Positions 1 through 64,000 of a DNA stretch of 64,000 bases are shown here, one piece after another. This DNA is from Chloroflexota bacterium (GTDB lineage: Bacteria > Chloroflexota > Anaerolineae > Anaerolineales > Villigracilaceae). The stretch covers positions 62,001 through 126,000 of the forward strand of contig JACAEM010000033.1 in the NCBI GenBank assembly GCA_013388855.1, read 5' to 3'. The first letter of the stretch is position 1. Each line of letters opens with the position of its first letter. Both the position numbers and the translations under genes were made by a program. The notes beneath the pieces were generated by a model that worked only from the letters and a program-made list of their open reading frames with translations, had not been told where the DNA came from and did not search any database.

Positions 1-412
1 TGACGGGTTCGACATTGAGCGGGTCGCCGTCCGATTTGACAATCGTTCCATCATGGACTGCCCACACTTCCAATTTGTCGGAGGTTTCGATGAATTTGTC
101 GCCCTCCCAATAGCCCGTGCAATGACGGAGCATGGCCAGGGTCTTGTCCACACCGACGACGATGGTGCTCCCTGGACGGCGCGTGAACCATTGCATCTCC
201 ACCTCGATGTCGCCGACAGCGATATTTTCGGGAGATACATCCGGAGGAAGATTGTGATGGTTCCCCGCATATGTGTACCCCTCGGAAGCCAAAACGGTTA
301 ACATGCGGCCAATATTCTCGAAATATTTATCCGAGTACCAGCCGCGGCGCATGCGTTCGATGTCGAGTTTGAAAGTTTCGTTGGTAAGGCGTTTGTTATC
401 AAAGATGGACAT
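1..412 (-). CDS. pncB: Nicotinate phosphoribosyltransferase, N-terminal part (cut by window edge)
   Basis: Only the first 137 codons lie in the window; the gene runs off the left edge, so the C-terminal catalytic part is not seen. The minus-strand reading starts at the ATG ending at 412. Near its start it carries the segment RMRRGWYSDKYF, which I recognise from nicotinate phosphoribosyltransferases. That enzyme joins nicotinate to PRPP to make nicotinate mononucleotide in NAD salvage. It lies 25 bases downstream of, and on the same strand as, the nicotinamidase gene that would supply its substrate, which supports the assignment. The reading frame is open throughout and codon use matches the neighbours. 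Confidence 0.75.
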   Translation of the reverse strand, partial: MSIFDNKRLTNETFKLDIERMRRGWYSDKYFENIGRMLTVLASEGYTYAGNHHNLPPDVSPENIAVGDIEVEMQWFTRRPGSTIVVGVDKTLAMLRHCTGYWEGDKFIETSDKLEVWAVHDGTIVKSDGDPLNVEPV

Positions 413-437
413 GGAGTTCTCAATTTCAGATTTACGA

Positions 438-1442
438 TTAAAAATCATCTGTTGATTTTACGACATGCATCCCTGCCGCTGCAAATCGTTCGTACGCCGC
501 GTTCGCCGCGTCGGTGTGATCCACCACACCGGGGACGACAACCGGGGAGGTGCAATCTTCGAGCAGGTAGACTTTCCCTGCCAGAGCCGGGTCAACGGCA
601 TGGATATCATCGAGCAGGTCCTGAACCGTCCATGCCACGCAGTGGGACTTTGCCTGCCCGGCAATGATCAATCGATCGAATTGCTGAAGTTGTTCAATGA
701 ACTTCTGATTGCGAGTCCCCAATGTCTCGCCCATCGGACCGGTCAGCACTTCGGGGCCGATGATCGAGTAATTCTCGGTAAAAGGCTTGTCGCCTTTGAT
801 CTCGATATCATACTGCGTGCTGCGCGCAATGGAGTGGACAAAGAGCGCCTCTTCAATGGATGGAACAAGCGTGTGACCGATGCCACCCAGCATGGCATGA
901 TAGGGCCAGATCGTGAGGGCATATTTTCCTTTTTTCTCCAGTTCCTCCGCGTAGTGAACCATCATCTGCTGACCGTATTCAGGCGCGATATCAAACTGGC
1001 TGGCAAGGGCAGGGTTGAATGTCCATTTGCCATCGTGGAGATCAGAGGCGTGAATGTCGGTGTAGGGCGCAGGGTGATTTCCATCCTTGTCTACGAAGAA
1101 AATGGCGTGGAAAATCTGCATGGTTCGGTGCGTATCCATGGTGGCGGTGATATGGGTGAGACTCCCCAGGTTGCGGTAGATGAATTCGCACAGGCGTATA
1201 TTGTCTTCGACTGCGCCGCGTCCGCTCCGCCCGCCAACGTAGAGTTCAAAATCGGGGATGCAGAAGGTATTTTGCACGTCGATCAGCATCAGCCAGGTTT
1301 TGGTCGAATCAACGGAGGCAGGCTCCAGCTTGTGTAGACGCGCCCATTCACGCGCCTGTCCGGCACGCTCTTCGTATGGAATCCGCCAGACGGCTCCGAC
1401 TTTCGTCGGGTCGAAAAAATCGGGAATTGATAGGACTGTCAT
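438..1442 (-). CDS. pncA: Nicotinamidase / isochorismatase-family hydrolase
   Basis: This 334-residue protein is an isochorismatase-fold cysteine hydrolase, most likely deamidating nicotinamide to nicotinate in the cytoplasm for NAD salvage. The catalytic Asp is in LIDVQNTF (about residue 55), a DTH motif (103-105) fits the metal site, and the nucleophile Cys268 is in QAKSHCVAWT. It is longer than the 180-220 residues of a minimal PncA, with an N-terminal extension of about 45 residues and an insert around 110-180. Larger enzymes of this kind are known. The next gene downstream is a nicotinate phosphoribosyltransferase, so the pair looks like a two-step salvage operon. The promoter is TTGACA-16-TAAAAT, just upstream. 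An isochorismatase with another substrate cannot be excluded. Confidence 0.82.
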   Translation of the reverse strand: MTVLSIPDFFDPTKVGAVWRIPYEERAGQAREWARLHKLEPASVDSTKTWLMLIDVQNTFCIPDFELYVGGRSGRGAVEDNIRLCEFIYRNLGSLTHITATMDTHRTMQIFHAIFFVDKDGNHPAPYTDIHASDLHDGKWTFNPALASQFDIAPEYGQQMMVHYAEELEKKGKYALTIWPYHAMLGGIGHTLVPSIEEALFVHSIARSTQYDIEIKGDKPFTENYSIIGPEVLTGPMGETLGTRNQKFIEQLQQFDRLIIAGQAKSHCVAWTVQDLLDDIHAVDPALAGKVYLLEDCTSPVVVPGVVDHTDAANAAYERFAAAGMHVVKSTDDF

Positions 1443-1460
1443 CTTATTTTCTCCGCTTTC

Positions 1461-1488
1461 ATTTTATACCCGTGCAATTGCATGTCAA
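1461..1488 (-). promoter_or_regulatory. Sigma-70-type promoter of the nicotinamidase operon
   Basis: On the minus strand a perfect -35 box TTGACA (1483-1488) is followed after 16 bases by TAAAAT (1461-1466), about 20 bases before the nicotinamidase start. The same TTGACA-16-TAAAAT arrangement precedes the FAS1 lipoprotein gene. Confidence 0.6.
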
Positions 1489-1514
1489 GTGTATCACCTC
1501 CGGTTACGATGCCG

Positions 1515-1543
1515 TTGACTTTTTGAGCTGAAACCTTTAGACT
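1515..1543 (+). promoter_or_regulatory. Probable promoter of the FHA gene
   Basis: TTGACT (1515-1520) and TAGACT (1538-1543) are separated by 17 bases and end 35 bases before the FHA start codon. The promoter is back to back with that of the nicotinamidase operon. Confidence 0.5.
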
Positions 1544-1578
1544 TAACGCAATCCATCACGAGTTTCAGAGGAGCCAGT

Positions 1579-2169
1579 ATGACGTCTCAATTTCAATTGA
1601 TCATGCGGTCGGGACCTACACCCGGGGCGGCATTCACACTGGAAGGCGACCAGATGTCGATCGGGCGCGATTCGACGAACGACATTGTGATCAACGATGC
1701 GGAGATCTCACGCCGGCATGCGCGCCTGACCTTTCAAGGCGGGAAGTATGTGCTGGAGGATCTCGGCTCGACCAATGGGACGTTTGTAAACGGTCAACGG
1801 TTGGCGGGGCCGCGTGTGTTGAAGGCAGGTGAAGTGGTCTCGTTCGGTGAGCAGATTGTGCTGGTGTTCGAAGCGTCCACCTTCGACCCGGCGGCGACCG
1901 TTGCCTCTCCGCGCGCTGCGGCGATCCCCTCCGCTTCGCGCCCCGCAACTCCTCCCCCGCCACCGCCTGCGGAATATGCCGGGAGTGTACCTGCCAGCCC
2001 AATGCCGGCCCCCTCCATCCCTGCAACGAAGAAGGTGAACATTGTACCGATTCTGATTGGCGTGGGGGTATTGTTTGTGGTGTGTGTGTGCGGCGGCATT
2101 TTGTGGTACATCGATGCAAATTTTCTGTGGTGTACCTTCTTCCCCTTTCTTTTCCCCGGGAGTTGTTGA
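1579..2169 (+). CDS. FHA-domain protein with C-terminal membrane anchor
   Basis: This 196-residue protein begins with one FHA domain (about residues 5-98) that would bind phosphothreonine peptides. The conserved elements are visible: GRDSTNDI near 29-36, SRRHARL at 44-50 and LGSTNGTFVNG at 62-72. A linker rich in Ala, Pro and Ser (100-150) leads to one hydrophobic segment (about 154-176) with a VCVCGG core, followed by a short aromatic tail ending in Cys. The start has a GAGGAG ribosome site. The protein looks tail-anchored with the FHA domain in the cytoplasm. Its Ser/Thr kinase partner is not encoded in this window. A GC-rich terminator follows directly. Confidence 0.85.
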   Translation: MTSQFQLIMRSGPTPGAAFTLEGDQMSIGRDSTNDIVINDAEISRRHARLTFQGGKYVLEDLGSTNGTFVNGQRLAGPRVLKAGEVVSFGEQIVLVFEASTFDPAATVASPRAAAIPSASRPATPPPPPPAEYAGSVPASPMPAPSIPATKKVNIVPILIGVGVLFVVCVCGGILWYIDANFLWCTFFPFLFPGSC

Positions 2170-2183
2170 TCCTCAAGTGCTCG

Positions 2184-2220
2184 CCCCCGCGGGTATTCAT
2201 CCTGCGGGGGTGTTTTGTTT
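2184..2220 (+). terminator. Rho-independent terminator after the FHA gene
   Basis: CCCCCGC (2184-2190) pairs with GCGGGGG (2204-2210) and is followed by TGTTTTGTTT. Confidence 0.8.
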
Positions 2221-2275
2221 AACGCCAGCGCAAAGGTTCGAGTAATGGAACATTGAAGGTGTCTTTTTTCAGCAG

Positions 2276-2304
2276 TTGCAAAAGCAAACCTGATTCGCTA
2301 GAAT
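2276..2304 (+). promoter_or_regulatory. Probable promoter of the AI-2E permease gene
   Basis: TTGCAA (2276-2281), a 17-base spacer, then TAGAAT (2299-2304), 31 bases before the start codon. Confidence 0.45.
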
Positions 2305-2335
2305 AGGATTACCTGACTACACGGAGCCACCCTGC

Positions 2336-3625
2336 ATGACTCAAGACTCTCAAACATCGCCGCGTTGGGGTTCGACGACCAAGTTATTGGTCAGTCTTAT
2401 CCTGGTTGGAATCGTTGCATTCCTGCTGAATCGTTTTTCGGACCTCATTCCTCCGCTCCTGCTGATTTTCGTCATCGCCTATCTCCTCCACCCGGTGACG
2501 GCTTTCATTTCACGCCTTCTGCGCATCCCGTGGAAGGTATCCGTCAATATCCTGTACCTAGTCATCCTGCTCGCGCTGCTTGGACTGCTTACCTGGGGCG
2601 GTGTCGGTCTGGTGGGGCAGGTACAAAGCTTGATTAAATCGATCCAGGATATTGTGGCGAATCTGCCCAGATATGTGGAGGATCTCTCGACCCGCGTCTT
2701 TGTCTTTGGTCCCTGGCAGTTCGACATGTCCTCTCTTGAGCTGGACTTTAACACCATCAGCCAGCAATTGCTGTCCTTTATTCAACCCCTGCTCGGACGG
2801 ACGGGGAATCTGGTTGGCGCCATCGCAAGCGGCGCGGCATCCATCTTTGGCTGGATCTTTTTCGTATTGATCGTCTCCTACTTCGTCATGACCGAAAGCA
2901 GTGGATTGCAAAGGGACCTGCTCAAGATCGAGATTCCCGGTTACGAAAAGGATTTGAACAGGCTCGGGAATGAATTGAGCCGCATCTGGAATGCCTTCCT
3001 GCGCGGACAGATCATCATCTTTGCGCTTGCCACCGGAATCTATTCCATTCTTCTACCCATTTTGGGTGTCCGGTATGCGCTGGGGATCGCTCTCATGGCG
3101 GGGCTGGCGAAATTCCTGCCGTATATCGGTCCCGCCATCACGTGGGTGGTCATGGCATTGGTCACGTTCATCTACCCCCCATCTCTGTTTGCCGACCGTC
3201 CCCTGCTATACATGGCAATCGTCGTTGTCATAACCCTTGTCATCGACCAGATCATCGACAGTTTCATTACGCCGCGCATCATGGCGCAAACACTGAAAGT
3301 GCATCCCGCCGCTGTGCTGATCGCAGCACTGATTGCAGCGAACCTGCTCGGACTATTAGGCGTGGTCATCGCCGCGCCCTTCCTCGCAACGTTCACTCTG
3401 CTGGGCAGGTATGTGATGCGCAAACTGTTCGATATGAATCCCTGGCCCGAAGCCGAGCCAGGACCACCGCCGCCGGTCGCGTCGGAATTTCTGACGCGCA
3501 TCAAACACTTCTTCCGCCCCAAAGTTGAAAAAATCGCACAAGAAGAACCAGTCACCCTTAAGGAGAAACCCAATGAGCAACAACCGCAACGAGCCAAAAA
3601 CCGAAACAATCGCCGAAACCGATAA
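2336..3625 (+). CDS. AI-2E family transporter (PerM/YdiK-like)
   Basis: This 429-residue multi-pass membrane protein has the layout of the AI-2E exporter / PerM superfamily. Two hydrophobic segments open the protein (about 15-60), a third follows near 75-100, and then comes a soluble stretch (about 100-165). Several more helices follow, with the family-like motif GIALMAGLAKFLPYIGP and the C-terminal IAAPFLATFTLLGRYV. Family members export autoinducer-2 or act as ion-coupled permeases; the substrate here cannot be told. The last 60 residues are charged and cytoplasmic, and their coding sequence overlaps the start of the next small gene, which suggests translational coupling. Confidence 0.85.
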   Translation: MTQDSQTSPRWGSTTKLLVSLILVGIVAFLLNRFSDLIPPLLLIFVIAYLLHPVTAFISRLLRIPWKVSVNILYLVILLALLGLLTWGGVGLVGQVQSLIKSIQDIVANLPRYVEDLSTRVFVFGPWQFDMSSLELDFNTISQQLLSFIQPLLGRTGNLVGAIASGAASIFGWIFFVLIVSYFVMTESSGLQRDLLKIEIPGYEKDLNRLGNELSRIWNAFLRGQIIIFALATGIYSILLPILGVRYALGIALMAGLAKFLPYIGPAITWVVMALVTFIYPPSLFADRPLLYMAIVVVITLVIDQIIDSFITPRIMAQTLKVHPAAVLIAALIAANLLGLLGVVIAAPFLATFTLLGRYVMRKLFDMNPWPEAEPGPPPPVASEFLTRIKHFFRPKVEKIAQEEPVTLKEKPNEQQPQRAKNRNNRRNR

Positions 3626-3755
3626 CTTCCTGGCGTGGAAGGCGGAGGAACCTGACGGCGAGACCACCTATCATATCGAATTAAACAACGTCACCGTTCA
3701 TTTTTTCGAGGAGGAGTGGAACGAGTTTATCCAGCTGGTCCGTCATTTGAAATAA
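3573..3755 (+). CDS. Small conserved-looking acidic protein overlapping the AI-2E gene
   Basis: This 60-residue protein of unknown function starts at an ATG with a strong AAGGAG ribosome site (3560-3565) inside the 3' end of the permease gene, in a different frame, so the two genes overlap by 53 bases. A longer reading from 3525 exists but lacks such a site. The protein is acidic and soluble: a polar N-terminus, then an alternating TTYHIELNNVTVHF stretch likely to form beta strands, and a helical end FEEEWNEFIQLVRHL. The overlap suggests co-production with the permease. I recognise no family. Confidence 0.65.
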   Translation: MSNNRNEPKTETIAETDNFLAWKAEEPDGETTYHIELNNVTVHFFEEEWNEFIQLVRHLK

Positions 3756-3762
3756 TCTTCCC

Positions 3763-3794
3763 GTGCTCTCTCGAAGAAAACGCCTGAGAGAGCA
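3763..3794 (+). other. Hairpin in the leader of the P1 peptidase gene
   Basis: TGCTCTCTC pairs with GAGAGAGCA around a 13-base loop, ending 8 bases before the peptidase start codon. There is no T-run, so it is more likely a leader or mRNA-stability structure than a terminator. Confidence 0.4.
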
Positions 3795-3802
3795 AGAAGC
3801 AC

Positions 3803-4741
3803 ATGAAACTCAATCGTGCCATCACAGACGTGCGCGGCATTGAAGTGGGACACGCGCAGGATGATGAAGCGCTCACAGGCTGTACCGTCATTCTCTGCCG
3901 CAAGGGCGCGGTCGCCGGTGTGGATGTACGCGGCGGCGCGCCTGGCACGCGTGAAACCGACCTTCTTAACCCCATCAATCTCGTACAAAAAGTCCATGCT
4001 GTTGTGCTGGCTGGAGGCTCCGCCTTTGGGCTGGATGCGGCGACCGGCGTGATGCGCTATCTCGAAGAGCGCAAAATCGGATTTGATACCGGCACGGTAA
4101 AAGTCCCCATCGTTCCCTCTGCCATTCTCTACGACCTGGGCATCGGTCGGGCGGACGTTCGACCTGATTCCGTCATGGGATACCGCGCCGCGGCTTCGGC
4201 TTCGTCTGAACCGCCCTCCGAGGGAAACGTCGGCGCGGGGAGCGGAGCGTCGGTTGGCAAGATACGCGGCATGAAATATGCAATGAAATCCGGCATCGGC
4301 ACCTGGAGCATGGAAGTCAATGGAATCGTCATCGGCGCGCTGGTCGCGGTCAATGCGTTAGGCGATGTGATCGACCCAAAAACCGGTGCACGCGTCGCAG
4401 GGCTGCGTTCCGGTTCCACTTTGCAATGGATGAAAAAGAATCAACCGCGTTCGGCAGTCCGGTCGAACACGGTCATCGGCTTGATCGCCACCAACGCCAG
4501 GTTGACCAAAGCCGAAGCCACCAAGGTGGCGCAAATGGCGCAGGACGGATTGGCGCAATCCATCCGACCGGCACATACGATGTTCGACGGCGATACGATC
4601 TTTGCCCTCGCCACCAGCGAAAAGAAAGCGGACATTTCCACGGTCGGCGCGTTCGCAGCGGAGGTGATGGCTGAAGCGGTCGTGCGCGCGGTAAAAATGG
4701 CAAAACCCGCGGGCGGGTTGCCGGGAGCGGAGACAAGTTAA
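3803..4741 (+). CDS. P1 family (S58) self-processing peptidase
   Basis: This 312-residue protein belongs to the DmpA/NylC P1 family, N-terminal-nucleophile hydrolases that cut themselves into two chains and then act as aminopeptidases or amidases. The N-terminal signature DVRGIEVGHAQD and the glycine-rich VDVRGGAPGTRE (41-51) are clear, as is VLAGGSAFGLDAATGVMR. The expected autocleavage point is Asn222-Thr223 in RSNTVIGLIATNA, which leaves Thr223 as the new N-terminal nucleophile. There is no signal peptide, so it acts in the cytoplasm. The substrate is unknown; members act on D-amino-acid peptides, beta-peptides or nylon oligomers. A shared terminator follows. Confidence 0.85.
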   Translation: MKLNRAITDVRGIEVGHAQDDEALTGCTVILCRKGAVAGVDVRGGAPGTRETDLLNPINLVQKVHAVVLAGGSAFGLDAATGVMRYLEERKIGFDTGTVKVPIVPSAILYDLGIGRADVRPDSVMGYRAAASASSEPPSEGNVGAGSGASVGKIRGMKYAMKSGIGTWSMEVNGIVIGALVAVNALGDVIDPKTGARVAGLRSGSTLQWMKKNQPRSAVRSNTVIGLIATNARLTKAEATKVAQMAQDGLAQSIRPAHTMFDGDTIFALATSEKKADISTVGAFAAEVMAEAVVRAVKMAKPAGGLPGAETS

Positions 4742-4768
4742 TTGGCGCGCACCAACTTCAATTAATCA

Positions 4769-4804
4769 AAAAGCGGATGGGCTTTTGCGAAGCCATCCGC
4801 TTTT
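4769..4804. terminator. Bidirectional terminator between convergent genes
   Basis: AAAAGCGGATGG (4769-4780) pairs with CCATCCGCTTTT (4793-4804). The stem is flanked by A-runs and T-runs on both sides, so it can serve both the P1 peptidase gene and the convergent holin-like gene. Confidence 0.8.
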
Positions 4805-4822
4805 GCATAATCCACAGACAAA

Positions 4823-5203
4823 TTACCTTCTTCCCTTTAACTCATCTTTCAGGATCATCGTCATGATAACGCTCACCACGCTGACCACGAGTCCGCCGAG
4901 GAAGGCATTCCACCAGACAGGGTCACTGATGATGAGACCAAACCCGAACGATTGACCAATGATACTCGTCAACCAGAATAGGAATGTGTTGATGACCAGA
5001 GTGAACAAACCCAGTGTCAGGATGATCAACGGGCAGGTGAGAAACTGGAGCAGGGGGCGGAAAAGCGCATTCACCAGCCCGAAAATGAGCGCCAGCCACA
5101 GGATCGAAACGAGGTCGCCGCGCAGGTCGATGCCCGGCAGGATCAACACCGCCAGATATAAACCGACGGCATTGATAATCAATCGAAGGATAAATTTTGT
5201 CAT
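4823..5203 (-). CDS. Phage holin family IV-like small membrane protein
   Basis: This 126-residue protein has four hydrophobic segments (about residues 4-24, 31-50, 56-80 and 94-117) separated by short loops. The order of motifs fits the four-helix superfamily IV holin-like proteins common in bacterial chromosomes: ILPGIDLRGD, LALIFGLVNALFRPLL and LTLGLFTLVINTFLFWL. The name comes from phage relatives, but nothing phage-like surrounds it here, and its cellular role is unknown. The gene is single and converges with the P1 peptidase gene. Confidence 0.8.
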   Translation of the reverse strand: MTKFILRLIINAVGLYLAVLILPGIDLRGDLVSILWLALIFGLVNALFRPLLQFLTCPLIILTLGLFTLVINTFLFWLTSIIGQSFGFGLIISDPVWWNAFLGGLVVSVVSVIMTMILKDELKGRR

Positions 5204-5286
5204 TTTGTCTCCTCTTTCATTCAGGCGACGGTCACTTCAAGAGCAACTGTCACACATGTATACGAAGAAACAAGAATTTCGTTGCA

Positions 5287-6258
5287 TTAGACTGCCTTCA
5301 TCCACAGGAGGGTGCGGCGCGCTTTAAACCCCGCGGAGCGGATGGCATCTGTCATTTCACCTGCGGGATAATCGAGCGACAGCATCGAACGGCTGGATAA
5401 TGTCCGCCGGGCGTGAATGAGGAGTTGGGTCAGCGCATCGGGGTCGGAGCCGGTACCTGTCGCGGCGTACATGGCATCGGTCCTACCTCCGTGCGGCATC
5501 CACGTCAACGTGGCGAGCAGATCCGCGCCGCGCACCGCCGCCCACTGCCGGATGTTGAAGTCCACGAACAGGAGATAGAGCCAGTTCATGAGTCCCGGTC
5601 GCAGCACGGATGTGTTCAGGGGCTGGTACCAGTTCAGGGATTCGGGGTAGAGGCGGCGGAGCCAGTCCTGTTGCTGGGTCCAGAAGTGGGAATGCCGCGT
5701 CATGATCTGTATGTCGGAATCAGGTTTCGGGTAGAGGGAGTCGGGCGGAGCCATCCAGGTAGTGCGACGCGCCATTTCACGAAATCCCAGGTCTTCGTAG
5801 AGTTTGATGGCGCCCGGGTTGTCGTCCCGGACATGGAGCCAGATGGCGGCGGCTTTTTTGTCGCGGGCTTGTTTCATGACGCGTTCGGTCAGGGCGCGCC
5901 CGATGCCGCGGCGGCGATAGTTGGGGTGCGTCGCGACGTTAGCGATGAGGAAGATGCGTTTGCCCCGGTCGCGGAATGGGATCAGGCTGGCGTTGCCGAT
6001 GATGCGCCCGTCCTGCTCCCAGACGTAGCCCATCATGGGCAGGGTGGCGGTCTCGGTGAGGCGCGATGCCCAGTTCGAGAAACTATCGTCGCGACTGGCG
6101 CGGCGCATGTCTGCCAGGTAGCGGTGACCGTCGCTGTCCATGGTGGGGGAAAAACACAGCTCGATCAGGTCCGCCACGGTGGAAAGGTCGCGGAGGACGT
6201 TGAGGGGACGCATGTGCGGGTGGTCCCCGGTTTTGACGGGGATTGTAATGGAACTCAT
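5287..6258 (-). CDS. GNAT-family N-acetyltransferase
   Basis: This 323-residue protein carries a GNAT fold in its first half. Acetyl-CoA motif A is at VATHPNYRRRGIGRALTERVM (near residues 110-130), followed by a typical motif B ending NPGAIKLYEDLGFREMARRT. The second half (about 175-323) looks like a divergent, partly degenerate second GNAT-like domain without a clear motif A. The acceptor is unknown. The -10-like TATAAT (6268-6273 on the minus strand) lies only nine bases before the ATG and no ribosome site is visible, so the transcript would be nearly leaderless. Confidence 0.75.
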   Translation of the reverse strand: MSSITIPVKTGDHPHMRPLNVLRDLSTVADLIELCFSPTMDSDGHRYLADMRRASRDDSFSNWASRLTETATLPMMGYVWEQDGRIIGNASLIPFRDRGKRIFLIANVATHPNYRRRGIGRALTERVMKQARDKKAAAIWLHVRDDNPGAIKLYEDLGFREMARRTTWMAPPDSLYPKPDSDIQIMTRHSHFWTQQQDWLRRLYPESLNWYQPLNTSVLRPGLMNWLYLLFVDFNIRQWAAVRGADLLATLTWMPHGGRTDAMYAATGTGSDPDALTQLLIHARRTLSSRSMLSLDYPAGEMTDAIRSAGFKARRTLLWMKAV

Positions 6259-6373
6259 CAGGGAGGAATTATAGCCGCGTTGCGAGTTTTGTTGAATTAC
6301 AGGCGCATGTTTTAAGTGTGGCGGTTATTACGAACTTACTCACAAGACTGGCTCTTGCCCTTGTCCAAGGCGT

Positions 6374-7816
6374 TTATCCTTCCATCGGAACTGCTGTTAT
6401 GGATGTCTTGCTTTTTTCCGGGGTTCCTGCATCCAGCGAGATTTCTGGAATGGTCATGATCAACAGCAGGGCAATCCCCAGCGCCACCGCGCTCACCAAG
6501 AAGACCAATTTCAAACCATTTTCCAAATCTGCGGTACTGTTTTGTGCAAAACCCAGTATAGATGGAGAGACCGCAATACCGATCATCTGAAAGAAAAAGA
6601 TCGCGCCTACTGCCACACCCAAAAGTTCTTTGGGGACAGCAAATTGCGCCACCACCGCGTTGATAGTCGGCAGCATCCCCAGTCCCATGCCTGCAATGCC
6701 CGTCGCCAGCACATACATCCAAATCGGCGTGCTGGCAGTAAAGCGCCACATTGCCAACAAAGCGAGCACCACCACGGCATAGCCAAAAATGAGCATGCCG
6801 CGATATTTCTTTGTTTTTGCCAGTATAAACCCAACTGGCACACCCATGAAGGCAACCAAAGTGCTGAAGGGAGTCAACATCGAACCACTAATAGTGGGGC
6901 TGACTGCCATCACATTCTGCACGAAGATCGGCGAATAGCCAGCAATCGTCACCGTGCCGAAAAAGGAAAGCATGCCAGCCACGGCAGCTGTGAAAAACGT
7001 ACGGTTGAAAAGCACCTGCGGATCGAGGATGGGTGCCTCTGCCCGTTTTTCGATCCGGATGAATACGACCCACGCCACCAGCGAGATGAGAAGTTGAATT
7101 ACTCCTGCCCCGAACCTGTCCGGCGTTCCCAGCCATGAGAATCCAAAAATGAGCGTGGTGGTTGCCACCACCATCACAAAGGTTCCAAGCACATCCATTT
7201 TGGGTTTCACCTTTTGGGATGTATCTGGCAATGCAAAAAAGATCAAGCCGCCGGCTATCAGGTTCAAGGGGATTGTGCCCCAATACACTCCGCGCCAGCC
7301 AAACATGCTTTCGGCGACCACTCCCCCCAGAACGGGTCCCAGCAGCGCAGAGAAGGCGACCGGGATATTGAGTAACCCCGTCCACTTTGCGCGTTGTGAA
7401 GGCGGGAAGAGATCGCCCACCACTGCAAAACACAGCGGATAGATCGGAAAATGTCCAATGGTCATGAAGGTCGCTGCCGTCACCAAAAACACCATGGATG
7501 TGCTCATCGCCGAAATTGCCAACCCAACGCTAAAGATGGCAATGGACAGCAAGATGATCGTTCGTCGTCCATACACATCGGAGAGCTTACCAAAGAGCAG
7601 CGTCCCTGCCGCACCAGCCAGCCCAGGGAGCGCGATCAACCAGGAGAAGAGTTCCATTCCATTTAACTCTGCGACCATGCCCGGCTGGGCAATGTTCCTG
7701 GCATTGGCAAAAAGCAAGCTGACGAACTCTGCAATGAAAATTGCCCAAACGCTTATGACAACCTTTCGGCGATCTGGTGGAGCATGTTGTGTAGAAATAC
7801 TCTGTGTTTGAGTCAT
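6374..7816 (-). CDS. MFS transporter, probable drug/solute efflux
   Basis: This 480-residue major facilitator has 12-14 predicted transmembrane helices. The MFS loop motif GKLSDVYGRRTIILLS follows helix 2. The segment after helix 4 (GDLFPPSQRAKWTGLLN) and the VLGPVLGGVVAE motif of helix 5 fit drug-proton antiporters, so export is more likely than uptake. The gene lies 59 bases downstream of the DUF2255 gene on the same strand. It would therefore be expressed from the MerR-type promoter at 8304-8334, which suggests it is the efflux arm of the regulon centred at 10.6-16.2 kb. Substrate unknown. Confidence 0.82.
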   Translation of the reverse strand: MTQTQSISTQHAPPDRRKVVISVWAIFIAEFVSLLFANARNIAQPGMVAELNGMELFSWLIALPGLAGAAGTLLFGKLSDVYGRRTIILLSIAIFSVGLAISAMSTSMVFLVTAATFMTIGHFPIYPLCFAVVGDLFPPSQRAKWTGLLNIPVAFSALLGPVLGGVVAESMFGWRGVYWGTIPLNLIAGGLIFFALPDTSQKVKPKMDVLGTFVMVVATTTLIFGFSWLGTPDRFGAGVIQLLISLVAWVVFIRIEKRAEAPILDPQVLFNRTFFTAAVAGMLSFFGTVTIAGYSPIFVQNVMAVSPTISGSMLTPFSTLVAFMGVPVGFILAKTKKYRGMLIFGYAVVVLALLAMWRFTASTPIWMYVLATGIAGMGLGMLPTINAVVAQFAVPKELLGVAVGAIFFFQMIGIAVSPSILGFAQNSTADLENGLKLVFLVSAVALGIALLLIMTIPEISLDAGTPEKSKTSITAVPMEG

Positions 7817-7875
7817 TCTGTAATCCTGGTTTGCTGTGGTTTTGTATTATTGCAAATACAAGTAAACTGAAATTC

Positions 7876-8265
7876 CTACGATACATGTGAGCGCGGCACA
7901 AGTCTGATGGTCGCGGCTCGCGCATCGGGGCTGTTGATACTGTTAATGATGCTTGCCGCATACCGACGGTATTTTGTGGCATAGGCAGCATCGACCTGAT
8001 CATTGATATTCGGATCAGGCTCTTCCACGAAGATGACATCCTTTACAACACCGCCAGCCCGGATCTGCCCTTCATGGCGCGATTGAACACCGCGGAACCA
8101 TGCGGAGGTCCGTCCGTTGACAGAGCGGACATATAACTCATCACCGACACGCACAACCAAAATGATCACCGGCTTTCGTAGGGTGCCGTCATGCCGGAAA
8201 GAGGCGATCTTTAATTCCTCTGCTATTTCGATCTTTTTGAGTTCATCACTTGTCCACTGGGACAT
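7876..8265 (-). CDS. DUF2255 family protein
   Basis: This 129-residue protein starts at the ATG in MSQWTSDELKKIEIAEEL. The reading frame extends 36 codons further upstream, but that part crosses the promoter and reads like non-coding sequence, and a GGAGACAG site precedes the chosen ATG. The body IASFRHDGTLRKPV, VRVGDELYVRS and AWFRG matches the DUF2255 pattern. That pattern resembles the small split-barrel flavin/nitroreductase-like proteins, but no function is established. It is the first gene behind a MerR-type promoter and precedes an MFS exporter, so it probably belongs to the same stress response. Confidence 0.75.
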   Translation of the reverse strand: MSQWTSDELKKIEIAEELKIASFRHDGTLRKPVIILVVRVGDELYVRSVNGRTSAWFRGVQSRHEGQIRAGGVVKDVIFVEEPDPNINDQVDAAYATKYRRYAASIINSINSPDARAATIRLVPRSHVS

Positions 8266-8303
8266 TCTCTGTCTCCATTTCTGCTCCGACCATTCAATTA
8301 AGT

Positions 8304-8334
8304 AGTTTAACACCTGGAGTTGACTCCAAGTCAA
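8304..8334 (-). promoter_or_regulatory. MerR-type promoter/operator of the DUF2255-MFS pair
   Basis: On the minus strand TTGACT (8329-8334) and TAAACT (8304-8309) are separated by 19 bases, the overlong spacer typical of MerR-activated promoters. The spacer holds the dyad TGGAGT-CA-ACTCCA. The site matches the promoter at 16243-16273 at all but two positions. Confidence 0.8.
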
Positions 8335-8439
8335 GGGTGAAACGGGATCTACCAACATCATTTTTTGGACCAACTGAAGTTTGAATGCGGTAAGATTATG
8401 AAAATCTCAACCACCCATCAGAATTGGAGATACGCAGTC

Positions 8440-9321
8440 ATGGACATTAACACACTACGGCAATGGATCGCCCAGCGTGACTCATTCAGCATTCTCGAAA
8501 CAGTGGATGTGTTCAGCGGGGAGCGCAGAGTCTTGAAGGAGTTCGATACCGTCATCGAAGCACCGAACTGGACGAAGGATGGAAAGTATTTGATCTTCAA
8601 CAGCAGAGGGCGCATGTTTACTTATGAAATGGCGACAGGTGAAGTGAAAGAGATCAACACCGATTTTGCAATTGACTGCAACAACGACCATGTGCTCTCG
8701 CCCGATAATTCGGAGCTGGCGATCAGTCACTTCACGAATGAAGACGCGACATCGCGCATTTACATCCTGCCATTGAGCGGCGGCACACCGCGGCTGGTGA
8801 CGGAAAAGGGTCCAAGTTATTTGCATGGCTGGTCACCCGATGGCAAGCGCCTCGCTTACTGCGCCGAACGAAATAGTCAGTATGATATTTACACCATTTC
8901 GGTGGATGGCGGTGAAGAAACCCAACTTACCAATTTGCCCGGTCTCGATGACGGTCCCGAATACTCACCCGATGGGAAATACATCTGGTTCAATTCGGTG
9001 CGCAGCGGACTCATGCAAGTCTGGCGTATGGAAGCGGATGGAACGAATCCCACCCACATGGTTCAGGAGGAAGCCAATTGTTGGTTCCCGCATGTCTCAC
9101 CCGACAATCAATGGGTGGTGTACATCGCCTACAAAAAAGGGGATGTGGAACCGGGCGATCATCCTGCCAACAAGAATGTGGAACTGCGCCTCATCCCCTC
9201 GACTGGAGGCGAATCCAAAACCATCGTCAGTTTATTTGGCGGACAGGGAACCATCAACGTCAATTCGTGGTCTCCCGATAACCGCACAATTGCGTTTGTA
9301 TCCTATCGCCTCAAGGAGTAA
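8440..9321 (+). CDS. TolB/WD40-like beta-propeller protein
   Basis: This 293-residue protein is built of repeated PD40-type blades: [45 protein letters not shown] and [11 protein letters not shown]. Six or so blades would close one propeller. No signal peptide is visible, so it appears cytoplasmic, unlike periplasmic TolB. I chose the ATG at MDINTLRQW because the propeller begins right after it; in-frame starts at 8365 and 8398 lack a ribosome site. Relatives include sugar-catabolism proteins of the oligogalacturonide lyase type, but no catalytic residues are recognised. It is followed after 4 bases by a Gfo/Idh/MocA oxidoreductase, so the two are co-transcribed. Confidence 0.75.
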
Positions 9322-9325
9322 TCTC

Positions 9326-10465
9326 ATGAAAATTCAACCCGTAAAAGTTGCCATCGTCGGTTGCGGTGGAATCAGTGACTCATACCTTTCAACGATGATC
9401 AACAAGTTCAAGATTCTGGATGTGGTCGGCGGTTACGACCGCAACCCTGACAAAATAAAAAATAAGGTTGAGAAATTCGGCATCAAGCCGATGACCTTTG
9501 AAGAGATTCTAGCGGATGATTCCATTGAGATCGTGGTCAACCTGACCGCGCCGACGGGACATTACCCTGTTATCAAGCAATTGCTCGAGGCAGGTAAGCA
9601 TGTCTACACCGAAAAAGTGATGACCGTGGAATTGGAACATGCCGCTGAGTTGGTGAAGATTGCGGACGAAAAGAATCTCTACCTCGGCGCTGCACCTGAC
9701 ACCTTCCTCGGCTCTGCCATTCAGACGGCTCGTTATGTGGTAGATAGCGGCATGATCGGCGACATCACATCCTGCTATTGTGTGTTGACCCGTGACAGCG
9801 AAATCTTCAGCCGTGCCTTTCCTTTCACCGCCAAACCCGGCGGCGGTATCGGCTTCGACGTGGGCATTTACTATATTACCGCCTTACTCAGCATTTTGGG
9901 ACCTGTGAGAGAAGTCTCTGGCGTAGTGCGGACTCACAAACCTGAACGTAAAAAATACGCCCTGGAAAACTTCGGCGAGCCGTACCTGATCGAATGCGAG
10001 AATCTTATGTCCGGCATTCTGCGTTTTGAGCGCGGCACAATTGGTAATCTTTTGTTCGACGCCAATTCCATCTTCACGGCACCGGAAAGACCCGCCGTGG
10101 CATTGATCGGTACGATGGGCATCGTATTCATTCAAGACCCGAACAGTTTTGGCGGTGAGGTCAAGGTCACATTGAAAGGCAACAATGAGCCATTCGTTAT
10201 GCAGCAGAGTCATGCCTTCAGTGATGAATATCGCGGGCTGGGCGTGGCTGAAATGGCATGGTCGATGAGGCTGGGACGAAAGAACCGCGCCAACAAAGAG
10301 ATGGCGTATCACGCATTGGAGATCTTGCACAGAATTGTACAAAGCAGTGAATCAGGCTCCAACCAGGCCCTGCAATCCACCTTCGAGAAAATGCCCCCCA
10401 TCCCACGTGGATTTTCCGGGCAGACCTATTTTGAGTTCATCGAAGAACCGGGGATCGCGCTATAA
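9326..10465 (+). CDS. Gfo/Idh/MocA family NAD(P)-dependent oxidoreductase
   Basis: This 379-residue cytoplasmic dehydrogenase has an N-terminal Rossmann domain starting VAIVGCGGISDSYLS and a conserved EKVMTVELEHAAEL, which fits the family's EKP motif with Val in place of Pro. The C-terminal substrate domain includes GGGIGFDVGIYYITALLSILG, where the D and Y correspond to the usual GG-x-D-x-G-x-H site with Tyr in place of His. Members oxidise or reduce sugars and cyclitols; the substrate here is unknown. The start is the ATG four bases after the propeller gene's stop, with AAGGAG inside that gene's end. Longer upstream reading is a shadow of the propeller gene. A perfect palindromic terminator follows. 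Confidence 0.85.
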   Translation: MKIQPVKVAIVGCGGISDSYLSTMINKFKILDVVGGYDRNPDKIKNKVEKFGIKPMTFEEILADDSIEIVVNLTAPTGHYPVIKQLLEAGKHVYTEKVMTVELEHAAELVKIADEKNLYLGAAPDTFLGSAIQTARYVVDSGMIGDITSCYCVLTRDSEIFSRAFPFTAKPGGGIGFDVGIYYITALLSILGPVREVSGVVRTHKPERKKYALENFGEPYLIECENLMSGILRFERGTIGNLLFDANSIFTAPERPAVALIGTMGIVFIQDPNSFGGEVKVTLKGNNEPFVMQQSHAFSDEYRGLGVAEMAWSMRLGRKNRANKEMAYHALEILHRIVQSSESGSNQALQSTFEKMPPIPRGFSGQTYFEFIEEPGIAL

Positions 10466-10468
10466 CAA

Positions 10469-10504
10469 AACATCCCGCCTGAAATTTCAGGCGGGATGTT
10501 TTGT
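10469..10504. terminator. Bidirectional terminator, perfect palindrome
   Basis: The 16-base arms AACATCCCGCCTGAAA and TTTCAGGCGGGATGTT are perfectly complementary with no spacer, followed by TTGTT. The site lies after the oxidoreductase gene and faces the end of the MerR operon. Confidence 0.75.
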
Positions 10505-10609
10505 TGATCAGCTTTCGTAGTAGGCCGCGGCGAAGAGTGGTGCGTTCTAGTTCTTCTATCTGTTCGATTTTTTTGAGTTTACCACTTGCCCATGCAATCA
10601 GTCCTTACT

Positions 10610-11632
10610 TCATGGCAACAGTAGCGCTTTGATCGCTCGGCGTTCGTCCATCGCGCGATAGCCCTCTGCTGCCTGTTCCAGAGGCAGGGTCAAGTCAAAG
10701 ACCTTGCCGGGATTGATCTTTCGATTCCAGATCAGGTCAATCAGTTCGGGCAGGAAGCGGCGCACCGGGGCGGGACCGCCGTGCAGGTGAACATGCGAGA
10801 AAAAATATTCCCTTCCCGGAATTTCCACATCGTGGAGCACGCCAACGAATCCGACATGACCGCCCGGCCGCGTGGCGCGGATGGACTGCATCATCGCCTC
10901 ATGCGTGCCGACCGCTTCAATGACTGAATGCGCGCCAAGTCCATTGGTGAGATCCTTGATCTTCGCAACGCCTTCGTCGCCGCGTTCAGTCACGATGTCG
11001 GTCGCGCCGAACTCCAGCGCCAGCTTTTGCCGGTCCGCATGCCGGCTCATCACAATGATGCGCTCCGCACCCATGTGTTTTGCAGAGAGAACGCCCAACA
11101 ATCCAACGGCCCCGTCGCCGACAACTGCCACCGTCTTACCAGGTGCAACCGCGGCTGCCACAGCGCCAAACCAACCCGTGCCAAGCACATCGGAGGCGGA
11201 GAGCAGGCTGGGGACCAGATCGTCCGGTGGGAGTTCCGGCGTGGCAACCAGTGTACCGTCTGCCAGCGGGATGCGGGCATACTCCGCCTGTGCGCCAGTG
11301 GGCGCGCCGGGCTGACGGTGTATACAGGATGACTGGTAGCCGGACTGACAGATCTCGCAGGTGTTATCCGACGCGAAGAACGAACCGACCACGAACTGGC
11401 CGGGCTTAATGTTCCTGACTGCACTTCCAACCTCCTCGACGATGCCACAGTATTCGTGTCCCATCGGCACAGGCTGCTTTATCACATCAATGCCGCGATA
11501 GGGCCATAGGTCCGAGCCGCACACACAGGCGGCTGACAGTTTGATAATGGCATCCGTTGGTTCGATGATCTTGGGATCAGGGCGCTCCTCGAAGCGCACA
11601 TCCCGGGGTCCATAAAGCATTGTTCCATGCAT
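10610..11632 (-). CDS. Zinc-dependent alcohol dehydrogenase, MDR family
   Basis: This 340-residue medium-chain dehydrogenase has the catalytic zinc site CVCGSDLWPYRG plus GHEYCGIVEEVG (GHE motif). The structural zinc lobe is reduced: only two or three Cys are seen (CEICQSGYQSSC). The cofactor fold is AVVGDGAVGLLGVLSAKHMGA. It would oxidise an alcohol or reduce an aldehyde with NAD(P). The start is MHGTMLYGPRDVRF with a CTGGAG site; the 19 upstream codons look non-coding. It is the last gene of the MerR-headed operon, and an alcohol dehydrogenase is a classic target of AdhR/NmlR-type MerR regulators, which supports a role in aldehyde detoxification. Confidence 0.82.
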   Translation of the reverse strand: MHGTMLYGPRDVRFEERPDPKIIEPTDAIIKLSAACVCGSDLWPYRGIDVIKQPVPMGHEYCGIVEEVGSAVRNIKPGQFVVGSFFASDNTCEICQSGYQSSCIHRQPGAPTGAQAEYARIPLADGTLVATPELPPDDLVPSLLSASDVLGTGWFGAVAAAVAPGKTVAVVGDGAVGLLGVLSAKHMGAERIIVMSRHADRQKLALEFGATDIVTERGDEGVAKIKDLTNGLGAHSVIEAVGTHEAMMQSIRATRPGGHVGFVGVLHDVEIPGREYFFSHVHLHGGPAPVRRFLPELIDLIWNRKINPGKVFDLTLPLEQAAEGYRAMDERRAIKALLLP

Positions 11633-11733
11633 GGTAGATCTCCAGTTTTTGGGCAGGGAGACAGACATGGCGCTGTGCACCAAGTCCATATTCCATGCCA
11701 GTTTTTTGTTTTGATAAAAATACTACCTTGATA

Positions 11734-12609
<876 letters not shown>

Positions 12610-12612
12610 TTA

Positions 12613-13005
12613 CTAGTGTTGCTCTGGGGTCAGCAACCGGGTGAACGAAAGCGACGCTAACTTCCAGCCAGCCTCTGGCTGCACATAGACTTCTGTCACC
12701 ATAAAGGGATTGGTGACCTCATTGCCGCCTACCACGGCGAGCAGCGTAATTCTGTTTAAAAGGACAGCCGTTGTGCCAATGATATTCACCGACACTTCAT
12801 GGATGTCCGCTTGCTTGTAGTGAATCCTGCCGCTTTTGATGATCTCGAGTTCCTGTTCTTTTCCCCATGATCCACCCATATGAACAAAGACGGACTTTTC
12901 ATGGAAAAGAGCGTCCAGGGAATCTACATCGCGCTCTGACATCCAGCGCCATTTCTCCTTGGAGAGACCGATTACTTCCTGTTCGGATTTTACATTTTGC
13001 ATCAT
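12613..13005 (-). CDS. NTF2-like / SnoaL-type protein
   Basis: This 130-residue protein has the pattern of a DUF4440/SnoaL NTF2 fold: an N-terminal helical part VIGLSKEKWRWMSERDVDSLDALFHEKSVFVHMG followed by strands with TTAVLLNRITLLAV and a C-terminal VYVQPEAGWKLASLSFTRL. Such cone-shaped barrels bind or isomerise small hydrophobic molecules, and no catalytic residues can be named. The start (two ATGs in a row) directly abuts the stop of the cupin gene, with AAGGA as ribosome site, so the two are translationally coupled. NTF2-like proteins recur next to aldo/keto reductases and cupins in carbonyl-stress operons. Confidence 0.75.
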   Translation of the reverse strand: MMQNVKSEQEVIGLSKEKWRWMSERDVDSLDALFHEKSVFVHMGGSWGKEQELEIIKSGRIHYKQADIHEVSVNIIGTTAVLLNRITLLAVVGGNEVTNPFMVTEVYVQPEAGWKLASLSFTRLLTPEQH

Positions 13006-13401
13006 TTATTCCTTGTATTGCGTATCATTGACCATTTCCATCCAATCGGCGCCTTTACCGTCGAGTTGTTCCACAATGGAAATGTGTGTCATGGCAGTGG
13101 TAGGCGCGGCGCCATGCCAGTGCTTTTCACCCGGCAAAATGGAAACGACATCTCCCGGGCGAATTTCCTGCCTCGGCTCCCCCCACTTTTGCACGCGGCC
13201 GCATCCCGCCGTAACGACCAACGTTTGACCGAGTGGATGACTGTGCCACGCAGTCCGCGCACCGGGCTCGAAGGTTACAAAGGCGCAACTCACCCTTCCC
13301 GGCTCGTTCATCTGGTTCAAAGGATCGACGCGGACACTGCCTGTAAAATATTCAGGCTGTCCTTTGCCAGATGGCTGTGAACCGCTGCGCTTAATTTCCA
13401 T
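13006..13401 (-). CDS. Cupin-domain protein
   Basis: This 131-residue single-domain cupin has motif 1 as [20 protein letters not shown] (His, His, Gln as metal ligands) and motif 2 as [17 protein letters not shown] (His). Metal binding is therefore likely. The start MEIKRSGSQ is preceded by TAGGAG; an upstream in-frame extension of 31 codons overlaps the CMD gene and is not used. It lies between a carboxymuconolactone decarboxylase-family gene and an NTF2-like gene, and cupin-CMD pairs of this type are common in redox operons. The enzymatic role, if any, is not known. Confidence 0.82.
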
Positions 13402-13439
13402 TTTATGAACTCCTAGCACACTCGCCAAATTGGACTGAG

Positions 13440-13763
13440 TTACTTCTTGAAGACTTCGCGCGCGACCTTGACGGCGGACATGGCCCGCGGCCACCCGGCA
13501 TAGAAAGCCAGGTGAATGATCACTTCGGCGAGTTCCGTTTCCGACAGACCGTTTTCCTTAGCCCGGTTCAGGTGACCTGTAAGCTGTTCGGTATTTCCGT
13601 TTGCGATGAGCGCGGCAACAGTGACCAGGCTGCGATCTCGCTTCGACAACTCTGCACGTTCCCAGACATCGCCAAACAGCACGTCGTCCGTCAGCTCTGC
13701 CAGCTTGGGCGCGAAATCGCCAACCAGCTTTTGTGCGGGCGATAATTCTTTTGATTCAGACAT
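13440..13763 (-). CDS. Carboxymuconolactone decarboxylase (CMD)-family protein
   Basis: This 107-residue all-helical protein fits the CMD/AhpD fold: [22 protein letters not shown] followed by [38 protein letters not shown]. The AhpD CxxC pair is absent and no catalytic Cys is present, so it is not an alkyl-hydroperoxidase reductant. It resembles the YraC-like CMD proteins whose genes are controlled by the MerR regulator AdhR in Bacillus. Its place between aldo/keto reductases and the cupin gene in this MerR-headed operon is consistent with that. Confidence 0.85.
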
Positions 13764-13809
13764 TTTTATCTCCTGCTCTCGTTCGTTCGCTTGTGATCAA
13801 ATCAGACGC

Positions 13810-14781
<972 letters not shown>

Positions 14782-14816
14782 TTATTCCTTGAATGAGTCT
14801 GTCTTCTGATCGCGTA

Positions 14817-15800
14817 CTACTGATGACCCACAATGCGATGCGGCACGTATGGTTCCTCCAGATAGGCAACATCGTCTGGAGCCAATCTAACGGACAATGC
14901 GCCAACCGCTTCTTCCAAATGCGCGATCTTTGTCGCCCCGATGATGGGTGCCGTTACCGGTTCTTTTTGCAACAACCAGGCCAACGCAATATGTGTGCGT
15001 GACACTCCATATTTTCGAGCAAGTTCCGCGACCCGCTCGACAACCTGTCGATCCGTTTCGGCTGTTGCATCATATTTCGCTTTGGCTATCTGATCCGTCT
15101 CGGAACGAAGCGTGCTTTCCGATACCCAATCACGTGTCAACCGCCCTGAGGCAAGCGGGCTGTATGGGATCAAACCGATCTTCTCTGCACGACAGAGCGG
15201 CAACATTTCACGTTCTTCTTCGCGGTAGATCAGGTTGTAATGATTCTGCATCGAAACAAAACGAGTCCAGCCATATTTTTCAGCGACATATAATGCCTTC
15301 TGGAACTGCCACGCCCACATGGCAGAGGCGCCGATGTAGCGTGCCTTACCCGCCCGTACCACATCGTTCAATGCTTCCATTGTCGCTTCGATTGGGGTTT
15401 CATGATCCCAGCGATGTATCTGATAGAGATCCACATAATCAGTTCCCAGTCGTTTCAAGCTGTTATCGATCTCATTGAGAATCGCTTTTCGCGACAACCC
15501 CGCTCCATTGGGTCCTTCACGCATTTTGCCATACACCTTGGTGGCAATGATGACTTCTTCCCGCTTCGCGAAATCCTTCAATGCTCGACCCAGGATCTCT
15601 TCACTCACCCCAACAGAATAAACGTTGGCAGTATCGAAGAAATTAATCCCCAATTCCAAGGCTTTCTTAATGATGGGACGGCTGTTTTCCTCGTCCAGTA
15701 CCCATTTGTGAATCCAATGCTCCGCGTCTCCGAATCCCATACAACCGAGACAGATGCGCGAGACTTTCATCCCTGTTGAACCTAATCGAGCATATTCCAT
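14817..15800 (-). CDS. Aldo/keto reductase
   Basis: This 327-residue AKR carries FFDTANVYSVGVSEEILGRAL (Asp, Tyr), IIATKVYGKM (Lys) and DLYQIHRWDHETPIEATM (His), with a C-terminal IIGATKIAHLEEAVGAL cofactor motif. The start is MEYARLGSTGMKVSR with an AGGAG ribosome site seven bases upstream; the reading frame extends eight codons further to touch the MerR gene. It is the first structural gene after the regulator, 20 bases away, and so the primary candidate for the aldehyde substrate sensed by the system. Confidence 0.88.
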   Translation of the reverse strand: MEYARLGSTGMKVSRICLGCMGFGDAEHWIHKWVLDEENSRPIIKKALELGINFFDTANVYSVGVSEEILGRALKDFAKREEVIIATKVYGKMREGPNGAGLSRKAILNEIDNSLKRLGTDYVDLYQIHRWDHETPIEATMEALNDVVRAGKARYIGASAMWAWQFQKALYVAEKYGWTRFVSMQNHYNLIYREEEREMLPLCRAEKIGLIPYSPLASGRLTRDWVSESTLRSETDQIAKAKYDATAETDRQVVERVAELARKYGVSRTHIALAWLLQKEPVTAPIIGATKIAHLEEAVGALSVRLAPDDVAYLEEPYVPHRIVGHQ

Positions 15801-15820
15801 ATTTTCTCCTGTGAGTTTAC

Positions 15821-16222
15821 TCATCCCTCTTCCATCAATTCCTCGATCTGAAGCATCTCTTTCTCTTTTTTCAAAATCGCTTTTTCGTATACTTCAATTT
15901 TGTGATTGAGGAGATTCAGCGTCTTTTGCATCTCTTCCAATCGGGCGGCAACCAGATCGCGCTGTTCGACCAGGATCTCTTTACGGGCTTCGATCGTGCT
16001 ATCGCCCTGCTGGACCAGTCCCATATACTCGATCAACACTTCGACGGGAAGCCCCGCGCTCCTCATGCATTTGATGAAATCAACCCGTCTGAGATCGAGT
16101 TCGTTATAATCCCGGATGCCACCCTCATTGCGATGAACCGGTGGGATAAGCCCGACGCGCTCGTAATACCGAAGCGTATCCACGGAAAGACCGTATTTTT
16201 CACTGACCTCTGCGATTTTCAT
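15821..16222 (-). CDS. MerR-family regulator, AdhR/NmlR-like
   Basis: This 133-residue protein has an N-terminal winged helix-turn-helix (MKIAEVSEKYGLSVDTLRYYERVGLIPP, 1-28), the RxYxxxDLRRVDFIK wing region and a long C-terminal dimerisation coiled coil (about 77-125). There is no separate ligand domain. A single Cys at residue 52 (FIKCMRSAGL) matches the position of the conserved reactive Cys in aldehyde-sensing AdhR of Bacillus subtilis, which suggests thiol-based sensing of electrophiles. It heads the operon of reductases and dehydrogenase and lies directly behind a 19-bp-spacer promoter with a dyad, so it is probably autoregulated. A second matching operator lies at 8304-8334. Confidence 0.88.
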   Translation of the reverse strand: MKIAEVSEKYGLSVDTLRYYERVGLIPPVHRNEGGIRDYNELDLRRVDFIKCMRSAGLPVEVLIEYMGLVQQGDSTIEARKEILVEQRDLVAARLEEMQKTLNLLNHKIEVYEKAILKKEKEMLQIEELMEEG

Positions 16223-16242
16223 AATTCACCTCATTGATTGGG

Positions 16243-16273
16243 AGTCTAACACCTGGAGTCGACTCCAAGTCAA
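16243..16273 (-). promoter_or_regulatory. MerR-type promoter/operator of the reductase operon
   Basis: On the minus strand TTGACT (16268-16273) and TAGACT (16243-16248) flank a 19-base spacer with the dyad TGGAGT-CG-ACTCCA. The regulator start codon lies 20 bases downstream of the -10 box. The spacing is the hallmark of MerR activation by DNA distortion. Confidence 0.82.
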
Positions 16274-16400
16274 GGGTCGTCACCGCCAAATCTAATATTC
16301 CTCTTACGCCTCACAAACAAACCGCCAGCCTGGTTTTGTTATAATGCCGAGTACTGGGAGACTTGGCAAGCCTCCCTAATCATCTGAATGGAAAAACGTC

Positions 16401-16440
16401 TCTTTCCGCACGCCGCCAAGGAGGGGAAAATGCGGAAAGA
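16401..16440 (+). promoter_or_regulatory. Hairpin in the clpC leader, presenting a ribosome site
   Basis: TCTTTCCGCA (16401-16410) pairs perfectly with TGCGGAAAGA (16431-16440). The 20-base loop holds AAGGAGGGG (16418-16426), and the stem covers part of the leader ORF's start codon. A -10-like TATAAT lies upstream at 16340-16345, and a smaller GGGAG/CTCCC hairpin follows it. The arrangement could control translation of the leader ORF and clpC. Confidence 0.55.
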
Positions 16441-16492
16441 CCCGTCAGTTCTGGATTGTAGAAAAGGAATAACCCCTTATGATGCGATTTGA
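16430..16492 (+). CDS. Putative 20-residue leader peptide overlapping clpC start
   Basis: An ATG five bases after AAGGAGG opens a 20-codon frame (beginning [10 protein letters not shown], ending TPYDAI) that stops with TGA at 16490-16492, inside the first codons of clpC in another frame. Its ribosome site is the best in this leader, better than that of clpC itself. Peptides like this often couple translation to the next gene. There is no run of one amino acid that would suggest classic attenuation. It may be chance, since no conservation can be checked here. Confidence 0.35.
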
Positions 16493-18953
16493 CCGCTTTA
16501 CCGAGAGAGCCCAGGAAGCCGCCCAACGCGCTGCTGAGATCATCCAGCGCTACGGCCACAACCAGATCGACACCGAACACATCCTGCTGGCGCTCATCGA
16601 GCAGCCCGGCGGGGTGATCCCCCAAATCCTTGAAAAACTGAGCGTCAGCCCTGAAGCGCTGACCGAACGTCTCGACGCCACCTTGCGCGCCAGCCCCAAA
16701 GCCAACATCTTCGGCGGCGGCGCCGGGCAGATCTTCATCACCCCGCGTGTAAAGCGCATTATTGACCTGGCCAACGAGGAAGCCAACCGCCTCAAAGACG
16801 AATACATTTCCACCGAACATATCTTCCTCGCCATTCTGACGGAACGGAATACGCCCGCAGCGCGCATTTTGGAATCTGCCGGGCTGACGCGAGACCGCGT
16901 CTACACCGCCATTCAGGATCTGCGCGGCGGTCAACGCGTCACCGACCCCCAGGCGGAATCCCGTTACCGGACGCTGGAGAAATACTCCCGCGACCTCACT
17001 CAACTCGCGCGTGAGGGTAAGCTCGATCCCGTCATCGGGCGCGATAACGAAATTTTGCGACTCATCCAGATCCTTTCGCGGCGCACCAAGAACAACCCGG
17101 TGTTGATCGGCGAAGCAGGTGTCGGGAAGACTGCCATCGCGGAAGGGCTGGCCCAAAAGATCGCCAACAACGATGTGCCGGAGATTCTCTCCGGTAAACG
17201 GGTGGTGGCACTCGATTTGGGCGCAATGATCGCCGGGTCCAGGTTTCGAGGCGAGTTCGAGGAGCGCCTCAAAGCCGTGATGGAGGAAGTCCAGCGCGCG
17301 CAGGGCGACATCATCCTGATGATCGACGAGTTGCACACCGTCGTCGGTGCAGGGGCCGCCCAGGGCGCGATGGATGCGTCCAACATGCTCAAGCCTGCAC
17401 TCGCCCGCGGTGAACTCCAGTGTATCGGCGCGACCACGCTTGACGAGTATCACAAACATATCGAAAAAGACGCCGCGCTCGAACGTCGCTTTGCCCCGAT
17501 CTACGTAGAAGAACCCAGCGTGGACGATACGATCAAGATGTTGCAGGGCTTGCGCGACCGCTATGAGGCGCATCACAAAGTCCGCTTTGCGGATGATGCG
17601 TTGGTCGCCGCGGCCCGTTTGGCGAGTCGTTATGTCACCGACCGGCGTCTGCCCGACAAAGCCATCGACCTAATGGACGAAGCCGCCGCGAAACTGCGCG
17701 TGGCGCTCTACTCCATGCCGCCCGATCTCAAAGCAATGAAGACCGAGATCGAAAAACTGCAAGCCGAAGAGGAACAGGCTGGCTTGAATCGCGAGTACGA
17801 ACGCGCCGCGCAGAAAAAATCAGAACGTCTGCGACTCGAAGAGGAATATCACGAGAAGCGCGATAAATGGGAATCGGAACATCAGCTCGATGAAGTGGTG
17901 GATGTGGAGGACATCGCATCCGTCGTCCATCAATGGACCGGCATCCCTGTCACACAGATGATGGAAACGGAATCAGAAAAACTGCTGCACATGGAAGCGC
18001 GTTTGCACGAGCGCATCATCGGGCAGGAGGAAGCCATCCACGCCATTTCGGATGCAATCCGCCGCTCACGCTCAGGGTTGTCTGACCCGTCGCGTCCGAT
18101 CGGTTCATTCATCTTCATTGGTCCGTCGGGCGTCGGCAAGACCGAACTGGCAAAGGCGCTTGCCTGGTTCATGTTCGACGATGAAGAAGCGCTGGCTCGC
18201 ATCGATATGTCCGAGTACCGAGAACAGCACACGGTCTCGCGTCTCTTCGGAGCGCCTCCGGGATACGTTGGGTATGAGGAAGGCGGTCAATTAACGGAAG
18301 CCGTTCGCAGGCGGCCATATCGCGTGTTGTTGTTCGACGAGATCGAAAAAGCCCATCCCGAAGTCTGGAATGCGTTATTGCAAATCCTGGATGACGGTCG
18401 CATGACGGATGGTCAGGGTAACGTGGTGGATTTCCGCAACACGGTGCTTATCATGACATCCAACCTGGGCACCGAATACGTGCGCAAGGGCGGTACGCTC
18501 GGCTTCCTGCAGGCCAAGGCGTCCGATGAGGAACGCGAAGCACACGCCAAAGTTGAAAAGGCCCTCAAGGGTGCGTTCCGTCCTGAATTCCTCAACCGTA
18601 TCGATGAGATCATCATGTTCTCGCCGCTCACACTCGAACAAATGGAAGAGATCGTCGTCTTGCAAATGAAGGAGGTGCAGGACCGCCTGAACGAACACAA
18701 TATCACGGTTGAATTGACCGACGCCGCGCGTAAGTGGCTGGCAAAGGAAGGCTACGATCCCGCTTTTGGTGCGCGCCCGCTGCGCAGGGCCATCCAGAAG
18801 CACGTTGAGAGTCCGCTTTCGGTGGAGCTGCTTGGCGGTAAGTTCAAGGATGGCGCCACTGTGCAGGTGGATGTGGACGAGGAGAAGAACAAGATCAAGT
18901 TCCTTACCTCTGAACCGGTGAAAAAGAAAAGCAAACAACACGCTGACGCATAA
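16479..18953 (+). CDS. clpC: ATP-dependent Clp protease ATP-binding subunit ClpC
   Basis: This 824-residue class I Hsp100 unfoldase feeds substrates to ClpP. It has a double Clp-N domain (about 1-140), AAA module 1 with Walker A GEAGVGKT (near 210-217) and Walker [11 protein letters not shown] (about 280), and a short middle/UVR-like coiled region (about 410-470), as in ClpC rather than ClpB. AAA module 2 has Walker A GPSGVGKT (near 547-554) and Walker [13 protein letters not shown]. The length is normal. The start is MMRFDRF, with AAGGA about ten bases upstream and overlapped by a leader ORF. The usual Firmicute partners ctsR, mcsA and mcsB are absent, so regulation differs. A strong terminator follows. 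Confidence 0.95.
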
Positions 18954-18958
18954 TCCCC

Positions 18959-18994
18959 GCAGGGGCGACCGGTCCGGTCGCCCCTGCGATTTTT
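18959..18994 (+). terminator. Rho-independent terminator after clpC
   Basis: GCAGGGGCGACCG (18959-18971) pairs with CGGTCGCCCCTGC (18975-18987), followed by GATTTTT. Confidence 0.88.
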
Positions 18995-19068
18995 ACCCAC
19001 CTTTTTCCTAATCCCTTATTCATTGAATCAAGGTAAGATGCAGGAATTCAAAAGGAGAAAAAGATCAG

Positions 19069-21087
19069 ATGGAATCGAACACCAACAATCAATCATCTCT
19101 CGTTCCAAAGATCGTGGGAGGGATCGTTGCCGTTCTCGTGTGCTGTGCCTGTTTGTTGATCCTTGCCGCAGGTTGGTTCGCGTATCAGGCATATCAAAAC
19201 AGCCCGATTGAGCTTCCCACCCAGATCTTCCCGACAATTGAGAACCCGGAAGATCCCTTCACACCTGCGCCTGTCCCGACGCTCGACCGCACCGACGAGG
19301 TCACATCGGAGACCATGGACATCCTGAACCAGACATTGATCCCGGAAAACGATCCGTACGAACTGGCATGCAGACTTGAGAAGATATGCAATGTCTCGAA
19401 GGAAGTTCCCGGGAAACAATACAAAGTCGGCGACAAGGAGAAGTTCTGGATTCTCAATGGCGACACAATTCAGCACAACCAGATCACAGCCACCCTGCTC
19501 TACATCACGCCGCACACCTATTTTTGGGCGCAGGAGGGCGTGAATGTCAACCAGAACGATGTGAAACGATTGATGGACACGTTCGAGACCAAGATCTATC
19601 CCACCGACCGCGAATTCTTCGGCAGCGAATGGACTCCTGGCATCGACGGCGATGAGCACATCTTCGTGGTCTACGCCGACGGATTGGGCGCCAGCACTGC
19701 CGGCTACTTCAACTCCACAGACTCATTCAATCCGGTCATCAAGGAATATTCCAACGCTCACGAGACCTTCATGGTCAGTATCACCCAGGACCTCGGTGAC
19801 GAATACACCTATGCCACGCTGGCCCATGAATTTGTTCATATGATCCAGTTTCCCTCAGATCGCAACGACCAATCGTGGATCAGTGAGGGCTTTGCCGAAG
19901 TCGGCGCTTTCCTGAACGGATACGGCGTCGGTGGTTGGGATTGGGCGTACGCGAGCGAACCCGACCTGCAACTCACCGACTGGAACGCCGAACCGGGCAC
20001 GAACGGTCCGCACTATGGGCAGTCGTTTCTCTATCTGACCTATTTCCTGGATCGCTTCGGCGAAGAGGCAACCAAGGCGCTGAACACCAATCCTGAGAAC
20101 GGCTTGAGTAGCGTGGACGACACCCTCGCAGACCTGAATATCACCGATCCGCAGACCGGGCAGATCATCACCGCTGACGATGTCTTCATGGATTGGGCAG
20201 CCGCCATGTACCTGAAGGATGAAACCATCGGCGACGGTCGGTTCACCTACCACAACTACCCCGAAGGACCGCAAACTTCGGATACTGAGAGGATCAGCAA
20301 CTGTCCAAGTTCTGTGCTCGACCGGACGGTCAATCAATACGGCATCGATTACATCAACATCAACTGCTCCGGCGATCACACCATCCATTTCAGCGGCTCC
20401 ACGGTCTCAGGTTTGCTCCCGGCGGAGGCGTATTCCGGCGAGTATGTCTTCTGGTCAAACAAGAACGACGAATCAGACATGACGCTGACACGCGAATTCG
20501 ATTTCACCGGCGTCAGCGGACCGATCACGATCAGCTACCGGACCTGGTACAACATCGAAGAGGAATGGGACTATCTCTATCTCGAAGCCTCCACCGATGG
20601 ACAAAACTGGGAAATCCTCAAGACGCCCTCCGGCACCGATTCGAATCCCTCCGGCAACGCCTACGGCTGGGGCTACACCGGCTCCTCGAACGGGTGGATC
20701 CTCGAAGAGGTCGATCTCTCCAAATTCGCCGGGCAAAAGGTGCAATTGCGCTTCGAATATGTCACCGATGCAGCCGTCACCGAGGAAGGCTTGATGCTTG
20801 ATGACATTTCCATCGACGCGATCAACTACCAGTCCGATCTCGAAGCGGATAACGGAGGCTGGGAAGGCGCCGGGTTCGCCCGTCTCAAGAACGTTCTCCC
20901 CCAGACCTACCGCCTGACTCTCATTATAAAGGGCGACATCACCACTGTGACTCACATCCCGGTCAACCCCGACCAGACCGCAGAAATCCCGATTTCGCTC
21001 AACTCCGGAGAAGAGGCGATCCTGATCGTCTCCGGTATGACGCGCTTCACCACCATCCCCGCGCCGTATCAAGTGGAAATAAAATAA
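19069..21087 (+). CDS. Membrane-anchored HExxH metallopeptidase, immune inhibitor A/M6-like
   Basis: This 672-residue protein has an N-terminal anchor (about residues 13-36, with a VCCACLL core) and a Pro/Thr-rich linker, so the rest lies outside the membrane. The zinc site HEFVHMIQ is at 253-260, and WISEGFAE gives the third ligand Glu at about 273. The later half (about 440-580) holds a beta-sandwich module with FDFTGVSGPITISYRTWYNIE and LRFEYVTDAAVTEEGLMLDDI, which is the MAM-like module seen after the catalytic domain in immune inhibitor A-type M6 peptidases. It probably degrades external protein. An AAAAGGAG site precedes the start. A palindromic repeat begins right after the stop. Confidence 0.82.
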   Translation: MESNTNNQSSLVPKIVGGIVAVLVCCACLLILAAGWFAYQAYQNSPIELPTQIFPTIENPEDPFTPAPVPTLDRTDEVTSETMDILNQTLIPENDPYELACRLEKICNVSKEVPGKQYKVGDKEKFWILNGDTIQHNQITATLLYITPHTYFWAQEGVNVNQNDVKRLMDTFETKIYPTDREFFGSEWTPGIDGDEHIFVVYADGLGASTAGYFNSTDSFNPVIKEYSNAHETFMVSITQDLGDEYTYATLAHEFVHMIQFPSDRNDQSWISEGFAEVGAFLNGYGVGGWDWAYASEPDLQLTDWNAEPGTNGPHYGQSFLYLTYFLDRFGEEATKALNTNPENGLSSVDDTLADLNITDPQTGQIITADDVFMDWAAAMYLKDETIGDGRFTYHNYPEGPQTSDTERISNCPSSVLDRTVNQYGIDYININCSGDHTIHFSGSTVSGLLPAEAYSGEYVFWSNKNDESDMTLTREFDFTGVSGPITISYRTWYNIEEEWDYLYLEASTDGQNWEILKTPSGTDSNPSGNAYGWGYTGSSNGWILEEVDLSKFAGQKVQLRFEYVTDAAVTEEGLMLDDISIDAINYQSDLEADNGGWEGAGFARLKNVLPQTYRLTLIIKGDITTVTHIPVNPDQTAEIPISLNSGEEAILIVSGMTRFTTIPAPYQVEIK

Positions 21088-21144
21088 TGTCAGTGCGAGC
21101 AAAGCAATCTCCGCTATTCATAACAGACTCTTCTCGCAATGACA
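21088..21144. repeat. Palindromic intergenic repeat, family A (copy 1)
   Basis: The outer arms TGTCAGTGCGAG (21088-21099) and CTCGCAATGACA (21133-21144) are inverted, with AAAGCAATCTCC just inside the left arm. The same arms border three other intergenic stretches in this window. Confidence 0.7.
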
Positions 21145-21160
21145 CGGTAAAAGAGAAAAA

Positions 21161-21484
21161 ATGTCCACAGCACCCAACTCAGAAGTCTTAACCATGGCTG
21201 AACTGGTTTCATACCAGGATGGGTCCGTCGTAAGCCGCCAGATCATCAAGGCGGATGCGGGTAATGTCACGCTTTTCGCCTTCGACAAGGATCAGGAATT
21301 GAGCGAACACACCGCGCCCTTCGACGCGCTTGTTCACGTGCTGGACGGGGAAGCAGAAATCAGGATCTCCGGCAAGTCGTACCGGCTGAAGACCGGCGAT
21401 GCGATCATCATGCCCGCTGATGAGCCACATGCCTTGAAGGCGACCCAAAAATTCAAAATGTTGTTGACAATGATCCGCAAGTGA
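21161..21484 (+). CDS. Small cupin-domain protein
   Basis: This 107-residue single cupin has a conserved barrel with FDALVHVLDGEAEIRISGKSYRLKTGDAIIMPADEPHALKA. Motif 1 is weak: HTAPFDALVHV has only part of the usual His-His-Glu set, while motif 2 keeps PADEPHAL with one His. Metal binding is therefore uncertain, and a regulatory or ligand-binding role is possible. It stands alone between the metallopeptidase gene and a bidirectional terminator. The start codon has only a purine-rich AAGAGAAAAA upstream. Confidence 0.8.
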   Translation: MSTAPNSEVLTMAELVSYQDGSVVSRQIIKADAGNVTLFAFDKDQELSEHTAPFDALVHVLDGEAEIRISGKSYRLKTGDAIIMPADEPHALKATQKFKMLLTMIRK

Positions 21485-21500
21485 ATAGAGCGAACGGTCA

Positions 21501-21549
21501 CTGATAAAAACATCCCGCAGGCATTGTGTTCTGCGGGATGTTTTATCAG
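21501..21549. terminator. Long bidirectional terminator
   Basis: CTGATAAAAACATCCCGCAG (21501-21520) pairs with CTGCGGGATGTTTTATCAG (21531-21549) apart from one extra A. It lies between a cupin gene and a convergent MFS gene whose stop codon is inside the right arm. Confidence 0.88.
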
Positions 21550-22781
21550 GCAGCCGGCAGCAAGGAAGACCTTCTCAAGAACTTTATGGACATGAACAGC
21601 GGCACCAGGGAAAGCATCCCGGCAATGATGGCCATAACCGTATAACTCGTTGCATCAAAGATAAAACCGCTGCTCAAACTGATGAACGCGGAGGCAAGCC
21701 CCACGAACAGGTCGTTCGTGCCCTGCGTGCGCGACCGCTCTACCGACGAGAGTTGATCCGCCAGCAGGGTGGAACCGCCCACAAAGCAGAAATTCCAACC
21801 CACCCCAAGCAGGAACAGCGCAACGCCAAGCGGAAGGACATCTGGCGAGAGCGGGGCCATGATACAGGACAGCAACAATAGGGAAGAACCGATCAGGATC
21901 ATCCGACCGCGTCCCCATTTATCCAACAGCCAGCCTGAAATGATGGAGGGGGCAAACATGCCAAAGGTATGCCCCGAAATAACCGAGTAAATGTCGCTGC
22001 GGTTATGCTGATGATCTTCCATGTGCAGGGAGGTGATGACCATGACGGCAACCATCACCACCTGTCCCAGTACCATCGCCATCACAGCGGTGATCGCCGC
22101 AGGCTGGCGTAGAATCTCAGAAATGGGACGCAACTCTCCCTGCGGGATCGAGTCGGGATATTGCTTCGCCACCTCCGATCCAATCTCGCGCGGGTCGGGT
22201 CGCAACCCGATGAACACAAGGAACGAGGCGACCGCAAACAGGACAAGTGTGGTGATATAGGCGCCCGCCAGTTCATCCATGCCAATGCTTACCGCAAAAT
22301 CCCCCACCGGAACCGCCAGCACGCGCGCCAGAATGGTGCCAATCACCCCGCCCAACACCACGGTGGAAATGGCGCGCCCGCGCTGGTCGGGAGGATTCAC
22401 CTCCGCCGCGGCAAAACGCCCCAACTGCACCGCTGAATTGGTCATCCCCATCATCAGCAACCCCACCATCACCAGAAGAAAGGACGAAGACTCGATGGCA
22501 ATCAATACCAGGATATTTCCCAACACACCAATCACAAGGCCCAGGGCAATCCCATTGCGCCGCCCGATGCGGTCCATGAGATAGCCCCAGGCAGAGGCGG
22601 AAAGCGCACCGCTCAACAAATAGACCGCCGTCGGCAGAGTCGCCAGCGAACGGTTCGAGGCAAGTTTCGCGCCCAAGATCGGGTTGATGGTCGCTGCGGC
22701 GATGAAGCCAGCCGACGCAAGGCTCTGCGCCGCGAACAATACCAGTGTGATCTTCCGGGCAATACGAGTAAAATCCGTCAT
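21546..22781 (-). CDS. MFS transporter
   Basis: This 411-residue carrier has 12 predicted helices. The loop 2-3 motif GYLMDRIGRRNGIALG is present, and its half-repeat is seen as GWLLDKWGRGRMILIG between helices 8 and 9. AAAEVNPPDQRGRAISTVVLGGVIGTI marks the helix 4-5 region. A central cytoplasmic loop (about 195-225) includes a His-rich EDHQHNRSD further on. The substrate is unknown. A minus-strand TATAAT (22806-22811) lies 25 bases before the start, with AGGAG just before the ATG. The gene is divergent from an acetyltransferase gene. Confidence 0.85.
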   Translation of the reverse strand: MTDFTRIARKITLVLFAAQSLASAGFIAAATINPILGAKLASNRSLATLPTAVYLLSGALSASAWGYLMDRIGRRNGIALGLVIGVLGNILVLIAIESSSFLLVMVGLLMMGMTNSAVQLGRFAAAEVNPPDQRGRAISTVVLGGVIGTILARVLAVPVGDFAVSIGMDELAGAYITTLVLFAVASFLVFIGLRPDPREIGSEVAKQYPDSIPQGELRPISEILRQPAAITAVMAMVLGQVVMVAVMVITSLHMEDHQHNRSDIYSVISGHTFGMFAPSIISGWLLDKWGRGRMILIGSSLLLLSCIMAPLSPDVLPLGVALFLLGVGWNFCFVGGSTLLADQLSSVERSRTQGTNDLFVGLASAFISLSSGFIFDATSYTVMAIIAGMLSLVPLFMSIKFLRRSSLLPAA

Positions 22782-22847
22782 GAAATTGAACTCCTAGAAG
22801 TGCCGATTATACATGGATGCGGGTAGAATGTGGGAACAGGAGCGTTC

Positions 22848-23693
22848 ATGGACTTCGACACCAAACCCGCATCAGACTACCCCCTGCCTGATCTCGTTCA
22901 ATATTTGAATCGCGGCTTCGAGAATTACTTCATCCCCATCCAGTTCAACGTTCAACAGTTCCTGACAATGCTCCGCAAAGACGGCATCGACCTGACCGTC
23001 AGCCGCATTCTGCTTGCAGATGGGGTTCCCTCGGGCATCGCGTTGATCGCGCGCCGCGGTTGGACCAGTCGTCTTGCGGCGATGGGCATCTCCACCGATA
23101 TGCGCGGCAAAGGGGCAGGCTCGCGCTTCATGGCGAGTCTCATTCAGGAGGCACGCGCACGTTCGGAACATGAAATGGTGCTGGAAGTGATCGAACAGAA
23201 TCTGGCAGCCGTGGCGTTGTACAAAAGGTCGGGCTTTGACACCATCCGCAGGCTGGTCGGTTTCACCCGCAGAGACGCGCAGGAAGTTGGGACAGGCTCG
23301 CTCGAGGAAATCGACCTGCGCGAAGCGGCTGGTCTGATTGCCCGATTCGGCTTACCTGATCTGCCCTGGCAGTTATCCGCCGAGACCATTGCACAGATGA
23401 ATCCACCGGCGCGCGCCTACAAAAGCGGGCGGGCATACGCAGTCATCTCGAACCCGGAGGCGGAGAATGTGGTGATCTGGTCGATCCTCGTTGAGCCGGG
23501 CGCACGCGGATATGGACTCAGCACGTCCTTGCTCGGGGATGTGATGGCAGCGCACGCGGGCAGGAACTGGCATGTTCCGGCGATCTTCCCGGAGGAGTTG
23601 GGAAAATGCTTCGAACGGGCGGGCTTTGAAAGAGAGGAATTGTCGCAGTGGCAGATGAGGCTGGCTTTGTCGCCCGGTCAACGGGATCAGTGA
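22848..23693 (+). CDS. GNAT-family N-acetyltransferase, two-domain
   Basis: This 281-residue protein carries a clear GNAT domain in its first half, with acetyl-CoA motif A at MGISTDMRGKGAGSRFMASLI and motif B VIEQNLAAVALYKRSGFDTIRRLVGFTRR. The second half (about 160-281) looks like a second, weaker GNAT fold with ILVEPGARGYGLSTSLLG, where the acetyl-CoA loop is partly kept. The start MDFDTKPASDY has ACAGGAG seven bases upstream. A plus-strand TAGAAT (22825-22830) lies in the short region shared with the divergent MFS gene. Acceptor unknown. Confidence 0.8.
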   Translation: MDFDTKPASDYPLPDLVQYLNRGFENYFIPIQFNVQQFLTMLRKDGIDLTVSRILLADGVPSGIALIARRGWTSRLAAMGISTDMRGKGAGSRFMASLIQEARARSEHEMVLEVIEQNLAAVALYKRSGFDTIRRLVGFTRRDAQEVGTGSLEEIDLREAAGLIARFGLPDLPWQLSAETIAQMNPPARAYKSGRAYAVISNPEAENVVIWSILVEPGARGYGLSTSLLGDVMAAHAGRNWHVPAIFPEELGKCFERAGFEREELSQWQMRLALSPGQRDQ

Positions 23694-23790
23694 CCGGCTG
23701 AGTCCGAAGCGGGTTTTTGTCATTCTTTTGTTGTACGATACCGGGCAATCAAGGATATAATCCTTTTCGCCGAATAGGAGAATCCACAGA

Positions 23791-26700
23791 ATGCCGTCTG
23801 GAACGAGATCAACATCGGAACGAAAAACGATTGGCGTTTTTTCATCGCAGGTGGGGCGTGCCTGGGGAACGGAGTTCCTCGCAGGGATCACCAACGCCGC
23901 CGAGGAAAACGACGTCAATCTTGTGCATTTTATCGGGGGAAAGATCACGCCGCTGGTAACCGCAGGGCAGGCAAAAGTCTCTTTCGGATTGTACGACCTG
24001 GCAAAACCCGATCAGTTTGATGGGTTGATTCTTGCCAGTGATGTCGCCTACGGTGCGACGGATGAGGAACTGAAGCTGTTCCGCAAAACGTTTGGGGACA
24101 TGCCCATCGTGACGCAGTCTGTGCCGCTGGGCGGCGCGTCGATGTTCATCCCCAACAATGTGGAGGGGATGCGCGCGGTGGTGCGTCATTTGATCGAGGA
24201 GCACGGTTATAAGCGCATTGCCTTCATCTGCGGCATCGATGGGCAGATCGATGCTGAACAACGCTTTCAAGCTTACAAGGACGAGTTGAAGGCGCACGAT
24301 CTGCGCTTTATTGATGATCTGGTCGTTCGTGGGGATTACACTTCCGAAGGCGGGAGGGCGGCGATCTTCACCCTGTTGGACGAACGTAAGGTCCGTTTCC
24401 AGGCTGTCGTCGCGGCGAATGACCGCATGGCGTTCGGCGCGTTGGAGGCGCTTCAGCAGCGCGGCATTCGCGTGCCGGATGATGTGGCTGTCACCGGTTT
24501 CGATGATTTGCGCGAGGCGCAGGCGACCGGCGTGCCGCTGACCACCGTCCGCCAGTCGTTTTACACGGCGGGAAAGCACGCGCTGGAGGCGTTGCTCAAA
24601 CGGATCGACGGGGAAACCGTCCCAAGCATGACGCTGACTCCCACCCAGTTGTTGATCCGCTGGTCGTGTGGGTGTCTACCGGAAAATGTGCGGCAGGCGG
24701 CGGTCTCCCCGCGCGATGTGGCAAAGACGGGCAGGCTGGAGAATAAACGCGAAGCCGCCTTGCGCGCTCTGCTCAATTCTGCGGGGGTGACTGAACAGGA
24801 CCCGGCGCTGGCGCAATTTAAGGATGCGTTCGGGCGCGCCTGGGATGGTTTTTTGTTGTCTCTGAACAAGAAATCCTCGAACGAAGATTTTCTGAAAACG
24901 ATCAACGCGTTAATCGAGTTGATGCAAAAGAACAATATCACCCCCTCGGTGTGGCACAACGTGATCTCGATGATGCGCCGGTATGCATTAAGTGGTATCA
25001 CCAGCCATACCACAATGCTGGAAGCGGAAAATCTGTTTCAGCAAGCGCGCCTTCTGGCAGGCGAACTCTCGCAGCGTTCGCAGGCATACCGCAGGCTGGT
25101 GCTTGAACAACAGGAAAATGTCCTGCAGGGATTCAGTTTTTCGATGGCACCAGCAATGACCCTCGATGAAATCGGCGAAGCCATTTCGGACCACTTCCCA
25201 TCCATGGGCATCGAACGCTGGTATGTGATGTTCTACAGCGATGTCAGCGAACCGCAGTCCATTTCCTCGCCGCCGCCTGAAAGTTACAAGCTGCTGTTCC
25301 AGTACGAAGGTTCGAAGTTCGAAATCCCCCGCAAACAGACACCCATTGGGACGGGTCAACTGGTACCGCGTGGAAAGACCCCAAAAGATCATCGATATAC
25401 CGCCGTGATCATGCCCCTTTCCCTGGCGAGGAACCGTTTTGGTTTTATGTGGGTGGAGATGGGCCCGCGCGACTGGGAAGTGTATGTCCGCATCCGCAAT
25501 CTGGTCAGCAGTGCGCTGCTCCGCACCATGCTCGTTTCGCAGAGGGAACAGGCGCAGAAGGAGATCGAACGCCTGCTCGCCGAGGCGCGCGAACGCGCCG
25601 CGGAACTCGCCATTGCCAAGGAATTTGCGGAACGGACCGCCTCGGAAAACGCCAGCCTGTATTCCAGCGAACAGGCGCGTCGTCACGCGGCGGAGGCGCT
25701 GGCGAATTCATCCCGTCAGCTCTCCTCGCTGGGAACCGTGGAGGAGGTGCCGCAACAGGTCGTGGAGCAATTAATCCAGGTGATCGCCACTGACCGCTGC
25801 GCCCTGTTCCTGGAGGATGTGAACGGCATTCCACGGCTTCTTGCACATCACGGTTTTCCCGACGATGCCCCTGTGAAAGAATTGGTCTACAGCATCAAGG
25901 GCACCAATGTCTATCACGGCATTGCAAAACAATCGGAACCGGCGGTGATTGGCGACATCAGGAAGATGCAGAGTTGGGAACAACCCTCATGGCATCCCGA
26001 GGATCTTTCCTGGCTGGGTGTGCCCCTGTATTCCAAACACAAGGTGACTGGCATGCTCACCCTCTGCCGAAGCAAACCATCGGCGTTCAACCAGGATGAT
26101 GTCCTGCTTGCCAAGACATTCGCCACCCAGGCGTCCATTGCGCTGGAGAACGCCCGCCTCTACGACGACCTGAACCGTTTCAACCAGATGATGGAACGCA
26201 TGGTTGAACAGCGTGTGAACGAGTTGAGCGTCGCGCACAACACCTTGAAAAAACTGGATAAGAACAAAAGCGACTTCATCCAGGTTGCGGCGCACGAACT
26301 GCGCACGCCGCTCACCGTCATCAAGGGGTACATGGGCATGATCAAAGCCGCGCCCGCCGTTCAGGAAAACCCCACGCTCATGCAGGCGATGGACGGGGTG
26401 ATCCAGGGTACCAACCGCCTGCACCAGATTGTCAACAGCATGCTGGATGTGGCGCGTCTCGAAAACCAGGTGCTGACCCCGCACCTCGAAACAATCACCC
26501 TTGGACCGCTCCTGCGCCTCATCCAAAAAGAGTATGTGGATGACCTGAAGGAGCGTCAAATCACGCTGGAGATCGATCCCAATATTAATTCGGCGCCCCC
26601 TATCCTGGCGGATTCCGAACTGCTAAAGAAGGCGCTCGATAACGTCATCGTCAACGCCATCAAGTTCACGCCCGACGGCGGCTCGATCTTCGTCAGCGCC

Positions 26701-27000
26701 CAGCCCGTCCAGGTGAATGGACGCGGCAGCTTTTGCGAGATCCGCGTCCGCGATACAGGCATCGGCATCGCGCCCGAGAACCACGTCATCATCTTCGAGA
26801 AGTTGTACCAGATCGGTAAAGTGGAACTGCACTCCTCGGGGCGCACCAAATTCAAGGGCGGGGGGCCGGGTCTGGGCCTTGCCATCGCGGCGGGCATCGT
26901 CAAGGCGCACAAGGGCAAAATCTGGGTCGAGAGTCCCGGCTATGACGAGGAAAAACTGCCAGGCAGTACCTTCTTTATCCAAATCCCCCTGGCACAGTAG
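23791..27000 (+). CDS. Hybrid sensor histidine kinase with LacI-type ligand-binding domain and GAF
   Basis: This 1069-residue protein begins with a LacI-type periplasmic-binding fold (about 12-290; TIGVFSSQVGRAWGTEFLAGI, VAANDRMAFGALEALQQRGIRVPDDVAVTGFDD) but has no helix-turn-helix before it, and no signal peptide or transmembrane helix. A helical region (about 320-440) and a GAF-like region (about 440-580) follow, then a coiled coil (about 585-640) and a clear GAF domain (about 650-790). The kinase part has an H-box AAHELRTPLTVIKG (His near 835), N-box NVIVNAIKFTPDGG, G1 DTGIGIAP and G2 GPGLGLAIA. It would sense a sugar-like cytoplasmic ligand and phosphorylate an unknown response regulator; none is encoded nearby. 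Confidence 0.85.
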   Translation: MPSGTRSTSERKTIGVFSSQVGRAWGTEFLAGITNAAEENDVNLVHFIGGKITPLVTAGQAKVSFGLYDLAKPDQFDGLILASDVAYGATDEELKLFRKTFGDMPIVTQSVPLGGASMFIPNNVEGMRAVVRHLIEEHGYKRIAFICGIDGQIDAEQRFQAYKDELKAHDLRFIDDLVVRGDYTSEGGRAAIFTLLDERKVRFQAVVAANDRMAFGALEALQQRGIRVPDDVAVTGFDDLREAQATGVPLTTVRQSFYTAGKHALEALLKRIDGETVPSMTLTPTQLLIRWSCGCLPENVRQAAVSPRDVAKTGRLENKREAALRALLNSAGVTEQDPALAQFKDAFGRAWDGFLLSLNKKSSNEDFLKTINALIELMQKNNITPSVWHNVISMMRRYALSGITSHTTMLEAENLFQQARLLAGELSQRSQAYRRLVLEQQENVLQGFSFSMAPAMTLDEIGEAISDHFPSMGIERWYVMFYSDVSEPQSISSPPPESYKLLFQYEGSKFEIPRKQTPIGTGQLVPRGKTPKDHRYTAVIMPLSLARNRFGFMWVEMGPRDWEVYVRIRNLVSSALLRTMLVSQREQAQKEIERLLAEARERAAELAIAKEFAERTASENASLYSSEQARRHAAEALANSSRQLSSLGTVEEVPQQVVEQLIQVIATDRCALFLEDVNGIPRLLAHHGFPDDAPVKELVYSIKGTNVYHGIAKQSEPAVIGDIRKMQSWEQPSWHPEDLSWLGVPLYSKHKVTGMLTLCRSKPSAFNQDDVLLAKTFATQASIALENARLYDDLNRFNQMMERMVEQRVNELSVAHNTLKKLDKNKSDFIQVAAHELRTPLTVIKGYMGMIKAAPAVQENPTLMQAMDGVIQGTNRLHQIVNSMLDVARLENQVLTPHLETITLGPLLRLIQKEYVDDLKERQITLEIDPNINSAPPILADSELLKKALDNVIVNAIKFTPDGGSIFVSAQPVQVNGRGSFCEIRVRDTGIGIAPENHVIIFEKLYQIGKVELHSSGRTKFKGGGPGLGLAIAAGIVKAHKGKIWVESPGYDEEKLPGSTFFIQIPLAQ

Positions 27001-27004
27001 AAAA

Positions 27005-27043
27005 AACAAACCCTCCGGGATCTGCCCGGAGGGTTTGTTATAA
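27005..27043. terminator. Bidirectional terminator after the sensor kinase
   Basis: AACAAACCCTCCGGG (27005-27019) pairs perfectly with CCCGGAGGGTTTGTT (27025-27039) around five bases. It also serves the convergent membrane-protein gene. Confidence 0.9.
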
Positions 27044-27053
27044 CGGAAGCAGG

Positions 27054-27776
27054 TTAATCCTGAGTCCGAATCGAGGTGCTGTTCCGGTCGAAATAGTTCG
27101 TCAGGCGGGTGCGGAAAGGTTCAAGAATCCCCCAATGCGCCAGCATGGCAACTGAAACGGTGATCATCGAAAAGAAGAACACCAGGTCCTTCCATAGAAA
27201 GCCTGGTTTGACGCCTTCGGTATCGAAGACGTAGCGGAATACGATCAACCCCAGTTGGACCAGGCTGATGAGCAGGATGGGAATGGAAAAGGGACGCAGG
27301 TCGTGGTCTTCGATGATTAAGTGAAGCCCCACCAGGGCAGCCAACCCGCCTGCCATGACGACGAGATATTTGATAAATCTTGTCAGTTCGTCAGGCTGGG
27401 CGTACATGCGTTTCAAGATCTCAACATACAGGTAGCAAACCGCTACGAGGCAGGCCCAGGCGGATAACTTGATCAGGATGGGCAGGACCAGATTGCCATA
27501 CACCCTGATCGCCACCATCGCTGTAAACCAACCCACGACATATGCCAGCCCAATCACAATGATTTGAACAAATACAATAGAAATGGAGGAGTCAGGCTTT
27601 TCCCTTAAAATGTCAAAAACAATCTTTACGCCGCCTAATGCGGCAATTCCCAACCCGCCCATGCTAATCAACAACATAGCCAGGCTCAACAACCCCCTTT
27701 GGGAGACTTTATGACTATTCCGATGGTCTTTACGCGGTTGTGTGGGCGATGGTGAACCAGCTTTATGTTGATTCAT
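27054..27776 (-). CDS. Hypothetical multi-pass membrane protein
   Basis: This 240-residue protein has a basic, polar N-terminus (about 1-27) and six hydrophobic segments (roughly 29-52, 65-90, 94-118, 132-152, 160-180 and 193-212), with a charged C-terminal tail. Prominent residues include FRYVFDTEGVKPGFLWKDL between the last helices. I recognise no family and no catalytic motif. Its C-terminus faces the sensor kinase gene, and it is followed by the shared terminator. A promoter is not obvious. Confidence 0.65.
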   Translation of the reverse strand: MNQHKAGSPSPTQPRKDHRNSHKVSQRGLLSLAMLLISMGGLGIAALGGVKIVFDILREKPDSSISIVFVQIIVIGLAYVVGWFTAMVAIRVYGNLVLPILIKLSAWACLVAVCYLYVEILKRMYAQPDELTRFIKYLVVMAGGLAALVGLHLIIEDHDLRPFSIPILLISLVQLGLIVFRYVFDTEGVKPGFLWKDLVFFFSMITVSVAMLAHWGILEPFRTRLTNYFDRNSTSIRTQD

Positions 27777-27897
27777 CCGACCTCCTACCCTTCATTGTGA
27801 TAAAACGCATCATGATTTTATCACCTTGCGGGGATGACGAAGAATTATATCCATAAGACTGTCTCCAGCCGGATCCGGTTCCCAACGCCTTAAATCG

Positions 27898-27930
27898 GAC
27901 AGGACAGGCTATATTTTTACCTGTCCTGTC
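27898..27930 (-). terminator. Hairpin terminator after the FAS1 gene
   Basis: GACAGGACAGG (27898-27908) and CCTGTCCTGTC (27920-27930) form a perfect 11-bp stem downstream of the FAS1 lipoprotein gene. The T-run is weak. Confidence 0.6.
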
Positions 27931-27964
27931 ACTTTCACATCACACTCAGGAGAAGATTACACGT

Positions 27965-28951
27965 TTATTGAGGCGGGAGGAGAACCGCATCGATCACGTG
28001 GATCACACCATTCGAAGCTTCGATATCCGTGATGACCACCTGGACGTTGTCGTTCAGGAAGACATTGCCATCCTGGACCTTGATACTAGCATCCTTGCCG
28101 AGCACGGTGGGTGCGCTAGTGAGGCCGACCACATCCGCCGCCATGACCTTGCCAGAGACTACATGGTATAGCAAGATGTCGGTGAGAGCCTGCTTGCTCT
28201 CCGGTTTGAGCAGTTCATCGATGGTACCGGCAGGCAGTTTGGCAAAGGCATCGTCGGTGGGGGCGAAGACCGTGAAGGGACCTTCACCGCTCAAGGTGCC
28301 CACCAGGTCGGCAGCGGTCAACGCGGCGACCAGCGTGGTGAAGCGGCCATCGGCGACGGCGATGTCAACGATCGTGCCGGGAGCGGCGGCTTCCTCAACC
28401 GGGGGCAGGATGACCGTATCGATCACGTGGATCACACCATTGGATGTCTCGATATCGGTAATGATGACCTGGGCATCGTTGATATACACGTTGCCCATAT
28501 CGACCTTGACCGCCACATCCTTGCCGAGCACGGTGGTGGCGCTGGTCAGACCAGCCACATCCGCCGCCATGACCTTGCCGGAGACCACATGGTAGAGCAG
28601 GATGTCAGTAAGAGCCTGTTTGTTCTCGGGCTTGAGCAGATCTTCCACAGTGCCAGCAGGCAACTTGGCAAAAGCATCATCAGTGGGAGCGAAGACCGTG
28701 AAGGGACCTTCGCTTTTCAGCGTGTCGACCAACTCGGCGGCTGTCACAGCGGCGACGAGCGTTGTGAAGCGGCCGTCCGCAACCGCGGTGTCGACAATAT
28801 CCGAGAGCATGGGCTCAGGGGTGGCGGTGGGCTCGGGCATGGCGGTCGGTTCCGGCATGGCGGTCGGAGCGGGGGTTTCGGCAGGTGCACAGGCAGCGAT
28901 CACAAATGCCAGGACCATAAGGACTGATATAGCGAGTTTTGTGCGTTTCAT
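27965..28951 (-). CDS. Lipoprotein with two tandem FAS1 (fasciclin) domains
   Basis: This 328-residue secreted lipoprotein has a signal peptide ending in the lipobox VIAAC, with the lipid Cys at 21. A linker of repeated (P)T-x-M/T-PEP units (about 27-48) leads to two FAS1 domains (about 50-185 and 192-327). Each has the H1 motif [18 protein letters not shown] and the H2 motif [14 protein letters not shown]. The two domains are nearly identical over long stretches, which shows recent internal duplication. FAS1 domains mediate adhesion or matrix contact. The gene is single, with its own TTGACA-16-TAAAAT promoter and an AAGGAG site. Confidence 0.92.
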
Positions 28952-29017
28952 TTCTTATCTCCTTGTAATTCTAAGGTGTGTATATTTTATGCACAGGTTT
29001 TGTACATATTTATACAT

Positions 29018-29045
29018 ATTTTACATTTTTTGTCCATATTGTCAA
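29018..29045 (-). promoter_or_regulatory. Promoter of the FAS1 lipoprotein gene
   Basis: On the minus strand TTGACA (29040-29045) and TAAAAT (29018-29023) are separated by 16 bases in a very AT-rich region. The start codon lies about 67 bases downstream. Confidence 0.6.
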
Positions 29046-29176
29046 TGCAAAGATTTAATCTCTCACAAAATCCTAATCTTTTCAAAATCTGGACAAACAA
29101 AATCACCGTTTCTCTCCCCAATCAAACCTGCTCCCGTTTTTCAGCCTCCCCACACTTTGACATCTCTACCGTTAAA

Positions 29177-29219
29177 AATAATGAAATCAACCCCGCTCCT
29201 CGGGGCTGATTTCATTATT
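29177..29219 (-). terminator. Terminator at the end of the 2-oxoacid dehydrogenase cluster
   Basis: AATAATGAAATCA-A-CCCCG pairs with CGGGG-C-TGATTTCATTATT with one mismatch and a five-base loop, 22 bases downstream of the lpdA stop. The rest of the AT-rich stretch to the FAS1 start holds only the FAS1 promoter. Confidence 0.8.
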
Positions 29220-29241
29220 CATTTTCCGACTTCAATCCTTA

Positions 29242-30630
29242 CTACAGATGGATCGGTGTGCCTTCCGCGCCGTGCGCCGCTTCCATCAGCACTTCGGAGA
29301 GCGTCGGGTGGGCGTGGACGTTGCGGGCGATCTCGTGCGGGGTGAGTTCCATCATGTGAGCGAGAGTGAGTTCAGGCAACAACTCGGTCACTTCGGGACC
29401 GATCATGTGCGCGCCCAGGATCTCGCCATATTTTTCATCGACCACGAGTTTGACGAACCCGGCATAATCGCCCAGCCCAAGCGCCTTGCCGTTGGGTTGG
29501 AAGGGGAAACGCCCAATCTTGACGTTGTAGCCGCGTTCCTTCGCCTGCGCTTCGGTCAAGCCAAACGATGCCACCTGCGGATGACAGTATGTGGCGCGCG
29601 GCATCATTTCGTAGTCGAGCGTGGTCGTTTCCACACCGGCGATATTTTCAGCGCAGATAATTCCCATCGCCGAGCCGACATGCGCCAGCATGAGTTTGCC
29701 GGTCACATCGCCAACCGCCCAAATACCGGGGACATTTGTTTGCATCTTTTCATTGATTTCAACCATGCCGCGCTCGTTGACCTTGACGCCCACCGTTTCG
29801 AGCCCCAGCCCTTTGCTGTTCGGCGTAAAAGCGGTCGCCACCAATACCTGATCCACTTTGAGGATCTCACCGGGAAGTTTCACCGTGACCTTGTCACCAT
29901 TGACCGCAATGCTCTCGAACTTCACGCCGGCTTTGACCTTGATACCGCGCTTGGTGAATTCCCTGGTCAATTCCTTGCTGACTTCCTCATCCTCGCGCGG
30001 CAGGATGCGCGGCAGTAACTCCACAATGGTCACATCCACGCCATAGGAGTGCCAAATGGTGGCAAACTCTACACCGATGGAACCACCGCCCACAATCACC
30101 ACAGACTGCGGAAGTTTATCGCTCATGATCGCTTCCACATAAGTGATGATTTTCTTGCCATCCACAGTCACACCGGGCAGCATTGCCGGGCTGGCGCCGG
30201 TGGCGATGACGATATTCCTGGCAGATAACTCTGTCACTTTGCCATCCTTGTCGGTAACGGTGAGGGCATTCGGCTTGGTCAGAAGCGCCGACCCCATGAA
30301 GACGGCGATGCCGTTCTTCTTCATCAAAAACCCGACGCCCTTGGTCAGGCGATCTGAATTCTGGCGTGAACGCTTGAACGCCACGCTGTAATCCAGTTTC
30401 AAGTTGTCGAACGAGAATCCAAAATCCTTGCCGCGTTCGCGCAAGGTGTGAGCCACCTCCGCATTTTTAAGCAGGGACTTGGACGGAATACAACCGATAT
30501 TCAAACACACACCGCCCAGCCATTGCTTGTCAACAATCGCGACCTTCTGCTTCAGTTGCGCGGCGCGGATGGCGGCAACATATCCCGCCGGTCCCGCACC
30601 GATCACAACAACATCAAAATTTTCTGCCAT
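29242..30630 (-). CDS. lpdA: Dihydrolipoyl dehydrogenase (E3)
   Basis: This 462-residue FAD enzyme reoxidises the dihydrolipoyl arm of the E2 component and passes electrons to NAD. It has the N-terminal FAD motif GAGPAGYVAAIRAA, the redox disulfide Cys42/Cys47 in GGVCLNIGCIPSK, a second Rossmann GGGSIGVEFATIW, and the C-terminal active-site pair His441 and Glu446 in HAHPTLSE. The start is MAENFDVVV with AAGGAG upstream; the 32 earlier in-frame codons run through a palindromic repeat and are not coding. It is the last gene of the E1/E2 cluster, separated from E2 by two methyltransferase genes. Confidence 0.95.
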   Translation of the reverse strand: MAENFDVVVIGAGPAGYVAAIRAAQLKQKVAIVDKQWLGGVCLNIGCIPSKSLLKNAEVAHTLRERGKDFGFSFDNLKLDYSVAFKRSRQNSDRLTKGVGFLMKKNGIAVFMGSALLTKPNALTVTDKDGKVTELSARNIVIATGASPAMLPGVTVDGKKIITYVEAIMSDKLPQSVVIVGGGSIGVEFATIWHSYGVDVTIVELLPRILPREDEEVSKELTREFTKRGIKVKAGVKFESIAVNGDKVTVKLPGEILKVDQVLVATAFTPNSKGLGLETVGVKVNERGMVEINEKMQTNVPGIWAVGDVTGKLMLAHVGSAMGIICAENIAGVETTTLDYEMMPRATYCHPQVASFGLTEAQAKERGYNVKIGRFPFQPNGKALGLGDYAGFVKLVVDEKYGEILGAHMIGPEVTELLPELTLAHMMELTPHEIARNVHAHPTLSEVLMEAAHGAEGTPIHL

Positions 30631-30647
30631 TATTTCTCCTTGATTTA

Positions 30648-30725
30648 TGTCACTGCGAGCGTTTGCAGCAAAGCAACCGTTTGTTTCGATGAGCTTGCTT
30701 CGTCGCTTTGCTCCTCGCAACGACA
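30648..30725. repeat. Palindromic intergenic repeat, family A (copy 2)
   Basis: The outer arms TGTCACTGCGAG (30648-30659) and CTCGCAACGACA (30714-30725) are inverted; inside are AGCAAAGCAACCG and a second inverted element GCTTGCTTCGTCGCTTTGC. It lies immediately upstream of the lpdA ribosome site. Confidence 0.72.
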
Positions 30726-30746
30726 TTGATTTTTAGTATTTTACTA

Positions 30747-31220
30747 CTACAACCAACGCCTCACGCTGGACTTGTAGCTGGTGTATTGACCCTTGAATTT
30801 TTTCTCCAGATAGGCTTCTTCCCGCTCAATGACCAGACGAGTCATGGTTATCATGTACAGTGGAGCCATCAGGAAGCCCCAATATAAGCCCGAGTTCAAC
30901 GGCAAACCGATAACCATCAACAAAAAACCAAGGTAGATCGGGTTGCGCGTAAAACGATAGATGCCTGCCGTGACGAGTTGTTTCACTGAACCATGCGGAT
31001 TGAGAGTGGTACGCGCCTTTCGAAATTCTATGAACGCGCCAATCCCGAGTAGGAAACCGATGAAGGTCATTCCCAAACCGATATACCGCAAGAGGGGCGG
31101 CGCGCCGAAAGGAATCGGAGCAAATCGCGCAAGGAAATAGGCAATGACGATGAACATCAACGCCACGATGGGCGGGTGCACCATCGGACTGATGTCGGGA
31201 TGATCCTGTTCTTTTGCCAT
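30747..31220 (-). CDS. Isoprenylcysteine carboxyl methyltransferase-like membrane protein
   Basis: This 157-residue protein has four hydrophobic segments (about 18-34, 45-65, 93-108 and 112-130). It carries the C-terminal signature of the ICMT/PEMT-like methyltransferases: GIYRFTRNPIYLGFLLMVIG followed by VIEREEAYLEKKFKGQYTSYKSSVRRWL. Members methylate a membrane substrate with SAM; bacterial substrates are mostly unknown. It sits 12 bases downstream of a soluble SAM methyltransferase gene, inside the 2-oxoacid dehydrogenase cluster. Whether it is functionally tied to the dehydrogenase cannot be told. Confidence 0.8.
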   Translation of the reverse strand: MAKEQDHPDISPMVHPPIVALMFIVIAYFLARFAPIPFGAPPLLRYIGLGMTFIGFLLGIGAFIEFRKARTTLNPHGSVKQLVTAGIYRFTRNPIYLGFLLMVIGLPLNSGLYWGFLMAPLYMITMTRLVIEREEAYLEKKFKGQYTSYKSSVRRWL

Positions 31221-31232
31221 GAAATTCCTCAG

Positions 31233-31850
31233 TTAATGTTTTTGTGCCACCATCAGAAAGATGGGGAATGTCTTCTTTTTATTACCGATCTTCTTTGCGA
31301 TCTCGTATACCGTCGAGAATTTTACATTCCCAAACCCGGCGGATTCCACCTTTTTCCAAAGTTCCTCACGGTCAAAGCCCATATGAACGTCGGCTGAACT
31401 GTCGGTGTGAAAGGTGCCATCTTCCTTATCCAAGTCGGCGGCAAGCAGATAACCGGTTGGTTCCAGTAAAGCATGAAATTTTCTGAGGATATCATCCGTG
31501 TCGCGGATGTGATGCAGGGTCATCAGTGAATAGGTCAGGTCGTATCGCTCGGTGGGCAGTGGATCGGTCGCCAGGTCAAGCCGCATGGGATGCATATTTG
31601 TCACACCAGAGCTGGCAATTTTTTCCCCGAGAACATCCAGCATTCCCTGCGATGTATCTGCCAACGTGATCTGCCCCACATCCGATTGCAGGGCAAAACT
31701 CAACAAACCAGTGCCGCATCCGTATTCGAGGGCAGTCATGTTTTGGGTCAAGGGGATTGCTTTGCGAATGGCATCTGCCACCGCACGGGCACGTTCCACT
31801 TTTTGGGGGTCAGAATCCCAATCTTTAGCACGTTCGTCGAAGTTTGTCAT
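31233..31850 (-). CDS. Class I SAM-dependent methyltransferase
   Basis: This 205-residue soluble methyltransferase has motif I ALEYGCGTGLLSFALQ, motif II TLADTSQGMLDVLGEK and motif IV YDLTYSLMTLHHIRDTDDIL. These fit the Methyltransf_11/25 class that methylates small molecules. An N-terminal helix (FDERAKDWDSDPQKVERARAVADAIRKAIPL) precedes the Rossmann core. The substrate is unknown. It lies between a palindromic repeat and the ICMT-like gene, both on the same strand, within the E1-E2-E3 cluster. Confidence 0.85.
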   Translation of the reverse strand: MTNFDERAKDWDSDPQKVERARAVADAIRKAIPLTQNMTALEYGCGTGLLSFALQSDVGQITLADTSQGMLDVLGEKIASSGVTNMHPMRLDLATDPLPTERYDLTYSLMTLHHIRDTDDILRKFHALLEPTGYLLAADLDKEDGTFHTDSSADVHMGFDREELWKKVESAGFGNVKFSTVYEIAKKIGNKKKTFPIFLMVAQKH

Positions 31851-31860
31851 AATTCTCCCA

Positions 31861-31976
31861 TGTCATTGCGAGCGTAGCGAAGCAATCTCCACTTAAACGG
31901 ACGTTTCTCGTCGACAAGCTAATCCCGTTTAACGGAAGATTGCTTCGTGGCGCTTACAGCGCCACTCGCAACGACA
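31861..31976. repeat. Palindromic intergenic repeat, family A (copy 3, longest)
   Basis: TGTCATTGCGAG (31861-31872) and CTCGCAACGACA (31965-31976) form the outer arms. CGAAGCAATCTCC and the inverse GGAAGATTGCTTCG form a second inner pair, and TGGCGC/GCGCCA a third. It fills the gap between the methyltransferase and E2 genes. Confidence 0.78.
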
Positions 31977-31980
31977 TTTG

Positions 31981-33225
31981 TTAATTCCAATTCTCCAATG
32001 TCTCTTTTACCTTCATCAAGAACCAATCCGCGGAAGCGCCATCGAGAATGCGATGATCGAAAACGAAGGAAAGATACACCATCGGGCGAATGGCAATGGC
32101 ATCGTCAACAACGACCACACGCTTCTGCATCGCCCCCACGCCAAGGATACCGCATTGCGGCTGGTTAATGACCGGGAAGGCGAACAGCGATCCGCTGATA
32201 CCGTGATTGGTAAGCGTGAATGTTCCGCCTTTGACGTCATCGGGCTGGAGCTTTCTGGAGCGGGCGCGATTGGCAAGGTCATTGACTGTGCGCGCCATTG
32301 CCAGCAAAGACAGATTGTCCGCACCTTTAATGACGGGCACGATCAAACCTTCCTCCCCCAGCGATGTTGCCATGCCAATATTAATGGCTTTATGAACAAG
32401 AACGCCTTCATCCGTCCAAGACGAGTTAACGTTGGGATAGGCTTTCAACCCTGCCACGATGGCGGTCATGAAATAGGCGGTGAAAGTGAGATTAACGCCA
32501 TCACGGGCAAATACATCCTTGTTCGCGGAGCGATGTTTTACCACACGGCTCATGTCCGCTTCCATGACAGTCAGCACATGCGGCGATGTATGCTTGGACA
32601 TAACCATGTGTTCCGCGATCTGCCTGCGAATGGTAGTGTGCTTGATGAGCTGGTCGCCTTCGATAGGCTTCACGGTTGCAGGTTGCAGATTGGAAGGTTG
32701 GAAGATTGGGGTGATGGTTGAAGCAGTTGTTACTTTCGACTTTCGAATTTCTACAAATGCCAACACATCATTCTTGGTGATCCGCCCGTTCAATCCCGTG
32801 CCCTGCACTTGCTGAAGATCAACTCCATGTTCAGCGGCAATTTTAGCAACAACGGGGGAAATGAAACCAATGTCACGTGTCACATGCGGCGTTTCAAATG
32901 CCATGCTTTCTTTGACTACAGGCGTTTCAACAACCGCCGGACTGGAATTTGAAATTGGGGGACTTGAAACTCGCTCCACATTCTCCCCCGGCTTGCCAAT
33001 GAAGGCAAGAATCGCCCCAACTTTTGCCGGAGATCCTTCTTCTGCCAGGATTTTCAATACTGTTCCTGAAACAGGCGCGGGAATTTCAGTGTCAACCTTA
33101 TCGGTGTTCACTTCGAGCAAAGGTTCCAACTCATTGACAGAGTCACCTTCTTTTTTCAGCCATTTCGTTACCGTAACCTCTTCCACGCCCTCGCCAAGCA
33201 ATGGAACAAGAACTTTCGTTGCCAT
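31981..33225 (-). CDS. 2-oxoacid dehydrogenase E2 (dihydrolipoamide acyltransferase)
   Basis: This 414-residue E2 core carries one lipoyl domain (1-78) with lipoyl-Lys43 in NTDKVDTE, a peripheral-subunit-binding domain (about 130-168; SPVVAKIAAEHGVDLQQVQGTG), and the acyltransferase domain (about 195-414) with the catalytic DHRILDG (His391, Asp395). It transfers the acyl group from E1 to CoA. The two linkers (about 82-125 and 170-190) are Pro/Ser/Thr-rich, as in related complexes. Whether the substrate is pyruvate or a branched-chain ketoacid cannot be decided; the fused E1 of this cluster resembles the branched-chain type. The start has AAGGAG. Confidence 0.92.
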   Translation of the reverse strand: MATKVLVPLLGEGVEEVTVTKWLKKEGDSVNELEPLLEVNTDKVDTEIPAPVSGTVLKILAEEGSPAKVGAILAFIGKPGENVERVSSPPISNSSPAVVETPVVKESMAFETPHVTRDIGFISPVVAKIAAEHGVDLQQVQGTGLNGRITKNDVLAFVEIRKSKVTTASTITPIFQPSNLQPATVKPIEGDQLIKHTTIRRQIAEHMVMSKHTSPHVLTVMEADMSRVVKHRSANKDVFARDGVNLTFTAYFMTAIVAGLKAYPNVNSSWTDEGVLVHKAINIGMATSLGEEGLIVPVIKGADNLSLLAMARTVNDLANRARSRKLQPDDVKGGTFTLTNHGISGSLFAFPVINQPQCGILGVGAMQKRVVVVDDAIAIRPMVYLSFVFDHRILDGASADWFLMKVKETLENWN

Positions 33226-33282
33226 ATTTGCTCCTTGATTTTCAAGTACGGAGTTTAAAACTTTCTGCGACTCAGTGGTTAA

Positions 33283-35694
33283 TCACTTTATGAGCGGGAA
33301 CCGCCCTGGATCCACCTCGCTCATCATTTCATATATCGCATCGAATATGGTTTCGGCATTGGGCTTCGACCAGTAATCGCCATCTGAACCGTATGCAGGG
33401 CGATGAGCCTTGCCGGATAATGTCCGTGCGGGGGAATCAAGATGATAATAGCCGCCTTGTCTTTCGATGACTTCCTGCAGCATATATGCGGATGTTCCAC
33501 CCGGCACATCCTCATCCACAAAGATGATGCGGTTTGTTTTTCTGAGGGACTCTACAATCTTACCGTGAACATCGAACGGCAGGAGCGACTGCACATCGAT
33601 AACTTCCACTGCAATGCCGACCTTCGACAATTTCTCCGCGGCATCGAGCGCAATGCGGCAACAGGCGCCATACGTAACAATAGTGACATCGCTGCCTTCG
33701 CGGATCACCTCCGGCACGCCGAGTGGAACAGTAAACTCATCGATGTTATCGGGCAAACGTTCCTTCACGCGGTACCCGTTCAACACTTCCACAATGATGG
33801 CGGGTTCGTCGGATTTCAACAGCGTGTTGTAGAAACCCACCGCACGCGTCATATCACGCGGCACCAGCACATTCATGCCACGCACCAGGTTGATAATGCC
33901 TGACATCAACGAACCCGAATGCCAGACGCCTTCGAGACGGTGCCCACGCGTGCGGATAATGACCGGCGAAGCCTGTCCGCCGGCGGTACGCCAGTGCAGC
34001 GTGGCGAGATCATCGCTCATAATCTGGAGCGCGTACAGAAGATAATCAAGATATTGAATCTCACAAATGGGACGCAGCCCGCGCATTGCCATGCCGATGG
34101 CTTGTCCTAAAATCGTCGCTTCACGGATGCCGGTGTCGGTCACACGCAGTTCGCCATATTTTTCCTGCATCCCTTTGAATCCCTGGTTGACATCACCGAG
34201 TTTGCCGACATCTTCACCAAAGGCGATCACGCGCGGATCACGCGCCAAAATGGAATCAAAGGCGGCGTTCATCACCTCAAACCCCATGACGGTCGGCGAC
34301 GACGCCGAATAGACGGGTTTCACTTCCTTCACCGCCATGGCCCGCCCGCTGTGGAGGTGCGAACCATATCGTTCGAGGTTGACTTCATCCTGTTCCCGCT
34401 TCCATTGGATCAACACCTGCTTGGATGGATTCGCTTCATCGCGCAGAACGCGCAGCGCTTCGTGCGCCGCGCTGTGGATATCACGTCTCGCCACCGACGG
34501 GAGAGTTGCCAGTCGGTCTTTGATCTTCTCCAGCTCTGACGCGTGACTCGAACTCCCCGCAATCTCGTCGAGCATATCCATCACCTGGTTGCGTTCCTCC
34601 AGGATCGGGGCGAGGTACGCTTCCCATGCCAGTTTGCGGATTCCCTCGACAGTGTCGTAGTCCTCTTTTTCAACGGCGACCAGCTCCGTTTCCGAGATGA
34701 GGCGCTGATCCAGAATCCACTCGCGCATTTTGCGGATGCAGTCATATTCCGCCTCCCATTGCAGTCGTTTGGGAGACTTATATCGCTCATGCGAGCCGCT
34801 CGTGCTGTGACCCTGCGGCTGGGTCAGGTCGATGACATGCACCAGCGCAGGGATGTGATATTCGCGCGCCAGTTCCGCGGCGGAGGCGTAGGTTTCGAGC
34901 AGGGCGGGATAATCCCAGCCGCGCACCTGATAGAGTTCGTACCCGCGCTGACATTCCGGTTCGGGACATGGTTCACGCTGAAAACCTTGCAAAATGGCGT
35001 GGATATTTTCCTTGACCATCTGAAATTGATTGGGCACCGAGATGCCATAACCATCGTCGTAGACTGTGATGACGGCGGGCGCCTGCAGAACGCCGATGGC
35101 ATTGACCGATTCCCAGAACAGTCCCTCCGAAGTGGAGGCGTTGCCAATGGTCGCAAAGGTGACTTCGTTTCCGTTCTTTGAAAATTGGGTAAAGGGTTTG
35201 AGTTCTTCGATGCCGCGATACAACACCGACGCGTACGCCAGCCCGACCGCACGCGGCATCTGCGCCGCCGTAGGGGAAATATCCGCTGCGGTGTTGTACA
35301 TCTCGGTCTGGTTTTTCCACGAACCGTCGGGGTTGACGTAACGACTCGCAAAATGTGAGTTCATCGAACGCCCGCCGGTGTTGGATTCGTGGTGGAGATC
35401 GGCATGGGCATAGAGCTGGGCAAAAAATTCCTGGATGCTCATCACCCCCAGCATGAACATCCAGGTCTGGTCACGATAATATCCTGAACGCCAGTCACCC
35501 TTGTGAAAGGCGCGGGCAATGGCGATATTGGCAAGCTCCTTGCCGTCGCCAAAGATGCCGAATTTTGCTTTCCCGCTCAAAACTTCCCGCCTGCCGATAA
35601 GCGAAGCCTGCCTGCTTTGGTAGGCAAGGCGATAATCCTTGATGATCTCTTCTTTCTCTAGGGGAAGTGCAATAGAGCCCCTGGTCTTGGGCAT
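33283..35694 (-). CDS. 2-oxoacid dehydrogenase E1, fused alpha and beta subunits
   Basis: This 803-residue thiamine-diphosphate enzyme joins the E1-alpha part (about 1-420) and the E1-beta part (about 465-803) in one chain. The alpha part holds the TPP motif GNASTSEGLFWESVNAIG, where Asn replaces the usual metal-binding Asp, and HSTSGSHERYKS. The beta part holds GEDVGKLGDVNQGFKGMQEKYG, VTDTGIREATILG and RTRGHRLEGVWHSGS, ending with a normal transketolase C-domain. It decarboxylates a 2-oxoacid, probably branched-chain, and passes the acyl to E2. A minus-strand TATAAT (35724-35729) and AAGGAG precede the ATG. It is the first gene of the E1-E2-E3 cluster. Confidence 0.92.
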   Translation of the reverse strand: MPKTRGSIALPLEKEEIIKDYRLAYQSRQASLIGRREVLSGKAKFGIFGDGKELANIAIARAFHKGDWRSGYYRDQTWMFMLGVMSIQEFFAQLYAHADLHHESNTGGRSMNSHFASRYVNPDGSWKNQTEMYNTAADISPTAAQMPRAVGLAYASVLYRGIEELKPFTQFSKNGNEVTFATIGNASTSEGLFWESVNAIGVLQAPAVITVYDDGYGISVPNQFQMVKENIHAILQGFQREPCPEPECQRGYELYQVRGWDYPALLETYASAAELAREYHIPALVHVIDLTQPQGHSTSGSHERYKSPKRLQWEAEYDCIRKMREWILDQRLISETELVAVEKEDYDTVEGIRKLAWEAYLAPILEERNQVMDMLDEIAGSSSHASELEKIKDRLATLPSVARRDIHSAAHEALRVLRDEANPSKQVLIQWKREQDEVNLERYGSHLHSGRAMAVKEVKPVYSASSPTVMGFEVMNAAFDSILARDPRVIAFGEDVGKLGDVNQGFKGMQEKYGELRVTDTGIREATILGQAIGMAMRGLRPICEIQYLDYLLYALQIMSDDLATLHWRTAGGQASPVIIRTRGHRLEGVWHSGSLMSGIINLVRGMNVLVPRDMTRAVGFYNTLLKSDEPAIIVEVLNGYRVKERLPDNIDEFTVPLGVPEVIREGSDVTIVTYGACCRIALDAAEKLSKVGIAVEVIDVQSLLPFDVHGKIVESLRKTNRIIFVDEDVPGGTSAYMLQEVIERQGGYYHLDSPARTLSGKAHRPAYGSDGDYWSKPNAETIFDAIYEMMSEVDPGRFPLIK

Positions 35695-35793
35695 GTACTC
35701 TCTCCTTTGGCTGAGATAGGGAGATTATAACAAAGGATGAAGGGTGGAGGCGGAGGGATGAATCGAATATGAATTTAAATATGGGACACTAAC

Positions 35794-35817
35794 AAACCCC
35801 GACTTCGAGGCGGGTCA
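35794..35817 (-). terminator. Weak hairpin downstream of the subtilase gene
   Basis: AACCCCGAC and AGGCGGGT form an imperfect stem closed by TTCG, just after the subtilase stop codon. No long T-run follows on the minus strand. Confidence 0.35.
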
Positions 35818-35824
35818 TGTTTTA

Positions 35825-38170
35825 TTACTTTCCCAACGCTTCTTTCACCGCCGCATAGACATCCACAATTCCATAGCCGTATGCAGCGTTCGGGGAATCG
35901 CCGTCAAAGCAGCCCAAAGACATGCTTCCGGTATACGGCTGCGCCGTCTCGATCAGGATCTGTTCCGTGCGTTCGATATCGCCGATGAGACCCGGATCGG
36001 CAGACCAGAGCAACGCCACCGCGCCCGTGACGTGTGGTCCCGCCATGGAGGTACCTTGATTCGGTCCGTACAATCCGCCCGGCAGGGACGAATAAATATC
36101 CACGCCCGGCGCGACGATGTCCGGCTTCATACGCCCGGAGCCATCTGCCACGACCGGCCCGCGGCTGCTGAACTCCGCCATATCCCCAAACCGGTTCACC
36201 GCCCCGACTGAAAAGACCGAGTCATACAATGACAACGGCGCGTTGACCGTACTGCAATTCGGACCATCGTTCCCCGCGGATGCGACCACGAAGATCCCGG
36301 CATCGCGCAGATTGTTCGCCGCGGCGAGCAGTGCGTTCGGGTCACAGCCTTCGATCTCAGGGCAACCCCAGGAATTATTCAGAACATCAGCGGCGCGCGC
36401 CGGGTCGCCATCGATGAATGGGTCGCCTCCCTGCGGGAATGGCGCCAGCATGAATTGCAAACAGTCGAGATACAACGCCGGGTTGCCCAGGTTGCGGGTC
36501 AAATTGGAACAGGCAAACCACGTCGCGCCGGGAGCAATGCCAATACCGTTCTTCCCAAGGATCGTTCCCAGCGTATGCGTGCCGTGCCCGCCCTTGTCAT
36601 ATGGCGAGGAGGTGCCGTTCCATGGGTCGAACCAGTTATACTCATCTCCCTCGGTTTTGCCGCGATAGCTGTCGCGCAGTTCGGGATGATTCACATCCAC
36701 ACCGCTGTCCGATTGACCGATCACGATGCCCTCACCGCGCACGCCGAACTCCTCCCATACTCTGTCTGCGCCGATCATTGTCACGTTCCATTGCACCTCG
36801 CTGGGAACGGACTCGGAGACAAACGTCATCGCCGGGGATTCGACCGGTTCCGCGGGACGCAGGCGCGGGCTGGGGATGACGCGATCCACCTCGGAGCGGG
36901 TCAGCAGGTACAAACGGATCAGAGTCCCGCCGCGCACTTCCATCGCGTTGACGAGATAATACGGGGTGTACTCCACGCCAGCCATATCGAACGTCTTGCG
37001 CAGTCCGGCTTGCGTTTCATTAGCATGGTCGGTGAGCGTTTCATACACCGCGGCGCGGCGTGCATCGATATCCTCAATCTGGCGTACAGCCGAAAGATCC
37101 GCCTGGTCTTTCAGGATGATAAAGAGCCGGTCGCCGTAAAAACCGCGATTGCCGGTCGTGAAATACAGGGCGATGACGACCAGCCACATCGCGACCGCGC
37201 CCACAATCCCGGGCAACCGCCTCCCTCCAGACCCGCCGCCTGATCCCGTTTTCAAGACCACTGCGATCAACCCAACGACTACCCCAAGCCCGACGGCAAA
37301 CACGCCCGCTCGCGTCGCTAGGGGAGAGATGTCGCCCAGCACGATTGTGAACTCTGTCGGGTCAAAAAACATCAATCCCACCCCGGCAAGCAGACCCGTG
37401 AGAAGTGCGCCCGCGAAACGGGAAGGCAAAACCGCCGAGATTCCAAATGCAAACGCCGGCAGAACCGCCATCAAAACCAGCTGCGAGCCATCATAACCAA
37501 CGGCCGAGCCCAGCAAGGAAAGAAGTGCGCCAATACCCAACGCATCGAGAAATTTGTTGTCTGTGGTAGTTGCCATCAAGGTCGAAGCGAGCCATCCAAG
37601 CGACAGTCCCGCCAGCAGGTTGAGGAGCGCATCGACCGGCGAACCCAGCGCCCCGAAAACGGCGAACGGAGCCGCGCCGAACGCGGCGAGCAGGAACGCC
37701 AGAGGGAGATTATCCGATTTGAAATCGAACTTGATCTTTCGGGTTACAGTGATGATGAGCGCTGTGATCAAACAAAGCAGGATTTGCGCAATGGAACCGA
37801 GCTGGTCGCGGTTGGGTCCGAGGAGAAAAAACAACAGGGCGGGGAAAGCCATCAACGCCGCTATCAACCACCCGTTGTAAACCGGTTTGAAGCGTTCGTC
37901 TTTGGTGAAATACCACATCGCCGCTACCATGACCGAGACGGTCAACCCCTGCAATACCAGCCCAATCGGTCCCGACCAACCAAGACCTGCCAGGCTCCCG
38001 GATACAAGGGCGATCTGCCCCGTGTACCACAGGGCAAAATGATAGAGGAACATGCAAACCGGCATCGGCAGAGCAAGCAACAGGAACAAGACCAACGCCC
38101 CTGTCGAGCGGCTCTTGGGTTCCGATGCGGACGGAATGGGTTGAACATGGTCGTGTTGTGGTTCCATCAT
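35825..38170 (-). CDS. Integral-membrane subtilisin-like serine protease (S8)
   Basis: This 781-residue protein has about eleven hydrophobic helices in its first 345 residues, then an I9-like propeptide (about 350-450; LFIILKDQADLSAVRQIED). The S8 catalytic domain (about 470-770) has Asp near 488 in SDSGVDVNHPELRD, His near 530 in GGHGTHTLGTILG, an oxyanion Asn in NNSWGCP and Ser near 706 in GTSMAGPHVTGA. Paired Cys residues in the catalytic domain suggest disulfides outside the cell. The start is a pair of ATGs six bases after AAGGAG; the 48 earlier in-frame codons overlap the hydrolase gene and are spurious. It is the last gene of a three-gene set with a hydrolase and a YczE-type protein. 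Confidence 0.88.
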   Translation of the reverse strand: MMEPQHDHVQPIPSASEPKSRSTGALVLFLLLALPMPVCMFLYHFALWYTGQIALVSGSLAGLGWSGPIGLVLQGLTVSVMVAAMWYFTKDERFKPVYNGWLIAALMAFPALLFFLLGPNRDQLGSIAQILLCLITALIITVTRKIKFDFKSDNLPLAFLLAAFGAAPFAVFGALGSPVDALLNLLAGLSLGWLASTLMATTTDNKFLDALGIGALLSLLGSAVGYDGSQLVLMAVLPAFAFGISAVLPSRFAGALLTGLLAGVGLMFFDPTEFTIVLGDISPLATRAGVFAVGLGVVVGLIAVVLKTGSGGGSGGRRLPGIVGAVAMWLVVIALYFTTGNRGFYGDRLFIILKDQADLSAVRQIEDIDARRAAVYETLTDHANETQAGLRKTFDMAGVEYTPYYLVNAMEVRGGTLIRLYLLTRSEVDRVIPSPRLRPAEPVESPAMTFVSESVPSEVQWNVTMIGADRVWEEFGVRGEGIVIGQSDSGVDVNHPELRDSYRGKTEGDEYNWFDPWNGTSSPYDKGGHGTHTLGTILGKNGIGIAPGATWFACSNLTRNLGNPALYLDCLQFMLAPFPQGGDPFIDGDPARAADVLNNSWGCPEIEGCDPNALLAAANNLRDAGIFVVASAGNDGPNCSTVNAPLSLYDSVFSVGAVNRFGDMAEFSSRGPVVADGSGRMKPDIVAPGVDIYSSLPGGLYGPNQGTSMAGPHVTGAVALLWSADPGLIGDIERTEQILIETAQPYTGSMSLGCFDGDSPNAAYGYGIVDVYAAVKEALGK

Positions 38171-38183
38171 GATGTTCTCCTTT

Positions 38184-39095
38184 TTACTGCGCGAGCAAAT
38201 ACTTGTCGAAAAACTCCGAAACGCGTTCCTCGAATTCCGCCGCGCGGTCTTTATCGAATCCCACATGACCCAGCGCAGGGTCAAACCACAATTCCTTTGG
38301 CTTACCTGCCGCATCGTAGAGGCGTTGACCGCTCTCCGCCGAGATGACCACGTCCGCGCCGCCCTGCATCAGAAACACCGGGCGCGGACTGATTTGTTTT
38401 ATCCACTGGGTGGCATCGATATCCTCGGTCTTGAATCCGGTCTCACGCTCCGCCCAGAAGACAATCAGCGGTGCGAACGGGAAGGCAGGCAGGTCGGTAA
38501 AATAAGTGACGCTGGTCTCCACCGTATCGTTCAGGGACGAAAACGCGCTGTCCGCCACAACCGCCTTGATATTCGGATTCCGCGCCGCATACTGGATGGC
38601 AAGCATCCCTCCGTAGGAATTGCCAAGAATACCGATCCGCTCCGGATCGATGTCCTGCCGCGTGAGCAGGTACTGATACCACGCCTCCATATCATCGACC
38701 TCGTACATGCCAAAAGTGATCAATTCCCCTTCACTGTGATCGTGCGCACGGACAGTCGTCAGCAGGATGCCATATCCGTGCCGATACATCATCCCGGCTT
38801 CGTTGAGCAATTCCTCCCGGTCCGATTTGTAGCCGTGCTGCATGAGGATGACCGCGCCGTTCTGCGACGGCACGAACCATCCGACCAGTTTCGTCCTATC
38901 TGCGGAGAGAACCTCTACATCCTCATAGATCATGTTGAAGTCTGCAGGACTTTTCTCAGGCAGGTTGCGCGTCTCCATCGGCGCGGTAATCAATTTATGC
39001 GCTTCATTCTTCGTGACGGTCAGGACTCCGATTGCGGCGACCAGCAACACACCGACAATCACAGCAATGACAACCTTGAAACCCTTTTTCATCAA
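38184..39095 (-). CDS. Alpha/beta hydrolase, membrane-anchored
   Basis: This 303-residue protein has an N-terminal anchor (about 6-27) and an alpha/beta hydrolase domain. The nucleophile elbow is GNSYGGMLAIQYA (Ser near 158), the acid is in GGADVVISAESGQRL (Asp near 246) and the His is in LGHVGFDKDRAAEF (near 275). The oxyanion-side motif LMQHGYKSDREEL fits the S9-like/serine aminopeptidase group of esterases and peptidases. The catalytic part would face outward. It is 13 bases upstream of the membrane subtilase and 15 bases downstream of the YczE-type gene, so the three are probably one operon. The name cannot be narrowed further. Confidence 0.82.
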   Translation of the reverse strand: MMKKGFKVVIAVIVGVLLVAAIGVLTVTKNEAHKLITAPMETRNLPEKSPADFNMIYEDVEVLSADRTKLVGWFVPSQNGAVILMQHGYKSDREELLNEAGMMYRHGYGILLTTVRAHDHSEGELITFGMYEVDDMEAWYQYLLTRQDIDPERIGILGNSYGGMLAIQYAARNPNIKAVVADSAFSSLNDTVETSVTYFTDLPAFPFAPLIVFWAERETGFKTEDIDATQWIKQISPRPVFLMQGGADVVISAESGQRLYDAAGKPKELWFDPALGHVGFDKDRAAEFEERVSEFFDKYLLAQ

Positions 39096-39110
39096 GCCTC
39101 ACTCTACTTT

Positions 39111-39755
39111 CTAATCCGTCGCCGCTTCCACGATTTCCGTTTCAGGCTTATGCGGCTTCACACGGAACAATTTGAAACTCCACTGCACGGCGGGACCGAT
39201 CAATAACGCAAAGATGACCGTTCCCGCCCCGAGCGGACCGCCGAGGAGCCATCCCACCGCCACAACAATGACTTCGATGATGGCACGTCCCAAGCGGATG
39301 CTGATATTGGTGGTGCGATGAAACGCCAGCATCAAACTGTCACGCGGACCGGCTCCCGCGTCCACGCCAATATAAATGGCACTGGCAATGCCCATCATAA
39401 AAATCGATGCAAGCAACATCGCGCCTTGTACTGGAAGGTTACTTTTCACAGAGGGGATCATTCCCAAAAACAAATCCTCCCATAGCCCGATGAACAAAAT
39501 ATTCGAAAGCGTTCCCCAACCCGCTTTCTCGCGCAGGGCCAGCGCGCCCAACAGGACGACGAAGCCAACGAGTATGCTCATCCTGCCAGGCGTGATCCCC
39601 GTCAGCCCAGAGATCGCCACTTCCAGCACCGCCCAGGGACTCGTCCCAAGATTGGAGCGGATCATGGTCGCAATGGAAAGCCCGAACAGGGCAAATCCGA
39701 TCTGGATGACGAAAAAATCGCGCGGAAAGGTCTTCCAAACAATGGGTTTCAGCAT
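39111..39755 (-). CDS. YczE/YitT-like multi-pass membrane protein
   Basis: This 214-residue protein has about five hydrophobic helices and the pattern of the YczE/YyaS family: FGLSIATMIRSNLGTSPWAVLEVAISGLTGITPGRMSILVG, GVDAGAGPRDSLMLAF and GWLLGGPLGAGTVIFALLIGPAVQW. The family is of unknown function, though some members sit next to antibiotic or peptide systems. It is the first gene of the set that continues with the alpha/beta hydrolase and the subtilase. A family A repeat precedes it. Its C-terminus is charged and cytoplasmic. Confidence 0.82.
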   Translation of the reverse strand: MLKPIVWKTFPRDFFVIQIGFALFGLSIATMIRSNLGTSPWAVLEVAISGLTGITPGRMSILVGFVVLLGALALREKAGWGTLSNILFIGLWEDLFLGMIPSVKSNLPVQGAMLLASIFMMGIASAIYIGVDAGAGPRDSLMLAFHRTTNISIRLGRAIIEVIVVAVGWLLGGPLGAGTVIFALLIGPAVQWSFKLFRVKPHKPETEIVEAATD

Positions 39756-39774
39756 TCAGTCTCCTATAAATAAA

Positions 39775-39862
39775 TGGCATTGCGAGGGAACATAACAAAC
39801 GAAGCAATCTCTTCATGACAGGAAGATTACTTCGCCTGGGCTACGTTCGGGCTCGCAACACT
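39775..39862. repeat. Palindromic intergenic repeat, family A (copy 4, degenerate)
   Basis: TGGCATTGCGAG (39775-39786) and GCTCGCAACACT (39851-39862) are diverged outer arms. The inner CGAAGCAATCTC and GAAGATTACTTCG match copy 3. A further small hairpin CCTGCGT-GCAA-ACGCAGG follows before the next gene. Confidence 0.62.
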
Positions 39863-39922
39863 TGCGCCTGCGTGCAAACGCAGGTGTGACGAAGAGTCTA
39901 TCACCCATGATAAACTTGCGCC

Positions 39923-40378
39923 ATGCCACAAATCATTGAAATCCACAAAGATCATTTCACCATCAGCACCGACCCGGCGCGGCTCGACATGGACGCCATT
40001 TGCGATTTTCTCACCCGCGCCTACTGGGCAAAGGGACGTCCACGCGAACGCACCGAACGCGCCTTTGCCAACTCGCTGGTCTTTGGCGTTTACGACGGCG
40101 CAAAGCAAATCGGCATGGCGCGCATCATCAGCGATTATGCCATCTTCGCCTACCTCTGCGATGTCTTCATCCACGAAGACCACCGCGCGCACGGGCTCGG
40201 CAAATGGCTCATGGAAACCATAATGAACCACCCCGACCTGCAAGGGCTGCGCCGCTGGACTCTCGCCACGAGCGATGCGCACGGGCTCTATCGCCAATTT
40301 GGATGGAAACCCATCGGCAACCCTGACAACTGGATGGAAATCTTCCGTCCGTTTCCCGGCGAGAGGTCCGATTCATGA
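39923..40378 (+). CDS. GNAT-family N-acetyltransferase
   Basis: This 151-residue single-domain acetyltransferase has the acetyl-CoA loop at VFIHEDHRAHGLGKWLMETIM and the C-terminal ATSDAHGLYRQFGWKPIGNPDNWMEIF typical of a small GNAT group. Its N-terminal part has IARIISDYAIFAYLCD-like strands. The stop overlaps the start of rlmI in an ATGA arrangement, so the two are translationally coupled. That context hints at, but does not prove, a role near translation. The acceptor is unknown. Confidence 0.85.
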   Translation: MPQIIEIHKDHFTISTDPARLDMDAICDFLTRAYWAKGRPRERTERAFANSLVFGVYDGAKQIGMARIISDYAIFAYLCDVFIHEDHRAHGLGKWLMETIMNHPDLQGLRRWTLATSDAHGLYRQFGWKPIGNPDNWMEIFRPFPGERSDS

Positions 40379-41577
40379 ACATACTCCTCAAAGCCGGACG
40401 GGAAAAGAGTCTGCTTCGCCGCCACCCGTGGATCTTCTCCGGCGCGATTCAACCTTTGGATGATGAACCCGCTTCCGGCGCGACCGTGGACCTGCTCTCG
40501 TTTAATAAGCAGTTCCTCGCCCGGGCATCCTACTCGCCGTCATCCCAGATCCGTGCGCGGGTGTGGACGTTTGAGGATGAACCGATTGACAAGGAATTCT
40601 TTCGACAAAAGATACGAGCCGCAATTGCCATGCGTTCCACGTTCCAGGTTTCAGGTTTCTCGGATGCCGTCCGACTGATCTACGCCGAGTCCGATGGCAT
40701 TCCCGGACTCATCGTTGACCGCTACGGTGATATGCTTGTTCTGCAATCGCTCACCGCCGGAAGCGAATACTGGAAGGAAACCTTCGCCGACCTGTTGCTC
40801 GAAGAAACCGGATGCTCCACCATCTACGAGCGCTCCGATGCCGATGTGCGTGAACTCGAAGGACTAAAACCCAATTCCGGCTTACTGCGCGGCGATAACC
40901 CCCAATTATCGCAAGGCATCCCTGCGGGGCCAATCACCATTCACGAACACGCTCTCAAATTCAACGTTAACTTCGCATCCGGTCACAAAACCGGCTTCTA
41001 CCTCGATCAGCGATTGAACCGGCTGCGCGTCCGCGAACTGGCAAAAGACAAGGATGTGTTGGATTGTTTTTGCTACACAGGCGGATTCTCCGTCAACGCG
41101 CTGGCAGGCGGGGCGAAATCTGTGTTGTCGGTCGATTCGTCGGCAGACGCGCTGGAACTCTGCAAAGAAAATATCGCGCTCAATCACCTCCCCTCTGAAA
41201 AACACACCGTCCTCGAAGGCGACGTTTTCCAACTCCTGCGAAAATTCCGCGATGAGAACCGTTCCTTCGATATGATCGTCCTCGACCCGCCGAAGTTCGC
41301 TCCCACTGCCATGCACGCCAAGAAAGCCACGCGCGCCTACAAGGATATCAACCTGTTGGCGTTCAAACTTTTACGGTCAAACGGAATCCTTGTCACATTT
41401 TCATGCTCGGGCGGAGTCGATGAGGCATTGTTCCAGAAAATTATAGCGGGAGCAGCCTTGGATGCAGGTGTCGACGCGCAGATTGTCGAGCATTTGGCAC
41501 AGGCCCCCGATCATCCCGTCTCGTTGCATTTCCCCGAAGGCGCGTATCTGAAGGGGTTGGTTTGCGTCAAACGGTAG
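40375..41577 (+). CDS. rlmI: Class I SAM-dependent rRNA methyltransferase RlmI-like
   Basis: This 400-residue protein has the RlmI layout. An N-terminal PUA domain (about 1-75; LKAGREKSLLRRHPWIFSGAIQ) is followed by a middle EEHEC-like domain (YAESDGIPGLIVDRYGDMLV) and a C-terminal Rossmann methyltransferase with motif I LDCFCYTGGFSVNALAGGAKSVLSVD and motif IV VLDPPKFAPT. In Escherichia coli this enzyme methylates C1962 of 23S rRNA (m5C). Length is close to the 396 residues of E. coli RlmI. A relative of the same superfamily, lacking the PUA domain, lies at 60333-61235. Confidence 0.88.
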   Translation: MNILLKAGREKSLLRRHPWIFSGAIQPLDDEPASGATVDLLSFNKQFLARASYSPSSQIRARVWTFEDEPIDKEFFRQKIRAAIAMRSTFQVSGFSDAVRLIYAESDGIPGLIVDRYGDMLVLQSLTAGSEYWKETFADLLLEETGCSTIYERSDADVRELEGLKPNSGLLRGDNPQLSQGIPAGPITIHEHALKFNVNFASGHKTGFYLDQRLNRLRVRELAKDKDVLDCFCYTGGFSVNALAGGAKSVLSVDSSADALELCKENIALNHLPSEKHTVLEGDVFQLLRKFRDENRSFDMIVLDPPKFAPTAMHAKKATRAYKDINLLAFKLLRSNGILVTFSCSGGVDEALFQKIIAGAALDAGVDAQIVEHLAQAPDHPVSLHFPEGAYLKGLVCVKR

Positions 41578-41623
41578 TTTGTATCATCTGTTTGAGACAA
41601 GTCTCTTGCCGAGATAAAAGATA

Positions 41624-41649
41624 AGCCAACCTTTTGGGTCAGGTTGGCT
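41624..41649 (+). terminator. Hairpin after rlmI
   Basis: AGCCAACCT (41624-41632) pairs with AGGTTGGCT (41641-41649) around an eight-base loop. The T-run is weak. Confidence 0.55.
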
Positions 41650-41700
41650 GGCAAAATACAAATATGTTTTTGTATGGGATGCTCTTTTTCCTGATTTTGA

Positions 41701-41895
41701 TTATTTATCATCTCCCAGTGATGCAATCGCCCTCAACAGACCAAACACCAGCACACCGAGTTTCATCCCTTCGCCAGCGGTGAGGGCAGTGCCGGTCTCG
41801 TTCTTTTCTGCGCGGCGGTTGAGCAGCATCGCCGCGACCAATCCGGTGAAAGCGCCGATGAGAGCGCCGATCAATAGTGTTTTGCGTTTATCCAT
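41701..41895 (-). CDS. Small YtxH-like membrane protein
   Basis: This 64-residue protein starts with the basic stretch MDKRKT and one membrane helix (about 6-25; LLIGALIGAFTGLVAAMLL), then RRAEKNETG and a second, weaker hydrophobic stretch (about 42-58). The beginning resembles YtxH-type proteins, in which a glycine-rich helix anchors a short cytoplasmic tail. It is the second of two small membrane-protein genes on the minus strand, 15 bases after its neighbour. No function is known. Confidence 0.65.
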   Translation of the reverse strand: MDKRKTLLIGALIGAFTGLVAAMLLNRRAEKNETGTALTAGEGMKLGVLVFGLLRAIASLGDDK

Positions 41896-41910
41896 GGTTC
41901 GATTCCTCTC

Positions 41911-42336
41911 TTATCGTTTCATCTTCTCGAAGAACGCATTGATGCCTGCCAGAATCCCATTGAGCTGCAAAACAGGCTTTACGATGGCATCCGCCGCGCG
42001 CCGGACGTAGCCCGCACCGATATGGACGTAGTCCTGCGCCATGCCGGTATAGGTTGGTGTGACGTTGAGGAGTTTCTTCATGAGGTAGACCATTCCTGTG
42101 AGGAGGACAAGGGAAAGCAGCAAGCCGACCATGACGGGAATGACGATCCAGATCGTGGAGATCGCCGCCCAACGCGCCACATCACCACCCTGGTTGAAGG
42201 TTGCAACGTTGACCAGCACGATCAACGCGACGATGGGAAGCGATGTCAACACCACAGGCAGGATAATCTGCCACACCACTTGTTTGCGGTATTTTCGATA
42301 GGATTCGTGAACAGGTTGGGGGATCGTGGCTTTCAT
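41911..42336 (-). CDS. Hypothetical membrane protein, two helices
   Basis: This 141-residue protein has a polar N-terminus (1-20) and two long hydrophobic segments (about 21-46 and 56-85). A soluble amphipathic C-terminal half (KKLLNVTPTYTGMAQDYVHIGAGYVRRAADAIVKPVLQLNGILAGINAFFEKMKR) follows. That half is helical with a positive end and could lie along the membrane. I recognise no family. It is followed after 15 bases by the YtxH-like gene. The two genes lie between rlmI and the end of the dcw cluster. Confidence 0.6.
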   Translation of the reverse strand: MKATIPQPVHESYRKYRKQVVWQIILPVVLTSLPIVALIVLVNVATFNQGGDVARWAAISTIWIVIPVMVGLLLSLVLLTGMVYLMKKLLNVTPTYTGMAQDYVHIGAGYVRRAADAIVKPVLQLNGILAGINAFFEKMKR

Positions 42337-42355
42337 GTTTTTATTTTAGCACAAG

Positions 42356-42432
42356 ACCCCCACCACCGCTAAAGCGGCACCTCCCCAAAAATACTACTGA
42401 AGTTCGTCATATTTGGGGGAGACTAGGAGGGG
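42356..42432. repeat. Palindromic repeat, family B (copy 1)
   Basis: A stretch CCCCCACCACCGCTAAAGCG-GCACCTCCCC is followed by a spacer and by GGGGGAGACTAGGAGGGG. The left half aligns base for base, apart from short gaps, with the left half of the element at 63157-63232. It lies between ftsZ and the small membrane genes; apart from a doubtful small ORF I see nothing else in the rest of the gap to the ftsZ stop. Confidence 0.62.
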
Positions 42433-42586
42433 TTTAAATGCACAGAGCGATTCGACATGCCTCGCCCAGGCACGCAGAACCGCTCCGGCAAAAGGGAACT
42501 GGACTTGACCGATTTCAATATCGCCTCGCAGGCTTGGGCAAACCAACCTGCCTTACGGGAAAACCTGCGGGACGGTTATTGGCAAA

Positions 42587-43747
<1,161 letters not shown>

Positions 43748-43865
43748 GACTACCTCCATCAAACATTGGGTCTTATGATACTTGGTTTCGATTCAATGGC
43801 ATAAAATTTTAAGGGTTATCCATCTGAGACCTAAAGGTTTTTGGAAACCTTCGGTCTGATTACAA

Positions 43866-45098
43866 CTACGGCAGGATACGTCCGATGATCTTTTTGACGA
43901 CACCAAAATCCATGCGTTTCTCTCCTTTCGAACGACGACTGCGTCCAACGCCGAGGTCGTTATCGTGCATCGAGAACACCCAGCGCAACAAGCCCACGCC
44001 TGTGGAATACGCCGGTGAGTTCAATCGATCCACCAGTCCGGTTAGGTTCTCGGGCTGCGCCGTGCGGACGGGTATGCCCAGCACGTCACTCGCCACCCGG
44101 CGAATGCCCGGCAACGCGGACGTGCCGCCGGTCAACACCATGCCCGCGGGCAGGAGACCGTCATAGCCGGAGCGTTTGATCTCCTGCAAGGTCAACGAGA
44201 AAATCTCTTCGACGCGCGCTTCGATGATATGCGACAGGTCCTTGCGGTTGATTTGCACGGGTCGATCTTCGCCGAACGGGCGGATCGAGAAATACTCCTC
44301 CGAACCGACCTCACTACGCACCGCGTAACCCTGCTGCTTCTTCACATCTTCGGCTTGTGCAAACGGCAGGCGTAATCCGTGCGCAATATCCTGCGTGATG
44401 TGATTGCCGCCGACCGCCAGCACCATCGTGTGCCACACATCGCCGTTGACGTAGATCGCCAGATCTGTCGTGCCGCCGCCAATATCGCAGACCGCCACCC
44501 CCATCTGGCGTTCCTGCTCGGTCAGCACCACTTCACCAGAAGCGAGCGGATTCAACACGAACTGCTGGATCTCCACGCCCGCCGCGCCGACACATTGACG
44601 CAAATTATCGACCGTCGCAGCGGAAGCGGTGATGATGTGCGCCTCCACTTCGAGACGATAGCCGTGCATCCCTTTTGGATTGCGGATGCCATCCTGACCG
44701 TCCACCGTAAAACCGCGCTGGATGACGTGGATGATCTCGCGGTCATAGGGAATTGCCACTGCGCGCGCCTGTTCGAGCGCATGGTCGATGTCATACTGCT
44801 CGATGACATTGCCGTTCACCGCCGCCGCGCCGCGGCTATTGACCGACGAAACATGTGCGCCCGCAATGCTCACCAACGCGGACGTGATCTCCAGCCCCGA
44901 CGTGGATTCCGCCTTCTTCACCGAACGCGTGATCGCTTGCGACGCCGCGGCGAGGTCCACGATAATGCCCTTCTTGATGCCCTCCGAGGGTTCGATACCC
45001 ACGCCAAGGATGCGGATGGATTGGTTATCCTCCACCCGCCCAACGAGCGTGCAGACTTTTGTCGTACCTACATCTATGCCGACAACGATTTCTTCCAT
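43866..45098 (-). CDS. ftsA: Cell division protein FtsA
   Basis: This 410-residue actin-like protein tethers FtsZ to the membrane. The phosphate-binding loops VGIDVGTTKVCTLVG (about 5-19) and AVCDIGGGTTDLAIY (about 200-215) and the adenosine motif VLTGGTSALPGI (about 332-343) are present, along with the 1C subdomain between them. The C-terminus GVVKKIIGRILP is a classic amphipathic membrane-targeting helix. The gene begins one base after the ftsQ stop. Confidence 0.95.
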   Translation of the reverse strand: MEEIVVGIDVGTTKVCTLVGRVEDNQSIRILGVGIEPSEGIKKGIIVDLAAASQAITRSVKKAESTSGLEITSALVSIAGAHVSSVNSRGAAAVNGNVIEQYDIDHALEQARAVAIPYDREIIHVIQRGFTVDGQDGIRNPKGMHGYRLEVEAHIITASAATVDNLRQCVGAAGVEIQQFVLNPLASGEVVLTEQERQMGVAVCDIGGGTTDLAIYVNGDVWHTMVLAVGGNHITQDIAHGLRLPFAQAEDVKKQQGYAVRSEVGSEEYFSIRPFGEDRPVQINRKDLSHIIEARVEEIFSLTLQEIKRSGYDGLLPAGMVLTGGTSALPGIRRVASDVLGIPVRTAQPENLTGLVDRLNSPAYSTGVGLLRWVFSMHDNDLGVGRSRRSKGEKRMDFGVVKKIIGRILP

Positions 45099-45099
45099 G

Positions 45100-46059
45100 T
45101 TACTGACTCATCCTGTAATAGGGTGCGGTCGGATAGGTCACATTGATCAACGCCGGGCGGATACCTCTCTGCGTCAGTGAATTGACCATCGCCTCGTACA
45201 CGCGCACCTTCAATTCGACATCGTTTGCCTTCGTACCAAAATAGACACGCCAGCCGCGCGGGTCATCCCAGCCAAATCCCATACCCGATTCATACAGGAT
45301 GGGGACGCCTGCCGGAGCGTGACCGGCCAGCCCCTTCAGCGACTGAACCATCTCCGTGGAAATGAACGGAGCCGGATTCATTGGGTCGGACGCGACGGCT
45401 CCCTCCACGGGTGGGGCAGTCAACGCCAGAACGGGAATCAACCCCGACAGTTCTCCTCGCGGCTTGAAGGCGACACCATCCTCTGCGATCCATGTATAGC
45501 CGCCTCCCTGCTCCCAGCGAATGATCGGCTGTCGTTCGGTCACGTGGACGGTAACCAGGTTCGGCAGGGAAACGCTCACGGTGACGGAGACAAGTTCCGG
45601 GTAGTTGAGGCGGAGGCGGGTCTCCAATTCTGCAGGCTTGATCAGAAAGATCGGTTGCCCCGCGACAGCCATCACCGAGTTGACATCCGCAGGCGATAGG
45701 ATTTGATTACCGGATACCTGCGCCTCGCCAACGCGAAAGGCGGGATGGTTAAACGCCAGGTAAATCGCGGCTCCGAGGATGGCGGCAAGGACGAAGGACA
45801 GGAAACGCCATCCGAACCGCGGGCGAGGGAGGTTGATCGAGCGCATGTCGGCGCGCGGCAGGTGCAAGGCGATATGGAAGCGGCGGCGCATGCTGCGCGT
45901 CGTTCTGCGCCTCGGTTGAATAGCGTCCTGCCGGGCGCGGGTTGTGATCGGAACGGACCGTATGGCTTCTTTTGCAGCGCGTTGCATACGCTTCGCGTGC
46001 TCCTGCTCGCGGCGCAGACGCACCAGCTCTGAACGGGTCAATTCCTTTTTCTCGTTCAT
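45100..46059 (-). CDS. ftsQ: Cell division protein FtsQ/DivIB
   Basis: This 319-residue bitopic protein has a long basic cytoplasmic N-terminus (about 1-80), one membrane helix (about 88-107; FLSFVLAAILGAAIYLAF) and an external POTRA domain (FRVGEAQVSGNQILSPADVNSVMAVAGQPIFLIKPAELETRL). The FtsQ beta domain follows with VTVHVTERQPIIRWEQGGGYTWIAEDGVAF. It scaffolds the divisome outside the membrane. Its ATGA start overlaps the ddl stop. The large charged N-terminus is unusual but not unknown. Confidence 0.9.
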   Translation of the reverse strand: MNEKKELTRSELVRLRREQEHAKRMQRAAKEAIRSVPITTRARQDAIQPRRRTTRSMRRRFHIALHLPRADMRSINLPRPRFGWRFLSFVLAAILGAAIYLAFNHPAFRVGEAQVSGNQILSPADVNSVMAVAGQPIFLIKPAELETRLRLNYPELVSVTVSVSLPNLVTVHVTERQPIIRWEQGGGYTWIAEDGVAFKPRGELSGLIPVLALTAPPVEGAVASDPMNPAPFISTEMVQSLKGLAGHAPAGVPILYESGMGFGWDDPRGWRVYFGTKANDVELKVRVYEAMVNSLTQRGIRPALINVTYPTAPYYRMSQ

Positions 46060-47135
46060 GTGCGGCTCCGAAAGGTATGCAACGTGCGGTCGCGGTCCGC
46101 TTTGCGCTCTAGTGCCAGTTCGATCAAGCGGTCAACCAGTTTGGAATAGGGCAGTCCGCTGGCTTCCCACAATTTGGGATACATGCTGATCTTGGTAAAG
46201 CCGGGAATGGTGTTCAACTCGTTCAGATAGATCCGGTTCGTCTCTTTTTCAACAAAGAAGTCGACACGCGCCATGCCGGCGCAATCGATGGCTTTGTAGG
46301 CACGAACGGCATAGTCGCGGATTTGTTCTGCCGTTTCCTGCGGCAGCGGCGCAGGGATGACGAGTCCCGATGTGCCATCGATGTATTTCGATTCGTACGA
46401 ATAGAATTCACGACTCGGCAGAATCTCCCCAGGGATGGATGCCTGTGGGTCGTTGTTGCCCAGCACGCTGACCTCGATCTCACGCGCGTTCATAATCCCT
46501 TTTTGGACGAGCACGCGGCGGTCGAAGGAGGCGGCTTCCATCAACCCTTCCTGCAGGTCGGAGCGGCTGTTGCACTTGGTCACACCGACCGAGGAACCAA
46601 GGTTGGCAGGCTTGGTGAAAAGCGGATACCCGCTGATCTTTTCCGCTTTCTCGATAACGGCAACGATATCCTTTTCGATCTCGGCGCGGGAGACGACCAT
46701 CGTATCCACGACCGGGATCTGGTTGGCGATCATCACATCCTTGAAGATGCCTTTGTCCATACCGACGGAGGAACCGGCCACACCCGCGCCCACATAGGCG
46801 ACATCGGCGAGTTCGAAGAATCCCTGCATTGTGCCGTCTTCGCCAAAAGTACCGTGCAGGACAGGGAAAAAGACATCGACTGGCTGGCGGGTGACACCCG
46901 ACGGGTCGGGTGTCATCACGAATGACTTAAGACCTTCCAACCTTCCGCTTTCAAACGCGCCGAGCACATCTTCACCGGTCAGCCATGCGCCGTCATGCGT
47001 GATGCCGATTTGGGTCACTTCATATTTGGCAGGGTCGAGCACAGACAGCACGGAACGCGCCGACATGAGCGAGACTTCGTGCTCACCGGAACGTCCGCCA
47101 AATATCACTGCCACATGAAGTTTGTTTTTAGTCAT
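46056..47135 (-). CDS. ddl: D-alanine--D-alanine ligase
   Basis: This 359-residue ATP-grasp enzyme joins two D-Ala for the peptidoglycan stem. It has the N-terminal VIFGGRSGEHEVSLMSARSV, the central ATP-grasp loop PLFTKPANLGSSVGVTKC, and the C-terminal metal and substrate motifs ARVDFFVEKETNRIYLNELNTIPGFTKISMYPKLWEASGL. An extended middle loop matches the longer VanA/Ddl type. It overlaps ftsQ by four bases, and a 60-base spacer of low-complexity sequence separates it from murB. Confidence 0.95.
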   Translation of the reverse strand: MTKNKLHVAVIFGGRSGEHEVSLMSARSVLSVLDPAKYEVTQIGITHDGAWLTGEDVLGAFESGRLEGLKSFVMTPDPSGVTRQPVDVFFPVLHGTFGEDGTMQGFFELADVAYVGAGVAGSSVGMDKGIFKDVMIANQIPVVDTMVVSRAEIEKDIVAVIEKAEKISGYPLFTKPANLGSSVGVTKCNSRSDLQEGLMEAASFDRRVLVQKGIMNAREIEVSVLGNNDPQASIPGEILPSREFYSYESKYIDGTSGLVIPAPLPQETAEQIRDYAVRAYKAIDCAGMARVDFFVEKETNRIYLNELNTIPGFTKISMYPKLWEASGLPYSKLVDRLIELALERKADRDRTLHTFRSRT

Positions 47136-47195
47136 TACAGTCTCAATCTCAATTCTCTACTTACTGTTTACCAAGTACACACCGGTAGTTTCCAC

Positions 47196-48113
47196 TTACC
47201 ATTCACCAATCAATTCCACTTCCAATTCCAGCTCAACGCCGAGTTTTTCCTTCACCGTCTTCTGCGCCAACAGGATCAACGCGCGGATATCTTCCGCTTT
47301 GGTATTGGCATGATTGATAAAGAAATTTCCATGAACCGGGCTGATCTCAGCATTCCCGATGCGAGTGCCTTTCAATCCCGCGGCTTCGATCAACCGTCCG
47401 GCATAATCACCTGTCGGATTTTTGAACATCGAACCCATGCTGGCGCCAGGCGGCTGAGTCGCTTTTCGGTGTGCGCTGAATTGTTCGATTTTAACAGTCA
47501 CTTCCTCTTTAGTTGAATTTTTTAACGCGAACTCAGCCGAAAGTACTACTCCGTGAATCTCGCCGCGTTTCAACACACTGGTACGATATCCATAACCCAT
47601 TTGGTCGACAGTGAATTTCTCGCGTCCGTTTTCGGTAAGTATTTCAGCCCAGACCAAATTGCCAGCCACATCACCGCCGAATGCGCCGGCATTTCCATAT
47701 ACTGCGCCGCCGATCGTGCCCGGAACAGTCGCCGCCCATTCGAGTCCAGCGAGTCCTTTGGATGCGCAGCGATTGGCGAGATTGCTGAAGATGACCCCCG
47801 ACTCTGCCGTGACCGAGGGCTGGTCGCCGCCATGAAAACGGACCGCCTTTGCCCGGTTCAACACCACCACGCCGCGCACACCCTTGTCGCTGACGAGCAC
47901 ATTCGAGCCGCCGCCAAGGATGATGTATCCCATCTCTTGTTTGCGCAGCAACTTGATGATGCGCGCCAGGTCATCGGCTGAATCGGCCGTAATGAGAATA
48001 TCCGCGGGACCGCCGATGCGCGCAGACGTGTATGGCGCCAGGGAAACATTCTCCTTCACCTTGTCGCCAAGTTTGGCGTACAGCATGTCGATGGGTCGGG
48101 CAAGCACTGCCAT
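47196..48113 (-). CDS. murB: UDP-N-acetylenolpyruvoylglucosamine reductase MurB
   Basis: This 305-residue FAD enzyme reduces the enolpyruvyl group to make UDP-MurNAc. It shows the FAD-binding SARIGGPADILITADSADDL, the core GLEWAATVPGTIGGAVYGNAGAFGG with the catalytic Arg nearby, the YGYRTSVLK-type substrate segment and the C-terminal PPGASMGSMFKNPTGDYAGRLIEAAGLKG, with NPTG and Ser as catalytic acid, plus VHGNFFINHANT. The start is the ATG in MAVLARPIDML, seven bases after the previous small gene's stop; an in-frame GTG at 48137 is possible and would overlap that gene. Confidence 0.93.
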   Translation of the reverse strand: MAVLARPIDMLYAKLGDKVKENVSLAPYTSARIGGPADILITADSADDLARIIKLLRKQEMGYIILGGGSNVLVSDKGVRGVVVLNRAKAVRFHGGDQPSVTAESGVIFSNLANRCASKGLAGLEWAATVPGTIGGAVYGNAGAFGGDVAGNLVWAEILTENGREKFTVDQMGYGYRTSVLKRGEIHGVVLSAEFALKNSTKEEVTVKIEQFSAHRKATQPPGASMGSMFKNPTGDYAGRLIEAAGLKGTRIGNAEISPVHGNFFINHANTKAEDIRALILLAQKTVKEKLGVELELEVELIGEW

Positions 48114-48120
48114 TTTCGGT

Positions 48121-48294
48121 TTACTCGTCTTTTTCACTTAGCTTCTCGATTAATTTCTCGACCGTCTTTTCATCCGAAGCATCCTTTTTGGGGACGCGTT
48201 TGCGCAGCTTTTCATCGAGAAACGACAACACCATCTGCAGCGGCGGCAGGAAGGTGACTTCCGGATGAGGCGGTTCCTTTTTCTCTTCAGGCAT
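48121..48294 (-). CDS. Small charged dcw protein of unknown function (57 aa)
   Basis: This 57-residue protein starts at the ATG overlapping the preceding small ORF's stop (ATGCCTGA). A Pro-rich, acidic N-terminus (MPEEKKEPPHPEVTFLPP) leads to a helix LQMVLSFLDEKLRKRVPKK and a lysine/glutamate-rich coiled end ASDEKTVEKLIEKLSEKDE. It has no membrane helix or Cys. It lies between a second small ORF and murB inside the dcw cluster, and I recognise no family. The tight overlaps at both ends suggest a real, translated gene. Confidence 0.6.
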   Translation of the reverse strand: MPEEKKEPPHPEVTFLPPLQMVLSFLDEKLRKRVPKKDASDEKTVEKLIEKLSEKDE

Positions 48295-48502
48295 CGATGT
48301 CAACCGTTTCCTTCACATCCACGAAGGGGAATACTTTTTTATGTTCCGCCTGCATTCGCGCGATCAATTGCAAGGCGCGGCGTTCGTTGCTATCCACATG
48401 CCGCGGGCGCGCCGGGGATTCCCGTTCGGCGGCGGTCAATGCCCTTCGCAACGGAAGCAGGGACGGGTGGGAGGGAATCGCGGTCTTCTTTCCAGTCGAC
48501 AT
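48287..48502 (-). CDS. Small basic dcw protein of unknown function (71 aa)
   Basis: This 71-residue protein begins six bases after the murC stop with AGGAAAGG upstream, and its stop overlaps the next small ORF by eight bases. It has a basic, Pro-rich N-terminus (TGKKTAIPSHPSLLPLRRALTAAERESPARPR) and an amphipathic C-terminal helix (SNERRALQLIARMQAEHKKVF) ending in an acidic VDVKETVDIDA. No domain is recognised. It is part of the same transcription unit as murC and murB, and nothing shows that it acts in wall synthesis. Confidence 0.6.
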   Translation of the reverse strand: MSTGKKTAIPSHPSLLPLRRALTAAERESPARPRHVDSNERRALQLIARMQAEHKKVFPFVDVKETVDIDA

Positions 48503-48508
48503 ATCTGC

Positions 48509-49903
48509 CTACCTTTCCTGTAATCCTTTCAACACATCGGTGCTGACCTGATCTGCATCTCCGGCGGAGAGGACAAGCACCACATCGCCGGGTTTCAAAT
48601 GGTCGAGCAGGTATTTCGTGGTTTCCTCCAGCGTCTGACGATACCGCGCCGACATGTGCGGCATGGCGCTGACGATCTCGGCGGAGGTGAAATCCTGTTT
48701 CGGTTCGCGCGCCGCGTAGACTTCGGTAACAATGACCTCGTCGGCGTCCTTGAAGGCGCGGGCAAAATCGAGGAAGAGCGTTTGTGTGCGCGAGTAGGTG
48801 TGAGGCTGCCACACCGCCCAGATGCGGCGGTTCGGAAAGCGCGCCCGCGCCCCGGCCAGTGTGGCTTTGATTTCGGTGGGGTGGTGGGCATAATCGTCGA
48901 AGATGCTGATGCCGTTCACCTCGCCGCGCAACTGAAAACGGCGACCGGTGCCGGTAAAACCGCCGAGCGCCTTTGCGGCTTTTTCGCTCGAAAGCCCCAG
49001 CACTTCCACGACCGCCAGCACCGCTAGCGCATTGCGGACATTATGCTCACCCGGCACCTGCAGGGAAAGCTCGACTGAGGTGAGACCTGCGCTGCTCATA
49101 TTGGACGAAGCCACGAAGTCAAAACCGCCGCGTTTGTTTGGTTTCACTTCGCGCGCCATCACCCATAACGGGCTGTTGATGGTCCTGTCGCCCTGCACAC
49201 TGTAGGCAATCACGTTCCTGCCAGATTTGCGCGCGTGCGGGATCAACGATGCCGCCCCCACATCTTCCACGCACACGATCAGCGTGCCATCCGCCGGGAG
49301 CAGGTCCACGAATTTTTGGAAGGACTCCACCATTGATTCGTAGGTGGGGAAACAATCAGGGTGGTCGTGTTCAAGGCTCGTGACCACCTCGATCTGCGGC
49401 TTAAGCCCGAGGAACATGTTGTCATATTCGTCCGCTTCGATGACGAAGGGGCTGCCCTTGCCCGCGCGCGCGTTGACTCCGAGATTGTTCAGCACACCGC
49501 CGACAATAAAGGAGGGGTCACGCCCCAGTTCACTCAACACCCAGGCGGTCATGGCGGTGGTTGTTGTCTTGCCATGCGTCCCGGCGATGGCAATGCCCGT
49601 TTTGTCTTCCATCAGGCGACCGAGGAAGTCCGCGCGCTTGTAGACGGGGATGCCTGCCCGCAACGCGGCTTCGACCTCGGGATTGTCATCCGTTATCGCG
49701 GAGGAACGCACCACCCAATCGGCTCCCGTTAAATTGCGCGGATGATGCCCCACAAACACCTGCGCCCCCGCTTTGCGAACTTCATCGGCAAACGGAGTCA
49801 AGGCGCGGTCAGAGCCGCTCACCGTATATCCGCTCTCCAGCAGGAGGCGGGCGATGGCGGAAAGACCGCTTCCCCCGATGCCGATGAAATGGACGTGTGT
49901 CAT
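48509..49903 (-). CDS. murC: UDP-N-acetylmuramate--L-alanine ligase MurC
   Basis: This 464-residue Mur ligase adds L-Ala to UDP-MurNAc. It has the N-terminal Rossmann domain HVHFIGIGGSGLSAIARLLLESG, the ATP loop AGTHGKTTTTAM (about 108-119), the central EADEYDNMFLGL and EHDHPD motifs, and the C-terminal domain with DYAHHPTEIKATLAGARARFPNRRIWAVWQPHTYSRTQ. VLSAGDADQVS near the end fits MurC. Length is normal. It lies 22 bases downstream of the CvpA-like gene. Confidence 0.96.
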   Translation of the reverse strand: MTHVHFIGIGGSGLSAIARLLLESGYTVSGSDRALTPFADEVRKAGAQVFVGHHPRNLTGADWVVRSSAITDDNPEVEAALRAGIPVYKRADFLGRLMEDKTGIAIAGTHGKTTTTAMTAWVLSELGRDPSFIVGGVLNNLGVNARAGKGSPFVIEADEYDNMFLGLKPQIEVVTSLEHDHPDCFPTYESMVESFQKFVDLLPADGTLIVCVEDVGAASLIPHARKSGRNVIAYSVQGDRTINSPLWVMAREVKPNKRGGFDFVASSNMSSAGLTSVELSLQVPGEHNVRNALAVLAVVEVLGLSSEKAAKALGGFTGTGRRFQLRGEVNGISIFDDYAHHPTEIKATLAGARARFPNRRIWAVWQPHTYSRTQTLFLDFARAFKDADEVIVTEVYAAREPKQDFTSAEIVSAMPHMSARYRQTLEETTKYLLDHLKPGDVVLVLSAGDADQVSTDVLKGLQER

Positions 49904-49925
49904 GTTAGCTCTTGGCTACCAACAT

Positions 49926-50456
49926 TTAGATATAGACCACAAGCACGAATACAAACGCGAGAATGATCGCAAAATAGACTCCCGGCTCGCCAAGCAGCTG
50001 CGGCGGCATGTACAACATCATCTGGTTGACGGTCGCCAGCAACTCGGGGTCGGTCGGTTTGGTGATGATGTTTTGCACCGAATAATCCGCGATGTGGATG
50101 TAGTACAACACACTACCCGCCACCAGATACCCATTGATGGCACCCAAAAACGCGCCGAAAAGGGTGTCCTGCAACCGTTCACGGATCGCGCGGGAGGCCA
50201 GGTGGGAGATGCTAATCACAGTCTGATACCCGAAATACACCAGCACAAACAGGATGAGCGTCCGCACCCAGAACAGGGACGGGTCCGTTTCGGGCAAATT
50301 CGCCGCAAGCGGAATATATTTGCGAATCACATGATTGAGCGCCAGCGAAAGGAGCACGCTGAAAGAGACCAGGAGTTCCTTCGCCCAGCCGCGCATCCAT
50401 CCGATGATGGCGAACAGGACGACATACATCCAGAAGACATAGACGATGCTCATCAT
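49926..50456 (-). CDS. CvpA-family-like membrane protein
   Basis: This 176-residue protein has four hydrophobic helices (about 1-17, 24-43, 62-82 and 100-122), with a fifth at the extreme C-terminus (156-176). The N-terminal YVVLFAIIGWMRGWAKELLVSFSVLLSLAL and the later SRAIRERLQDTLFGAFLGAINGYLVAGSVLYYI match the CvpA pattern, in which a GxxxG-like turn precedes the last helices. The start is one of two ATGs after the murG stop (AGGAGAGTAAC); the longer reading frame is a murG shadow. CvpA is linked to envelope homeostasis, and its place between murG and murC may be functional. Confidence 0.7.
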   Translation of the reverse strand: MMSIVYVFWMYVVLFAIIGWMRGWAKELLVSFSVLLSLALNHVIRKYIPLAANLPETDPSLFWVRTLILFVLVYFGYQTVISISHLASRAIRERLQDTLFGAFLGAINGYLVAGSVLYYIHIADYSVQNIITKPTDPELLATVNQMMLYMPPQLLGEPGVYFAIILAFVFVLVVYI

Positions 50457-50461
50457 AGGTG

Positions 50462-51544
50462 TTACTCTCCTGCCAGTTCGATCAAGGCACTGGCAATCTT
50501 CTCCGCAGCACGCGGATGAGACAACTCGAACATCGCGGCGCGCATGGCTTTGAGTTTGTTCGGGTTCTCCAAAAGCACATTTAACGTGACCATCAGGTCT
50601 TTCTCGAGAAGATGGTCCTCCAGGATGACTGCCGCGCCGCGGCGGGCGAGATAATCGGCATTCACCTTCTGGTACCGCCACGCAAACGGATACGGCACCA
50701 AGATCGCGGGCAGTCCGAACAATGGAAACTCACCCAGTGTAGAAGCGCCCGCCCGCGACAGGACAAGATCCGCCGCCGCCAGCGCCGCGCCCATGTCGTG
50801 CAGATACGGCAGGGCATGATAACGGGCAGCGAGGTTCGTGGGCAATTGTTCGCGGTTATGTTTGACCAGTTGCCAGTCCGTTTCGCCGGAGAGATGAATG
50901 ACCTCGAACCTCTCAAGCAGGTCGCGCAGGTTGCCCAGCACAGCCATGTTGATCGAGCGGGCGCCCTTGCTCCCGCCAAACGCCAGCAGGATGGGGGACT
51001 GACCCGAAACGCCGAGGTGGCGATGCGCCGTGGAACGATCCCACAGTGCGAGGTCCGCGCGAAGCGGGTAGCCCGTCTCGAAGACTTTCTTGTTAAAGAA
51101 CTTCTGCGACTCGCCGGTCGTCACAGCGATGACATCTGCAAATCCAGCCAGTGACTTCAACGCCATCCCCGGTTCGATGTCGGGAACATATAACAGGATC
51201 GGGTAGGAGCGTCCCGCCAACGCCATCGGTACGGCCACATATCCGCCGGTGAAGAACAGCACATCAGGACTGAATTCGTTCAAAATGCGGCGGGCGGCCA
51301 GGGCACCACGCCCAATCGTGGCAAGATTACGCGGCAGTGTGACCAACCCCACCCCGTGGATGCCTGCAGCCGGGATGCTTTGGAAGGTGATGCCCTGGCG
51401 TTTGACCAGGCTCTCCTCCATGCCTCCCTCGCCGCCCACCCACAGGGTGTCGAGGTCCGTGACCTTAGCCTTGAGCGCGCTGTGAACGGCGAGTGCGGGA
51501 TACACTCCGCCTCCCGTTCCTCCGGCGCAAATCAATAACCGCAC
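50462..51544 (-). CDS. murG: UDP-GlcNAc:lipid I transferase MurG
   Basis: This 360-residue membrane-associated glycosyltransferase (GT-B fold) makes lipid II from lipid I. It has the N-terminal LLICAGGTGGGVYPALAV glycine loop, the middle FTGGYVAVPMALAGR, LLAFGGSKGARSINMAV in the C-domain and the UDP-GlcNAc pocket LVLSRAGASTLGEFPLFGLPAILVPYPFA. I place the start at a GTG with GGAGG six bases upstream; upstream in-frame ATGs are possible. It overlaps the 3' end of ftsW by 80 bases in a different frame, so translation is probably coupled. Confidence 0.93.
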   Translation of the reverse strand: MRLLICAGGTGGGVYPALAVHSALKAKVTDLDTLWVGGEGGMEESLVKRQGITFQSIPAAGIHGVGLVTLPRNLATIGRGALAARRILNEFSPDVLFFTGGYVAVPMALAGRSYPILLYVPDIEPGMALKSLAGFADVIAVTTGESQKFFNKKVFETGYPLRADLALWDRSTAHRHLGVSGQSPILLAFGGSKGARSINMAVLGNLRDLLERFEVIHLSGETDWQLVKHNREQLPTNLAARYHALPYLHDMGAALAAADLVLSRAGASTLGEFPLFGLPAILVPYPFAWRYQKVNADYLARRGAAVILEDHLLEKDLMVTLNVLLENPNKLKAMRAAMFELSHPRAAEKIASALIELAGE

Positions 51545-52712
51545 CGAATGACCTCCATTCATTTTCTTCCATTTTGACGCTTTCACCGCTCTGACGCGAA
51601 ATATTCAGCATGATTCCGATGGCGCACAAAGTCGAGACCAAGTTGGAGCCGCCCGCGCTGATGAACGGCAAGGCGTTTCCCGCAAAGGGCATCAGCCCGA
51701 CCATGACCGCCATGTTGATAAGCGCTTCGATGCCAATCCAGAACGTGACGCCGGAGGCAAGCAATGTCCCCAGCATGTCAGGCGCGCGGCGGGCGATCAC
51801 CAGCCCGCGCCAGATCAATGTCGCGTACAGCGCCATCAATAGAACGGCGCCAAACAAGCCCAACTCCTCCACCACCACGGCAAAAATGCTGTCGGTGGGA
51901 GCAAAAGGTAGCCCCGTCAATTTTGTATCCGCCTGACCCAGCCCCACGCCGAAAATACTGCCTTTGATGATCGCTTCAAACGAACGCTGCACATGATACG
52001 AGGCGTGAGTCGGGTCCTGCAAACCGGCGATGAAAGAGTTCACCCGGTCCTGACCGGTGGCGCTGAACTGCACAATGACCCATGCCATTACAACCGCAAG
52101 GATCAACAGAAACACAATCTGTTTAATATCCGCGCCAGCGAGGAAGAATAACAGACCGCCGAGGATCAACACCGTGCCCGCCGCGCTCAGGTCGGGCTGC
52201 AGGTAGATCAAACCGCCGATGATTCCCAGAATCACGCCGAGCGGTATCAAGCCGAAACCGACATCATGCAAGAACTGCCGCTTAGCATAAAGCCACACGG
52301 AAAGATAAATAACTGCAATCAACTTGGCGATCTCGGAAGGCTGGTAGGAACCTTCGAACAGCGTACGAGAAGCGCCCAGCCGGATCTCATTGATGAACAA
52401 CACCGCAATCAACAACCCGATCGTGCCGAGCATGGCGAACACCACCAGCCTGCGCCAATGGTGATAATCGAACAGCGAAAGAATGAAGGCGACAACGATG
52501 CCCAACCCCATCCACTTGACCTGGCGGGCAAACATATAAGAGGACGAACCGTATTCATTGAACGAGAAATCGAACGAAGCAGAATACAACATGATCAAGC
52601 CGAACACCAACAGCGCGACCACCGTCAACACCAGCGGCACATCCACCCCGCGCGCCAGGTTCCGTCCAAGCGAAAAGGACAAGCGGCCGTTTACGAAAGT
52701 TCTTGCACCCAT
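51465..52712 (-). CDS. ftsW: Cell division/peptidoglycan polymerase FtsW (SEDS family)
   Basis: This 415-residue SEDS polymerase assembles lipid II into glycan strands. About ten membrane helices are visible, with the family motifs MLYSASFDFSFN near the first helix, FEGSYQPSEIAKLIAVIYLSVW, the QPDLSAAGTVLILGGLLFFLAGAD pair and the C-terminal AGNALPFISAGGSNLVSTLCAIGIMLNISR. The catalytic Asp is expected in the QPDLS segment. The tail after the last helix is polar, about 40 residues, and encoded in the stretch shared with murG. It overlaps murD by 22 bases. Confidence 0.94.
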   Translation of the reverse strand: MGARTFVNGRLSFSLGRNLARGVDVPLVLTVVALLVFGLIMLYSASFDFSFNEYGSSSYMFARQVKWMGLGIVVAFILSLFDYHHWRRLVVFAMLGTIGLLIAVLFINEIRLGASRTLFEGSYQPSEIAKLIAVIYLSVWLYAKRQFLHDVGFGLIPLGVILGIIGGLIYLQPDLSAAGTVLILGGLLFFLAGADIKQIVFLLILAVVMAWVIVQFSATGQDRVNSFIAGLQDPTHASYHVQRSFEAIIKGSIFGVGLGQADTKLTGLPFAPTDSIFAVVVEELGLFGAVLLMALYATLIWRGLVIARRAPDMLGTLLASGVTFWIGIEALINMAVMVGLMPFAGNALPFISAGGSNLVSTLCAIGIMLNISRQSGESVKMEENEWRSFGAVIDLRRRNGRRSVSRTRRSQRAQG

Positions 52713-54088
52713 GTTCTAAACCTTTCTCCTCGCTCTTCAAAATCCTTGAACTCATCGAAACTCGTACCGCCCGGCGACAGCAGGACAACATCGCCGGATT
52801 CGGCAACTTCCGCGGCTTTGAGGACCGCCTCCTGCAGACCGTTTGCACGCGCGACGGTAAAACGCGTCTTTCCCAGCCCGAGGCTGTCCACCGTTTTTTG
52901 GATCTTGTCCGCCGCCTCGCCGAAGAGCACCACGTGATCGACGCGTTCGTTGACGAGCCGCATCAACTCCTCCCACGGCAGGTTCTTGTCGCGCCCTCCG
53001 AGCATCAACACAATGGGTTCATCGAAAGCACGGAGGACAGCAATCGTCCGTTCGGGGGCGGTGGCAATGGAATTGTTATACCAGCGCACACCATGCAATT
53101 CACGGACCAATTCCAAGCGATGCGGCACACCGCGGAAATCCTCCACCGCTTCGAGCATGGCATCCAGCGGAAAGCCCGCCGCGTGACCGATGGCAAAAGC
53201 CGCCAGGACATTCGCCACGTTATGGTCGCCGCGCAGCAGAACCTTTTCGCGTAAGAGCAATGGCAAATAGGCATTCCCGTCGCGCAGGTTCAACAAGCCA
53301 TCGTGATAATACGCGCCATCCAAACCCTCATCCAATTCATGCAGACTGAATGCAAACAGCTTTCCTTTTACTTTATTTCGCAAATCCCACGCGCCTTTAT
53401 CGTCGCGCCCGAGGATGGCAATGCTGTCCTTCGATTGAAATTCGAGAATGCGCGCCTTTGCGGCAGTATAGGCATCCATCGTGCCGTGACGGTCGAGATG
53501 ATTCGGCGTGATGTTCAGAATCGCGGCGATAGCCGGCGAGAGCGTCATCTGATCCAACTGGAAGGAGGAGATCTCCAGGATGGCAATATCCTCCGATTTC
53601 ATCTGATCCACGTAGTTCAACAGCGGATCGCCAATGTTGCCTCCCACAAAGGCTGAAGGGTGAGGGCTTGAGGATGAATTCTCCGAGGCACGTTTTGCCA
53701 TTTCGCCAACCAGTGTTGTCGTCGTGGTCTTTCCTGCCGAGCCGGTAATGCCAACTGTTTTGCATGGCACGACTTCCATGAAGATCTGTGTGTCGTTCGA
53801 GAGGGGAATTCCTCGTTTAACGGCTTCAACCACAATCGGAAGCGTGAGCGGGACCCCTCCGGAGAGACAAAGCACATCGGTCGAATCCAGCAGTTTAAGC
53901 GGATGTCCACCGAGCGCCCAGTCGATCTTAAATTCGGCGAGCGATTCACGCGCCAGACGTAATTCATCGGCGCTGCGTGAGTCGCTTAACGTGACGCGCG
54001 CGCCGTGGACCGACAACCAGCGCGCCAGCGCCAGCCCCTGACGGGCCGCGCCGAGGATCAGGACGCGCGTGCCGTTCCAGTTCTTCAT
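52691..54088 (-). CDS. murD: UDP-N-acetylmuramoyl-L-alanine--D-glutamate ligase MurD
   Basis: This 465-residue Mur ligase adds D-Glu to UDP-MurNAc-L-Ala. It has RVLILGAARQGLALARWL at the start, the ATP loop VGITGSAGKTTTTTLVG (about 113-129), the middle motif LEISSFQLDQ and ITPNHLDRHGTMDAYTAAK, with the carbamylated Lys expected nearby. The C-terminal part has VPHRLELVRELHGVRWYNNSIATAPERTIAVLRAF and VLLSPGGTSFDEFKDFEERGERF. The start is MKNWNGTRV, overlapping the mraY stop in an ATGA; longer reading into mraY is a shadow. Confidence 0.95.
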   Translation of the reverse strand: MKNWNGTRVLILGAARQGLALARWLSVHGARVTLSDSRSADELRLARESLAEFKIDWALGGHPLKLLDSTDVLCLSGGVPLTLPIVVEAVKRGIPLSNDTQIFMEVVPCKTVGITGSAGKTTTTTLVGEMAKRASENSSSSPHPSAFVGGNIGDPLLNYVDQMKSEDIAILEISSFQLDQMTLSPAIAAILNITPNHLDRHGTMDAYTAAKARILEFQSKDSIAILGRDDKGAWDLRNKVKGKLFAFSLHELDEGLDGAYYHDGLLNLRDGNAYLPLLLREKVLLRGDHNVANVLAAFAIGHAAGFPLDAMLEAVEDFRGVPHRLELVRELHGVRWYNNSIATAPERTIAVLRAFDEPIVLMLGGRDKNLPWEELMRLVNERVDHVVLFGEAADKIQKTVDSLGLGKTRFTVARANGLQEAVLKAAEVAESGDVVLLSPGGTSFDEFKDFEERGERFRTWVQELS

Positions 54089-55080
54089 CGCACCGATGCC
54101 AATCCCACGCCGACCATTGCGGCGAGCAAGCCGATCAACCAGAACCGTTGCACGACTTGTGTTTCGCTCCAGCCCAGCAATTCGAAATGCAAATGGATGG
54201 GAGCCATCTTGAAGAAACGTTTGCCCTTGGTTAATTTGAAGTACAGCACCTGAATAACAACGCTCAGCGCCTCGCTCAACGGAATGACGGCGATGATCAG
54301 CAGAAGGGGCCAGTGTCCCGTCATCAACGCCACCACCGCCAGCGTTGCACCCAGCGACAGGGAACCGGTATCGCCCATGAATAACTCGGCGGGATGCACG
54401 TTGAACCAAAGGAAACCGAAGATCGCGCCGACAATGGTGAAGCAGAACCGCGCCAGATAAATCTGTCCCTGCATGAGGGCGATACCGCCGAACGCGGCAA
54501 ACGCGGTGGCGGAGATCAAGCCTGCCAGCCCATCGAGCCCATCCGTGAAATTGACCGCGTTCGATTCGCTCACGATAATGAACGCGGCGATGGGGATGTA
54601 CCACACCCCCAGCGGGATGTCGCCTTTGATGCCGGGGATGCGCATGTCGGGCACTTCGAGCATGTACTTCAAAACGTAGGCGGTGCCGATGGCAAGGATC
54701 ACCTGCCCCAGAAACTTCGTTCGTGCGCGCATACCCTCGCCGCGGCGTTTGCCGCGGATGCCCTCCCAGTCGTCCAGCGCGCCGAGCGCCGCGTAACTGA
54801 CCATCACGATCAACGGCACTAGCACGGAACGCCCGCTCACATCCAGACCAATCAAAATGGCGGCATTGAGTAGTCCAGTCAATAGCAGAACGGGCAGGAT
54901 GAACAGTACGCCCCCCATCGTGGGCGTACCCATCTTCACATTGTGATGACCGGGTTCATCCACGCGGATGAGTTTGCCGATCTTGAAATGGCGGAGGATG
55001 CGGAGCAGCGGCGTACCCCAGATCACGGTCATCACGAAGGAGAGCATCGCCAGGCTCAATACAAAGGCTGGTTGTTTCAC
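54085..55080 (-). CDS. mraY: Phospho-MurNAc-pentapeptide transferase MraY
   Basis: This 331-residue multi-pass enzyme makes lipid I from UDP-MurNAc-pentapeptide and undecaprenyl phosphate. It has the polyprenyl-phosphate transferase motifs: GHHNVKMGTPTMGGVLF, ALDDWEGIRGKRRGEGMRARTKFLGQ (DDD-like Asp region), VNFTDGLDGLAGLIS and HLHFELLGWSETQVV at the C-terminal loop. The start is a GTG at 55080, with GGAGG seven bases upstream, and it overlaps the murF stop (GTGA). A longer reading into murF is a shadow. Confidence 0.95.
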   Translation of the reverse strand: MKQPAFVLSLAMLSFVMTVIWGTPLLRILRHFKIGKLIRVDEPGHHNVKMGTPTMGGVLFILPVLLLTGLLNAAILIGLDVSGRSVLVPLIVMVSYAALGALDDWEGIRGKRRGEGMRARTKFLGQVILAIGTAYVLKYMLEVPDMRIPGIKGDIPLGVWYIPIAAFIIVSESNAVNFTDGLDGLAGLISATAFAAFGGIALMQGQIYLARFCFTIVGAIFGFLWFNVHPAELFMGDTGSLSLGATLAVVALMTGHWPLLLIIAVIPLSEALSVVIQVLYFKLTKGKRFFKMAPIHLHFELLGWSETQVVQRFWLIGLLAAMVGVGLASVR

Positions 55081-56504
55081 GAATGCACCTCCAGCATGGA
55101 TGCGATACGATCCATCCGCAAACCGTGGGAGCCCTTGATGAGCACAGCGTCTTTTTCGGTTAAATTGGCTCTCAGCCATTCCACCAGCGGATCGAATTCC
55201 GTGAACTCGACGATGGCAGTCTTTTTCATTCCGGCGCGGCGGGCGGCCTCCGCGATCATGTGAGCGCGTTCGCCCAGTGTAACGAGCATGTCCGCGACCT
55301 GCGCGGCGCGCAGACCGACCATTTCATGTCCGCCGCGTTCGTACGGACCGAGTTCGAGCATATCGCCAAGCACCGCCACCTTGCGCCCTTCCAGTTCATC
55401 GAGCAGGTTGAGCGCGGCGAGCATGGATTCAGGGGATGCATTGTAGGTATCGTCCAGCAACAACGCACCGGTCTGGCTTCGCACGGCAGCGAGGCGTAAT
55501 TGTGTGTGACCCTGGTTCAAACCTTCAAGAATCTCCTGCCAGTTCATCCCTTCGGCAAGACCGACCGCCGCGGCGCGCAGCGCTGTATGCACCGAGTGAC
55601 GACCAATCAATGGGATTCGGACGTGCAGAATCTCGCCTTGATAGTGGAGTCGAAAGCGGATCCCTTCCAGCCCGAGACCTACAACCTGATCCGCCCAGAG
55701 GTGCGCTTCGTTGGACAAGCCGTAGAAAAAGACGCGCGCCTTCGTTTTTTCCTCCATTTTGCGGACCCACGGGTCGTCAAAGTTGAGGATTGCCACGCCC
55801 TCTGGAGCCGGGGGCAATGCCTGGACCAGTTCCGCCTTGCCACGGGCGATGGCTTCCTGCGACCCGGCGCGTTCCGCATGGACGGTGCCGATATTGGTCA
55901 CGACCCCGACCTGCGGCTGGGCAATGTCGCACAGGAAGGCAATCTCGCCGGGGACGTAAAATCCCATTTCCATCACAGCGCGTTGATGACCGGGGCTCAG
56001 GCGCAGCATCGTGAGCGGCAGTCCGATTTCATTGTTCAGGTTGCCGGGGCTTTTGAGCGTGCGGTAACGCGTGCTTAGCACTTCCGCCACCATCTCCTTG
56101 GTCGTTGATTTTCCGACACTGCCGGTGATGCCAATCACGCGCAGGTTCAGTTTGCGGCGCCAGAAACGCGCAATCTGCTGCAGGGCGGTCAGGGTGTTTT
56201 CCACGCGCAAGCAGAGCGGGGTGGTGAGGTCCTGCCCGGCAAAGGAGTCGGCTGAGGTAACGGTGCGCAGGTCAAAGGTCCGGAGGGAGGCATCCACATC
56301 CCGCTGGATCAAGGCAAAAGAGGCTCCCCGCTTGAATGCTTCACCGATGAAGTCGTGTCCATCCACGCGTTCGCCGGGAATGGCGACGAACAGCGAACCG
56401 GGAATTACCTGGCGCGAGTCAATGACCGCCTCGGTGATGACCGTTACGGCAAGCGGACGGAAATTCGTCAGGGCTTCGAGGGCATCTGCGATCGTGAGCA
56501 TCAT
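55077..56504 (-). CDS. murF: UDP-MurNAc-tripeptide--D-Ala-D-Ala ligase MurF
   Basis: This 475-residue Mur ligase attaches D-Ala-D-Ala to UDP-MurNAc-tripeptide. It has an N-terminal UDP-binding part (VITEAVIDSRQVIPGSLFVAIPGERVDGHDFIGEAFKRGA), the ATP loop VIGITGSVGKSTTKEM, the NLNNEIGLPLTMLRL motif and the C-terminal DDTYNASPESMLAALNLL plus VLGDMLELG. The start is one of two ATGs overlapping the ftsI stop (ATGA). murE, the usual neighbour, is absent. Confidence 0.95.
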   Translation of the reverse strand: MMLTIADALEALTNFRPLAVTVITEAVIDSRQVIPGSLFVAIPGERVDGHDFIGEAFKRGASFALIQRDVDASLRTFDLRTVTSADSFAGQDLTTPLCLRVENTLTALQQIARFWRRKLNLRVIGITGSVGKSTTKEMVAEVLSTRYRTLKSPGNLNNEIGLPLTMLRLSPGHQRAVMEMGFYVPGEIAFLCDIAQPQVGVVTNIGTVHAERAGSQEAIARGKAELVQALPPAPEGVAILNFDDPWVRKMEEKTKARVFFYGLSNEAHLWADQVVGLGLEGIRFRLHYQGEILHVRIPLIGRHSVHTALRAAAVGLAEGMNWQEILEGLNQGHTQLRLAAVRSQTGALLLDDTYNASPESMLAALNLLDELEGRKVAVLGDMLELGPYERGGHEMVGLRAAQVADMLVTLGERAHMIAEAARRAGMKKTAIVEFTEFDPLVEWLRANLTEKDAVLIKGSHGLRMDRIASMLEVHS

Positions 56505-58240
56505 GGGGTGATTGCCAATTGGTTGCGGACAACGTCGGGCGGGATGTTGAGCATGATGACGGTTTCCTCCGCCACCTGTGCGAAGACGGGCGCGGCAGTT
56601 TCGGAACTCCAGATGGAGGCGCTGGGTTTTTGCAGCCAAACGTAGATCATGAATTGCGGGTCGTCCGCGGGGCCCCAACCAATAAATGACACATTGGTGT
56701 GGGTCGAATCGTAGCCAAAATCGGTCGGGATCTGGGCGGTGCCGGTCTTGCCGACGAGGCGATAGCCAGGCAGTAATGCCAGGGAGGATTCCTGCTCCAG
56801 CGAGATCGCCAGCATTTCGTTGAGCGTTCGGGCGGTTTCAGCAGAGATGGGCGAACCGGCATATTGCGAGGGGACGTTATATTGGTGTCCGTCACGCAGC
56901 ATGGAGTATAAAACGTGTGGCGTAACCATGCGCCCGTCATTAGCAATCGCCGATACCGCCATCATCATCTGCAACGGTGTGACCGTGACCCCCTGACCGA
57001 AGGCGTTCGTGCCGAGGTCAACGTTGTACCAGTCCGAATCACCCGGGACTTTGAGCCTGCCCATCGCTTCACCGGCGAGGTCGATGCCGGTGGGATGACC
57101 CAGCCCAAAACGTTCCATGTATCCATAGAAGGTCTGCGGCCCCATCTGCGTGGCGACCCATGCCAGACAAACATTCAATGAGTGTTGGAGACAGCCGATC
57201 ATATCCTGCTGTCCCCACGAGTCGCGGTTCCAATTCTGGATATTGATGCCGCCCACCACAATGGAGCCGGTATCGATATAGGTGGTGCCAGGCGTGACAG
57301 TTCCCGTGTCGAGCGCGGCAGCCATCGTCAGCACTTTGACAACAGAGCCGGCTTCGTACGCCATGCCGATGGCGCGGTTGTATTGACTGCCGTTGTCATA
57401 CAGCGTGAAATAATCGGTGTAATTGTTCAGGTTCAGGCGCGGCGTGGTCGCCATGGCAAGGATCTCGCCGTTGCGCGGGTCCATGACGATGATCGCGCCG
57501 TTTTCCGCGCCATAGTTCATTAATGCCTGGTCGAGGATGGTCTCGACCTTGGCTTGCAGGTCGCGGTTCAAGGTGAGGACGAGGGTGGTTCCATTGGGGA
57601 CTTTGGGAATCTCGGCGGCTTTATTCGGGTCACGCGGCACCCAGACCTGTACAGGATTACCTGCCAGCAGGTCGTTGTATTTTTCCTCGATCCCAAAATA
57701 GCCGCGTCCGTCGCGTGTGACAAACCCAAGCACGTTCGAAGCGAGACTGTTTTCAGGGTAACTGCGCTGGAAATGAGGCTTGAAACCCAGTCCGCTCAGG
57801 CTGCTGTCGTCAGCATCCTCCATTTGTCTCATCAATTCCTGGATCGAAGAAACGGTCTCCGCGCCGACATAATCCTGGATGACCACATACTGCCAACTCT
57901 CGGGGGAATCGGTCAATTTGTTATACACTTCATCGTAAGAGAGTCCGAGGTAGGTTCCCAAAACGGAAGCCAGTTTCTCCGGGTCTGTCATATCAGGGAG
58001 ACTCACACCCACTTCATAGACCGTCCGGTTGCCCGCCAGCAGGTGACCGCCGCGGTCGTAGATTTCGCCGCGCTCAGGATAGATCGTGGCAAACTCACCT
58101 GAATAACGGTCGCCCTGTGAGATGAAAATTTTCGCCTGTTCGCTGTTTTGGATGCGAATCATCTGCACAATGACAGCCAGACCGGCAAAGACAAGGCCGA
58201 TCATGACGAACAACGAACGAACAGCATACATTTGTCGCAT
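56501..58240 (-). CDS. ftsI: Class B penicillin-binding protein / septal transpeptidase FtsI
   Basis: This 579-residue bitopic D,D-transpeptidase cross-links septal peptidoglycan. It has one N-terminal membrane helix (about 7-29) and a pedestal domain (RGEIYDRGGHLLAGNRTVYEVGV). The transpeptidase domain has the active serine motif AGSVVKVLTMAAALDTG (S-x-x-K), the SLN motif in QHSLNVCLAWV and KTGTA in RLVGKTGTAQIPTDF. No PASTA domains are seen at the C-terminus, which ends soon after the domain. The start is MRQMYAVRS, whose ATG shares one base with the ftsL stop. Confidence 0.94.
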   Translation of the reverse strand: MRQMYAVRSLFVMIGLVFAGLAVIVQMIRIQNSEQAKIFISQGDRYSGEFATIYPERGEIYDRGGHLLAGNRTVYEVGVSLPDMTDPEKLASVLGTYLGLSYDEVYNKLTDSPESWQYVVIQDYVGAETVSSIQELMRQMEDADDSSLSGLGFKPHFQRSYPENSLASNVLGFVTRDGRGYFGIEEKYNDLLAGNPVQVWVPRDPNKAAEIPKVPNGTTLVLTLNRDLQAKVETILDQALMNYGAENGAIIVMDPRNGEILAMATTPRLNLNNYTDYFTLYDNGSQYNRAIGMAYEAGSVVKVLTMAAALDTGTVTPGTTYIDTGSIVVGGINIQNWNRDSWGQQDMIGCLQHSLNVCLAWVATQMGPQTFYGYMERFGLGHPTGIDLAGEAMGRLKVPGDSDWYNVDLGTNAFGQGVTVTPLQMMMAVSAIANDGRMVTPHVLYSMLRDGHQYNVPSQYAGSPISAETARTLNEMLAISLEQESSLALLPGYRLVGKTGTAQIPTDFGYDSTHTNVSFIGWGPADDPQFMIYVWLQKPSASIWSSETAAPVFAQVAEETVIMLNIPPDVVRNQLAITP

Positions 58241-58701
58241 CAGTGAGAGCCTCCGCTTTTGACGCGTTCGTCCACCCACTCCAGCAGGGACTGTGTATAT
58301 TCCGCGGGAATCGTCTGCGAGTGTGGAGTATTGTCTTCAGCGGCTTGCAGGATCGCGGGTTCGGGAGGTACGAAACCGGAGACGGCAATATAGTCCAATT
58401 CGCCGGGCTTCACAGGGCGGTAGCCCAGTTCGAGGGCGCGGCGCTCCATTTCAGCGGTGGAGGTCAGGTTGGCGAGCCTGGTCTCAAGGTCGGCATTGGC
58501 GCGTTGAATGGTGGTAATCTCAAAACGCAGTTCCTGGATCTCGCGTCCCGCCACGGCGGCGCGGGCGGTCACATCGAGGTAGAGCGCCGCGATCATCGCC
58601 ACACCAATGACGGTGAGCAGGAACGCGGCAACCCACTGACGTTGCACACGCCAGGGAGCCTGTTTATAAGCATGGATGATTTGAACTGCTTGTCCTTGCA
58701 T
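58240..58701 (-). CDS. ftsL: FtsL/FtsB-like septum protein
   Basis: This 153-residue bitopic protein has a short cytoplasmic start, one membrane helix (about 22-44; WVAAFLLTVIGVAMIAALYLDV) and a coiled-coil region (about 50-90; REIQELRFEITTIQRANADLETRLANLTSTAEMERRALELGY). A longer external tail of about 55 residues rich in Pro and Glu follows. The position between rsmH and ftsI is the usual place for ftsL. Sequence conservation in this family is low, so the name depends on the position and the topology. Confidence 0.8.
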   Translation of the reverse strand: MQGQAVQIIHAYKQAPWRVQRQWVAAFLLTVIGVAMIAALYLDVTARAAVAGREIQELRFEITTIQRANADLETRLANLTSTAEMERRALELGYRPVKPGELDYIAVSGFVPPEPAILQAAEDNTPHSQTIPAEYTQSLLEWVDERVKSGGSH

Positions 58702-58732
58702 AACGACCTTTATATTTGGGCGAATTGGTCGC

Positions 58733-58758
58733 GTAGCGCCGAATCAATTCGGCGTTAC
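58733..58758. terminator. Hairpin across the rsmH stop codon
   Basis: GTAGCGCCGAAT (58733-58744) pairs with ATTCGGCGTTAC (58747-58758), with one G-T wobble. It covers the rsmH stop and could reduce transcription into ftsL or protect the mRNA end. Confidence 0.5.
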
Positions 58759-59678
58759 AGTTTTTCGATAATGCGAAGCTTCGCACTCCGCGCTCTCGGA
58801 TTGTTTCGTATCTCTTCCTCCGAGGGCGTAATCGGTTTTCGGTTTACCTCTTTCACTACAGCGTCACGTTCAACTTCGTAGAGTCGCTCATAGGGCGGAT
58901 TCTTCAGCGCCCGGCCCTGCTCGCGGAAGAACTCCTTGACGATACGATCCTCCAGCGAGTGGAAGGAGATGACGGCGAGTCTCCCGCCGGACCTCAAACC
59001 TGCCACCGCTTGGGGAAGGACCACCTCAATGGAGGACAGTTCCTCATTCACCGCGATCCGCAGCGCCTGGAATGTCCGCGTGGCGGGGTGGACCCGATCC
59101 CCCCGGCGGGGAGAGGCGCTCTCGATGGCGGCGACCAGTTCCCGGGTCGTGTGAAGCGGTCTCGCCTTGACGATGGCTCGCGCGATTTTGCGGGAGTCCC
59201 GCTCTTCGCCGTATTGGTAGATCAAGTCTGCCAGTTCCCGTTCTGTTAGCTTGTTCACCAAATCAGCGGCGGTCTGCGGAACATGTGGGCCGAAACGCAT
59301 GTCGAGCGGCGCGTCCTGCATGAACGAAAAACCGCGCTCGGGCGTATCGAACTGCATGGACGAAGCGCCCAGGTCGAGCACGATGCCATCCACCGCGTCC
59401 CAGCCGAGTTGTCTCAGTTGTGCGGATAGAGACGTATAGGAGGCTTGCGCCAGATGAACGCGATGTTCGTAAGGAGCCAAGGTCTTACGAGCAATCGCCA
59501 ACGCCTGCGGATCCACATCCAGACCCAGCAGTTGTCCATCTGGCGCACACGCCTCCAAAATGCCGCGGGCATGACCGCCCGCGCCGAGAGTTCCATCCAC
59601 ATAACGCCCTCCGCGATGAGGTTGCAACGCGTGTATAATCTCTTGGTAAAGTACAGGTTGGTGCGGCGAACGGTCCAT
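58755..59678 (-). CDS. rsmH: 16S rRNA (cytosine1402-N4)-methyltransferase RsmH
   Basis: This 307-residue SAM methyltransferase modifies C1402 of 16S rRNA in the P site. It begins MDRSPHQPVLYQEIIHAL with the GGRYVDGTLGAGGHARGIL glycine loop. GIVLDLGASSMQFDTPERGFSFMQDAPLDMRF and the C-terminal SFHSLEDRIVKEFFRE are typical. RIAVNEELSSIEVVLPQAV is also conserved. The start is the ATG at 59678; 54 earlier in-frame codons run through mraZ and are spurious. No strong ribosome site is seen. Confidence 0.95.
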   Translation of the reverse strand: MDRSPHQPVLYQEIIHALQPHRGGRYVDGTLGAGGHARGILEACAPDGQLLGLDVDPQALAIARKTLAPYEHRVHLAQASYTSLSAQLRQLGWDAVDGIVLDLGASSMQFDTPERGFSFMQDAPLDMRFGPHVPQTAADLVNKLTERELADLIYQYGEERDSRKIARAIVKARPLHTTRELVAAIESASPRRGDRVHPATRTFQALRIAVNEELSSIEVVLPQAVAGLRSGGRLAVISFHSLEDRIVKEFFREQGRALKNPPYERLYEVERDAVVKEVNRKPITPSEEEIRNNPRARSAKLRIIEKL

Positions 59679-59734
59679 GTGCGCAGAAGGCTTTCTCTCG
59701 CGCCGGCAACAAGCGGCGCAGTTGAGACTGCACC

Positions 59735-60184
59735 CTACGCCCCGGAGGGCTTTGAAAGATTGAGTGCGGCGAAGCGTTGTTCGTTGGCTTCCACATCCTG
59801 CAATTTGTCCATCTGCGCTTTCCATTCGGCAGGGGCCCACACTTCAAAATAATCGCCCTGCCCCGCCACGGTGAGTTCCCCGCTTTCGATGCCGAGAAAC
59901 TGACGCAGATTCTGCGGAACAAGCACGCGTCCGACCTTATCCACTTCGACGGGATACGCGTTCGAGAGGATCAACCTTCGCAACATGCGCGCCGTCGGGT
60001 CAGCCATGTTCATGGCGTTGATGAGAGCGTACACTTCCTTAAAGTACGCGTCGGTCATCACCATCAGACATTTATCGAAACCCTGAGTGATGTAGGCGCC
60101 AGCCGCCAGCAAGTCGCGATAACGCGCCGGGATCATCAGGCGTCCTTTATCATCGAGGTTGTGCTGGAACTGACCCAAGAACAT
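59735..60184 (-). CDS. mraZ: Transcriptional regulator MraZ
   Basis: This 149-residue protein contains two SpoVT/AbrB-like swapped-hairpin repeats: MFLGQFQHNLDDKGRLMIPARYRDLL and AYPVEVDKVGRVLVPQNLRQFLGIE. MraZ binds repeats upstream of its own gene and represses the dcw operon. Three 10-base-spaced repeats with the expected GTGG core lie just upstream of this gene at 60235-60259. The ribosome site is AAGGA. Length is in the normal range of 140-155 residues. Confidence 0.95.
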   Translation of the reverse strand: MFLGQFQHNLDDKGRLMIPARYRDLLAAGAYITQGFDKCLMVMTDAYFKEVYALINAMNMADPTARMLRRLILSNAYPVEVDKVGRVLVPQNLRQFLGIESGELTVAGQGDYFEVWAPAEWKAQMDKLQDVEANEQRFAALNLSKPSGA

Positions 60185-60234
60185 TTGTGCTATAATTCCT
60201 TTTAATGGGCGAACGCCGGGGCGACCGGCGTCCT

Positions 60235-60287
60235 ACCACTTTCTACCACTTTTTCCCACATTATACGCTTTTTGAGGGAAAAAGCAA
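60235..60287 (-). promoter_or_regulatory. dcw promoter with three MraZ boxes
   Basis: On the minus strand the -35-like TTGCTT (60282-60287), 16 bases, and TATAAT (60260-60265) are followed directly by GTGGGAAAAA, GTGGTAGAAA and GTGGTAGGAC. These are three direct repeats with a 10-base period (cores at 60235-60239, 60245-60249 and 60255-60259). This matches the known MraZ operator layout, and the boxes lie at the start point of transcription, so binding should repress. Confidence 0.8.
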
Positions 60288-60332
60288 GTGGGTATACCTG
60301 TTTTCTCTACTCCCACTCATGTCCTACCATTT

Positions 60333-61235
60333 ATGACACTATCACTCCCATTCAACCTGCTCGAAGCCACACGCTGGAAGGAGTACGCTTTACTCGATAG
60401 CGGCGACGGCATGAAGCTGGAACGCTTCGGCAAATACGTTTTTGTACGACCCGAATCGCAGGCAATGTGGAAACGTTCGCTCGACGCCGAGTGGAAGAAA
60501 GCCGATGCGGTCTTCATTCCCACCGGCGAGGAAAGCGGCGGTCACTGGGATTTCAAAAAGAAAGTGGACCAAGGATGGGAAATGCACTACCCGCTTCCTC
60601 ACTCATCAAAAGGGCTTACCTTCAAGGTAATGACAACTCCCGGCCGGCATTTGGGAGTTTTTCCCGAAGTCGCCTCCCACTGGGACCAGGTGGCTGATCT
60701 CGTTAAAAAGGCGGGTTTCCAGCCGAAAATACTCAACCTGTTCGGCTACACCGGGCTGGCATCGCTGGCGGCGGCCGCGGCTGGCGCACAAGTCACCCAC
60801 GTGGACGCGTCAAAGAAGTCTGTGGGGTGGGCGCGCGAGAATCAGGCGCTCTCCGGTTTGAGCGACGCGCCCATCCGCTGGATCGTGGACGACGCGTTGA
60901 AATTCGTCCAGCGCGAAGCGCGCCGCGGCTCCAAATATGACGGCATCCTCCTCGACCCGCCCAAGTTCGGGCGCGGTCCCAAAGGCGAAGTATGGGAAGT
61001 GTACAAATCCCTGCCCACGTTGCTTTCAGCCTGCCGCGAGTGTTTGAGCGATACGCCGCTGTTCGTGATTACAACGGTATATGCCGTGCGCGCGTCGGCG
61101 ATTCACGTGGCGCAAGCTTTGGATGAAATGATGTCTGGTTTTGGGGGAAGAATCGATATGGGAGAACTGGTCACGCGCGAGCAAAGTGCGGGAAGGTTAC
61201 TGTCTCAGGCGGTGTATGCACGGTGGGAAAGATAG
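60333..61235 (+). CDS. Class I SAM-dependent methyltransferase, RlmI-like domain
   Basis: This 300-residue protein carries the methyltransferase half typical of RlmI-like rRNA methyltransferases: ILNLFGYTGLASLAAAAAGAQVTHVDASKKSVGWARENQAL (motif I), IRWIVDDALKFVQREARRG (motif III) and DGILLDPPKFGRGPKGEVWEV (motif IV with DPPKFG). There is no PUA domain at the N-terminus. The start MTLSLPFNLLEATRWK has no visible ribosome site; a GTG at 60288 in the same frame would read into the promoter region of mraZ. The substrate is probably rRNA, but this is inferred. Confidence 0.82.
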   Translation: MTLSLPFNLLEATRWKEYALLDSGDGMKLERFGKYVFVRPESQAMWKRSLDAEWKKADAVFIPTGEESGGHWDFKKKVDQGWEMHYPLPHSSKGLTFKVMTTPGRHLGVFPEVASHWDQVADLVKKAGFQPKILNLFGYTGLASLAAAAAGAQVTHVDASKKSVGWARENQALSGLSDAPIRWIVDDALKFVQREARRGSKYDGILLDPPKFGRGPKGEVWEVYKSLPTLLSACRECLSDTPLFVITTVYAVRASAIHVAQALDEMMSGFGGRIDMGELVTREQSAGRLLSQAVYARWER

Positions 61236-61256
61236 CAACGGCTCTGGCATCTGAAA

Positions 61257-62156
61257 TTACTTCACCTTGAGCGGCTTAAAGCCCTCTCCCAGTGCCTCGT
61301 GTGCCGTACCAATGACCAGGAACGCCTGCGGATCGGTTTCGTGAACAATGGCTTTGAGCGTGGCCACCTCGGCGCGGGTGACCACACAATATAAGACCGG
61401 GCGCGCCTCCCCGGTATAGGCGCCTGCTCCTTCCAGGATGGTGACGCCCCGTTCGAGTTCCTGCAGCACGCGGCTGGAGATGGCGTCCGGTTCCCGGGTG
61501 ACGATCATCGCCGTGCGAACCGTCCCGCTGCCCTCGAGCACAGTTTCCGAGACCAGCCCGCTCACATAAAGCGTGATCATCGCATACAAGGCTTCCTTCC
61601 AGCCAAAGACAAATCCCGCCCCCAAAATGACGACCGTATCCGTGATGAGATAACTCTGCGTCATCGAGACGCCGCGATAGTGGTTCAGGATGCGCGCTAG
61701 GATGTCCGAGCCGCCGCTGGTACCGCGCGCACGATAGACCAGCCCATAACCGATACCGCTGATAACCGCCCCATAGAGCGAGTTCAGGAAGATGTCGCCC
61801 TGCAGGTCGTGGATAAGCCGGGTCGCCGCGCCATTCTCAGCAAACAGGGCAGTCTTGATCAACAAGTCGGTAAAGAGAGAATAGGTAATGATGGAAAACG
61901 CAGTACGAATGGCGAAATGCCGTCCGCCGAGGAACCGCCAGCCCAGCAGAAAGAGCGGAACATTGCCAATGAACACCATCAAACCGATGGGCCAGCCGGT
62001 GAAATGGTTGAGCAATTGCGAAATGCCGCTCACCCCGCCCGAAGCCAGATTCGCCGGGACGAAAAACAACCGCAGTGAAAGCGCTTGCAGGATGGCAGCA
62101 ACCACGATGAGGGCATAATCGCGGATGGTGGGGAAATAATTCTTGAAGTTTTTCAT
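61257..62156 (-). CDS. YitT-family membrane protein (DUF161/DUF2179)
   Basis: This 299-residue protein has five hydrophobic helices (about 13-32, 50-72, 80-102, 125-146 and 170-195) in a YitT-type membrane domain: NLASGGVSGISQLLNHFTGWPIGLMVFIGNVPLFLLGW and YRARGTSGGSDILARILNHYRGVSMTQSYLITD. A C-terminal soluble DUF2179 domain follows, with GVTILEGAGAYTGEARPVLYCVVTRAEVATLKAIVHETDPQAFLVIG. The function of the family is unknown. It is separate from the YczE-type gene at 39111-39755, which lacks the DUF2179 domain. Confidence 0.88.
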   Translation of the reverse strand: MKNFKNYFPTIRDYALIVVAAILQALSLRLFFVPANLASGGVSGISQLLNHFTGWPIGLMVFIGNVPLFLLGWRFLGGRHFAIRTAFSIITYSLFTDLLIKTALFAENGAATRLIHDLQGDIFLNSLYGAVISGIGYGLVYRARGTSGGSDILARILNHYRGVSMTQSYLITDTVVILGAGFVFGWKEALYAMITLYVSGLVSETVLEGSGTVRTAMIVTREPDAISSRVLQELERGVTILEGAGAYTGEARPVLYCVVTRAEVATLKAIVHETDPQAFLVIGTAHEALGEGFKPLKVK

Positions 62157-62169
62157 GCGTTCCTTCAGT

Positions 62170-62209
62170 GTTGGAAAGTTGGAAGGTTCAAACGTTTCGA
62201 CTTTCCAAC
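62170..62209. repeat. Inverted repeat of low-complexity GGAAGGTT type
   Basis: GTTGGAAAGT (62170-62179) and ACTTTCCAAC (62200-62209) form a 10-bp stem with TTGGAAGGTT-rich sequence in and around it. It lies downstream of a dehydrogenase gene and may act as a terminator. Confidence 0.5.
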
Positions 62210-62211
62210 CT

Positions 62212-63096
62212 TCAAACGATTTCCACCCCTGCCAATTTCTCGATCACACCCACTACAGCGGAATTATCCAACTCGCCCATGCCGAGGTCGATCATTTGCT
62301 GGAAGAGTTTTGTGTTCGCCTCCGTCCCTGAAACGGGAATATTATATTCTTTTGCAGTCTCCATAACGATTTTCAAGTCCTTCAATTGCATGTATGCCTT
62401 GAAACCGGGGTTACGGTTGCCGTCGAACAGGCGCGGCGGTTTGACGTCCAGTGTCCAGCACTGGGCGGCGCCGCCTTTGATGGCATCGACTACTTTTTTG
62501 GGGTCGACTCCCGCCTTCCTAGCAAAAACGAGCAGTTCACCCATCGCCACCATCTGCGCCGCGACCATGATCTGGTTCGCCGCCTTCGCCACCTGACCAG
62601 CCCCTGCCTCACCGACGTGTGTCACAGTCCTGCCCATCGCCAGGAGAACGGGCATGACCTTCTCCAATGCGGACGCGTCGCCGCCGACCATGATAGTAAG
62701 CGTTCCATTGCGAGCGCCAATATCGCCGCCGGAGACAGGCGCATCAAGGGCAAGGACGCCCTTTTCGGCAAGTCTTTCCGCAATGCGGCGGGCAACGGCG
62801 GGCTTGATGGTGGAGTTGTCCACGTAAATCAATCCCTCGTGCGCGCCTTCGATGATGCCATCCTCACCCAAAACCACCTGTTCTACATCGGGAGAATCGG
62901 GCAGGTTGGTGAAGACCACATCCACCTGCCCAGCAACTTCACGAGGAGAGAATGCGGCGGTTGCACCTTCGGTAACCAGTTCTTCCACGGCGGCGCGCGA
63001 ACGGTTATGGACGACGAGGGGAAATCCCGCCTTGAGAATGTTGCGGGCAATCGATTTGCCCATCAATCCGAGACCGATGTATCCAACCTTGAGCAT
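62212..63096 (-). CDS. Beta-hydroxyacid dehydrogenase (3-hydroxyisobutyrate/tartronate semialdehyde type)
   Basis: This 294-residue NAD(P)-dependent enzyme starts MLKVGYIGLGLMGKSIARNIL (Rossmann). It has the substrate-binding DAPVSGGDIGARNGTLTIMVGG and the catalytic Lys region GAGQVAKAANQIMVAAQMVAMGEL. These define the beta-hydroxyacid dehydrogenases; the exact substrate (3-hydroxyisobutyrate, tartronate semialdehyde or similar) is unclear. The start has AAAGGA upstream; ten earlier in-frame codons are likely not coding. Confidence 0.88.
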   Translation of the reverse strand: MLKVGYIGLGLMGKSIARNILKAGFPLVVHNRSRAAVEELVTEGATAAFSPREVAGQVDVVFTNLPDSPDVEQVVLGEDGIIEGAHEGLIYVDNSTIKPAVARRIAERLAEKGVLALDAPVSGGDIGARNGTLTIMVGGDASALEKVMPVLLAMGRTVTHVGEAGAGQVAKAANQIMVAAQMVAMGELLVFARKAGVDPKKVVDAIKGGAAQCWTLDVKPPRLFDGNRNPGFKAYMQLKDLKIVMETAKEYNIPVSGTEANTKLFQQMIDLGMGELDNSAVVGVIEKLAGVEIV

Positions 63097-63156
63097 GGAA
63101 AAATTCCTTTCACCGCAAAGGCGCAAAGAGCACCGGGATTTTGAGGGATTATAACC

Positions 63157-63232
63157 GCCCCCTCCACCCTAACAGGCGCCTCCCCCATTTTCCGACGGAC
63201 TTTAATCGGAAAATGGGGGAGGCAGGTGGGGG
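63157..63232. repeat. Palindromic repeat, family B (copy 2)
   Basis: CCCCCTCCACCCTAACAGG-CGCCTCCCCC is followed by an 18-bp perfect inverted repeat, GCCTCCCCCATTTTCCGA (63178-63195) against its complement (63206-63223), and by CAGGTGGGGG. It matches the element at 42356-42432 in layout and in its left half. Confidence 0.68.
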
Positions 63233-63237
63233 ACAAA

Positions 63238-63267
63238 GAACCTGCCCCTCGCAGGAGGAGCAGGTTC
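63238..63267 (-). terminator. Hairpin terminator after the SIMPL gene
   Basis: GAACCTGC and GCAGGTTC form the stem downstream of the SIMPL gene's stop, followed on the minus strand by TTTGTC. Confidence 0.6.
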
Positions 63268-63293
63268 CGGTTGAGTCCGACGCGTGCGGCGTC

Positions 63294-64000
63294 TTATTTG
63301 AGTTCGTACGTCACATTGACAGTCACGGTGAAGGTCAACTGTCCGGGTTGGATCGGCACAGCCGCCGCTTCTGCCGCCGCTCCGCCACCCTTGCCATCGA
63401 AAACGGGGTAGGGGGCGCTGTCGTAGAAACCGATGGTCTGGATTTCACCGAGCGAGACGCCTGCCGCGTCGGCAAGTTCCTGGGCACGCGCTTCGGCATT
63501 CTTTACGGCATCGGCGCGGGCTTGCTTGAGTGCCTCGTCCTTGTTCGCCACGTCGAACTGGATGCTGTTGACGGTATTCGCGCCCGCCGCAATGACGGTA
63601 TCAAGCAGGTCGCCGAGTTTGTCGAGCTCACGCACGGTCACGTAGACAGTATTATCCACAACGTACACCTTTTCGCCAGTCGGTGTGCCCGACATGGGGT
63701 CATATTTATCCTGCGGCCAGATGCTGAAATTGGTGGTGCGGATGTCCTTGGCATCGATACCGAAATCGGTCAGCGCTGCGATCATTTTCTGGGTCTGCGA
63801 AGTGTTCTCCGCAACCGCATCCGACGCAGTCGGTTTTTCGGTATGCACGCCTACATAAATGTAGGCGATATCCGGCACCAGGTACGCAGTCCCGGAGCCT
63901 GATACGTTAATCGAGCGGACAGCCGGGCTGCCACCCGCCGCAGGCGCACAAGCACTCAACACCAGCGCGAATAATGCGATAGCCACAACAAAAACAGGTT
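63294..64000 (-). CDS. SIMPL-domain (DUF541) lipoprotein, 5' end cut by window edge
   Basis: The visible part codes for at least 230 residues and runs off the right edge at its 5' end, where a hydrophobic FVVAIALFALVLSAC segment shows a lipoprotein signal peptide with the lipid Cys after LSA. The body is a SIMPL domain: VRSINVSGSGTAYLVPDIAYIYVGVHTEKPTASDAVAENTSQTQKMIAALTDFGIDAKDIRTTNFSI, ending with QLTFTVTVNVTYELK. SIMPL proteins are secreted or periplasmic and linked to stress, but the exact function is unknown. A GTG at 63986 could be read as a start, but the signal peptide clearly continues upstream of it. Confidence 0.85.
   Translation of the reverse strand, partial: PVFVVAIALFALVLSACAPAAGGSPAVRSINVSGSGTAYLVPDIAYIYVGVHTEKPTASDAVAENTSQTQKMIAALTDFGIDAKDIRTTNFSIWPQDKYDPMSGTPTGEKVYVVDNTVYVTVRELDKLGDLLDTVIAAGANTVNSIQFDVANKDEALKQARADAVKNAEARAQELADAAGVSLGEIQTIGFYDSAPYPVFDGKGGGAAAEAAAVPIQPGQLTFTVTVNVTYELK

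Follow-up and report, generated by a model that had tools for sequence, protein, structure and literature searches.

The window, a 64,000-nucleotide stretch of the genome of a Chloroflexota bacterium, contains a gene for a predicted sensor histidine kinase in which a LacI/GalR-type ligand-binding domain is joined to GAF, HisKA and HATPase_c domains (Table 1). Peripla_BP_1 (residues 15-288), Peripla_BP_3 (131-293, E = 2.5e-31), GAF (651-785), HisKA (826-892) and HATPase_c (941-1068) all scored above the curated Pfam cut-offs. Residues 296-648 had no Pfam match above the curated cut-off. These matches and the conserved kinase motifs described below bear out the original prediction of a LacI-type domain joined to GAF-like regions and an intact HisKA/HATPase pair. 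All 16 aligned homologues have the same Pfam domains. Its "GAF-like regions" stand in part: one is a clear GAF domain, and the other, at residues 458-556, is divergent and seen only in models. The full-length model itself is only moderate (pLDDT 77, pTM 0.49).

Table 1. Features of the kinase gene, in positions of the window
Feature	Position	Strand	Basis
Whole gene, LacI-type sensor histidine kinase, 1069 aa	23791..27000	+	Open reading frame at these coordinates
AGGAG, probable ribosome-binding site, 10 nt 5' of ATG	23776..23780	+	Read directly
LacI/GalR-type ligand-binding domain, residues 12-295	23824..24675	+	Pfam, structural matches, pocket residues
R-x-S-C-G-C motif, residues 290-295, end of LacI core	24658..24675	+	Alignment
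Helical domain and long helix, residues 312-452	24724..25146	+	Model, structural matches (suggestive)
Divergent GAF-like domain, residues 458-556	25162..25458	+	Models; no Pfam match
Long helices, coiled-coil-like linker, residues 562-645	25474..25725	+	Full-length model
GAF domain, residues 651-785	25741..26145	+	Pfam, above cut-off
HisKA domain, residues 826-892	26266..26466	+	Pfam
Codon of predicted phosphorylated H835 in HELRTPLT	26293..26295	+	Motif, alignment
HATPase_c, residues 941-1068	26611..26994	+	Pfam, conserved boxes

The ATG follows an AGGAG that is probably its ribosome-binding site. The LacI helix-turn-helix was not among the Pfam families that matched the protein at E ≤ 0.1, and we considered whether a mis-called start could hide one. 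The LacI helix-turn-helix and hinge together span about 60 residues. In the window, the frame is open for only 10 codons 5' of the ATG, and in all 77 related loci that are uncut at the left, at most 54 open residues precede the LacI core, too few for a helix-turn-helix and hinge. We therefore rejected the idea that the gene encodes a LacI repressor whose start codon was misassigned, and the claim that the protein lacks a helix-turn-helix holds.

To follow the kinase across genomes, we scanned genome contigs; the scan gave 140 relatives, and only the top 80 were retained, so that divergent forms are under-sampled. By their titles, the relatives are mostly Anaerolineae, Anaerolineales or Chloroflexi, with a few MAGs filed under other taxa (for example, one Chthonomonas). 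H835 and E836 are kept in 76 of the 80 loci, and N955, D988, G990, G992, F1002, G1025, G1027 and G1029 in 75; the other four and five, respectively, are gaps. Gaps at these residues and at the pocket residues below stem from cut or broken frames, as three loci are cut at the left, three are cut at the right and two have a broken frame. The N, D/G1, F and G2 boxes of HATPase_c are all present in the window kinase. Thus, the catalytic histidine and ATP-binding residues, which the original prediction had singled out for closer alignment, are in place. The protein has the phosphoacceptor histidine and the four boxes of a predicted HisKA-type sensor histidine kinase. We rejected a decayed kinase because the boxes are conserved, yet the frame is broken in two of the 80 loci (L131 and L170, at 624 and 630 residues), where assembly error and decay are both possible.

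Full-length homologues, with identities of 53-100%, occur in 22 of 61 genomes searched (its own included), and 16 of the 18 genomes of its own genus have the full-length kinase. Two genomes carry the kinase in pieces at contig ends (G003 and G018), one has a longer homologue of 41% identity (G049) and one has a fragment at a contig end whose assignment is ambiguous (G042). The kinase was not found in G009, which is 96% complete.

We examined the likely location of the protein using Kyte-Doolittle hydropathy. The highest 19-residue mean in the whole protein is 1.04, and the highest 15-residue mean near the N terminus is 0.31; six of the 80 homologues exceed 1.6 somewhere, with a maximum of 1.74. 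By this crude test, the low means indicate neither a membrane helix nor a signal peptide, in agreement with the original prediction. A membrane helix is unlikely, and we rejected an exported or membrane-bound sensor. As judged from these comparisons, the gene encodes a real, conserved and apparently soluble LacI-type sensor kinase. Its kinase class is ordinary; the interest lies in the sensor and in its reuse before many outputs.

Four polar pocket residues of the LacI-type domain, R158, N210, D238 and Q255, are unchanged in 78 of the 80 loci (two gaps), unlike many other positions in the domain. From the alignment with LacI-type structures, we take them to be the counterparts of R197, N246, D274 and Q291 of E. 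coli LacI. In structural comparisons, the LacI part matched a fucose-bound LacI ancestor (9nt4; target-normalised TM 0.83-0.86), RbsR with ribose (9ny7; 0.71-0.83) and CelR with cellobiose (0.71). LacI ancestors, several with D-fucose, came first among the top 50 matches, followed by RbsR-ribose and CelR-cellobiose, with PurR-hypoxanthine and CcpA lower. As the top structural matches are of sugar type and five loci carrying a related sensor module (described below) have sugar-type ABC genes, a sugar is mildly favoured over a purine as the putative ligand. We infer a carbohydrate-type ligand by family, since the sugar-gene context comes from distant module loci and not from the ten scanned neighbours of the window gene. 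It is reasonable to suppose that a small-molecule ligand of the LacI domain would control phosphorylation.

The ten neighbouring genes that we scanned encode ClpC, an InhA-like protein, a cupin, an MFS transporter, GNAT, fasciclin and 2-oxoacid dehydrogenase proteins, and none belongs to a sugar ABC system or encodes a glycosidase. The top match of the MFS transporter was MFS_1, with weaker matches to MFS/sugar-transport and Sugar_tr. Of the 59 loci that have at least 4.5 kb upstream of the kinase, 38 carry ClpC there and 44 carry the InhA-like protein. The InhA-like protein of the window (19069-21087) has a MAM domain and a hydrophobic N terminus. Downstream of the kinase, on the reverse strand, lies a fasciclin-domain protein (two stretches; 27965-28951).

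The middle region that follows the LacI domain (residues 296-600) is a feature that the original prediction overlooked. We modelled residues 287-605 from 50 sequences (pLDDT 83, pTM 0.60). In the model, four shorter helices precede a long one and a further helix; an alpha-beta domain comes next, and a second long helix closes the region. Among the Foldseek matches listed for this model, most were to GAF or phytochrome-type domains, with a best E of 3.1e-3 and none ≤ 0.001. Using VIA-align, model residues 26-144 (312-430 of the protein) superposed on globin-like folds, including photocobilin (8j2x, Z 11.9), a stressosome domain of RsbR type (3zta, Z 11.6 over 130 residues), pXO1-118 (3pmd, Z 11.4 over 115 residues) and many phycobiliproteins, which we take to form one fold class. 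The six top rows had Z of 11.4-11.9 over 108-130 residues, and Z below about 13 can arise by chance for helical domains. The models are only suggestive of a globin-like domain at residues 312-452.

Sequence searches gave no support for the globin-like fold. RsbRD_N or a related Pfam family matched none of 19 module members at E ≤ 10, a threshold at which 13 other families matched one member each, and RsbRD_N (PF14361) was found in none of 21 genomes, its own included. When a sequence profile of the helical region was searched against PDB chains, the best E was only 0.1. The middle region of the window protein matched no NCBIfam family and had no match on plasmids. Between residues 300 and 459, no histidine is invariant among 55 sequences (the His-richest column, 389, is histidine in 55 of 81 rows), making a conserved haem ligand unlikely.

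These domains offer other candidate inputs. The LacI domain could be a dimerisation scaffold that has lost ligand sensing, with either the GAF domains or the helical one providing the real input. This arrangement is consistent with the two GAF-type domains and the sensor-globin-like helical domain of the model, and with the ten scanned neighbours, which include neither a sugar ABC gene nor a glycosidase gene. We consider it rather doubtful, as the four polar pocket positions are invariant apart from the two gaps, while many others vary.

We next looked for the partner of the kinase. None of the 83 PF00072 matches of the genome falls inside the window, so that the earlier statement that no response regulator lies nearby is true of this stretch; the closest one on this contig lies about 44 kb upstream, next to another kinase match. 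A profile built from 12 receivers of the same genome, which re-finds all 12, gave 27 matches over the window and the 80 related loci, none of them in the window. One is a LuxR-type regulator upstream of the kinase in L152. The other 26 are DivK-like single-domain receivers that lie 2.3-3.6 kb downstream of the kinase and convergent to it, and they come from the 61 loci (of 80 overall) that have at least 3.9 kb downstream. By neighbour names read from sequence, a gene for UDP-glucose dehydrogenase (UGD) accompanies the receiver in all 26 loci (out of the 80, L097-L176). In the genome of the window, the orthologue of this receiver stands out clearly as the best match (C44:211215-211583, 66%) and adjoins UGD and a methyltransferase, on a different contig from the kinase; its pair with UGD lies at L197:7686-9458 (C44). 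This conserved receiver-UGD pair might tie a receiver to envelope polysaccharide.

One explanation is that the kinase signals to this DivK-like receiver and, through the receiver-UGD-methyltransferase block, controls envelope polysaccharide genes. The proximity in 26 loci and the clear orthologue argue for this, but the receiver is always paired with UGD, even off the kinase contig, so that the adjacency may be chance synteny. In addition, the 61 genomes divide into 18 with both kinase and receiver, seven with the kinase only, six with the receiver only and 30 with neither, counting the kinase as present in 25 genomes, G003, G018 and G049 among them. The kinase-only genomes include G010 and G015, which are 92-95% complete. 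Thus, the pair is not obligate, the receiver as exclusive partner is unsupported and we regard this explanation as improbable.

Some orphan kinases serve several receivers or act as the regulator or phosphatase of another kinase. The window kinase might likewise feed several receivers, or solely regulate or dephosphorylate another kinase. It is an orphan in the window, and the three own-genome kinases most similar in the catalytic part (C36:1349-2155, C15:210845-211813 and C32:111369-112154) also lack any PF00072 match for about 5 kb around them, a search limited for the C36 kinase by a contig end only 1.3 kb away. As nothing positive points to such a role, we find it somewhat unlikely. A receiver encoded elsewhere is a plausible partner.

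We favour, with moderate confidence, a cytosolic carbohydrate-type sensor kinase of an orphan two-component pathway, in which the LacI domain would control phosphorylation of the predicted H835. The domain order, the motifs, the lack of a helix-turn-helix and of an obvious membrane segment, and the family-wide conservation come from sequence; the class of ligand, the mechanism of the dimer, the direction in which control runs and the partner are our proposals. A small carbohydrate-like ligand, made in the cell or imported, would bind the LacI-type domain, and closure of the domain would rearrange the dimer. The signal could then travel from the helical domain to HisKA by way of the divergent GAF-like domain, the coiled coil and the second GAF domain, and alter H835 autophosphorylation or phosphatase activity. 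The HELRT motif has a role in phosphatase activity. The receiver that takes the phosphate from the kinase would be encoded elsewhere.

In the textbook view, LacI-type domains act as switches that control DNA binding. The window kinase shares the ligand-domain fold and pocket residues of the LacI/GalR repressors LacI, RbsR and CelR, but it has no helix-turn-helix and its output is a histidine kinase. E. coli XylR is a one-component regulator with a LacI-type ligand domain and an AraC-type DNA-binding output. Like XylR, the window kinase represents a LacI-type domain moved from its own helix-turn-helix to another output; unlike XylR, it has GAF, HisKA and HATPase_c domains after the LacI-type domain. 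Its modelled helical fold followed by a long helix resembles the RsbR-type non-haem globin sensors (3zta) and pXO1-118 (3pmd), although it has no sequence match to them, its outputs differ and the Z scores may reflect chance. In a review, PBP or LacI-type domains are described as sensors in GGDEF/EAL/HD-GYP proteins, the LacI-type domain is grouped under putative sensory domains of unknown purpose, and PBP-clan sensor domains are described as periplasmic, acting via a membrane linker (PMC8846402). The window protein is like these in using a LacI-type domain as the sensor of a signalling enzyme, but it differs from the sensors described there in appearing soluble and in being a kinase. Among the papers listed in searches of the CC-licensed PMC literature, none concerned a histidine kinase with a LacI-type domain, and no protein name of the LacI-GGDEF type was found. 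A conserved soluble LacI-type kinase would show that intracellular sugars can be read straight into phosphorylation.

As judged from sequence comparisons, the sensor is a module common to several outputs, which the original prediction overlooked. The middle region is present in 27 of 301 genomes surveyed in the phylum, which the titles indicate to be Chloroflexota (300 drawn plus its own), and its identity is 14-27% for eight divergent members. We found the LacI domain and middle module before HD-GYP (L034 and L062), HK (L056 and L060), HK-REC-AraC (L053, L054 and L092), HK-REC (L078, L080, L081, L082, L085 and L093, some cut by the locus end) and GGDEF (L094). L079 has HisKA without HATPase in the same frame, and L058 is cut by a contig end inside a GAF domain. 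Outside the phylum, a Deinococcus peraridilitoris plasmid protein (WP_015231178.1, L208:5713-8754), annotated as EAL and with its GGDEF part read from sequence, carries the module before GGDEF-EAL. Plasmid searches with two divergent modules gave 2363 and 576 records, and in no case did the match span 80% of the query; among the matches listed, only record H1 extended well into the middle region (71%).

We read 12 module loci and gave Pfam ten ORFs from five of them, picked by eye as transport- or GH16-looking. Sugar-type ABC genes were matched at all five: a substrate-binding protein, two permeases and two GH16 in L206; a substrate-binding protein and GH16 in L201; a substrate-binding protein in L207, where GH16-similar ORFs were judged by eye; a nearby permease in L053; and a permease about 4.5 kb away in L202. 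L054, L198, L199, L200, L203, L204 and L205 were outside this test.

The end of the LacI core is also shared. The R, S, C, G and C of R-x-S-C-G-C are each kept in 78 of the 80 kinase loci (two gaps), and of the 21 loci of the phylum that were checked, 20, all but L096, have R-x-S-C-x-C. We rejected the idea that the motif is unique to fused proteins, as the Deinococcus fusion keeps only the first cysteine and one of the six separate LacI-type proteins of the window's own genome ends in it. The latter, a separate LacI-type regulator (L211, C44:286000-287800), ends R-R-S-C-G-C-S-Y. In a tree of LacI domains, 20 fused domains lie on one side of a branch and the six separate own-genome proteins on the other (support 91/92; in 92% of bootstrap trees), a mild test because the fused rows were picked by homology to the module and one separate row is long-branched.

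The kinase would then be one use of a plug-in module, composed of the LacI domain, R-x-S-C-x-C, the helical domain and the GAF-like domain, that precedes several outputs in Chloroflexota and in the one Deinococcus plasmid protein. Tentatively, and with more doubt than belief, we suggest that Chloroflexota and at least one Deinococcus relative possess a portable cytosolic carbohydrate receptor (LacI domain, C-G-C joint, non-haem globin-like transducer and divergent GAF-like domain) that is swapped among histidine kinases, hybrid kinase-AraC regulators, diguanylate cyclases, GGDEF-EAL and HD-GYP proteins, with the globin-like part serving as a haem-free mechanical coupler. If so, intracellular sugar pools would drive phosphorelay and c-di-GMP signalling alike. 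The shared module also offers a natural set for testing the coupling of one sensor to many outputs. In one module locus (L204:6206-10913), the frame of the LacI-module kinase stops after HisKA, and an ORF at 9795-10913 looks by eye like the ATPase part of the kinase, with other ORFs in between.
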